Origin: a virus
DNA: 31,946 nt
Direction: 5' to 3' (one strand)
IMG/VR virus record: IMGVR_UViG_3300025070_000009
Span: 1-31,946 of that record
The position numbers and the translations under genes are program-made. Shown here piece after piece: positions 1 through 31,946 of this stretch; the stretch's first letter is position 1; every line of letters begins with the position of its first letter. Below the pieces are notes generated by a model. The model was given only the letters and a program-made list of their open reading frames with translations, did no database searches and was not told the origin of the DNA.

Positions 1-127
1 AGTCCTCACCTACCCAACCTGTGTTGAGGGTGAAGCGTTTTCTACCATTGGTGTTTATGCGTTGGTACTTGTGAGCAGTCGTGTCGTAGGTGAATCCAGA
101 AGAACCGCTACTACCTAAAGACTTTCT
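1..127. repeat. Terminal direct repeat, left copy (circular closure)
   Basis: These 127 bases are identical to 31820-31946. An odd length of exactly 127 is a common maximum k-mer of short-read assemblers, so I infer an assembly overlap of a circular or circularly permuted genome, not a biological terminal repeat. It lies inside a single open reading frame that continues correctly when the ends are joined, which supports closure. Unique genome length is therefore 31,819 bp. Confidence 0.95.
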
Positions 128-1087
128 ATACTCATTCGTAGTAGTGCTTATTGTAGAGTCACTTCTTTTAAAGAAGGTAACACTCTCCCATACACCATTC
201 TTGTTTACGAACTGCATAACGCTTGGTGAATACTTGCTCTCACAAGTAGGATAGAATCTACGAGTGTCTAACACCGTGCCATCTTTGTCCTTTAATCTTA
301 TGTCGTAGTATTTACTATAGTTCAAAGGCTCACCTACGCTATCCAACCAAGTAGTAAGGTTATTGATTCCACAAGGTAATAGCATCACTCTCTCTTCAGC
401 CTGTAGACCTTGTAGTTGTGCTTCAGTAATAGGTATAGTAACATCATATTGTAAATCACTTAATACCTCTACTTCCTTTAGTCCGATATTTGCACAAGCA
501 CTACCTCCCTCAACAGTACCACCATCTGCCAATACTCTATCCTTATAAGCCCAATAGATGTCATAACCCTCACCCCACTTACCGAGATATACAGGCACAA
601 CCTCGTTACCAGAGTCTTTAATGTATTTAACTGCATTGACACTTGCGAATCCTTTGTTCACCTCTTTGTTAGCCGCCTCAATGAATATGTGATAGCCATT
701 ACTTGCCTCAAAGATTTCCGAGCTTCCTGTATCGTTAACCGTTACAGGTGGGTCTGCTTTGTTCTGGTAGTTGATTGTGTAATCTATCTGTACCCATACT
801 ACGCTACCATTAGGTGCATAGGCTACAGTTGTACCATCAAGGTTCTCGTAAGCATTAGATAGGTACTCTTGTACCATAGGAGCAATATCAAAGGAGACAT
901 CAGTTCCTGCAAATACATCTCTAAATAAAGTGTATTGTGCTGAAGAGGGTCTGGAAGACCTTGACCCCTCCCATATGTATACTTCAAACTCTACATCTGT
1001 TAGAGATGTAGCAAAGGCAGAATACCCTGCCGTAACATATATCGGGCTTCTTGCTCCTACTAAACTTGTTGGTGTGATTATACTCAT
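1..1087 (-). CDS. Large tail structural protein, 5' part (gene wraps round the window ends)
   Basis: ATG at 1087 (protein starts MSIITPTSLVG) overlaps the TGA of the upstream connector gene as ATGA. The frame stays open to base 1 and, after joining position 1 to 31819, continues to a TAG at 31656-31658, giving 416 residues. I see no signal peptide or membrane segment. The protein is rich in beta-type sequence with many T, S, V and Y residues. It sits between head-tail connector genes and another large tail protein upstream of the tape measure in the late operon, so a tail or baseplate component is the best inference. I recognise no named domain. Gene finders that treat the window as linear will report only fragments. 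Confidence 0.85.
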   Translation of the reverse strand, partial: MSIITPTSLVGARSPIYVTAGYSAFATSLTDVEFEVYIWEGSRSSRPSSAQYTLFRDVFAGTDVSFDIAPMVQEYLSNAYENLDGTTVAYAPNGSVVWVQIDYTINYQNKADPPVTVNDTGSSEIFEASNGYHIFIEAANKEVNKGFASVNAVKYIKDSGNEVVPVYLGKWGEGYDIYWAYKDRVLADGGTVEGGSACANIGLKEVEVLSDLQYDVTIPITEAQLQGLQAEERVMLLPCGINNLTTWLDSVGEPLNYSKYYDIRLKDKDGTVLDTRRFYPTCESKYSPSVMQFVNKNGVWESVTFFKRSDSTISTTTNEYRKSLGSSGSSGFTYDTTAHKYQRINTNGRKRFTLNTGWVGED

Positions 1088-1650
1088 CGTTTGGTAAATT
1101 TCAAAAATTCATCTACATCCATAGAGACTGCTTTGAGTACCTCTTGAGGTAACTTATCAAACTCTAATCTAAATGGTGCTTGGAAGAACTCGCTCTTGGG
1201 AATCCCTCGTTGCTTAATACTTCTTGATATTAGAAAGGCTGCCCTATCAAGGTTCGCCTCTGTCTGCTTAACAAAACTCTTGGTCTTTAGGTCTCTTGCC
1301 TTTACTCTCTTTTGAGCCATCCAAGTTCTTATAGAACTCTTTGGAGGTTGCTTACCATCAAAACCAAATCTACTTCCATTAGGCACTTTATACTTTGTAC
1401 CATCTACCCCCTCATCAATATACTTACCATAGTCCTCCATAGTGAAAGACATAAGTAAGTGTACTCCTGTAGTGAGTGAGTAGTCTAAACTATCCTTTAA
1501 CTTTCCAGAGGATACTTGTCTTCGTCTCTTTTTCTTACCATCATTATAGGTAATAGTACGAGTAGCACCAAGATTTAGCTTCGCTGCCTTAATGACTCGC
1601 TCTGCAAATTGGCGTAAGACCCTCTCTGTATTTTGTGTTACTACGGACAA
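1084..1650 (-). CDS. HK97 gp10-like head-tail connector / tail completion protein
   Basis: 188 residues starting MSVVTQNTERVL. It has a basic amphipathic N-terminal helix followed by a segment with YGKYIDEGVDGTKY near residues 74-87, which resembles the 'Y..fiE.GT..' core of HK97 gp10-type neck proteins. The C-terminal half is basic and helical. It overlaps the preceding gene by 10 bp and ends in an ATGA overlap with the next. The order terminase, chaperone-like gene, connector, large tail proteins fits a neck or tail-completion role. Exact assignment (gp10 versus another neck protein) is inferred from weak motif similarity and position. Confidence 0.65.
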   Translation of the reverse strand: MSVVTQNTERVLRQFAERVIKAAKLNLGATRTITYNDGKKKRRRQVSSGKLKDSLDYSLTTGVHLLMSFTMEDYGKYIDEGVDGTKYKVPNGSRFGFDGKQPPKSSIRTWMAQKRVKARDLKTKSFVKQTEANLDRAAFLISRSIKQRGIPKSEFFQAPFRLEFDKLPQEVLKAVSMDVDEFLKFTKR

Positions 1651-2105
1651 GTGGTAATAGTGTTAGCTATGTCTATAGACAAGGTTAGATTCCAACCTAC
1701 CAATAGGTTCTCAAACCTATCCTCAAAAGGCTCACAACTTGGTGTGCCATTGAGTTGGTATTTATCCTGCATCAAGTTACCTCTCTTTAGTTGGCTTACT
1801 AAATCGTTAGCCGTTAGGAGTTGGGTGTTTAGAATGTCTTGCCTGTTATCTACCCCGTAGAAGATTTCTGCTTCATCTCTTGGGTCTTCCTTACTCACAT
1901 CAGCTACATCCATAAAGAGGATGCTCATAGAGTAGGTTATGCCCACATCATTGAAGGTCACACTATTTATCATAATATGTGACAAGGGGAATATAGTCTG
2001 CTTGTTGAGGTCTACCTCAAAGATGTCACCTTCTGTAACGGTGTTCACCTGCTTGTTAGCAATGAGGTGTTCTCTTATCTTGGTGGTTATATCGTAGAAA
2101 CTCAT
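1641..2105 (-). CDS. Probable tail terminator / tail completion protein
   Basis: 154 residues from ATG at 2103-2105 (MSFYDITTKIREHL). A short N-terminal helix is followed by alternating beta-type stretches and a C-terminal segment LLVGWNLTLSIDI that looks like a beta strand. No catalytic motif is visible. Size and position between the chaperone-like gene and the gp10-like gene match tail terminator or neck proteins of siphoviruses, which is the inference. The start is preceded by a leader sequence almost identical to the one before the gene at 23033-23365. It overlaps the next gene by 10 bp. Confidence 0.5.
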   Translation of the reverse strand: MSFYDITTKIREHLIANKQVNTVTEGDIFEVDLNKQTIFPLSHIMINSVTFNDVGITYSMSILFMDVADVSKEDPRDEAEIFYGVDNRQDILNTQLLTANDLVSQLKRGNLMQDKYQLNGTPSCEPFEDRFENLLVGWNLTLSIDIANTITTCP

Positions 2106-2120
2106 AATAAGTTAACCACC
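2103..2120 (-). promoter_or_regulatory. Shared translation leader motif, copy 1
   Basis: On the minus strand this reads GGTGGTTAACTTATTATG, ending in the ATG of the 154-residue gene. The same 18 bases with one change precede the gene starting at 23365. A GGTGG block 10-14 nt before ATG could act as a ribosome-binding or transcript-processing element. No -7 promoter element is present. Function is inferred from duplication only. Confidence 0.35.
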
Positions 2121-2128
2121 TCTTTGAG

Positions 2129-2380
2129 TTAGTGTTTAAGCATCTTTCTTTCTACATCTGCTTTCTCCTTGTCGTATATGAGTTTGGTAAGGCATTGCCT
2201 CAAAGGTAGGTTAGTTATAGAATCATATCTTGCTGCATCACCACCTGCTAAATGGTCTACGCTTCCATACCATCCCCACTTCCTTGAAAAGTTTGCGGAG
2301 GCTGAAAGGTCTGTAGTTTCTCCCCCTGTGAAGAGGTCGGGGTACTCTTCAATAACTTGTTGCTTAAACGATAAAAAAAA
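2129..2380 (-). CDS. C-terminal frameshift extension of tail assembly chaperone (GT-type)
   Basis: This frame has no start codon of its own at its beginning but stays open for 81 codons after the T9 tract (2373-2381) and ends at TAA 2129-2131. It encodes FKQQVIEEYPDLF, then NFSRKWGWYGSVDHLAGGD, a W-G-W-Y plus GGD pattern followed by NLPL..CL..L and a basic tail. That pattern is familiar from C-terminal segments in Bacteroidota phage tail-chaperone loci. A -1 slip on TTT TTT in the upstream frame joins it to residue 163 of the 201-residue protein, giving a 244-residue product. The alternative is that the T9 run contains a one-base error and the fused protein is the only product. Confidence 0.75.
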   Translation of the reverse strand, partial: FFLSFKQQVIEEYPDLFTGGETTDLSASANFSRKWGWYGSVDHLAGGDAARYDSITNLPLRQCLTKLIYDKEKADVERKMLKH

Positions 2381-2862
2381 AGCGTTGCACCTAATGCAAC
2401 ATCTAAAGGAAAGTCCGAATATCCATCCGTACCATTGTACGGCTCTACCTCATACAAGTCTCCCTTCTCTTTTGTTATGGGTCTATACAAGACCCCAACT
2501 GTCTTATGCAACATCTGCATATCGGAGAGGTAGGTATCTAAATCTATGTACTCACCAAAACTCATCTCTTCAAGGTTTGGTACAAAGCCATATTCTTGCC
2601 CTCTAAAGGACAATCTCCTTGTGAGTGGATGCTCTACACTAACCATCGTTAAAAGTTCGTTAGCGATGCTTAAAACATCGTCTGCTCTCATTGCGTGGGC
2701 TACCTTCAAGGGGATATTAGCGAATATCTCTAATGCCTTGAGTAAGGTGAAGGTTTGGTCACCCTCTACCTTGAGGAACTTTTGGTACTGCTCAATAGTC
2801 AGTTCCCTTGCGCTCTCTGGTAATTTAATCGTTACCTCTCTACCTAACTGCGTATCGCCCAT
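2257..2862 (-). CDS. Tail assembly chaperone, short (G) form
   Basis: 201 residues in the zero frame (MGDTQLGREVTIKLPESARE), overlapping the 3' end of terL by 23 bp. It is mostly helical with no membrane segment, as expected for tail assembly chaperones that coat the tape measure during tail assembly. After residue 163 the zero frame reads through low-complexity sequence rich in Q, S, T and P to a TAG, while the -1 frame carries much more protein-like sequence. A T9 slippery tract lies at the switch point. In the lambda G/GT paradigm the short form is in excess and the -1 product is minor. Annotation rests on architecture and position, not on a named motif in this part. Confidence 0.7.
   Translation of the reverse strand: MGDTQLGREVTIKLPESARELTIEQYQKFLKVEGDQTFTLLKALEIFANIPLKVAHAMRADDVLSIANELLTMVSVEHPLTRRLSFRGQEYGFVPNLEEMSFGEYIDLDTYLSDMQMLHKTVGVLYRPITKEKGDLYEVEPYNGTDGYSDFPLDVALGATLFFYRLSNKLLKSTPTSSQGEKLQTFQPPQTFQGSGDGMEA
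2373..2381 (-). other. Candidate -1 programmed ribosomal frameshift site (T9)
   Basis: The minus strand reads G CTT TTT TTT TAT CG in the zero frame. Both P- and A-site tRNAs on TTT TTT can re-pair after slipping back one base, and the next -1 codon is TTA, opening the 81-codon extension. I did not find an obvious strong stem-loop directly downstream. A homopolymer sequencing error is the main alternative. Confidence 0.65.
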
Positions 2863-3994
2863 AGTTCGGTCTTGTTAGTTTGTTAAATGTTGCGTATCTA
2901 AAAGCATCAATGGCGTGGTTAAAGGCATCTATTGGTTTGTTAAGCAACTTACCATTCTTATCCTCTACCCACTTGTAGTTTCTCATCTCCTTGACAAAGT
3001 TAACACCAGAGATGTGTAGTTTGTATCTCTTGAGGACATCAATACCAGCATTGATACTATCAGCACCTTTCTTCGTTGGCTTAATGTTCCAACCCATACG
3101 ATACAACTCCTCAATAGATTTAGGCTCGGCACTATCAGCAAATATCTCTGCTCGTCTATCTACCCCAAGTGCTTTCATCTTCTCCGAGATGTCTCTGTTC
3201 GTGAGGTTCGTCTCGTAAAGAAGTTCTTTTGCATAAAGGTTATGGTCATCACCATATACCGCCACGAGAGAAGTGGGGTCATTCGTGAAACCAAAGTCCA
3301 TACCATACGAGAGGAATTTAGCCGATTCGGGTACTTCCTCTTCCACAAATGTAAAAATCGTTGCCTTACTTTGACCCCTTTCACCCAATCCGTATATGCG
3401 CCAGTAATCCTCGTCAGTATCTTTGAGTCGCTCAATCTCTTCCACAATACTATTATCCAGAAAAGGATTATCCACATAAGTAGATTTAATAAAGGTAACA
3501 TCGTCTCTTGTGAGCAGCTTGTCATAAATCCAATGGAAGTCATCGGAAGGGTTGTAGTCAATGTATATCTTGTTCGTTGTACGAACGAGCAACTGGAAAA
3601 AGTCCTCCCAAGTAAGTTCATTCGCCTCATTGCAGAAGAGGTAATCCCTCCTTGCTCCCCTTTTCTTTTGGGGTTGGTCAAGGGATACGAACTCAATGAT
3701 GTTACCGTTGAGACGGTAGATGTGTTCACTCTTGTTGTGGTGCTTCTCATCGTATAGGTGCATATTGGTTAGTATCTCTATGAAGTCCCTCATCGCAGTC
3801 ATCTTCAGTGAGGGTAGAGACTTACGCACAATAGTAAAGACCTTGCCCTTCTCGGACAAAGCCTTAACGATGATTAGTTGTAGGAGTGAGTAGGTCTTAC
3901 CAGAACGAGTACCCCCTTGATTGATTATAATCTTGGTAGGTGCGTTCCAGTTCTTCTCAAATATCTCACTCGTCTGTATTGCTACGCTTGACAA
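2840..3994 (-). CDS. terL: Terminase large subunit
   Basis: 384 residues. The ATPase half has Walker A GGTRSGKT at 27-34 and Walker B-like YLFCNEAN at 118-125 (E123 as the catalytic acid). The C-terminal nuclease half has three acidic sites in the usual RNase H-like order: D233 in GMDFGFTNDP, D287 in IFADSAEPKS, and D363 in NHAIDAFRYA. It powers DNA translocation into the prohead and cuts the concatemer. The length is within the usual range, slightly short. It overlaps the small subunit gene by 29 bp. A second long minus-strand frame inside it (3175-3750) is a shadow. Confidence 0.95.
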   Translation of the reverse strand: MSSVAIQTSEIFEKNWNAPTKIIINQGGTRSGKTYSLLQLIIVKALSEKGKVFTIVRKSLPSLKMTAMRDFIEILTNMHLYDEKHHNKSEHIYRLNGNIIEFVSLDQPQKKRGARRDYLFCNEANELTWEDFFQLLVRTTNKIYIDYNPSDDFHWIYDKLLTRDDVTFIKSTYVDNPFLDNSIVEEIERLKDTDEDYWRIYGLGERGQSKATIFTFVEEEVPESAKFLSYGMDFGFTNDPTSLVAVYGDDHNLYAKELLYETNLTNRDISEKMKALGVDRRAEIFADSAEPKSIEELYRMGWNIKPTKKGADSINAGIDVLKRYKLHISGVNFVKEMRNYKWVEDKNGKLLNKPIDAFNHAIDAFRYATFNKLTRPNYGRYAVR

Positions 3995-4262
3995 TCTCTA
4001 TCTTGACTTCGTTAATCTCTTCATCGGTCTCTATCTTGTTCTCAACCCTTGCAAGTTTAGGAGTAGTGTACTCCGCCATTTGGTTGATAATCGTTAGAGC
4101 CTTCTCTGGGTTCTGGTCTGCCACACTCTCTAACCAAGTAGTCATATTCTCCAAGTTTGCTTCCACTAATTTAGTGAAGGCTTCTCGTATCTTGTTTGTG
4201 GTTTTGTTGGGTGTACCCTTTTGTCTCCCACCTTTCTTTTCGTGTCCTTCTTTAAACGCCAT
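3966..4262 (-). CDS. terS: Terminase small subunit (probable)
   Basis: 98 residues starting MAFKEGHEKKGGRQKGTPNKTT. The basic G-R-Q-K-G-T-P-N-K-T/K-T start followed by helices resembles small DNA-binding proteins placed before terL in Bacteroidota phages. It likely recognises the packaging site and recruits TerL. The leader (4263-4312) contains GTTAACATA, related to leaders seen before other structural genes. The call depends strongly on direct adjacency and 29-bp overlap with terL. Confidence 0.7.
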   Translation of the reverse strand: MAFKEGHEKKGGRQKGTPNKTTNKIREAFTKLVEANLENMTTWLESVADQNPEKALTIINQMAEYTTPKLARVENKIETDEEINEVKIEIVKRSNTDE

Positions 4263-4312
4263 ACTATATCGTACTACTTTAGTATGTTAACCTATTAATG
4301 TTATTTATGTTG

Positions 4313-4939
4313 TTACATTATCTCTATACCCTCTCTCTTCATAATAACCTTAACATCTTTAACATACGGATGATTTGACAAAACCTTGTTTAAACCTTGT
4401 AGGGATATGTATCTATTGCCTTTTTTAATGTTTTGTTTAGAAGATAATACTTGAAAATTACTATAATGATTTAGAAGTATCACTTCTTTTTCGTTTTGAG
4501 CAAGAGATATTGGTATTATGTGGTCAAGGTGTGAGTGAGGTGGGTTATATTTCTTTTCAAGCCATTCGTTGTAAAACCATTCTGCAGAGCAACCAAGTGT
4601 ATCTATTGTCTTAGTAGTCTTTAACATTTGTTTATTTTTAAAAGATTGTCTAATTAAAGCTGATATATTCTCCTTACAACGGAATAAAGAATCGTGTTTT
4701 CTTCTGCGTTTCTTGTATTCTGCTTCATATGCATTCTTTTGTTTTCTATGTTTTTTCCGATAGTGACTTTTTCTCTCTTTTATTACATCCTTGTTTTGCT
4801 CTCTATATTTCTTTACTTGTTGTTTACAACACGACTTGCACAATGTGGTTAAGTTATCTTTAGTTTTTATGTTCTTGTAAAAATCTTTTTTAGATTTTAT
4901 CTCCTTACACTTATTACAAGTCTTCGTTGGGTAAGTCAT
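4313..4939 (-). CDS. HNH endonuclease, free-standing, zinc-finger N-terminus
   Basis: 208 residues. An N-terminal zinc-ribbon pattern has C8, C11, C34 and C37. A very basic middle region covers about 40-110. The HNH nuclease core is HSHLDHIIP (H137, D139, H140), then NHYSNFQVLSS (N157, N161) and NIKKGN (N170, K172, K173). The DNA is visibly richer in A/T than its neighbours and the start lies 26 bp inside the preceding gene, both typical of a mobile homing endonuclease. HNH proteins next to terminase can also assist packaging, so that role remains possible. Confidence 0.85.
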   Translation of the reverse strand: MTYPTKTCNKCKEIKSKKDFYKNIKTKDNLTTLCKSCCKQQVKKYREQNKDVIKERKSHYRKKHRKQKNAYEAEYKKRRRKHDSLFRCKENISALIRQSFKNKQMLKTTKTIDTLGCSAEWFYNEWLEKKYNPPHSHLDHIIPISLAQNEKEVILLNHYSNFQVLSSKQNIKKGNRYISLQGLNKVLSNHPYVKDVKVIMKREGIEIM

Positions 4940-5183
4940 CTCTTTGTGCTTTTGCTTTCTTAGCCTCCTCTCTAAAGAGTTTCTTAATCGCTTGGGTGTT
5001 AGCCCTTCGTGCTTGTCTGTTCTCTCGTGTAGGAGCTTCTGGTAGTTCTATGAAGTTTCTTACAAAGGCTTGTTCATCTCTTGATAGTTGCCCTCGCAGG
5101 TGTACCTGTACGAGTAGTTCAAAGAGGTTGTTTAGATTGTTCCTGTTGATGAGTACCGTTGCACCCTTGCCTTGTTCTTCCAT
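4914..5183 (-). CDS. Hypothetical protein, 89 aa, charged
   Basis: The ATG at 5181-5183 forms TAATG with the stop of the upstream gene, so I prefer it to an in-frame start at 5270 that would lie deep inside that gene. The protein (MEEQGKGATVLINRNNLNN) has an N-terminal helix-forming half and a C-terminus rich in R, K, A and E. No motif is recognised. It precedes the HNH and terminase genes, so it may be the last early gene or a packaging accessory. Confidence 0.65.
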   Translation of the reverse strand: MEEQGKGATVLINRNNLNNLFELLVQVHLRGQLSRDEQAFVRNFIELPEAPTRENRQARRANTQAIKKLFREEAKKAKAQRDDLPNEDL

Positions 5184-5377
5184 TACATTCTTATTAGTCG
5201 TAGTCTTCTTTGGTATTTGCGTATGAGTAGAGCGTTGTTGGTTATAGTGTCTTGCAACTCTGTAGTCCAACCAAATCTACTTGCTTGTATAGATAGGTTG
5301 ACATTGTCAATCATTAGCATCTCCAGAAACTTCTGTAGTTCTCTAATGTGTTTTCTTTTTCGTAGTATCGTCTTCAT
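5183..5377 (-). CDS. Hypothetical small helical protein, 64 aa
   Basis: It starts MKTILRKRKHIRELQKFLEM and ends RRLRLIRM. It is strongly basic and helical throughout, so nucleic-acid binding or a small regulator is possible but unproven. The start lies 35 bp inside the preceding 42-residue gene, and the stop is shared in a TAATG overlap with the next gene. This tight coupling is the main support. Confidence 0.6.
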   Translation of the reverse strand: MKTILRKRKHIRELQKFLEMLMIDNVNLSIQASRFGWTTELQDTITNNALLIRKYQRRLRLIRM

Positions 5378-5471
5378 ATCTTTTTAGTATTTTCTCTAAC
5401 GCTTGGCAGCGAAGGTATTCCCTGCGGAGCATATATAGTACCATTATGGTAACAAGGATTAGACTAATCAT
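5343..5471 (-). CDS. Small single-pass membrane protein, 42 aa
   Basis: The ORF starts MISLILVTIMVLYMLRREYL, giving a hydrophobic segment at residues 2-14 followed by a basic, positively charged tail (RREYLRC...KKKTH). This predicts a cytoplasmic C-terminus. Its ATG overlaps the end of the preceding 21-codon frame and its end overlaps the next gene by 35 bp. Function is unknown. Confidence 0.5.
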   Translation of the reverse strand: MISLILVTIMVLYMLRREYLRCQALEKILKRYEDDTTKKKTH

Positions 5472-5529
5472 TCTCTATACCGTTATCGTTTAGGTCTCGG
5501 TTCATTAGTTCAATGAGCGTGTCTTTCAT
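5464..5529 (-). pseudogene. Truncated third copy of the MKTPMQEL family (5' remnant)
   Basis: A 21-codon frame beginning MKDTLIELMNRDLND starts at an ATGA junction identical in layout to those of the two complete paralogues just upstream. It matches only their N-terminal motif (MKTPMQEL) before stopping. I read it as the leftover start of a further array unit, although a translated micro-peptide cannot be excluded. Confidence 0.4.
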
Positions 5530-5741
5530 CTCTCTTTGCTGTTAAAGGTTTTGTAGAAATCTTCAAATGTTCCGTCTCCGTCACATTCATACATACCATC
5601 TTGCCAAGCAGACTCCATCACCTCTTTCTCTTTCTCAAGCATCGCCTCTGCTGCCTCAATACACGGAGCAACCTCGTAAGAGTCGCCGTACTTGGCTATT
5701 TCCCACATTTGGTCAATCAACTCCTGCATTGGTGTTTTCAT
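5526..5741 (-). CDS. MKTPMQEL-family small protein, copy 2 (71 aa)
   Basis: It starts MKTPMQELIDQMWEIA and ends DFYKTFNSKER. It shares with the adjacent copy the first eight residues, the central MLEKEKEVM block and the F..TFN(S/T)KE(K/R) end, but the intervening segments differ. It is acidic and helical with no catalytic motif. The ATGA overlap with the preceding copy shows a translationally coupled tandem pair. Function is unknown; small duplicated early genes like this are often host-takeover or anti-defence factors, which is only a suggestion here. Confidence 0.7.
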   Translation of the reverse strand: MKTPMQELIDQMWEIAKYGDSYEVAPCIEAAEAMLEKEKEVMESAWQDGMYECDGDGTFEDFYKTFNSKER

Positions 5742-5758
5742 TTCTCTTTGGTGTTAAA
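5725..5758 (-). repeat. 34-bp junction repeat, copy 2 (pair with 5934-5967)
   Basis: These 34 bases are identical to 5934-5967, and a degraded third copy ends near 5546. Each spans the end of one small gene (coding TFNTKEK or similar) and the first codons of the next (MKTPMQEL). Unit spacing is 209 and about 212 bp, the length of one gene, as expected from tandem duplication. Confidence 0.85.
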
Positions 5759-5950
5759 GGTTTCCTCAAAGTAGTCATCTGCTGATTTTTGAAAGCAGTT
5801 CCTTTGATAGTCATCTGCAAACTCACACATCACCTCCTTCTCTTTCTCAAGCATTGATTCAATCTTCTGCTCAATCAATCTTGGCGTTTCTAAATCCATT
5901 GGTAAGGTTGCTCTAACCCATTCCAATAGTTCTTGCATTGGTGTTTTCAT
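5738..5950 (-). CDS. MKTPMQEL-family small protein, copy 1 (70 aa)
   Basis: It starts MKTPMQELLEWVRATLP and ends DYFEETFNTKEK. It aligns with the downstream copy at both ends and at MLEKEKEVM, with divergent middle sequence and almost equal length. It is a small acidic helical protein. It overlaps the next copy by ATGA. Its own ATG overlaps the stop of a short TFNTKEK remnant, the trace of a lost earlier unit. Confidence 0.7.
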   Translation of the reverse strand: MKTPMQELLEWVRATLPMDLETPRLIEQKIESMLEKEKEVMCEFADDYQRNCFQKSADDYFEETFNTKEK

Positions 5951-5967
5951 TTCTCTTTGGTGTTAAA
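5934..5967 (-). repeat. 34-bp junction repeat, copy 1
   Basis: Exact match to 5725-5758. It covers the 3' end of a remnant unit and the start of the 70-residue gene, and marks the boundary of a tandemly duplicated gene cassette. Confidence 0.85.
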
Positions 5968-5976
5968 TGTGTCAAG
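5947..5976 (-). pseudogene. 3' remnant of an additional MKTPMQEL-family unit
   Basis: In frame after a TAG, the minus strand reads LDTFNTKEK then TGA, which overlaps the ATG of the 70-residue gene exactly as the complete copies do. Only the C-terminal end of the unit survives. A second short repeat, CCTTTAATGATACA, occurs at 5991-6004 and 6023-6036 just upstream and may mark the deletion. Confidence 0.45.
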
Positions 5977-6004
5977 CTATCGCCTGACAATGTATCATTA
6001 AAGG

Positions 6005-6157
6005 TCAGTTTATACCCTTACTTGTATCATTAAAGGTTTTGCGTTCTATCCATCTTGCATACATCTTCGCTGCCCAAGCATTTCTCTGCATCTTGTTAGG
6101 GTACACCTTTCTTAACCTCGCATTTGCAATGCGTAGGAATTGGTTCATCTTGTTCAT
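6005..6157 (-). CDS. Hypothetical basic protein, 50 aa
   Basis: ATG at 6157 overlaps the TGA of the HNH gene as ATGA. The protein begins MNKMNQFLRIANARLRKVYP and is strongly basic with W28, W36 and many R/K residues, so nucleic-acid binding is plausible. Its end, RKTFNDTSKGIN, contains the KTFN seen at the ends of the neighbouring cassette family, so its 3' end may be a recombination product of that array. Confidence 0.6.
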   Translation of the reverse strand: MNKMNQFLRIANARLRKVYPNKMQRNAWAAKMYARWIERKTFNDTSKGIN

Positions 6158-6399
6158 AGTAATTTGTTGTGAATGGTTTGTAACATCTCTTTGTACTGTG
6201 GGTAATCACCATACTTGATATGGCAAGGGCGGCAGACCGCCATAAGATTCTCTATGACATCTTTGGTCTTACTGCCTCCACTACCTCTATTGTCTATGTG
6301 GTGTATGTCGTTGGCTCGTGTCCCACAAACCTCACAACCTATGAAGTCATCTAACACATAGCCGAAGTAGTCCATATATATCTTGGTGTGCTTTTTCAC
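6154..6399 (-). CDS. HNH nuclease domain protein, 81 aa
   Basis: A minimal HNH fold with zinc-binding C22-x2-C25, the catalytic pair in NDIHHID (H33, H34), N51 in ENLMAVC, and C56-x2-C59-H60. This is the complete signature of a Cys4-type HNH nuclease in a very short protein, with little beyond the core. It sits directly after the RecE-like exonuclease with ATGA overlaps on both sides, so it belongs to the DNA-processing set and is not an inserted homing gene. Roles could include host DNA degradation or recombination. Confidence 0.85.
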   Translation of the reverse strand: MKKHTKIYMDYFGYVLDDFIGCEVCGTRANDIHHIDNRGSGGSKTKDVIENLMAVCRPCHIKYGDYPQYKEMLQTIHNKLL

Positions 6400-7205
6400 A
6401 ACTCTCCGCTAATGGTATAGTTGTTAATCATTTCTTGTATTTCCTCCAGAGGTCTATTCTCAAAGAAGTCGTGGTATTGATTCAAAGCAAACATTACCTT
6501 CTCCTCTCCCTTGTTGAAGAACTCCTCACTAACGGAGTAGACTCCTACATCACACGAGAGTTTGTCTATTACCAAGAACTTAAACTTGGTATAGTCTACA
6601 TTGAATAGTCGGCAGTATAGATACACCTGTACATCATAGGAGTATTTGTGTCTTGCGGAATACACAAAGTTGCGTAGGTCACTTGTAGTCTTGAGGTCAA
6701 TTATAGTACCATCGTTCTTTATGATGTCAGCCTTACCTCTAAAGGGATACCCCTCTACATAGTCTACGGCAGGTACTTCAAAGGTAGAGTCTCGTAGTAG
6801 CTCTACTGCTTGGTGATTCTTGAACAGGGCTTCAGTCATACGCTCTGCAAGTTTACGCTCCTTTGTAGTGTAGAGTAAGTGGTTGGGGTGGATTGCTTTC
6901 GCCTCTTTCCATCTCTTGGTATTCTTACTTGCTACATCTATGAAGGTCATCTCATTTATCTTATGAGGTTCTAATACCATTGTGTGGATTAGTCTACCAT
7001 CTCGTAGAGCTTGGCTATTGGTCTCCTCACCGTACTGCATTAGATTGTAGTAGGTTCTTGGAGAGTCCAGAAGTTTCTTTAGGTTAGATGAACTGAAGGC
7101 TACCTTACCGAGATAGCCATAGTAGAAGTCATCTTCAATAGCTTGTTCTACAAGCCATTCTTGAGAGTGTTGCTCTCCATTGAGCATTGTGATTTGTTTT
7201 GACAT
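6396..7205 (-). CDS. RecE-like PD-(D/E)XK exonuclease (DUF3799-type)
   Basis: 269 residues with the order typical of exonuclease VIII/RecE-like phage nucleases: the FSSSNLKKLLDSP helix (38-49), GRLIHTMVLEP with H74, FRGKADII with D160, the D170-x-K172 pair in IIDLKTT, and YDVQVYLYC with Q193. These form the metal-binding PD-(D/E)XK active site. It probably resects double-stranded ends for recombination-dependent replication. No separate annealase is recognised nearby, although SSB and a RusA-like resolvase are encoded about 6 kb upstream in the same transcription direction. Its start lies inside a short coupled ORF, and a second ATG at 7187 is possible. Confidence 0.85.
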   Translation of the reverse strand: MSKQITMLNGEQHSQEWLVEQAIEDDFYYGYLGKVAFSSSNLKKLLDSPRTYYNLMQYGEETNSQALRDGRLIHTMVLEPHKINEMTFIDVASKNTKRWKEAKAIHPNHLLYTTKERKLAERMTEALFKNHQAVELLRDSTFEVPAVDYVEGYPFRGKADIIKNDGTIIDLKTTSDLRNFVYSARHKYSYDVQVYLYCRLFNVDYTKFKFLVIDKLSCDVGVYSVSEEFFNKGEEKVMFALNQYHDFFENRPLEEIQEMINNYTISGEL

Positions 7206-7321
7206 AGTGTTTGGTGTTTAATGTAGTTATACAATTTATCAAGGAGAACCATCTCCTTATCATTTATCTCCTTATCTAATATAAGACTATTTAAGGTATC
7301 AAGGTCTTGTTCAGTAATCAT
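7148..7321 (-). CDS. Hypothetical acidic protein, 57 aa, overlapping exonuclease start
   Basis: ATG at 7321 overlaps the TGA of the PAPS-reductase-like gene as ATGA. It begins MITEQDLDTLNSLILDKEIN and is acidic and helical. Its last 58 bp overlap the RecE-like gene in another frame. The classic coupling and the otherwise empty 110-bp gap argue that it is translated; the long overlap argues for caution. Confidence 0.5.
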   Translation of the reverse strand: MITEQDLDTLNSLILDKEINDKEMVLLDKLYNYIKHQTLCQNKSQCSMESNTLKNGL

Positions 7322-8175
7322 AATCCGCAGTATCCAGAGTCACACTCATTGAAGTCATCGTCAAATAGAGTTACTTGTGGTTTCCATTTAATAATATCCG
7401 AATACTTAACATCGGAACGGAATGTACTTCCTGCCTCTTCTTCTAAAGCTGCAAACCATTCCATCTTCTTTGGTTGCTTTTCGTGCATCTTCTTTAAGAG
7501 TAATGGACTTCTCCACCAACACCCAACACAATTATTCATATAAGCGAATCGTACAGGTTTGGCTTTCCAATACTCTTCAATCGTGTCTTTGAACAAATGA
7601 GCATCTATTAGAGGAAACTCTGGTTTGCAATACTCAATAGTCTTCCATTTGTTTTGAGTTCCTGTCTTTGTTCTACCAACAATAATCTTGACTTCAGTCA
7701 TACCATTATCATTAGTCTTCTCCATCATACGCTTTGCCCTTCCTTGCTCATTAGCACGATAGCCAAAACGCATAGCGACATCTCCCTCAATGTTCTTGTA
7801 TCTCCATTCTGCAATAGGAATAGTCTTCATATCGGTAGTGCAATATCTCGTAACCTTGTTCGGTAGGTAGTAGCCACCATTCTTCATACGATAAGACTTT
7901 ACAGTATCCTCAAAGGTCTTACCTGTAACCCAAGTAATGGGTCTACCAATATACTGCTCAAGGTCAAGCATAGTATAGATAATCATATCGTCCTCTGCCG
8001 TTCCAATGAATGGTGCTTGGATTCTATCCTCAACCTCCTTACGAATCTTCTCGTCTGGGAACTTGCAGTTGTTATCCTCTATACGCACAAGAGAGAACAC
8101 ATCATAGTCAGCAGGATAGTTCGCTGCGATATAACTTGATGTCTTCCCTCCCGATAAACTATTTAATGTTTTCAT
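7318..8175 (-). CDS. PAPS reductase-like PP-loop ATPase / sulfurtransferase family protein
   Basis: 285 residues. The N-terminus carries the PP-loop SGGKTSS at 8-14, typical of the adenine nucleotide alpha-hydrolase fold of PAPS reductases and DndC-like enzymes. TRYCTTDMKTIP near residue 110 matches the CT..K..P element of that family, and a C-terminal NNCVGCWWR segment (about 215-223) offers a C-x2-C pair that could bind metal or transfer sulfur. In phages such proteins are usually of unproven function; nucleotide or DNA/tRNA sulfur chemistry, or modification against restriction, is the reasonable inference. It is embedded among nucleases, not metabolic genes. Confidence 0.85.
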   Translation of the reverse strand: MKTLNSLSGGKTSSYIAANYPADYDVFSLVRIEDNNCKFPDEKIRKEVEDRIQAPFIGTAEDDMIIYTMLDLEQYIGRPITWVTGKTFEDTVKSYRMKNGGYYLPNKVTRYCTTDMKTIPIAEWRYKNIEGDVAMRFGYRANEQGRAKRMMEKTNDNGMTEVKIIVGRTKTGTQNKWKTIEYCKPEFPLIDAHLFKDTIEEYWKAKPVRFAYMNNCVGCWWRSPLLLKKMHEKQPKKMEWFAALEEEAGSTFRSDVKYSDIIKWKPQVTLFDDDFNECDSGYCGL

Positions 8176-8417
8176 CGTGTCAATCCCATTGCTTGAATAA
8201 AGCGTTGACCCTTATCATAGTCAATGCCTTTTATAAGTCGGTAGATAAAAGCAGATGCTCTCTTGATAGATTCCATCTCTGCCTTGCTTGTCTCCTCTCC
8301 TGTATTCGCATACATCTGTGCATCTATGTGCAAGAGTTTGTCAATGCATTCTTTGTCGCTTAATGCTTCCTCAAATATGATTTGAGCATCTAATATAGCT
8401 TTGCTATGTGTCATCAT
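8172..8417 (-). CDS. Hypothetical helical protein, 81 aa
   Basis: It begins MMTHSKAILDAQIIFEEALS and looks all-helical with mixed charge. No motif is recognised. It has ATGA overlaps with both the Cys-rich gene before it and the PAPS-reductase-like gene after it, so it is co-translated with that enzyme and could be an accessory to it. Confidence 0.6.
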   Translation of the reverse strand: MMTHSKAILDAQIIFEEALSDKECIDKLLHIDAQMYANTGEETSKAEMESIKRASAFIYRLIKGIDYDKGQRFIQAMGLTR

Positions 8418-8596
8418 TTCTGGTAGTCTATTTGTCGTGTGATTATTTCCTCTTCGTCATCGCAGGAGCAACTCTCCTTCTCACAATCGTGGCAACAATT
8501 ACATACCCAACTATCGTCACAATACTCATAGCAGATGTCACATTGCCTTGCTTGGTCTTCTTGGTACGAAGCTAACTCTCTATCTAAATAGTACAT
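8414..8596 (-). CDS. Cys-rich putative zinc-binding protein, 60 aa
   Basis: Nine cysteines lie in residues 19-45 (C19, C22, C26, C32, C34, C35, C38, C43, C45) with a histidine at 36, followed by an acidic CSCDDEEE stretch. This density and the C-x2-C spacing suggest one or two zinc sites. It is coupled to its neighbours by TAATG (upstream) and ATGA (downstream). Function is unknown; a small regulator or protein-interaction module is possible. Confidence 0.65.
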   Translation of the reverse strand: MYYLDRELASYQEDQARQCDICYEYCDDSWVCNCCHDCEKESCSCDDEEEIITRQIDYQK

Positions 8597-8715
8597 TATA
8601 TTCTCTCTATTAGTTCGTAGATAAATAGAAAGAACGCTATGCCTATGGCAGAAGCTATGAATAGTGTGCCTCCGTACAGGAGGTCTTCTTTAAGGGTGTA
8701 GATTTTCTTTGACAT
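8596..8715 (-). CDS. Small single-pass membrane protein, 39 aa
   Basis: ATG at 8715, sequence MSKKIYTLKEDLLYGGTLFI, then a hydrophobic stretch to about residue 32 (TLFIASAIGIAFFLFI) and YELIERI. The positive N-terminus predicts it faces the cytoplasm. The stop forms TAATG with the Cys-rich gene. It is the first gene after the hairpin at 8732-8769. Confidence 0.55.
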   Translation of the reverse strand: MSKKIYTLKEDLLYGGTLFIASAIGIAFFLFIYELIERI

Positions 8716-8731
8716 AATACTTTTGGTTTAT

Positions 8732-8769
8732 ACCACCAAAACCCCTCGTTTGTTTCAGCGAGGGGTGGT
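8732..8769 (-). terminator. Hairpin / probable intrinsic terminator
   Basis: On the minus strand CCCCTCG and CGAGGGG form a 7-bp stem around a 10-base loop, followed by only four T residues. An outer CACCACC/GGTGGT pairing can extend or compete with it. It lies directly after the 70-residue-frame gene ending at 8779. The weak T-tract makes partial termination or RNA processing as likely as full termination. Confidence 0.6.
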
Positions 8770-8778
8770 GTTTGTAGG

Positions 8779-8949
8779 TTATACAATATCTTTTCGGTAG
8801 TCTTTGTTCTCTACAAAGTAATTAGTTTTCAACTCCCATTGCGCCCATTGTGCGCCATAGTCTTTAACTCTTACATAGTTATCAACTAAAATACCTTGTA
8901 GTTGTCCCCAATCTCCGTAGACCTTTGTTCTCTGTGTTCTTGTTTGCAT
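8779..8949 (-). CDS. Hypothetical protein, 56 aa
   Basis: I choose the ATG at 8949 (MQTRTQRTKVYGDWGQLQGI), preceded by the A-rich context TTATTAAA. The frame is open from an ATG at 8991, but the upstream residues look like leader. The protein has four tryptophans and a charged C-terminus and no recognised motif. It is followed at once by a hairpin terminator, so it ends a transcription unit. Confidence 0.55.
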   Translation of the reverse strand: MQTRTQRTKVYGDWGQLQGILVDNYVRVKDYGAQWAQWELKTNYFVENKDYRKDIV

Positions 8950-9011
8950 TTTAATAAGTGTTTTGGTTATTTGCATACAGCTAATATACACAAATAAGTT
9001 AACAAATTACA

Positions 9012-9491
9012 TTACAACACAATTTTATTAACAAAGAATGGTTGAGTAATCAATGAGTCTAATGGTGGTATCCACCCCAAAGCATTGTCATCACCTGTAG
9101 CAGAATTACCTACCACCTTGTAAGTAACCTGCTCTAAATGGCTTAACATACCCTCCCTCTCAAATACAAAGGCGGTATTGGATTCATCTCTTTTTAAGAT
9201 GTAGATGTAGTATATAGCTTTACTTGCTTTGATTCCAGAATCCTCATCTTTGTTCGTATTCTTGAACTCTATGTATAAATTAGGTTGCTCTGGTGTTCCT
9301 CGTCTATTAGCCCACCAATAAGCCTTGCTATCGTACTTCACCTCAAAGGTCAGCTCATTCTTTTGGTAGATGCTCTTCACATCCCAATCATAGAACTTCT
9401 TCTTTGGCGCACGAACAATGTCTGTATGTCCTCGTGTCTTGATGTAATCACACCAAAGGTCTTCACCAATATCTCCTTTAACGAAGCTCAT
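9012..9491 (-). CDS. PD-(D/E)XK endonuclease-like protein (Hjc/restriction-like fold)
   Basis: 159 residues. The N-terminus MSFVKGDIGEDLWCDYI gives the KG-x3-E pattern with E10 seen in Hjc-type and restriction-type nucleases. Then FYDWDVKS supplies D35/D37 and LTFEVKYDS supplies E50-x-K52, completing a D-(x)n-E-x-K active site. The C-terminal half has no further motif. It probably cuts branched or damaged DNA, or attacks host DNA; specificity cannot be read from sequence. Upstream neighbours overlap it by 14 bp. Confidence 0.7.
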   Translation of the reverse strand: MSFVKGDIGEDLWCDYIKTRGHTDIVRAPKKKFYDWDVKSIYQKNELTFEVKYDSKAYWWANRRGTPEQPNLYIEFKNTNKDEDSGIKASKAIYYIYILKRDESNTAFVFEREGMLSHLEQVTYKVVGNSATGDDNALGWIPPLDSLITQPFFVNKIVL

Positions 9492-9711
9492 TAAGGTCTG
9501 TGTCTTTTAGTTTCTTGTCCCCATCATAGAATGAGAACCTGTTATGTGTATACTCTACACGAAAGCCTCCGTAAGAGCCACTAACATCAAACTTGTACTC
9601 GTCTCTACCGTGTAATGTTGTGATGCCTTCAGCCTCTTTGTATTCCTTTATCTTGTGACCTTGAGTCCATAGGTATACAAGTAGGAGCTTACTTACTTTC
9701 GTATTCTCCAT
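9478..9711 (-). CDS. Hypothetical protein, 77 aa
   Basis: Preferred ATG at 9711 (MENTKVSKLLLVYLWTQGHK), which overlaps the end of the upstream gene by 23 bp; an upstream ATG at 9732 would add seven residues. The sequence alternates charged and aromatic residues with likely beta strands (FDVSGSYGGFRVEYTHNRFSFYDG). It immediately precedes and overlaps the PD-(D/E)XK gene, so a functional link is possible. No family is recognised. Confidence 0.6.
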   Translation of the reverse strand: MENTKVSKLLLVYLWTQGHKIKEYKEAEGITTLHGRDEYKFDVSGSYGGFRVEYTHNRFSFYDGDKKLKDTDLNELR

Positions 9712-10117
9712 ATATCTTCTTGAGGTCTGCAATATGTGTTGACCATTCTCTCGGATTACAAGAACAAGGAATGTAATACTTGTGTTGGAACACTCTTGAG
9801 TGTATCCTGCTCAATGGCTCTTGGTACATCTCTTTAACCTCTCTACCATTGAAGTCATTAAAGAACTGCTTGAGGGTCGTGTACTCCCCCTCCTCTAAAC
9901 ACAATGGTTGTGTTCTTCTTGGGAATAACTTATTGAGCTTTGCCTTACGAGCATCGCATCCACAATCAATTCCTGTAAGTTCAGCAAAGGTGTCTACTAC
10001 TTTCTTGATTCCTGTAGCCTTTGTGATTTTCTCAATGTCATCTCCCAGACCTTTAGATTCTTTCGCTTTCTCCGTTTTGGTAGTCTTCGTAGTCTTCGTT
10101 GATTTTTTCTTGGACAT
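9689..10117 (-). CDS. Conserved Bacteroidota-phage protein with CGC motif, 142 aa
   Basis: A Lys/Thr-rich N-terminal tail (KKKSTKTTKTTKTEKAK) precedes the conserved-looking block GLGDDIEKITKATGIKKVVD and TGIDCGCDARKAKLNKLFP (two Cys around residues 72-74). A C-terminal part carries another C-x-C (IPCSCNPREW). I recognise this block from hypothetical proteins of Bacteroidota phages, with no known function. The four Cys could bind metal. The first 65 bp overlap the sigma-like gene in another frame, so the low-complexity K/T tail may be a consequence of that dual coding. Confidence 0.75.
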   Translation of the reverse strand: MSKKKSTKTTKTTKTEKAKESKGLGDDIEKITKATGIKKVVDTFAELTGIDCGCDARKAKLNKLFPRRTQPLCLEEGEYTTLKQFFNDFNGREVKEMYQEPLSRIHSRVFQHKYYIPCSCNPREWSTHIADLKKIYGEYESK

Positions 10118-10589
10118 ATTCTTTAGAATTTTTTAGTGTATCAAATATGGAGAATAGGCTGATGCCTGTTTCCTTTTCTATATCTCTCATAGACATATCA
10201 GTCTTGTGGTATACCTCAAACATCTTTTGGTCATACCAATGCAAGTCTTCCATAACCTCCCAAACCTTATCTATTAACTTCTCAAAGCCCTCTGCTTGTA
10301 CTCGGTCAAACTCCTCCTCTGCAACATCGTACTCAACCATATCGCCTGTGTATACCATCAAGTCTTTCTTGTTCTGGAACTGCCTCGTCATATTACGAAG
10401 GGTTACCCATACAAAGAGCTTGTTGGGTTGGTTCTTATACATAATGCGTTCTGGGTTCTCTACATACTTATTGAGTCGTATGTACATCTCTTGCACGATG
10501 TCTTCGGCATAGCTACCTGCACCGAACTTGTGAACCATCTTAATCCATTCCTTATGGTGTCCTGCAAGAAGGTCTAATACTGTTATCAT
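10053..10589 (-). CDS. Sigma-70-like (ECF-type) RNA polymerase sigma factor
   Basis: 178 residues. The region around 27-39, SYAEDIVQEMYIRL, matches sigma region 2 ('DAEDIVQETFLRL'). A linker of about 60 residues follows, then a region-4-like helix-turn-helix (WYDQKMFEVYHKTDMSMRDI continuing EKETGISLFSIFDTL, about 118-155). It probably redirects host RNA polymerase to phage late promoters, which would explain why capsid and tail genes lack visible housekeeping promoters. It starts by ATGA after a small membrane protein and its end overlaps the next gene by 65 bp. Alternatively it is a sigma-like DNA-binding regulator. Confidence 0.8.
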   Translation of the reverse strand: MITVLDLLAGHHKEWIKMVHKFGAGSYAEDIVQEMYIRLNKYVENPERIMYKNQPNKLFVWVTLRNMTRQFQNKKDLMVYTGDMVEYDVAEEEFDRVQAEGFEKLIDKVWEVMEDLHWYDQKMFEVYHKTDMSMRDIEKETGISLFSIFDTLKNSKEYVQEKINEDYEDYQNGESERI

Positions 10590-10747
10590 TGTTCAGTTGA
10601 CCAAGTGACTACTAAAGCAAAAATCCCAAAGCACAACTGCAAAGAGTGGTACTTGGGATTCTCAAAGTCATCATTCATAGTGGAGTCCCAATAGTTAATA
10701 CCTATTAGGATTCCTGCAAGTGGTGCTATGTCAATCGCAAAGTTCAT
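10586..10747 (-). CDS. Small membrane-associated protein, 53 aa
   Basis: ATG at 10747, protein MNFAIDIAPLAGILIGINYW with a hydrophobic N-terminal segment and a second hydrophobic stretch near the end (LCFGIFALVVTW). This suggests two short membrane segments around a DDFENPKYH loop. It overlaps the upstream gene by 17 bp and joins the sigma gene by ATGA. Function unknown. Confidence 0.55.
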   Translation of the reverse strand: MNFAIDIAPLAGILIGINYWDSTMNDDFENPKYHSLQLCFGIFALVVTWSTEQ

Positions 10748-11171
10748 TTTGATTAGCAAGTTTAGTTAGTTCTTGCTCCATAATATACAACTTTTCACGA
10801 GTTATTGACAGTTCCTCACGAGTTTTTTGTAAACGCTCGGTTAATAACGCATTCTGCTTGGTCAGTCCCCAATCCATTCCTTCCTCCTGTGAGCCTCGTA
10901 GCTTGTCCATAATCGTACAACATTGGTTGAAGAACTGCATATAGTCTCTGTCAAACTTTAGGTTCATCTCGTGTCCTTTAGTTGCGTGTATGATAGTAGC
11001 GTGATTCTTCTTACATACTCTTGCTATCTCAAGTGTTGTGTACAAGTCTCTTGCTGAAACCATAAAGGCAAACCTTGCCATAACATTCCTACGCTCTCTG
11101 GAGGGTGATATTCTATGGTGTCCTGTATAGTTATCGTACTCCTCTTGTAATTGTAATATCGTTGCTCTCAT
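10731..11171 (-). CDS. DnaA domain IV-like DNA-binding protein with coiled-coil tail
   Basis: 146 residues. Residues about 24-68 (SRERRNVMARFAFMVSARDL, then TTLEIARVCKKNHATIIHAT) match the layout of DnaA domain IV: a basic helix, then the signature helix-turn-helix whose 'G..DHTTV.HA..KI' reads KKNHATIIHATKGHE here. There is no AAA+ ATPase domain. The C-terminus (from about 100) has heptad-spaced L/I residues typical of a coiled coil. It may bind DnaA-box-like sites to steer or block host initiation. It overlaps the preceding gene by ATGA. Confidence 0.7.
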   Translation of the reverse strand: MRATILQLQEEYDNYTGHHRISPSRERRNVMARFAFMVSARDLYTTLEIARVCKKNHATIIHATKGHEMNLKFDRDYMQFFNQCCTIMDKLRGSQEEGMDWGLTKQNALLTERLQKTREELSITREKLYIMEQELTKLANQNELCD

Positions 11172-11506
11172 TTTAAGTGTTCGTTAAGGTTATCAAATCG
11201 CTCTTCATAAGCGTTTATCTTTCTTGTTAGGTTTCGTATCGTTAGCTTGAGGTCAGCGTTCTTTGCTTCTGCCTCCCATACCATCTGCTGAACATCCTCT
11301 ACCATACCTATAGAAGCATCTATAGCAGAGTAGATACTGATGAGGTCAATGAATATATCCATCTCATACTCATTACTTGGGTCTTGAGGTTTAAGAGCAT
11401 TGGCAATCTGCATCAAGTCTTGATTCTTTTGTCTTAACCATAAGAGGGCTATGCTCTTGCTACCGCCTCTTACCCATCCGTAATCTTCTTGTTTTAATTC
11501 ATCCAT
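11168..11506 (-). CDS. Hypothetical coiled-coil protein, 112 aa, next to helicase
   Basis: It starts MDELKQEDYGWVRGGSKSIA one base after the helicase stop and ends in an ATGA overlap with the DnaA-like gene. The second half (about 65-112) is a likely coiled coil. Its place between helicase and DnaA-like protein suggests a replication accessory such as a loader or regulator, but no loader motif (no Walker A) is present. Confidence 0.65.
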   Translation of the reverse strand: MDELKQEDYGWVRGGSKSIALLWLRQKNQDLMQIANALKPQDPSNEYEMDIFIDLISIYSAIDASIGMVEDVQQMVWEAEAKNADLKLTIRNLTRKINAYEERFDNLNEHLK

Positions 11507-11507
11507 C

Positions 11508-12428
11508 TTAAAAAGGTAAATCGCTTTGTTTCTTTTCTTTCTTGGTGATTAGATTCTCACCGTGTATCTCAAATCCTACATTGTTAGGTACACTTCTTAA
11601 TCTTACAGGCTCATCTAATGGTGTAGGTCTTCCACCTGTCTCCACCTCTTTCACCTTGCGTATGTGTACTTGGTTGTACATCCATTCGGTAGGGTGTTGA
11701 ATATAACGATGTATCACTACAAAGTCATCAGCCCTGTTAACGAACTTACCACCGCCCTCAATATCCGCTGCACTTGGTGGCATAGGGTGACCTGCATACT
11801 CGTGTCCTGCGGAGTGCTTCATTCTTAAAGCATTGGTTACTGCGTGAGCATTAAGCCAGATACTTACATCGTGTTGCTTTGCCCAATTCCTAAAGTGGGT
11901 ACTTACCTCATAATCGTACTCGTGACCGCCAAGTGTTTTAAACATCTCTTTGTCCTTCGTTAATGAGTTGTAAGGGTCAATCAAGAATCCATCAAAGCCT
12001 TCTTCGTGGTAGATGTCTGTAGCCTCCTCAATTAAATCCTTGTAGGTGTACATCTTCTTATCCGTGTCAATGATAACAAAATATCTTTGAACTAAATCAA
12101 GAGCCATCTGGAACTCATCTTCATCTATCTTATTTATAGGTTTACCCAAGAAAAACTCCGAGAGCTTCTTTGCGAGAGATACAGGTGTGTTCTCGGAACT
12201 GAATACAAGCCACTTAATATCGTTGACTATGGTTTGCAATAACATTAGGTACAACATTACGGAGGTCTTTCCGACATTAGCGTGTCCTAATACTACATTG
12301 AAGTTACCTCGCTTGAAGCGGAGGTGGTCATCTAAATTCCATTGCCCGAACTTAAGACCTTCTTTGACTTTGCCCATTCGGACATCGTCAAGTTTACCGA
12401 ACACATCGGCATAAGATATTTTTGACAT
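11508..12428 (-). CDS. DnaB/RecA-type replicative helicase-like ATPase
   Basis: 306 residues. Walker A GHANVGKTS at 48-56, a FSSENTP segment (77-82) as in DnaB motif H1a, Walker B GFLIDPYNSL ending with D151, and WLNAHAVTN (191-199) as the sensor region. The C-terminal part has HIRKVKEVETGG-like DnaB sequence. It lacks an N-terminal primase-binding or primase domain, so it is the bare motor. The C-terminus SDLPF resembles the acidic SSB tip. It starts after the SSB terminator, with CAACTATG at the start codon as in two early genes. Confidence 0.85.
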   Translation of the reverse strand: MSKISYADVFGKLDDVRMGKVKEGLKFGQWNLDDHLRFKRGNFNVVLGHANVGKTSVMLYLMLLQTIVNDIKWLVFSSENTPVSLAKKLSEFFLGKPINKIDEDEFQMALDLVQRYFVIIDTDKKMYTYKDLIEEATDIYHEEGFDGFLIDPYNSLTKDKEMFKTLGGHEYDYEVSTHFRNWAKQHDVSIWLNAHAVTNALRMKHSAGHEYAGHPMPPSAADIEGGGKFVNRADDFVVIHRYIQHPTEWMYNQVHIRKVKEVETGGRPTPLDEPVRLRSVPNNVGFEIHGENLITKKEKKQSDLPF

Positions 12429-12447
12429 AGTTGGTTTAAGTTAAAAA

Positions 12448-12467
12448 GGGAGCGCAAGTGCGCCCCC
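12448..12467 (-). terminator. Intrinsic terminator after SSB gene
   Basis: Minus strand: GGGGGCGCA, loop, TGCGCTCCC (nine pairs including one G-T), then TTTTTAACTT. It lies between the end of the SSB gene (12485) and the helicase start (12428), so it insulates abundant SSB transcription from the helicase operon. Confidence 0.85.
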
Positions 12468-12484
12468 CTAATATAGTTCTTTCT

Positions 12485-12973
12485 TTAGAATGGCAAACCA
12501 TCCGCTACAGGTTGAGGTTCTTCTCTTCCTTGAAAGTGTTGCTGATGAGTTGTAGTGGCTTGGGCTGCGCCTTTCTTCATAACCCAATCAGCAAAGAGTT
12601 GAGCATTCGCAATTACTACTTGCGGTGTTCCACCAATCTCGGCTGCTGCCTTGAGAGCCGTTTGGCGAATGATTGATTCGTCTTTAGAGGTATGTGTACC
12701 ACTTGGAGCAGATGTGCCAGATGCTACATTTGCGTATTGTGGGTTAACAGGCTTGACCGTGTAGTAGGTCTTACCATTGTACTCTCTTGGGATGTAATCG
12801 TAAGTAGCCTCTTGTCCTACTGCAAACTTTGTTTGGTTCGGGTCTTTGGAGTTGTACTTACCATTATCTCCATTTTCAAATGTTACATAGAACCCATAAA
12901 GTGTTCCATACTGACCGTTGTACGGTTCTCCTGCGGACTTAATGTCCTTGACAATAGATGTTTTAGTCATCAT
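12485..12973 (-). CDS. ssb: Single-stranded DNA-binding protein
   Basis: 162 residues. The N-terminal 80 or so look like an OB-fold core with several aromatic residues (LYGFYVTFENGDNG, TYDYIPREYNGKTYYTV). A flexible S/G/T-rich linker follows, then a helical part and an acidic, Pro/Gly-rich end PQPVADGLPF. The DxLPF tip is the partner-binding tail of bacterial SSBs. It would coat single strands during replication and recombination. It has its own consensus promoter and a strong terminator, fitting high, separate expression. ATG at 12970 is an equally good start. Confidence 0.75.
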   Translation of the reverse strand: MMTKTSIVKDIKSAGEPYNGQYGTLYGFYVTFENGDNGKYNSKDPNQTKFAVGQEATYDYIPREYNGKTYYTVKPVNPQYANVASGTSAPSGTHTSKDESIIRQTALKAAAEIGGTPQVVIANAQLFADWVMKKGAAQATTTHQQHFQGREEPQPVADGLPF

Positions 12974-12993
12974 ATATAATTTAGTTAATGATT

Positions 12994-13023
12994 CAAAGTT
13001 AATAAAAATGTTTATTCCTGCAA
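12994..13023 (-). promoter_or_regulatory. Bacteroidota-type promoter for SSB
   Basis: Minus strand TTG at 13023-13021, 19 bases, then TAACTTTG at 13001-12994, an exact match to the -33 TTG / -7 TAnnTTTG consensus of Bacteroidota vegetative promoters. The -33 box overlaps the end of the RusA-like gene. The SSB ATG is about 20 nt downstream of the -7 box. Confidence 0.75.
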
Positions 13024-13383
13024 GGTTGCACCCTTTAATCTAACCTCAACTTCACAATAATTCTTTTCAACACTCTTGTCAAAAGTGATAGTGAGCTTGT
13101 GATAGTATTTAGGACTATCGTCTGCAATCCATCCGTTAGCAACGAGAGTATCAGCAGTAAATTTTGAGACAAGAACAAGATTGTCCACATCGGCACGAGT
13201 ATTGTACCTAATATGGATAGACATACTCTCTGCAAAATGGTGGTCATAACGAGCCAATTCTGCTTCAACGATTTTTTTATATTCATCTTTTGTTTTTTTT
13301 CTAAATGTCCAATGCTTACCTGCGTAGAGTGTGTTAAGACTTACTGTCTTCGGTAGCGTGAGGGAGAGCGTTAATTCGTTCAT
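13012..13383 (-). CDS. RusA-like Holliday junction resolvase
   Basis: 123 residues, starting MNELTLSLTLPKTVSLNTLY. The N-terminal 'LPxTxSLNxLYxGKHWxxR' pattern, the NTRADVDNLV motif (acidic residues D64 and D66 by position in the catalytic cluster) and NGWIADDSPK further on (D96, D97) are the three signatures of the RusA endonuclease fold. Length is normal for RusA (about 120). It would resolve branched DNA before packaging. It overlaps the DUF3310-like gene by 50 bp. Confidence 0.85.
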   Translation of the reverse strand: MNELTLSLTLPKTVSLNTLYAGKHWTFRKKTKDEYKKIVEAELARYDHHFAESMSIHIRYNTRADVDNLVLVSKFTADTLVANGWIADDSPKYYHKLTITFDKSVEKNYCEVEVRLKGATLQE

Positions 13384-13603
13384 ATTCCAATTCTTTTTCT
13401 AAATGGTGAATTGCCTTTAAGATGTCCTGTGCTTTAGGATTGTCTTCTTTCTTACCTGCTCGTAGTAAGTAGGCGATAGCTACACCCATATTGTAAGAGT
13501 CTCTTGCGAAGTCCATACACACATCAAAAGCCTCAATGCCTTTGTACTTACCTAAATAGTAACTTGGTGTCAACCTCTGGCTTGTGGTACTTTGAGAGGG
13601 CAT
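13334..13603 (-). CDS. DUF3310-like protein
   Basis: From the ATG at 13603 (MPSQSTTSQRLTPSYYLGKY) the 89-residue protein carries the DUF3310 pattern: GKYKGIEAFDVCMDF, then GVAIAYLLRAGKKEDNPKAQ and DILKAIHHLEKEL. The family is common in phages and is sometimes called a nucleotide kinase, but its activity is not established. The frame is also open from an ATG at 13693, whose extra residues are S/T-rich and lie opposite another gene, so I prefer the shorter form. Confidence 0.75.
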   Translation of the reverse strand: MPSQSTTSQRLTPSYYLGKYKGIEAFDVCMDFARDSYNMGVAIAYLLRAGKKEDNPKAQDILKAIHHLEKELEYERINALPHATEDSKS

Positions 13604-13739
13604 TGCCGTTGAATCGTTTGAAGAGTCTTCTGTCATCGGGAAATCCGAAGTGTAGGTAGAAGTGGTCTTGTAAGGTTTGTTCGTTAATTTCATATTGTTC
13701 TGGGTATTCAGTTTGCTTAATTTTTACTACGGTCTTCAT
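13548..13739 (-). CDS. Hypothetical early protein, 63 aa
   Basis: ATG at 13739 (MKTVVKIKQTEYPEQYEINE), overlapping the end of the preceding gene by 23 bp. It ends KLLFR and overlaps the DUF3310-like gene by at least 56 bp. Likely beta-rich at its start with a basic aromatic middle (FGFPDDRRLFKRF). No family recognised. Confidence 0.55.
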   Translation of the reverse strand: MKTVVKIKQTEYPEQYEINEQTLQDHFYLHFGFPDDRRLFKRFNGNALSKYHKPEVDTKLLFR

Positions 13740-13896
13740 TGATTTTGTATGCGTTAAACATATCCATAACGGTTTCTGCATCTATACCCTTACGAGCATA
13801 GTCTCTAATGATAAACATCTTTAGGTGGTTCATCTCTTTGGTGAGGGCTTCAACTCGTGCCTCGCACAAGTTTAAGTATTGGTCTTTAATATCCAT
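13717..13896 (-). CDS. Hypothetical early helical protein, 59 aa
   Basis: ATG at 13896 (MDIKDQYLNLCEARVEALTK). It is helical throughout. The leader ATCAAAACAACTATG is almost the same as that of the first early gene, which supports the start. Second gene of the early operon. Function unknown. Confidence 0.6.
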   Translation of the reverse strand: MDIKDQYLNLCEARVEALTKEMNHLKMFIIRDYARKGIDAETVMDMFNAYKINEDRSKN

Positions 13897-13909
13897 AGTT
13901 GTTTTGATA

Positions 13910-14056
13910 TTAAAGGTTATTCTCTATTGCATCAATAGATTCAGCAATAGACCACCATTCATTTGAATTGGCTTTACCTAAATGCTCTAAATTTTTTAGT
14001 TCCTTCTTTAGACTAACCAAGTAAGTCTTTTGAGTTGAGGTGATTTCTGTCTTCAT
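13910..14056 (-). CDS. First early gene, hypothetical protein, 48 aa
   Basis: ATG at 14056 (MKTEITSTQKTYLVSLKKEL), 29 nt downstream of the strong early promoter's -7 box. Helical, with WW at 36-37. Being first in the early operon it may be a host-takeover factor, but there is no motif. The leader ATCAAAAACAACTATG recurs before the next gene. Confidence 0.6.
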   Translation of the reverse strand: MKTEITSTQKTYLVSLKKELKNLEHLGKANSNEWWSIAESIDAIENNL

Positions 14057-14084
14057 AGTTGTTTTTGATTTATACGAATGTACA

Positions 14085-14116
14085 CAAATTTATTTACAAC
14101 CAACATAGAGAGCAAA
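14085..14116 (-). promoter_or_regulatory. Main early promoter (Bacteroidota consensus)
   Basis: Minus strand TTTG at 14116-14113, 20 bases, then TAAATTTG at 14092-14085, a perfect match to TTTG-N(17-23)-TAnnTTTG. The TTTG box is the last part of the T10 tract of the upstream terminator. It is the only consensus promoter upstream of the early genes and is expected to be read by host RNA polymerase straight after infection. Confidence 0.8.
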
Positions 14117-14138
14117 AAAAAAAGAGGCGAATGCCTCT
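14114..14138 (-). terminator. Intrinsic terminator (third hairpin of the hub)
   Basis: Minus strand AGAGGC, loop ATTC, GCCTCT, then ten T residues. It lies just before the early promoter, so it stops read-through from the lysis operon into the early operon on the circular genome. Confidence 0.85.
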
Positions 14139-14220
14139 CTATATATATTTATATATCTATATATATATAATAAGAGACCTATAGGTCTCTATATATTACT
14201 ATATATAATATCTCTATATA
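14136..14220. repeat. AT-rich repeats with 18-bp perfect palindrome
   Basis: The block is nearly pure A/T. Three copies of TCTCTATATA start at 14136, 14186 and 14211, spaced 50 and 25 bases. AGAGACCTATAGGTCTCT at 14173-14190 is a perfect 18-bp palindrome. Easily melted repeats beside a regulatory region could be a replication origin or a protein-binding site; this is inference only. Confidence 0.55.
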
Positions 14221-14234
14221 TAATATATATATAT

Positions 14235-14263
14235 AAAAAAAAAGAAAGGTGGGATAACCCACC
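14235..14263 (-). terminator. Intrinsic terminator at end of lysis operon
   Basis: Minus strand GGTGGG, loop TTAT, CCCACC, then TTTC and nine T residues. It is 29 nt after the holin gene and is the first of the tandem hairpins ending late transcription. Confidence 0.9.
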
Positions 14264-14291
14264 AAACTTAAACACTATATGTTATCAACGA

Positions 14292-14657
14292 CTATTTAAC
14301 ATTACCTCTCTTGTCAAGAGAGCGTACTGCGAAGTAACCTCCTACAACTGTTACACTTAACATATTCCATAGACTTATCCAAGCAGGGTCTACCTGTAGG
14401 TAGCCCAACCCATCAAAGAAGGTGGTAATTACCAGAAAACTAATCACTACAATCAAGGTTAGTGGTCTTACATTCTTGCTTAACCAACTATCGCTTTTCA
14501 TATCAGCTCTCCAACGAGAACTTATCTCGGACTCAATAGAAGCCTTTATAGTGGCTTTCTCCTCTGGAGTTGATACATACCTATCTACGACATTAGAAAC
14601 GGCTTCTATCGTCTCCTGTGCGCTTTTTCCGAGTAGTTTTGTTATTAGTGGATTCAT
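14292..14657 (-). CDS. Holin-like membrane protein (GTA/3-TM holin type)
   Basis: 121 residues. A soluble helical N-terminus (1-60) is followed by WLSKNVRPLTLIVVISFLVI, a hydrophobic segment at about 66-83, and further hydrophobic stretches near 88-100 and 100-112, ending in a basic tail (RSLDKRGNVK). 'W..KNVRPLTL' before the membrane segments resembles 3-TM holins of the gene-transfer-agent type. It would release endolysin or trigger membrane collapse. It is the last gene of the late operon, followed by tandem terminators. Confidence 0.7.
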   Translation of the reverse strand: MNPLITKLLGKSAQETIEAVSNVVDRYVSTPEEKATIKASIESEISSRWRADMKSDSWLSKNVRPLTLIVVISFLVITTFFDGLGYLQVDPAWISLWNMLSVTVVGGYFAVRSLDKRGNVK

Positions 14658-14704
14658 TACAATTCTTTTTACAAGTACATTCCTTTGGTTCAGTTACACA
14701 ATAC

Positions 14705-14830
14705 TTAACTGCCACAAGCCTCACAATCTGGGTTATCAATGCTACAGGCTTTCTCATTAGCCTTGTCATTAGTCATCTCATCTACAAAGTCCTCAAAGGA
14801 GTCTGCAAACCCGAAGTCGGTGTCATTCAT
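14705..14830 (-). CDS. Small acidic protein, 41 aa, Cys-containing end
   Basis: ATG at 14830 follows the TAA of the upstream gene directly. MNDTDFGFADSFEDFVDEMT is very acidic, and the end CSIDNPDCEACGS holds three Cys. A competing 54-codon frame (14593-14757) overlaps it. I prefer this one because of the perfect stop/start abutment, but either could be real. Confidence 0.5.
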   Translation of the reverse strand: MNDTDFGFADSFEDFVDEMTNDKANEKACSIDNPDCEACGS

Positions 14831-15076
14831 TTATTTATTGTTTTGTGAATCTTTGTATCCTTTCTCGTACTCATCGTGCATCTCAAGAACATAGATTCTA
14901 TCCTCTATGTTGTTGATTACAATAATCTTTTTATCAAGTCTTTCGTGTACGGTATGTAGTTCCATCTTGAGTGATGAGAACTCTGCATAAATACCACCTG
15001 CTGCAAAAACTGCGGCAACAAGCCATATCAACATAGACCAATTTTCCTTTAAAAAAGATTTAGTCTCTTGAGCCAT
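14831..15076 (-). CDS. Membrane-anchored coiled-coil protein (possible inner spanin or lysis accessory)
   Basis: 81 residues. A short cytoplasmic N-terminus (MAQETKSFLKENW) leads to a membrane segment at about 14-31 (SMLIWLVAAVFAAGGIYA), then a coiled-coil-like outer region (35-70) with a charged end. One N-terminal anchor plus a periplasmic coiled coil is the layout of inner spanins, and the gene sits in the lysis cassette. No outer-membrane lipoprotein partner with a clear lipobox is seen. Confidence 0.6.
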   Translation of the reverse strand: MAQETKSFLKENWSMLIWLVAAVFAAGGIYAEFSSLKMELHTVHERLDKKIIVINNIEDRIYVLEMHDEYEKGYKDSQNNK

Positions 15077-15230
15077 CTTTCTTATTCATTAGATACCACC
15101 GTTGAGCAGTATACCCAATGGAAGCTAAAAGTAAAGTGATTTTTAGGGTTGCCTCTATGTTGGCGAAAGATAACGCCATTGTTGAGGTATTCATTAGTAA
15201 TACTTTTATATCTGTAGCATCCATTTTCAT
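15060..15230 (-). CDS. Small membrane protein of lysis cassette, 56 aa
   Basis: ATG at 15230 overlaps the endolysin TGA as ATGA. The protein MKMDATDIKVLLMNTSTMAL continues to a hydrophobic segment (ATLKITLLLASIGYTAQRWY, about 28-47) and a charged KKDGSRD tail. The same layout, a small protein with a single membrane helix directly after an endolysin, suggests a holin or pinholin-like role. A longer 62-codon frame here (15082-15270) is a shadow, since only this one is coupled to its neighbours. Confidence 0.65.
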   Translation of the reverse strand: MKMDATDIKVLLMNTSTMALSFANIEATLKITLLLASIGYTAQRWYLMNKKDGSRD

Positions 15231-15685
15231 AATCGTTTGTAGCGTGTCTTGCCTCCATCCTTGTAAGCAACTAACACCTCGCCTCTATTTCTACCTCTTG
15301 TATATGAGCAATGAACCCAAGCAGGATTCACCTCATTACCGAACTCCCATATAAGTTGGTCAAAGTCAGTATGTTCTTTAAGATAACCAAAGATTGCAGC
15401 GTTTGTGAGGTTTCCGTAAACATCTGCATCCAAGTCTATTGCCTCTCCCTTACAATGTTGAGAGGTACTGCTACCACCAATAATCCTGTTAAGAGAAGCA
15501 CTACGATAACCAGAAGTAACCGCAATAGGTACTCCAAAGTAATCACGAAGAGGCTGAAAGATATTCTCTGCAAGAGCTTTAAGATTCTCCATATGCTCAA
15601 TAGTCGGCTCATTAGAGATGCCTTTCTTGATTGCAGTAGCAGATTTCTTCAGTTCTTGTAACGATAGATTCTTGGATAGTTGCAT
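15227..15685 (-). CDS. Endolysin, peptidase M15 family
   Basis: 152 residues. The zinc-peptidase core is TSGYRSASLN (57-66), then SQHCKGEAIDLDA with ligands H77 and D84, and WVHCSY with H125. This is the H...D...H arrangement of D-Ala-D-Ala carboxypeptidase/L-Ala-D-Glu endopeptidase type M15 enzymes. It would cut the peptide cross-links of host murein. No signal peptide, so it needs a holin. Coupled by TAATG upstream and ATGA downstream. Confidence 0.9.
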   Translation of the reverse strand: MQLSKNLSLQELKKSATAIKKGISNEPTIEHMENLKALAENIFQPLRDYFGVPIAVTSGYRSASLNRIIGGSSTSQHCKGEAIDLDADVYGNLTNAAIFGYLKEHTDFDQLIWEFGNEVNPAWVHCSYTRGRNRGEVLVAYKDGGKTRYKRL

Positions 15686-15840
15686 TAGTCTTCATCGGTT
15701 AGATAAACACTACCTACACCTTGCGCCCTTACACTACCATCACAACAGTCTATAGAATATGTTGAGGTCTCCCAACATAGGCAACCTCTTCTACTGCCTT
15801 TAGGTGAGGTACGAGAAGGTATGTAGTTCTTATCTTGCAT
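15685..15840 (-). CDS. Cys-rich small protein, 51 aa
   Basis: TAATG couplings at both ends. The protein starts MQDKNYIPSRTSPKGSRRGC and has CLCWETSTYSIDCCDGSVRAQG with four more Cys-related positions (C20, C22, C32, C33). Similar 'RGCLCW...CCDGS..AQG' small proteins occur in Bacteroidota phages near tail and lysis genes; the function is not known. Confidence 0.7.
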   Translation of the reverse strand: MQDKNYIPSRTSPKGSRRGCLCWETSTYSIDCCDGSVRAQGVGSVYLTDED

Positions 15841-16217
15841 TATACTAACTCGTCTTCACTTGGCTCTGGAAAGTACTCTGGATGCAACACCTTACAAGCC
15901 TCTGTCCATTCCGCAATAGCAGAAGATGAACCGAAAGTATGAACACCTAATGGCGCACACCATACCATAGCACTATCCCAAGACTCTAATGGCTCTCCAT
16001 CCCATAGTACATCTATATGGTAGGTAGAAGATAGTACGGGTTCAGTGATTACTTCACCTTCTTCATCGTATGTACCTTCAGTCTCTACCAAGTTACCGAG
16101 ATGTACGATAGCGTGAGAGTGAGTAGGGTTACCTTCCTCATCGTGTGGTAAGGCATTCAGTTTAGTTGTTGCTGCTCCTTTAGAGCCGAAGCTGTATTTC
16201 CTGAAGACTTTTTTCAT
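15840..16217 (-). CDS. Hypothetical late protein, 125 aa
   Basis: It starts MKKVFRKYSFGSKGAATTKL and carries DEEGNPTHSHAIVHLGNL and HIDVLWDGEPLESWD. Mostly beta-type, acidic at the C-terminus (EPSEDELV). Located after the tail-fibre genes and coupled to the Cys-rich gene, so it may be a virion or tail-associated protein. No motif recognised. The GIY-YIG gene ends in an ATGA overlap with its start. Confidence 0.65.
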   Translation of the reverse strand: MKKVFRKYSFGSKGAATTKLNALPHDEEGNPTHSHAIVHLGNLVETEGTYDEEGEVITEPVLSSTYHIDVLWDGEPLESWDSAMVWCAPLGVHTFGSSSAIAEWTEACKVLHPEYFPEPSEDELV

Positions 16218-16801
16218 AATCTTTTTATTCCGTATTTATTGTTTTTAACCTTATTATTCGCTGCTCTTTGAACAACACCATATGTAACATTAAGTGCTTC
16301 TGCACATTCTTTTATCGTATCAAAAGTAGTGTTTAAGTATTTACAATACACTTTTGTCGTATGTCTTGCATCACCACCAAACTTTCCTTTTAAAGATTCA
16401 CTGATTGACTTGCGATGCTGTTCACTTTTTGTAAATCCTTTTGCAGCGGCAGACATCTTTCTTTTTGTAGCTTCGCTTGTTACTTTTCCTTTATGCGCTT
16501 TACTAATCTTTTCTTTAATTTCCGAAGTATATTCATATTGACCTCTACAAGCATTTGTTAGATTATAGGATTCTTTGTCTTGAGATGCATTTAATTCAGT
16601 TAGCATAAATTCTTCAAGTTCTGCAAAGTGTTCACCCGAATACAATATCTCTCTTACAAAGGCTTCTGGTCGCTTCTTATACGCTTTTAGAAAATAAGTA
16701 CCGCTACCTACATATCCGTCATTAACATCTCCTTTATGGCATCCTATGTAATACATACCATTAGAAGTGTCAATCCATTTATATACGAAACCTGTCATCA
16801 T
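16214..16801 (-). CDS. GIY-YIG homing endonuclease
   Basis: 195 residues. GFVYKWID...GMYYIGCHKG (4-24) is the GIY-YIG start, with R50 and E64 as candidate catalytic residues and SYNLTNA around 78-84. It is followed by NUMOD3-like DNA-binding repeats (TSEATKRKMSAAAKG, about 103-117, and SEQHRKSISESLKGKFGG, about 121-138). A NUMOD1/IENR-type helix-turn-helix ends it (FDTIKECAEALNVTYGVVQR). It is A/T-rich compared with neighbours, as expected of a mobile gene. It lies between a tail-fibre gene and the 125-residue gene. Confidence 0.9.
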   Translation of the reverse strand: MMTGFVYKWIDTSNGMYYIGCHKGDVNDGYVGSGTYFLKAYKKRPEAFVREILYSGEHFAELEEFMLTELNASQDKESYNLTNACRGQYEYTSEIKEKISKAHKGKVTSEATKRKMSAAAKGFTKSEQHRKSISESLKGKFGGDARHTTKVYCKYLNTTFDTIKECAEALNVTYGVVQRAANNKVKNNKYGIKRL

Positions 16802-16817
16802 TTTCTAAATGTTTTCA

Positions 16818-18602
16818 TTATAGTGTAGTTAAATCTGCTAATTCAGCGTTTGTTAGTCGTGTCTTGAATAGTAAGTTTTGTTTTACAGGGTATTCATATC
16901 CTGTAGCCCAATAGTTACCAATATCAATTCTATTTAATGTTGGAACATTAGCATTTGCATCACTACCAACTTGAGTGCCGTTGATGTACATAACATAATC
17001 ATCTTGTGCATAAGCAACTGCTATTTTTTTAATTCCATCACTTGGCGAAGTAGGAGTTGTAATCAAACCTTGAGCAGAACCCGCAACACGAATGTTGCAA
17101 TAAATAAAATTAGATGTGTAATCATATCCTATGTGTATACGATTATTTGATGTTCCATCGGATAAAGTCATATACATTTGGTCAGCATCAGTATCAGTAA
17201 AATCTATCTCTGCGTAGAAAGAACCTTCATTTTGACCAATTAAATCGGTTGCAGATGTTTTACTACAAGTTTCAGCTACACGACTCACACTACTCCCATA
17301 GGTAGGGATGTAGGATGTTGGGTAGCTTCCTGCTTCTACTTGCGCTCCGTATATATAAGCACCATTAACGCCATTACCCGCCCAAGAAACACTTTGAACA
17401 TCTCCACTTGTCCAATTTGATGCAGCAGCGTAAAGACCAAATCCATTTGGTGTTGCAGAAGTAAAAGTAAATGTGCCACTAATCCGATACCAACCATTTC
17501 CGTAATTTTCAATCTTTCCGTTTGATGCCGTACATCCACCCGTTGAGTATTCCGTGATAATACTATTGTCGGTAAAGTCAAAACCAATAGATGCTCCCGT
17601 TGTAGCCGATTCTCTTAAAGCATAGTAATTATGACCATTAGGCTTAATGAAAATGCTATGCGTTGCCGTTTGAATACTTGCGGATTGAGTATCATAAATT
17701 CGGTGAAGCGGAGTACCCGTAGTGTCGGGAACAAAATTATAAGCGTTTTGTAGACCTTCTGGAGATATTGCTTGATTAGCTGATATTGCTGAATTATTAA
17801 CTGCATATGGAGTTCCATTAAAATACTCACTATTACCCATTACATTAGTCCTTTGTGGCTCTAACAATAGTGCAGGACACGAACTATCCGTATAGTCCAA
17901 TCTTGGTACATTATCAGTAATACCTCCATATACGGCAGATGTAGTTGTAGTAATCACCTCTTGCGCTATCAGCCCTTGATTTACTTGGGCATCTTGGATG
18001 TAGATAGTTCCTGTACCACTTGTCCCAACTCCGTTATTGCTTGGCACTGGGTAAAATAAAACTCTGTTAAGACTTTCGTTGAATATAATAGTGCATCGGT
18101 AATATCCGTTTCCTACGGCTTCAATTTTAGTATCTATAATAGCACTATCAACTGCGCCAACCGAACCGCTTGATAAATCAAAATAAGCACCTCTATAAGC
18201 CGATGCAGAGTTTTGCACCCTCACAAAAATCCAATCAAAAGAACCAACCTTTGCGTATATTGAGTAGGATTGTACTCCGCTTGTTGAAATGTCTTGAGCC
18301 ACATAATTGAAAGCACCACCTCTTGAGGCTAACCAAGCATCGTTTGTACCATTATATCCTGCTTGACCTGAAGTTAAAGCAGTACCCGAATTATACCAAG
18401 TAGTGCTGAATGTATTACTCTGCAAGAGTTGATTACCTGTCTCCTTCTCTATATTACCATCTGCATTAACTCTCGTAGCAGCAGATGAACGAGTGAAAGT
18501 AAAATCACCATCACCATTAGTAGGCTTCTGCGAGTAGACCTTTCCTGTCTTTGTACCGCTTGGTATTAAGACCAAACTTGATTTGTCGTATATATTACTC
18601 AT
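16818..18602 (-). CDS. Tail fibre-like protein, paralogue B (594 aa, LamG-like C-terminus)
   Basis: It starts MSNIYDKSSLVLIPSGTKTG and then DFTFTRSSAATRVNADGNIE. An internal motif (PRLDYTDSSCPALLLEPQRT, near 240-260) and VEAGSYPTSYIPTYGSSVSR (near 425-445) are shared with the adjacent paralogue. The last 140 residues (SFYAEIDF...HIGYDYTSNFIYC) look like a concanavalin/LamG fold. A receptor- or glycan-binding tail protein is inferred. It is separated from the paralogue by three bases. Confidence 0.75.
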   Translation of the reverse strand: MSNIYDKSSLVLIPSGTKTGKVYSQKPTNGDGDFTFTRSSAATRVNADGNIEKETGNQLLQSNTFSTTWYNSGTALTSGQAGYNGTNDAWLASRGGAFNYVAQDISTSGVQSYSIYAKVGSFDWIFVRVQNSASAYRGAYFDLSSGSVGAVDSAIIDTKIEAVGNGYYRCTIIFNESLNRVLFYPVPSNNGVGTSGTGTIYIQDAQVNQGLIAQEVITTTTSAVYGGITDNVPRLDYTDSSCPALLLEPQRTNVMGNSEYFNGTPYAVNNSAISANQAISPEGLQNAYNFVPDTTGTPLHRIYDTQSASIQTATHSIFIKPNGHNYYALRESATTGASIGFDFTDNSIITEYSTGGCTASNGKIENYGNGWYRISGTFTFTSATPNGFGLYAAASNWTSGDVQSVSWAGNGVNGAYIYGAQVEAGSYPTSYIPTYGSSVSRVAETCSKTSATDLIGQNEGSFYAEIDFTDTDADQMYMTLSDGTSNNRIHIGYDYTSNFIYCNIRVAGSAQGLITTPTSPSDGIKKIAVAYAQDDYVMYINGTQVGSDANANVPTLNRIDIGNYWATGYEYPVKQNLLFKTRLTNAELADLTTL

Positions 18603-18605
18603 ATC

Positions 18606-20279
18606 TTATTCTACTAAAGAGTTACATTCAGCATTGGTTAATGCGATTGGAAATGATAATACTTGTTTGACTGAATTTTCAGTAAACGCACCTCTTAAAT
18701 TAATTTTGTCTAAATTTCTTGCAGTTGCAAAAGAACCCGATTGACTTGCTGGGCTTCCAGCATAGTTGTAAAACAAGGTATATGCAGTACCATCAATACG
18801 AATTACCCATTTATTATTGTCGCTTTGAATACCGCCCAAAGGATAATTTGAATCAATTTGATTGTATAGCCTCAAAGTACCAATAACATTTCTAATAGTT
18901 GCCGATGTTGTTGCACCACTCGTAATAAATTCCATAAATACTTTGTTGTTATCAATCGTGTTCAATTCTCCATTGAAGAAAATTGTATGTGAGTTGCCTA
19001 AAGAAATACTACCGCCTAAAGCCAATTCACCAGACCTCGTAACCGCAGAACCATATGTAGGTATGTAACTTGTAGGGTAACTTCCTGCTTCAATCTGCAT
19101 TCCGTATGAATAAAATTCAGTAGCAGTACCTCCCATTGAAAAATCTGCAACATACATTGCAGTTGTAGTACCACCAGTCAAATTAGTCGCAGTAACATCA
19201 AATCTTTGCCATTCGTTTGTAATGGTTACAAGTTTAGATGTAGAACCACCGCCACCGCCAAATCTACGGACTGATATTTCTATTGTAGTATTCTCTGAAC
19301 CACTTGCTGCTTTTAAATAAATAGAACCTGTATAAGCACCATCGGGTTGATTATTGTGAAAATAGACTCTATCACTTGCTCCTGCTTTTACAAACTTTGT
19401 TGCGTTATAACCACCATCTGGAGATAATGTTTCATTAGTATTTGATGTAATCGTACCTGTCCAATTTCCTACAACATAATCGCTTGAACTTACATATTCG
19501 CTATTGGTAACCACATTACTCCGTTGAGGCTCAAGTAAAAGAGCAGGACACGAACCACTATAATCTAATCTCGGTAAGTCCTCTAATATACCTGCTTGTG
19601 CAGTAGAAGCACCTGTCTCAATGTAGTCAGTAGCAACCAAGCCTTGCTCTAATTGAGCATCTTGGATGTATAAAGCAGTATTTCCTGCTCCTGCATAAGT
19701 AGGGTCATTATCCGATTGTGCGGATAAAAGAACAACTCTTGCAGCAGATGTTCTTGATGCCTCACATCTATACCAACCGCCTCCTACACTTGTAATCTTT
19801 GCATCAATGTAGTCAGAGTCAATAGTACCCAATGTTCCGTTTGCTAAATCAAAATAAGCGTAGTCCACATTTGCATCCTCGTAACGGAAAGCTAAAAAGT
19901 TTACTGCACCTGCTTTGGCATACACACTAAATGTTGCAACTTGACTTGAAGTAATGTTTTGAACTATTAAGTGTGTGCTATTGTTAGTGTTATCTACAAA
20001 TGCCCAAGCATCATTAGAGCCATCATAACCTGCTTGTCCGCTAACAAATGATGAACGAGTTTTACCCCAAGTTGCATCTCCAAAGTTGTTGCTATGTAAA
20101 ATATAGTTCTCTCTACCCTTCTCAATAAGACCATTAACATCTACCCTTGTAGCAGCAAGATTTGAACCCCTGCTAAATGTGAAGTCCCCACTACCATCAG
20201 TAGGGCGTATGCTATACAACTTACCATCCTTTACCGCACTCGGTATCATTACTAATGATGCATCCTTATACAGACTCAT
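18606..20279 (-). CDS. Tail fibre-like protein, paralogue A (557 aa)
   Basis: It starts MSLYKDASLVMIPSAVKDGK and has DFTFSRGSNLAATRVDVNGL. The motifs CPALLLEPQRSNVV (near 245) and IEAGSYPTSYIPTYGSAVTR (near 405) match those of paralogue B, as does the overall order. The C-terminal domain (about 425-557) is clearly different from that of B, so the pair share the scaffold but not the tip. It begins by ATGA from the preceding gene. A glycan-binding tail role is inferred. Confidence 0.75.
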   Translation of the reverse strand: MSLYKDASLVMIPSAVKDGKLYSIRPTDGSGDFTFSRGSNLAATRVDVNGLIEKGRENYILHSNNFGDATWGKTRSSFVSGQAGYDGSNDAWAFVDNTNNSTHLIVQNITSSQVATFSVYAKAGAVNFLAFRYEDANVDYAYFDLANGTLGTIDSDYIDAKITSVGGGWYRCEASRTSAARVVLLSAQSDNDPTYAGAGNTALYIQDAQLEQGLVATDYIETGASTAQAGILEDLPRLDYSGSCPALLLEPQRSNVVTNSEYVSSSDYVVGNWTGTITSNTNETLSPDGGYNATKFVKAGASDRVYFHNNQPDGAYTGSIYLKAASGSENTTIEISVRRFGGGGGSTSKLVTITNEWQRFDVTATNLTGGTTTAMYVADFSMGGTATEFYSYGMQIEAGSYPTSYIPTYGSAVTRSGELALGGSISLGNSHTIFFNGELNTIDNNKVFMEFITSGATTSATIRNVIGTLRLYNQIDSNYPLGGIQSDNNKWVIRIDGTAYTLFYNYAGSPASQSGSFATARNLDKINLRGAFTENSVKQVLSFPIALTNAECNSLVE

Positions 20280-20590
20280 ATCAATTCGTTTAATTCGTTA
20301 ATCGTACAGGTTCTCGCTTCAGTATCACCTCCTGCTAATTCTACTCTGCTATCATAAGCATCCATCAATTGTCTGCCTCTATCCGCTTGTGGGAATCTTC
20401 TCAAAGATTTAGAAACACATTCAAAAGCCTCCATCGTAGCACCATCCTCTAATGCTCTTTGTTGGAATTGAGCAGGGTCTAATATGTAGAACATTGCACT
20501 ACCCCAACCTATCTGGTTGGTAAATGCATCTCCACTTCCCCACCAAGTAGAGCCGTAGATTGCTCCATATCCTTTTTCATCACTTGCCAT
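20276..20590 (-). CDS. Hypothetical structural-region protein, 104 aa
   Basis: MASDEKGYGAIYGSTWWGSG begins a glycine/aromatic-rich part, followed by a helical half (QFQQRALEDGATMEAFECVS). No motif identified. It lies between the connector region and tail-fibre genes and is coupled by ATGA to the latter, suggesting a virion role. Confidence 0.65.
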   Translation of the reverse strand: MASDEKGYGAIYGSTWWGSGDAFTNQIGWGSAMFYILDPAQFQQRALEDGATMEAFECVSKSLRRFPQADRGRQLMDAYDSRVELAGGDTEARTCTINELNELI

Positions 20591-20687
20591 TATTCTCTAA
20601 TTTTTTTACGAGTTTCTGTAGCCTTTTTAGGTTAACCTCCTTTGGCTCGTAGCGTTTCTTACAACTGCCAACCGTTGAAGACCGCAT
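20580..20687 (-). CDS. Hypothetical small basic protein, 35 aa
   Basis: ATG at 20687: MRSSTVGSCKKRYEPKEVNL, then a Lys/Leu helical end. It overlaps the connector gene end by 29 bp and the next start by 11 bp. The helix-favouring, basic pattern and the otherwise empty gap make it plausible, but it is very short. Confidence 0.45.
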   Translation of the reverse strand: MRSSTVGSCKKRYEPKEVNLKRLQKLVKKLENNGK

Positions 20688-21159
20688 CTTTGTCTGGGTA
20701 CATATCGTCATTCGTTGCTCCATTATATTCGGGATAGCTTGAGTTGTTAAAAGCCATAAAGTCAATAAACCTACGAGTGTAGTGTTCAGCTATATCTCTA
20801 TGCTTGTTGGTTAAGAAGTCCACCTCGTTCTTCTCCATAGCTATACTGTTCTCTGCCGTGTGCTTGTAAGCACCTCCATTACCTATCGTATAGGCAGCGT
20901 GAGGTAAATACTCTACCATAGCCCAATGTATCAACATAGGTTGTACATAGTCATCTAACAAAGTAGCGTAAGCTACAGGTAGAGTGTCTGCTACAATGTC
21001 ATCACGCAACTTGTCGTATAACTTTGTACCCAAGTAGTTTTGAATATGTATCTCCTGTGCAATCTCTATAAATTGCAGGAACTTATCGGAGTCTACATTT
21101 CCAGAGATTACGCTATTGCGTACTAAATCGTCTCTTTTTATGAATAATACCTTTGCCAT
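20659..21159 (-). CDS. Head-tail connector-like protein
   Basis: 166 residues (MAKVLFIKRDDLVRNSVISG), mainly helical, with NYLGTKLYDKL and WAMVEYLPHAAYTI. It directly follows the portal gene by TAATG, the usual place for gp6/adaptor-type connector proteins in Bacteroidota phages. No catalytic motif. Assignment is by position and general character. Confidence 0.6.
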   Translation of the reverse strand: MAKVLFIKRDDLVRNSVISGNVDSDKFLQFIEIAQEIHIQNYLGTKLYDKLRDDIVADTLPVAYATLLDDYVQPMLIHWAMVEYLPHAAYTIGNGGAYKHTAENSIAMEKNEVDFLTNKHRDIAEHYTRRFIDFMAFNNSSYPEYNGATNDDMYPDKDAVFNGWQL

Positions 21160-23036
21160 TATTTTCCGTAATTAGGGTGATGCCCTTGTCTTGGCATATC
21201 AATCGGTGCAGTAGCTACCTCTTTAGGGTTTTTAGGTAGCTTAAATCCTGCTCTTACCGCTTGGTTAACATTAACATATTTAGTTCCTCGTAGAGCATCT
21301 CCACCATACGGCTCACCGTTCTTCTTCATTTTCTTCTTGTAGATTCTACGCTCCCATCTATGGTAGCAGTTTACACCACCCTTGTACTTAAACAAAGAAT
21401 AGTTTCTACCCTTGTGTCCAAAGCTCTTGTTAACGCCTCTTGCACTCATCATACCAATATCCTCTTTGCGGTACAATTTCCCTTGAGATAACATAGTCTT
21501 GCAGAAGCTACGAGAAGAGCCTTTAGAAGTCTTCTTTGTACCCTTCACATACTTGTATCTTACCTTGTATATCTCGGAGTCTTGGTTACTGTCTTGTGTA
21601 GCGGATAAGTTGACTAATCCATTGAGGTATTCTTCAGTATCAAACTCCTCTGGTTCATCGTCTCCTACAACCTCTGCATCAATGAGTTCATAGCCCTCTG
21701 GCTCTTCCTCACCCAAGTCAGCCAATGCATCTAACATCTCGTGGGCTAACTCGTCATCAAGAAAAGGGCGGCTATCCTCGCTTAATTGTTCTATAGGTAC
21801 GCAGTTCGGTACTTTCTTGCCGTTCTTCATCTTCATACCGACCATCTCATAACCCTCCGTACAAGGGTCATCAGCATCCTTCAACTCGTCTTTGCATCCG
21901 CAGTCGCTACTCAACTCCTCTTTTACTTCCTCCTCCATATCAATCTGCAACTCTAAAGGTTGCAAAGTCTTGAAGTATAAGTTAAGGCTCACCTCATTCA
22001 CCGCAAGGATGTCATCACAAGCATCTAATATCAACTCTTGGATAGGTCTAACAACTGTGTTGTGGAATAAGAGACTTGCAGTCTTCAATTCATCAGCATT
22101 GTTACCCAATCCTGTATTGTCCTTAATACCCATCAACATAGGTGAAGTAACCCTATGGGCTACCATCAACTTACGCATACTCTCATCTGCCAAGAATTGG
22201 TACTGCTCACTTGCATCCGATAATTGTACAGGCTCAATACTTGCAGCCATCTCTTTGTTATCGTTAAATGCCAAGATGAACTTACCACTATTAGATGAAC
22301 CGCTAAACTTCTGTATGATTCGTCTCTCTATAAGCTCACGCTCTTCCTCCGTTGGTACACCATTGTTGAAGTTAATCAACATACTTGGCGATAAGCCGTT
22401 CTTAATGTTGTTGATGTGGTAGTTTGCTACCTCCTCTTCTAACTCTGCATAAGGTAGTCCCCCTTGATAGTCTACAGGTGAGTAGTAGTAGAATCCACTA
22501 CGATAAGGTTTGATACAATAAATCTCAAGACCCTCACCTTTCTCACCGTGACCAAACGCAGGGATGCGTACAGGCTCAAAGCCTCTCTTGCGAATCTTTG
22601 TCCAATCTTTAGAGTAGTAGTAACCACATACATCACCATCCTCGTTCATCTTCTCAAAGCGTAAGGTCTCAATAGGCATATGCTCTACTTGTACAATCTT
22701 ACTCTTGTCTTTATTGTAGATGACTTGGAATGCTGCTTGACCCATAGCCTTCAAATCAAAGGTCACCTTCCTCATACAAGTGCGAGAGAACAGAGACTTC
22801 ATCTGTGCATATTGGTCTGGCTTTCTTTGAGCATCGGTAGCGTATAGCCCCTTGCCGTAGATAAGCTCACTCATACCATTTATAATGGCATTGTTTGTAG
22901 CACTACCATTATACCTGTCTATAAGGTATTGGAAGTAATTATTGTCCTCGCCATAGGCTACCCACTGCTTACGATTGTCTTCTACAACCTGTGGGGTAGT
23001 ATGCGTTGCAAGGTTTACGATGCGTATATTGCTCAT
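21159..23036 (-). CDS. Portal protein with C-terminal extension
   Basis: 625 residues. The first 370 have the portal layout: N-terminal wing, SGKFILAFND, and the helical AHRVTSPMLMGIKDNTGLGN segment (about 293-312) found in portals. After an acidic, Cys-containing linker (370-490, including DCGCKDELKDADDPCTEGYE) a second domain begins at about 489 (KVRYKYVKGTKKTSKGSSRS, then YRKEDIGMMS and KGGVNCYHRWERR, 522-564). Similar fused domains are common in Bacteroidota phage portals; their role is unknown. The portal forms the DNA-entry vertex. Confidence 0.85.
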   Translation of the reverse strand: MSNIRIVNLATHTTPQVVEDNRKQWVAYGEDNNYFQYLIDRYNGSATNNAIINGMSELIYGKGLYATDAQRKPDQYAQMKSLFSRTCMRKVTFDLKAMGQAAFQVIYNKDKSKIVQVEHMPIETLRFEKMNEDGDVCGYYYSKDWTKIRKRGFEPVRIPAFGHGEKGEGLEIYCIKPYRSGFYYYSPVDYQGGLPYAELEEEVANYHINNIKNGLSPSMLINFNNGVPTEEERELIERRIIQKFSGSSNSGKFILAFNDNKEMAASIEPVQLSDASEQYQFLADESMRKLMVAHRVTSPMLMGIKDNTGLGNNADELKTASLLFHNTVVRPIQELILDACDDILAVNEVSLNLYFKTLQPLELQIDMEEEVKEELSSDCGCKDELKDADDPCTEGYEMVGMKMKNGKKVPNCVPIEQLSEDSRPFLDDELAHEMLDALADLGEEEPEGYELIDAEVVGDDEPEEFDTEEYLNGLVNLSATQDSNQDSEIYKVRYKYVKGTKKTSKGSSRSFCKTMLSQGKLYRKEDIGMMSARGVNKSFGHKGRNYSLFKYKGGVNCYHRWERRIYKKKMKKNGEPYGGDALRGTKYVNVNQAVRAGFKLPKNPKEVATAPIDMPRQGHHPNYGK

Positions 23037-23365
23037 CGGTAAATGTATTGATTATCATTATCAGTGTCCTCGTAATAGGTGAACTCACCATTGTTGACAC
23101 TAAACTTCTCAAGGTCGGTTTGATTCGTACAATAAACCTTACCTCTATATATCTCGTTAGAGCCTGTTATTCTTATGGTGTAATACTTACCCTCTACGAA
23201 TGTATAAGAAGGTGTTATATGCAAGTAATTCGCCTCCTTCGTAGCCGTTAGAGACTCCGTAGCGGACACATTGGTTTCCTCATCTGTAATCTTAACAGAT
23301 ACACTTGTATCAAACGCTCTTGGAACGAAATATATCTTCTTGTCTGTTGTAGTTACTATATGCAT
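23033..23365 (-). CDS. Hypothetical protein upstream of portal, 110 aa
   Basis: MHIVTTTDKKIYFVPRAFDT starts a beta-rich protein (VSVKITDEETNVSATES, YYTIRITGSNEIYRG). Its start carries the leader GGTGGTTAACCTATTATG, one base different from that before the gene at 2105. It ends in an ATGA overlap with the portal start. A minor virion or tail/head accessory is possible. Confidence 0.65.
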   Translation of the reverse strand: MHIVTTTDKKIYFVPRAFDTSVSVKITDEETNVSATESLTATKEANYLHITPSYTFVEGKYYTIRITGSNEIYRGKVYCTNQTDLEKFSVNNGEFTYYEDTDNDNQYIYR

Positions 23366-23380
23366 AATAGGTTAACCACC
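23363..23380 (-). promoter_or_regulatory. Shared translation leader motif, copy 2
   Basis: Minus strand GGTGGTTAACCTATTATG ending in the ATG of the 110-residue gene, 17 of 18 bases identical to 2120-2103. It lies just after the tail-tube terminator, so it may also be part of a new transcript start or processing site. Confidence 0.35.
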
Positions 23381-23400
23381 AAGAGGTATAAGTGTTATAT

Positions 23401-23433
23401 CAAAAAGAAAGGGCAACCCCGAAGAGCTGCCCT
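23401..23433 (-). terminator. Intrinsic terminator with UUCG tetraloop
   Basis: Minus strand AGGGCAGCTC, TTCG, GGGTTGCCCT (ten pairs, two of them wobble), closed by C-G around a UUCG tetraloop, then TTTCTTTTTG. It is 50 bp after the putative tail-tube gene. This is one of the clearest terminators in the window. Confidence 0.9.
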
Positions 23434-23483
23434 AACCAAACCAAAACACCTATGTCAAGTGCCGTTGCTAATATACTACTTAA

Positions 23484-24023
23484 TTACGAAGTAACAATAG
23501 TATCTGTAGCTGAAGTCATTCCTGCGAATGGGTTGCCATCAGTTGCTCCTGCGATGAAGTTAGCAGCACTTACTTCCATAGCGTTGAAGGTAAGAGTGTA
23601 ACCACTCATATCTCCCATAGCTGCTCCAGAGGCAATAGTACCACCTGTTACATCTGCTCCGTGTTCACGACCTACCAAGTAAGCGTTGCCGTTGTAGTCC
23701 TCTACAATAATGTGAGGTCTGCCGTAAGCCAATAACTTGATTTCGTTGTTATCCTCCTTGCTCAATTGAGGCAAAGAAAGGCTAACCGCTTGGTCAAAGA
23801 ATACTGTTCCGTTCTCACGAGAAGCGTTAATAGTTTGCTCTACACTTGATGTGCCTTTCAGCTCATACTTGTAGGCATCAAATGTTCCTGTCATATCAGT
23901 AACCTCATCGGATGTAACAGAGATAGTTCCTAAATCACCGAAGTCTACAAAGTAAACCGCTTTAAGACCACCTACTGATTCACGACAAGGTAACGCACGA
24001 CCTTTTGTTAAATCACAAGCCAT
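23484..24023 (-). CDS. Putative major tail (tube) protein
   Basis: The ATG at 24023 (MACDLTKGRALPCRESVGGL) is chosen over an in-frame start at 24083 that falls in the terminator hairpin. The 179-residue protein is beta-rich (DFGDLGTISVTSDEVTDMTG, NAYLVGREHGADVTGG). This opening and size match proteins annotated as major tail proteins next to capsid genes in Bacteroidota phages. Flanking terminators suggest high expression, as for a tube subunit. The absence of a decisive fold motif leaves a minor-capsid role possible. Confidence 0.65.
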   Translation of the reverse strand: MACDLTKGRALPCRESVGGLKAVYFVDFGDLGTISVTSDEVTDMTGTFDAYKYELKGTSSVEQTINASRENGTVFFDQAVSLSLPQLSKEDNNEIKLLAYGRPHIIVEDYNGNAYLVGREHGADVTGGTIASGAAMGDMSGYTLTFNAMEVSAANFIAGATDGNPFAGMTSATDTIVTS

Positions 24024-24042
24024 AATTTCTTTTATTTTTTTA

Positions 24043-24077
24043 TAAAAAAGGGCAGACAAGCATATGCCTACCTGCCC
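24043..24077 (-). terminator. Intrinsic terminator after major capsid gene
   Basis: Minus strand GGGCAGGTAGGCATATGCTTGTCTGCCC pairs fully, with three wobbles, then TTTTTT. It lies 26 bp after the capsid gene and before the tail-tube start. Confidence 0.9.
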
Positions 24078-24102
24078 CTTCAATTATTAACTAAACTAAC
24101 TC

Positions 24103-25023
24103 TTATGAGTATAGTACGATGTCAGCACCAATTCCGTATTGTACACCTGCGGTAAAACGCATTACTACACGAACATTTTGTGAACCATCAAGGTCAGCCA
24201 TATCAATTAGCTTCACCTCGTTGTGGTCAGCTAACAAACCTGTACCGAAGAACAAGTTAGACTTCTGTGCTGCTACCATTGTATTGTCGCTCAATCCAGA
24301 ACATACGAACAATTTAACACCATCAAAAGCAAGGTCACCACCATTGAACCAAGTAGTACCTTCGTTGTTTACACCATTAGCACCCAAACCTGAAGCACCG
24401 AATCCACCCAAAGCACGGATGTAAGCACGAGCAACATTAGATGCTACATAGATGTATAGGTCTTCTTTTCCGTATACTGCGGTAGAGATAGCATCAACTA
24501 CTTTACCCAATTCAGTAATAACATTAGCAGCAGAAACAGTAGTACCTGTTACATCTACAACTGTTGCATCAGCAGCCAATAGAGCTTCAAATCCGTTGAA
24601 CTCACCTGCGTTAGCAGTTGCACCTTGCCAAATGTTCTCTTCAGTCTTCTGTGCTACTTTAGCAGCGATGTGACCGATTAAGAAATCAGCGAATGATGGA
24701 GGAAGGCTATCAAAAGCCGAGTAACCCATTTGGATTGCTTCCCAATCGTTGTGGAAATCTTTCTTACATAATTCCAAGTTTACTTGGAACTCTTCTGGTT
24801 GTAGGATACGCTCTGCAAGAGTAACTGTGCTTTGGTCAGCGAAGTCACACGCAGCGTCTTTTACCAATGCGTTAGTAGAAAGAGTTTTCATTACCTCTTT
24901 GAACTTTACATTTGGTTTTACAGTAATACCGCCACCTTCAATAGTGTCGGCTGATAACAATGCGGCAGAGATGTATTTTCCTGCAAACTCTCCTGCATAT
25001 GTAGTTGTGATTGATGTAGCCAT
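24103..25023 (-). CDS. Major capsid protein
   Basis: 306 residues starting MATSITTTYAGEFAGKYISA. Beta-rich, with the pattern of the HK97 fold as known from Bacteroidota phages: ERILQPEEFQVNLELCKKDF, TEENIWQG, DLYIYVASNVARAYIRALGG, and a C-terminal QNVRVVMRFTAGVQYGIGAD. No long N-terminal delta domain remains, so scaffolding probably comes from the upstream genes. Followed by a strong terminator, consistent with high mRNA levels. Forms the icosahedral shell. Confidence 0.85.
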   Translation of the reverse strand: MATSITTTYAGEFAGKYISAALLSADTIEGGGITVKPNVKFKEVMKTLSTNALVKDAACDFADQSTVTLAERILQPEEFQVNLELCKKDFHNDWEAIQMGYSAFDSLPPSFADFLIGHIAAKVAQKTEENIWQGATANAGEFNGFEALLAADATVVDVTGTTVSAANVITELGKVVDAISTAVYGKEDLYIYVASNVARAYIRALGGFGASGLGANGVNNEGTTWFNGGDLAFDGVKLFVCSGLSDNTMVAAQKSNLFFGTGLLADHNEVKLIDMADLDGSQNVRVVMRFTAGVQYGIGADIVLYS

Positions 25024-25059
25024 CTTTCTATTTATTTAATTATTGATTGTTGTTATTGT

Positions 25060-25437
25060 TTATGATAATCGTGATAGTTGCTTAATCAACGAGTCTACCT
25101 CTTGTATTTGGTCTTTAACCATAGCCATTTGTTGCTCTACCTCACGAGGTAAGTCTACACCCAAATCTTTAGCTTGTTGCTCAATTTGGTTTTTCATTGG
25201 ATTCATTCGCACCAATGCTTTACCTGCAACATTAAGGTCATTGATTCCTTCTTTAGCAAGTTGCTCTACCTTACTTAATGCTCTTCTATAAGCACCAAAA
25301 GATTCTTTAGCTTGTTGCTTAAAGTCATCCATAAGACCCAACTCAACCTTAACCTCTTCGGATAGTTCAGTAGACTCTTGAGCAACCTCTTGAGATTTAG
25401 CAGATAACTCTGCCCAAATAGATTCTACTTTCTTCAT
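25060..25437 (-). CDS. KVEL-motif coiled-coil protein, 125 aa (scaffold-like)
   Basis: MKKVESIWAELSAKSQEVAQ and later EEVKVELGLMDDFKQQAKES; then helices and a Q/E-rich coiled coil to LSRLS. Contains the KVEL motif at about residues 30-33, shared with neighbouring genes. TAATG-coupled to the acidic protein before it and directly upstream of the capsid gene, so a scaffold or internal capsid protein is the best guess. Confidence 0.6.
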   Translation of the reverse strand: MKKVESIWAELSAKSQEVAQESTELSEEVKVELGLMDDFKQQAKESFGAYRRALSKVEQLAKEGINDLNVAGKALVRMNPMKNQIEQQAKDLGVDLPREVEQQMAMVKDQIQEVDSLIKQLSRLS

Positions 25438-26030
25438 TATCCTAATTTGTTAAAGATTCTTGATAGAGTATCTCCCTTTGCTCCTTTAGAGAATTGGTGC
25501 ATCTCTACAGGCTTCGTGTCTGGAGAATGCTTGATAGGCTTGGCAGCAGGTTCGTCAGTAGACATCTCTACTTCCTCTTCCTTCACTTCTTCCTTAACCT
25601 CTTCAGCCATCTCTTCTTCTTTAGGAGACATCATTGCTTTGATTTCTTCAATCATAGCCTTCATCTCTTCTACTGCGGCAGATAGTTCTTCTTTAGTAGC
25701 GTAGCTCATCTCTTCCTCTTTAGGCTCTTCTTCAGCTTGTTCTACTTCTTCAGCAGGTGCTTCTTCAGCCTGTGGCTCTTCACCTGCATCGCGCATCTCT
25801 GCAATGACACCTTCTTCTGCTACTACAAGGATACGACCATCTTCAAGTTCGTACTCACCTACAGGTAGAGCAATCTTCTCATCTTCAGTAACGATGAATA
25901 CCTCTTGGTTGGCTTCAAACGCTTCTGCTTCAATAGTAGTGCCGTTCTCTAACTTCATAGACTCTAACTTAACCTCGTCTTGTAGGTTAAGCAGTTCCAT
26001 AATCTTTCCTAATGTTTCTTGTGATTTCAT
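25437..26030 (-). CDS. Acidic scaffold-like protein, 197 aa
   Basis: Residues 1-75 contain a DEVKLESMKLENG block and a beta-type GEYELEDGRILVVAEEG segment. Then come about 80 residues of E/A-rich, highly charged sequence predicted as helix or disorder, and a conserved-looking C-terminus GDTLSRIFNKLG. Acidic, low complexity and directly between the protease and the capsid gene, this is what a scaffolding protein looks like. No metal or catalytic motif. Confidence 0.6.
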   Translation of the reverse strand: MKSQETLGKIMELLNLQDEVKLESMKLENGTTIEAEAFEANQEVFIVTEDEKIALPVGEYELEDGRILVVAEEGVIAEMRDAGEEPQAEEAPAEEVEQAEEEPKEEEMSYATKEELSAAVEEMKAMIEEIKAMMSPKEEEMAEEVKEEVKEEEVEMSTDEPAAKPIKHSPDTKPVEMHQFSKGAKGDTLSRIFNKLG

Positions 26031-26036
26031 ATCTTG

Positions 26037-26384
26037 TTATTTGATATTATTGTAAGTGGGTTCGTATCTTTTACGCAAAGCATCTGCTTTATCAAGAATT
26101 TGTTTTAAGTCTTGAATTACATTATCCGCTCCCAACTCTTCCGCTAATTTCATTGCATTTTTTGCTTGAGCGGGTACATTTGCCGCTACAACAATAAGAC
26201 CATTGCTCATACGCTTTGCAATACCACTTAATTCGCTATCAGCATTTTTAAGCATATCTGCACCATCTTGCAATAATTTTGATATATCACTAATCTTATT
26301 TAATGCAACTTCGTGTTGAGCCAACTCCACCTTCTCGGTAGAGAGCTTTGCGAATACCGCCTTTTCAGTTTTGCCTTGTTTCAT
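26037..26384 (-). CDS. KVEL-motif coiled-coil protein, 115 aa
   Basis: MKQGKTEKAVFAKLSTEKVE followed by LAQHEVALNKISDISKLL; helical with a conserved-type start AKLSTEKVELA. The same start pattern occurs in the neighbouring 120- and 125-residue proteins. Coiled-coil and without hydrophobic core, so a capsid-internal or scaffold accessory is plausible. Separated from the next gene by six bases. Confidence 0.55.
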   Translation of the reverse strand: MKQGKTEKAVFAKLSTEKVELAQHEVALNKISDISKLLQDGADMLKNADSELSGIAKRMSNGLIVVAANVPAQAKNAMKLAEELGADNVIQDLKQILDKADALRKRYEPTYNNIK

Positions 26385-26385
26385 A

Positions 26386-26748
26386 TTAAATAGCCTTTAG
26401 AGCGGAAACTGCCGCCTTACCATTCTTGCTCATATCACGAAAAGCCATCTTCATCTGTTTGAGATTGCTTAATACATTCTTCGCTTTATTTACTTCATCG
26501 TTAATCCCCAACTCTTTTGCTTTTGATTGAAAGTCTTTAAGTTGCTTTTCTTTCTCAACGATTTCTTTGTAAACTCGCTCTGCATCGTTCGTTCCTTTCT
26601 CAACCATCTTTAGGGCTTGTTGAATATAAGATGTGTCAAAAGGGATGCTTCTTACGAAGTCCATAACATCATCTGCTACGCTCAACTCAACCTTCTCTGG
26701 TTGCTCGGCTAATTTAGCCATCACCTTATGTAGCGATATTCTTTTCAT
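26386..26748 (-). CDS. KVEL-motif coiled-coil protein, 120 aa
   Basis: MKRISLHKVMAKLAEQPEKV then ELSVADDVMDFV; a long K/E-rich coiled coil (about 50-95) ends ALKAI. AKLAEQPEKVEL parallels AKLSTEKVEL of the next gene, suggesting duplication. The leader AATTAACATAATATG is similar to other late leaders. First gene after the protease, consistent with capsid assembly. Confidence 0.55.
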   Translation of the reverse strand: MKRISLHKVMAKLAEQPEKVELSVADDVMDFVRSIPFDTSYIQQALKMVEKGTNDAERVYKEIVEKEKQLKDFQSKAKELGINDEVNKAKNVLSNLKQMKMAFRDMSKNGKAAVSALKAI

Positions 26749-26777
26749 ATTATGTTAATTGTTTAAGTGTGTTTCCG

Positions 26778-27701
26778 TTAGATTTTGTCTAATGACTTCA
26801 GTTTGCTTTCCGCCCATCTCTTGGCACTCTTGCCACCCCATAGTAGATAGCTAATATATCCGCAAGACTTTGTGTCACCTTCTTCATAGTATTCCTCTGC
26901 TCTACTCAAGTAGCTATACATACGCTTAATAGTCTCAACACTTATAGCCTCACCTTTGGCTAACTGCTGCGCTCTAACCTTACCTACCTGTGTTGCACAC
27001 TTGTTATTCACCTTCTCGTTTAAAGCAATACCCCTCTTTGCATTGTTGCGTACCGAAGTGGGGTAATCCTTGTAGGATTCTAATTCAGTACGCTTACCCT
27101 TTTTTGTGCGGAGGTCGTTCTTAATGATTGCCTTGATAGCATTGAGTTGCTCCTCTGCTTTGTCCTCCTCTGGGTCTTGTTTAGATGCCTCTACCTTGTC
27201 AACGAAGTAACCCTCAATGCTAAAGCCTTTGACCTTACCACTCTTCACATAGTCGTTCCAAATCTCATCGTTGTGAACCTTCATACTAACCATCCAAGTG
27301 CCTACAGGTAAATTCATACCATACATCTTGCTCTTGTCTTGCTCACCTTCAATAATCCAACTCTCTACAACACTCAAGCCTGTAATGTCTATTTGGTGTT
27401 CTAATGTGGCTTTGTTTTGGTTGCCGTTGATGAAGAACAATTCACTTGCCTTTCTAACCGTGTCTTGCGAGAAGTAGATGTAATACTCATCTTCACCGCT
27501 TCTACGATAGATAGGCTTATTAGGTACAAGAGCTGCACCCAATAGAACACGCTTGTCCTCGTCAATGGTTTTTAATTCTACACGCTCCTCTTCCTTGAGG
27601 GCTACGAAGTCCTCCTCTATAGCAGGGGCTTCTACGATACTGATGGCTTGGATACCTGCTTGGAGGCTCTCCTCATCTAATAATAGTTCTACGATTCTCA
27701 T
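26778..27701 (-). CDS. Prohead protease (XkdF/HK97-type serine protease)
   Basis: 307 residues. The protease part has LEHQIDITGLSVVESWIIEG with H102 in the position of the catalytic His, and VKGFSIEGYFVDK with S161 as the likely nucleophile; E113 lies in VVESW. VGTWMVSMKV is the core strand. From about 208 a second, helical domain starts (YPTSVRNNAKRGIALNEKVN) and runs through VGKVRAQQLAKGEAIS and SYLLWGGKSAKRWA. That module is common in phage head proteins. It should cleave scaffold and capsid proteins during maturation. TAATG links it to the tape measure. Confidence 0.8.
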   Translation of the reverse strand: MRIVELLLDEESLQAGIQAISIVEAPAIEEDFVALKEEERVELKTIDEDKRVLLGAALVPNKPIYRRSGEDEYYIYFSQDTVRKASELFFINGNQNKATLEHQIDITGLSVVESWIIEGEQDKSKMYGMNLPVGTWMVSMKVHNDEIWNDYVKSGKVKGFSIEGYFVDKVEASKQDPEEDKAEEQLNAIKAIIKNDLRTKKGKRTELESYKDYPTSVRNNAKRGIALNEKVNNKCATQVGKVRAQQLAKGEAISVETIKRMYSYLSRAEEYYEEGDTKSCGYISYLLWGGKSAKRWAESKLKSLDKI

Positions 27702-29545
27702 TATGGGAATGATACTTGGTTAATTCTATTTCTATCTAATTCTTGTTGTGAGGTAACATCACTACCTACTACATATGCTCTCATAGGGTTCGCTTGTAGC
27801 GATTCCAATATAGCGTTTTGACCCGATGCACCTACTATATTAAATTGTGGTGAGGTGCTTGGTGCAGTAGGTGTTTGTATGTTCGTGTCTACACTACCAC
27901 TCGCTTGGAATTGTTGCCTTGCAATGGTAGCTATCTGTGCTGCACCTGTCGCTGCTGCAATACCTGCCTCAACAAACTGCGCTCCTGTAGCTAACTTAAC
28001 AGGGTTACCTCCTGCCGTAAGTGCCGCAGTAACGGCTTGTGCAGTATTAACTACCGCTTGGCTAATACCAAGTGCCTTATTTATTTTAAAGGCTTTCTTT
28101 GCTTGTTCTTCGTTGCCCGATAAGAATGCTTGTGCAAGGTCATTAAGTGCGCCTATGGCATCACCTGTCATCTGTAGTCTTGATTGTTGAACCTCTTGCT
28201 CAAGTTCTCGTCTCTTTTTCGCCTCTTCACCCTCTTGAGCAGTACGCTCTGCATTCAAGACATTGATTTCGCTAACCATATCTTGATAGGCTTGTGTACC
28301 TTCCTTGTATTGAGACTTCTGTAATTCTAACGAGGCAAGTCTGCTATCGTACAACTTCTTGTTTAACTCCTCCTCAAGAGTTAACTGCTTTTTTAAATTG
28401 GTCTCTGCTTCAATAGCTGCCTCTGCTTCTATCTCTGCAACCTCTTGTGCGTTCTCTGCTTTGCTTACCTCAAGGTCAAACAACTCTCTCTGTAGAGCCA
28501 TCTCATTCATCAACTGCTCACTACGGAATCCTGCTACTTGTGCTTGAACTCCTACAAGCTCATTCTGTGCAGCTAAATACTCCTTCTGGAACTCAATGTT
28601 GTTTTCGTCAAGAGTTAACTGTCGTGCTTTAGCATCTAATATGCGTTGAGCATTCTCAAGCATTGCATTCTCTTGTTCCTCTAATACTCCCTTTAGCTCG
28701 TTATTGGCTTTGATACGCTCCTCAATAGTAAAGCGTTCATCGTCTCTTACTTGTCTTAATTTCTCTGCTTGTAAGTCGTACTTCTCAATCAAGCCTTGTG
28801 CTAATACCTCTGCAATCTCTGCTTGTTTGTTAGTCTCGGTCATTGCCGCACCTTGCTTAACAGTCTCTACCACATAGTTAGAGATAGCCTTTGCAGCTTT
28901 GGTAGTACCCTCTGCAATCTTTTTAGCAGAGTCATCTACACCTGTAAGCACATCTACCATCTCTGTACCTGCGCTCTTAACACTATCCAATGCACCCTTG
29001 AAGTCTCCTGTGAAGAACTTTGCCATAGCATCTCCTACAAAGCCCAATACCTCCAACATAGATTGGAAGCGTTCAATGATGTTGTTCTTAATACCCTCAC
29101 CTAAAGCCTTAATGCTATCTACAGGATTCTCAAAGATGGTTTGAAAGAAATCTGCTATGCCTCCTATGTTAGCACTAATGAATTTAGAGAAGTCACTAAA
29201 TGCCACCTGCAAGGTGTTGAATGTAGTATTAAAGAAGTCTACTGTTTTCTGGTTGTTATCAAACAACTCACGCAGTATGTCCATAGCAGCTAAAAGAAGT
29301 CCAATACCTGCTGCTTTAATAGCTACACCTAAACCCTTGAAGCCTGTACCAAGTCCCTTGATACCCTTTTGGCTATCTTCAGCACTCTTACCAATGTCTT
29401 TAGTAGTATCGGCAATCTCGTTAATGCTATCAGCAGTCTTGTCTGCTTGAGTTTGGGAAGCCTTTAACGCATCAATGAGTTCGTCTAACTTCTGCTCAAG
29501 ACCAGAAAGGTCTGCACCTATAACTATGTTCTTCTCTATTGCCAT
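27701..29545 (-). CDS. Tail tape measure protein
   Basis: 614 residues. N-terminal coiled coil with TQADKTADSINEIADTTKDI; then GLGTGFKGLGVAIKAAGIGL, a hydrophobic stretch (about 66-90) as found in tape measures; then long A/E/Q-rich coiled-coil sequence, a hydrophobic A/G-rich patch near 515-560 and a Q/S/T-rich end. Length suggests a tail of the order of 90 nm by the usual 1.5 Angstrom per residue estimate, which is an inference. No lysozyme or peptidase domain is visible in it. It overlaps the 43-residue gene by 10 bp. Confidence 0.85.
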   Translation of the reverse strand: MAIEKNIVIGADLSGLEQKLDELIDALKASQTQADKTADSINEIADTTKDIGKSAEDSQKGIKGLGTGFKGLGVAIKAAGIGLLLAAMDILRELFDNNQKTVDFFNTTFNTLQVAFSDFSKFISANIGGIADFFQTIFENPVDSIKALGEGIKNNIIERFQSMLEVLGFVGDAMAKFFTGDFKGALDSVKSAGTEMVDVLTGVDDSAKKIAEGTTKAAKAISNYVVETVKQGAAMTETNKQAEIAEVLAQGLIEKYDLQAEKLRQVRDDERFTIEERIKANNELKGVLEEQENAMLENAQRILDAKARQLTLDENNIEFQKEYLAAQNELVGVQAQVAGFRSEQLMNEMALQRELFDLEVSKAENAQEVAEIEAEAAIEAETNLKKQLTLEEELNKKLYDSRLASLELQKSQYKEGTQAYQDMVSEINVLNAERTAQEGEEAKKRRELEQEVQQSRLQMTGDAIGALNDLAQAFLSGNEEQAKKAFKINKALGISQAVVNTAQAVTAALTAGGNPVKLATGAQFVEAGIAAATGAAQIATIARQQFQASGSVDTNIQTPTAPSTSPQFNIVGASGQNAILESLQANPMRAYVVGSDVTSQQELDRNRINQVSFP

Positions 29546-29667
29546 TTGCCTAATGCTTCTATGAGAGTACGAGGGTATTGGTACTTGCCTTTGGCAATCC
29601 TTACATCCTCATTCTTCTCGTTAGTCTCCTTTAGAGCCTTTATAAGATAACCTAACTTGCTATACAT
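29536..29667 (-). CDS. Hypothetical small protein before tape measure, 43 aa
   Basis: ATG at 29667 (MYSKLGYLIKALKETNEKNE) overlaps the TAG of the large tail gene in an ATGTATAG arrangement like the one at 31663, and its end overlaps the tape-measure ATG by 10 bp. Basic and helical. Small genes at this position can act in tail assembly, but none is identified here. Confidence 0.55.
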   Translation of the reverse strand: MYSKLGYLIKALKETNEKNEDVRIAKGKYQYPRTLIEALGKWQ

Positions 29668-31663
29668 CGTTGAGTAATTCCATTTGTGTCTCACCTGTAG
29701 ATAGGTTTAACTTCATTTGGTTGATAATGTAGTTTCTTTCACCTATCGTCAACTTGTCGTTAATCTTCAATGCCAACATTAAGCCAAGAGGTAGCTGACC
29801 ACTATACTGAAATGTTCTTCTACTCGTGTCGTACAAGTCCGTGATGTAGTCCTTCCAATAGGTATTGTATAAGCCTGTAGCAAACCCTTGTAATAAGTAA
29901 GGGTCTACCTCTGTACCGAAGTTCAAGGTCTTGGTTACGGATTCCGCAGTTGTGTTGTTTACATTGCCAACTTGCCATATGTCAGTAAAAGGGAAATGCT
30001 GTGCAGGTGTAGCCATATTTACATAGCTGAAAGATTCATTGCCTCTTATCGCACCTGCTGCATAGAAGATAAGGGGTGAGCCTATATACGGCTCTATCTC
30101 TCTCGTGATACTCTTACCCACACCTATTGTTGTAAGACCTGCTCCACTTGGGTTTTGGTCGGACAATCTTTCAAAGAGCATATGGTCAAAGCCAACCTCA
30201 ACACTAAACTCCTCGCCATCAAATGTGAAGTCGGCTCGTAAATCGCCATAGCCAATGTCATTCTGCAATCTATACTGCTCACCTAATATCGCTTCCGTTT
30301 CGTTGTACTTAAAATTGATTCTACGATAGAGTGATGGCTTACGGATAGTGATTTCTTCTGTATCAATGTATTCCGTAACATCTCTTGTAGTGCCTTCTGC
30401 ATACCAATCGTCTAAAGGTTCAATGTCGTATTTATTGTTAGCTACAGGAACTATAACCAAGTTGAAAGCCCTTACAAGGCTTCCTATAAAATCACTAATC
30501 TTTTGCTCTGGCATTTGGGCTGATATAGTTACTATACCTGCGGTAGTCATTGCACTTGTTAATCCCGTAGCTGCTAACAAGGTTACCCCTGAAGCATCCG
30601 CATACCAATTAGCAAACACATTAACAGTTACTGCACCACCATCACCCGATGGAGCTAAACGCATATCTACATAATCACCTGCCGAAAGAGTTGGTAGGAA
30701 AACAAAAACATTAGTTGTAGAGCCTGTATGTTCTTTAGAGCTAAATAGTTCATCGTTAATAAACACATCTATTCTATAATTGGTAGAGGCAGTTGTAGAA
30801 GGACTGTAAGATATTAACGCAGGGTTTGCGGAAGCGGTTACAGGAAATCTATGCAAGGTGTCATCAAATGGTGTACCTCCACCCGATGTTAATGGTATTA
30901 GCTCTGGAGTCGCACCTGTCGGTTGGTCTTTGAACATATATCCTGCTCTCCTATGACACCACATAAATAACTTACCAAAGTCAGCAGAGTCAAAGAAGTC
31001 GCTTTGAAACTCTATACCATACTTCGTCTCTATCGCATCTACAATCTTCTGCAACTTAATTGCAGGTTTGTAATCATAGTAGAATGTTCCGTGTTCGGGA
31101 TGTCCGTTTTGATAGTAGATGTTACTTGGGGTGTGGTCATTTCCTACGGAGTTGTAATACCAATTAGCAACAGGTGAGATGAGAGGATAGATAATCGCAC
31201 TATCCGTACCACTAACATAGGAGTTGAATCCTGTAACAATGTTCGTGTCATTGTACTGATGGTCTTGAGCTGATAAGTCAAGGTCGTTAAGTTTATCCTC
31301 ACCAAAGGTATCCTTCAAGGAAGTGACATTACTATAGAACCCTACTTGGTATGCATAGGGTTGGCTATCCTTGATTTGTACACTCTCCAACTCTAATACA
31401 CCTGTTCTAAATAAGTTGTTGTTCACCTCTATGAAAGAGTCTACTCTCACATTAGCATTGAACCCACCATAGATGTCTACATTATAGTAATGCTTAAAGA
31501 TTGCATTGTTCGTAGGAGATGCAGGAATAGTAAAGCTATTGGTGAAGTCACCAAAGACTTTAGAGATGTCCTTGATGTTTTGTACACTCAAGTTTATCTC
31601 TATGCTCTCCTCTTGGAATAGGTCACCTCTTTGACCATCAATGTAAAGGTCTACTCTATACAT
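29660..31663 (-). CDS. Large tail protein, baseplate/tip region (667 aa)
   Basis: Chosen ATG at 31663 (MYRVDLYIDGQRGDLFQEES); an upstream TTG at 31675 is possible but weaker. Overlaps the preceding tail gene by eight bp. The opening SIEINLSVQNIKDISKVFGD, then FTNSFTIPASPTNNAIFKHY, is characteristic of a tail protein family found upstream of the tape measure in Bacteroidota phages, with beta-rich sequence throughout. A baseplate hub or distal tail role is inferred; no enzymatic motif is seen. Confidence 0.8.
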   Translation of the reverse strand: MYRVDLYIDGQRGDLFQEESIEINLSVQNIKDISKVFGDFTNSFTIPASPTNNAIFKHYYNVDIYGGFNANVRVDSFIEVNNNLFRTGVLELESVQIKDSQPYAYQVGFYSNVTSLKDTFGEDKLNDLDLSAQDHQYNDTNIVTGFNSYVSGTDSAIIYPLISPVANWYYNSVGNDHTPSNIYYQNGHPEHGTFYYDYKPAIKLQKIVDAIETKYGIEFQSDFFDSADFGKLFMWCHRRAGYMFKDQPTGATPELIPLTSGGGTPFDDTLHRFPVTASANPALISYSPSTTASTNYRIDVFINDELFSSKEHTGSTTNVFVFLPTLSAGDYVDMRLAPSGDGGAVTVNVFANWYADASGVTLLAATGLTSAMTTAGIVTISAQMPEQKISDFIGSLVRAFNLVIVPVANNKYDIEPLDDWYAEGTTRDVTEYIDTEEITIRKPSLYRRINFKYNETEAILGEQYRLQNDIGYGDLRADFTFDGEEFSVEVGFDHMLFERLSDQNPSGAGLTTIGVGKSITREIEPYIGSPLIFYAAGAIRGNESFSYVNMATPAQHFPFTDIWQVGNVNNTTAESVTKTLNFGTEVDPYLLQGFATGLYNTYWKDYITDLYDTSRRTFQYSGQLPLGLMLALKINDKLTIGERNYIINQMKLNLSTGETQMELLNDV

Positions 31664-31946
31664 ACCTTGTATCAAATGCTTCTTCTACCTCAATGATGTA
31701 GTTAATCATTTTATCATTAACTGACTTCTGTAAGTTCAATGAGTTGGTAGTAACATTGACAGGTAGACCATCTAACATTACACGCTCACTCATTAACATC
31801 TGCTCCATAATAGTATCGTAGTCCTCACCTACCCAACCTGTGTTGAGGGTGAAGCGTTTTCTACCATTGGTGTTTATGCGTTGGTACTTGTGAGCAGTCG
31901 TGTCGTAGGTGAATCCAGAAGAACCGCTACTACCTAAAGACTTTCT
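31656..31946 (-). CDS. Large tail structural protein, 3' part (wraps to 1-1087)
   Basis: Bases 31820-31946 repeat 1-127. The frame from 1087 continues here (coding ...DYDTIMEQMLMSERVMLDGL... VEEAFDTRYV) to a TAG at 31658-31656. This completes the 416-residue protein whose 5' part is at the left edge. The end overlaps the next gene's ATG at 31663 by eight bp. Confidence 0.85.
   Translation of the reverse strand, partial: RKSLGSSGSSGFTYDTTAHKYQRINTNGRKRFTLNTGWVGEDYDTIMEQMLMSERVMLDGLPVNVTTNSLNLQKSVNDKMINYIIEVEEAFDTRYV
31820..31946. repeat. Terminal direct repeat, right copy
   Basis: Identical to bases 1-127 over its whole length. Most simply an assembly overlap that closes the circle. Confidence 0.95.

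Follow-up and report, generated by a model that had tools for sequence, protein, structure and literature searches.

A T-run of conserved length in a two-frame gene of Bacteroidota phages, and its probable use for programmed transcriptional slippage

We describe a gene, in a 31,946-nucleotide stretch of viral DNA that we call the window, where the reading frame changes at a run of nine T residues (T9). Nine T's are kept in nearly all of several hundred homologues, while their position relative to the codons shifts. We propose, with a probability of roughly 0.7, that a long form of the protein is made mainly by programmed transcriptional slippage at this run.

Results

Gene layout

The gene is on the minus strand. 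Its zero frame, for a short 'G-like' product, has 201 codons (2257..2862, with the ATG at 2862 and the stop at 2257). The sequence around T9 reads ACG CTT TTT TTT TAT in this frame, CTT TTT TTT TAT being codons 161-164. The proposed slip site is T9 itself, at 2373..2381 (zero frame CTT TTT TTT T). Note that T9 of the minus-strand gene is A9 on the plus strand. The -1 frame is then open for 81 codons and a stop (2129..2374, stop at 2131..2129). It encodes a 'T-like' extension, LSFKQQVIEEYPDLF...WGWYGSVDHLAGGD...MLKH*, giving a long form of 244 amino acids in all. Both products begin with a common N-terminal domain of 163 residues (2374..2862), and the tail of the short product lies over the extension (2257..2372). 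A first-pass annotation, made from the sequence alone, had listed a 201-codon zero frame, T9 after codon 160, an 81-codon -1 frame and a 244-residue product. Every figure holds on re-reading. Inside clear genes of the window, T9 is the sole A/T run of at least nine; two others (14114-14123 and 14235-14243) are both intergenic, between ORFs.

Upstream, the gene for the terminase large subunit (2840..3994, minus; Pfam Terminase_3, E 2.5e-27) overlaps the start of our gene by 23 nt. Downstream, also on the minus strand, are genes of 154 codons (1641..2105, phrog_30964) and 188 codons (1084..1650, phrog_29822). Homologues of these two lie downstream of the frame-switch gene in 265/282 and 260/282 loci, respectively, counting loci with enough sequence. 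The tape measure protein, which is the expected partner of a G/GT-type chaperone, is encoded at 27701..29545 (minus; phrog_1538 tail length tape measure, E 4e-11). The frame-switch gene is not directly before it. Four genes lie between the two, and the frame-switch gene comes after terL instead.

Some other features of the window are recorded here. Its ends carry an exact direct repeat of 127 bases (1-127 and 31820-31946), so that the record probably holds the whole genome, about 31.8 kb long. The gene at 1087..2 would then resume at 31946. The order of modules between 31675 and 21159 (minus) is odd; the tape measure gene (29545..27701) precedes an XkdF-like protease, a capsid candidate and the portal (23036..21159), with terL and the frame-switch gene further upstream. 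Two adjacent tail protein genes (16818-18602 and 18606-20279, minus) are paralogous, both matching phrog_5939 and sharing an N-terminal motif, perhaps as a result of fibre duplication. An HNH endonuclease and a NUMOD3-containing, homing-endonuclease-like ORF are found in the regions 6154-6399 and 16214-16801 (minus).

The -1 relation is shared by homologues

Homologues of both parts were gathered from IMG/VR, cultured phages and Bacteroidota genomes, and the -1 relation was tested on frames rather than on products. In a first set, all 84 of 84 distinct loci had the N-part and extension in the -1 relation across ACGCTTTTTTTTT. A wider set comprised 318 distinct homologues, all with a conserved N-part (163 aa). 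The extension was in the -1 frame in 316 of these, and the other two are cut by contig ends. Identity reaches down to about 29% at the amino acid level, the value seen for two isolated Nonlabens phages, P12024S and P12024L.

Long T runs mutate readily and are error-prone. Hence, the apparent frame switch might reflect a sequencing or assembly indel, a frame-disrupted pseudogene or a phase-variable tract. We give these readings a negligible probability. Because all 316 placeable homologues, isolated phages among them, share the -1 relation, an assembly indel is excluded for the family, as judged from the alignments. The same relation, together with selection on both frames (see below), rules out a pseudogene. 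Phase variation by replication slippage is ruled out too, since no run length found in any homologue brings the frames in line. The first-pass annotation had asked whether the run might really be T8 or T10, and whether homologues with both parts exist; they do.

Both frames of the overlap are selected

We compared the openness of the zero-frame tail with a null in which the -1-frame protein was held and synonymous codons were randomised. Across 45 representatives the tail is open for 21-83 codons, against about 5-20 typically expected by chance. The median p was 0.015 with pooled codon usage and 0.064 when codons were shuffled within each gene. In the overlap, third positions of the -1 frame coincide with second positions of the zero frame, and their divergence is lower than past the zero-frame stop. 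The values are 0.288 vs 0.441 for the window clade and 0.173 vs 0.347 for other clades, a reduction of about 35-50%. Together, the longer open frame and lower divergence argue that both frames are under selection, and that short and long proteins are both maintained. The extension had initially been singled out as protein-like for its W-G-W-Y and HLAGGD motifs, and these do form its best conserved stretch. However, the zero-frame tail, against which it was set, is not junk, staying open beyond chance.

The run keeps its length but not its register

Among the 318 distinct homologues, the run is T9 in 306, T10 in 11 and T8 in one, so that at least nine T's are present in 317/318. The heptamer T_TTT_TTT occurs in all 318, and none of its seven core positions is ever substituted. 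The sole T8 (locus L421, GTT TTT TTT CAG) is a natural test of reduced slippage.

All 318 homologues have T at the final (Z) position of the heptamer, where a change to C would be synonymous in both frames given the usual Phe/Leu pair. Other conserved Phe codons show 12-22 TTT/TTC changes on the tree, while the Phe codon of the slip site shows zero. With a rate taken from comparable Leu columns (4-8 changes), the probability of zero changes is 0.02 to 0.0003. The exception is another dual-coded Phe, the third codon of the extension, which is TTT in 132/133 homologues and TTC in none. Note that this TTT preserves a zero-frame TTA Leu codon and usually creates a stop in the third frame.

The edges of the run also change together. 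Three loci (L332, L441 and L452) have lost a T at the 3' end and gained one at the 5' end (Fisher 1.5e-5, uncorrected for relatedness). Conversely, in two loci (L334 and L400) the 5' T is gone (codons AGT and GCT) and an extra T stands at the 3' end (Fisher 9e-4, again uncorrected for relatedness). Hence, the run stays nine long across three codon registers, loss at one end usually being offset at the other. Both the edge and Z-base tests are limited by shared ancestry. The constancy of length across registers is drawn from a small number of independent changes among the phages and from several lineages of prophages. A need for a hydrophobic residue might have explained the 5' T. This is weakened by the Ala, Ser, Gly and Thr codons found there in T9 sites of another register. 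A run that keeps its length while its register floats would be expected were a nine-base homopolymer, rather than a codon heptamer, the functional unit. On these alignments, what is conserved is a stretch of nine or more T's with no fixed place relative to the codons.

RNA structure around the run

In the window clade, a hairpin, GTTGC-ATTAGGT-GCAAC (2384..2400, minus), is predicted 2 nt before T9. It has a 5-bp core, extends to 7 bp when the window sequence is folded and has a folding energy of -7.7 kcal/mol. The clade pattern is GTNGC..GCN'AC. At the varying V3/A3 pair, T-A and A-T switched jointly, 4/4 times on the tree, while the neighbouring third position shows nine free changes. The covariation score is 0.164, compared to 0.033 for shuffled sequences. 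The mean z is -1.8 in the window clade and about 0 elsewhere, so a family-wide hairpin is ruled out. We take the element to be a clade-specific upstream hairpin, weak and terminator-like by prediction. Downstream of the run, RNAfold z-scores, a method blind to pseudoknots, revealed no structure (mean z +0.19 vs -0.31 for the control). Inspection by eye identified no upstream Shine-Dalgarno-like element shared across the representatives. Note that clear stimulators are missing at many phage frameshift sites; their absence here only lowers the claim for a ribosomal event.

Prophage relatives differ at the switch

A profile of the extension found relatives in Bacteroidota prophages, most of which the N profile missed. 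T9 is again exact in several of these distant lineages (L523, L539, L541-L545, L546 and L554), at loci whose GC content reaches 57%. The register is mostly NNT TTT TTT TTR, with a first codon for Ala, Ser, Gly or Thr, and once GAC TTT TTT TTT. The same extension domain also occurs in a separate clade of Bacteroidota prophages (L532-L537 and relatives), where the run is T7 instead of T9. Here, the domain follows an invariant CATTTTTTTA, and a hairpin or a GGAGG lies farther upstream. This clade probably has a ribosomal version of the switch, going by its heptamer. In other relatives, an extension-like domain is part of a single unbroken ORF, and there is no homopolymer (L530, L531, L538, L547-L550 and L552). 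Of these, L531 is Elizabethkingia phage TCUEAP1, which was reached among cultured phages through a prophage query; tblastn of the extension itself against cultured phages gave no match.

Protein folds and profiles

The N-part and extension were folded as separate chains with AlphaFold2. The N domain has a confident fold (pLDDT 88.9), and the extension, for which remote homologues occur in Bacteroidota prophages, has a pLDDT of 82. All 40 N-parts scanned matched phrog_32199, and 8/40 also matched phrog_166 'tail protein' (E 1.3e-4). Curated chaperone profiles did not match the products of the gene, Pfam and PDB profile searches gave no match for either domain, and a PDB fold search gave none. 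In BFVD, the N domain matched mostly uncharacterised phage proteins, including one from P12024S; its similarity in fold to annotated tail assembly chaperones was weak (prob 0.90 and 0.85). Some single proteins, of 234-267 aa, matched both the N and C models, which is consistent with these being natural fusions.

Discussion

In the mechanism that we favour, RNA polymerase would copy T9 and the 9-bp rU:dA hybrid would slip. Some mRNAs would then carry U10 (or U7), from which ordinary translation would proceed into the extension. Transcripts with U9 would give the short form of 201 aa, while those with U8 would reach a stop within a few codons. Such a stop would come after two codons in 131/133 sequences, although the conserved F-K/R codons of the -1 frame leave little room for any other outcome. 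Given the third-frame stop that arises from the extension's Phe TTT codon, U8 transcripts would end at once. In the window clade, the nascent-RNA hairpin 2 nt before the run may aid the slip. The two forms, with 163 N-terminal residues in common and an 81-aa -1 domain in the 244-aa form alone, would act like lambda gpG and gpGT, coating the tape measure and recruiting tail-tube subunits.

Published work is in keeping with such a mechanism. T runs above 8 are in the range described for transcriptional realignment, and bacterial RNA polymerase slips in vivo at runs of nine A's or nine T's (PMC3711429; PMC1088944; PMC5009743), although these data are from other bacteria and may not hold for the Bacteroidota enzyme. 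In addition, slippage can be enhanced by a hairpin that forms in the nascent RNA 5' of the run (PMC5009743). Several aspects of our data lead us to favour transcriptional slippage. Nine T's are kept, whereas a -1 heptamer needs seven. The register floats while the length stays, in the phage family and in distant prophages alike. The Z base is never C, though U_UUU_UUC is among the efficient frameshift motifs in E. coli, as is U_UUU_UUU (PMC4066793). Finally, downstream structure was not seen, and the window clade has a covarying hairpin upstream. Note that shared ancestry lowers the effective number of homologue observations.

The main alternative is canonical programmed -1 ribosomal frameshifting. 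Two tRNA-Phe would slip on T_TTT_TTT, the extra T's being driven by coding or aiding the ribosome. The heptamer is perfect in 318/318 homologues, so ribosomes could slip here too, and U_UUU_UUY is efficient in E. coli (PMC4066793). The architecture is that of lambda G/GT (PMC5009743), and one prophage clade retains T7, so that the superfamily probably includes a ribosomal version. Furthermore, the direction is -1 without exception, which by a published rule favours ribosomal frameshifting (PMC3711429), although selection for a fixed short:long ratio could have the same outcome. The T8 homologue, and a hairpin that is weak and confined to a single clade, also count against slippage by polymerase. 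Yet seven T's would be enough for the ribosome, and at least nine are present in 317/318, in several registers and with compensating gains at the other end. Nor does the ribosome explain a Z base that is never C, and neither downstream structure nor a Shine-Dalgarno-like element common to the representatives was seen. We consider this alternative unlikely. The first-pass annotation had proposed just such a slip, on an odd heptamer. What stands of that proposal is a conserved programmed -1 change, giving a G/GT-like short and long pair just after terL. An ordinary ribosomal slip is unsupported because the T homopolymer, of at least nine, floats, no downstream stimulator was seen and the window clade has its terminator-like hairpin upstream. 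That both machines contribute, the product ratio being the sum of polymerase and ribosome slips, is very improbable. A T9 run is slippery for each, and homologous genes such as dnaX can differ in mechanism (PMC3711429). However, nothing demands a joint contribution, which from sequence looks the same as slippage led by polymerase.

Whatever the mechanism, the switch could be real and the protein another tail or neck component rather than a chaperone. We regard this as doubtful. In its favour, no chaperone profile or PDB entry matched, and four genes separate this one from the tape measure gene. Conversely, the short and long layout, the location between terL and the tail genes, the phrog_166 'tail protein' matches of eight homologues and the weak chaperone fold matches (prob 0.90 and 0.85) argue for a chaperone. 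Our analysis thus points to a G/GT-like tail chaperone pair as the most likely role. Since the gene is not directly before the tape measure gene, we say that it works like G/GT, and not that it is a proven member. The name 'tail assembly chaperone', given in the first-pass annotation, is one that we infer from layout, the curated profiles having given no match and the structural matches to annotated chaperones being weak. The gene is probably needed for building the tail of a marine phage.

The G/GT frameshift is textbook ribosomal recoding in tailed phages, and a dual tail chaperone made via a frame switch is already known. What is new is probably a T9 of conserved length, likely used in transcription, with a long selected overlap. 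Our searches of the open-access literature turned up no phage tail chaperone for which transcriptional slippage is reported. We think it likely, with slightly less confidence than for slippage itself, that polymerase slippage on T9, tuned by a terminator-like nascent hairpin in one clade, determines the relative amounts of the two chaperones in a large set of phages and prophages of Bacteroidota. The T7 and fused relatives would then show moves between transcriptional, ribosomal and unswitched expression. If so, across hundreds of phages of one bacterial phylum, a short and a frame-switched long chaperone are conserved while the route by which the frame is broken is not, as known for dnaX. It would also mean widespread phage use of programmed transcriptional slippage. 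In practice, our analysis flags a gene that annotation divides into two hypothetical proteins, for instance in P12024S.

Comparison with known systems places the gene between several precedents. As in lambda G/GT, there are short and long products with a common N-terminus, a -1 relation, a location near terL and tail genes, and conserved neighbours. Unlike lambda, where the site is a GGGAAAG-type heptamer, the site here is a T9 homopolymer. The overlap is long (21-83 codons in the window's family), longer than that of lambda G/GT, and selected in both frames. There is no detectable sequence relation, our gene is four genes before the tape measure gene and the mechanism is probably transcriptional. 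The lambda chaperones and the conserved G/GT frameshift were described by Xu, Hendrix and Duda (2004), as reviewed in PMC5009743.

Slippage at Shigella mxiE/spa13 and Thermus dnaX also involves a homopolymer of about nine A or T, a changed mRNA frame, and short and long products (PMC5009743; PMC3711429; PMC1088944). The difference is that our gene is probably for phage virion assembly, and its run length is kept across hundreds of phages. The Roseiflexus IS element (Penno et al. 2015, as summarised in PMC5009743) likewise has a nascent RNA hairpin directly 5' of the run. In that summary, T5C5 loses one C, whereas T9 would probably gain one U or lose two, and our hairpin is weak and in one clade only. 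By profile search, the extension domain is homologous to that of the Bacteroidota prophages L532-L537 and the fused L531 and L530. The former have a T7 heptamer and the latter a single in-frame ORF, while the window gene has T9. The Nonlabens phages P12024S and P12024L (genes 38-39 and 40-41; JQ823122 and JQ823123) share gene order, T9 and the -1 relation with the window gene, at 29% amino acid identity. Their zero-frame tail is shorter (25 codons), they have no comparable upstream hairpin, and in both the annotation splits the frame-switch gene in two.
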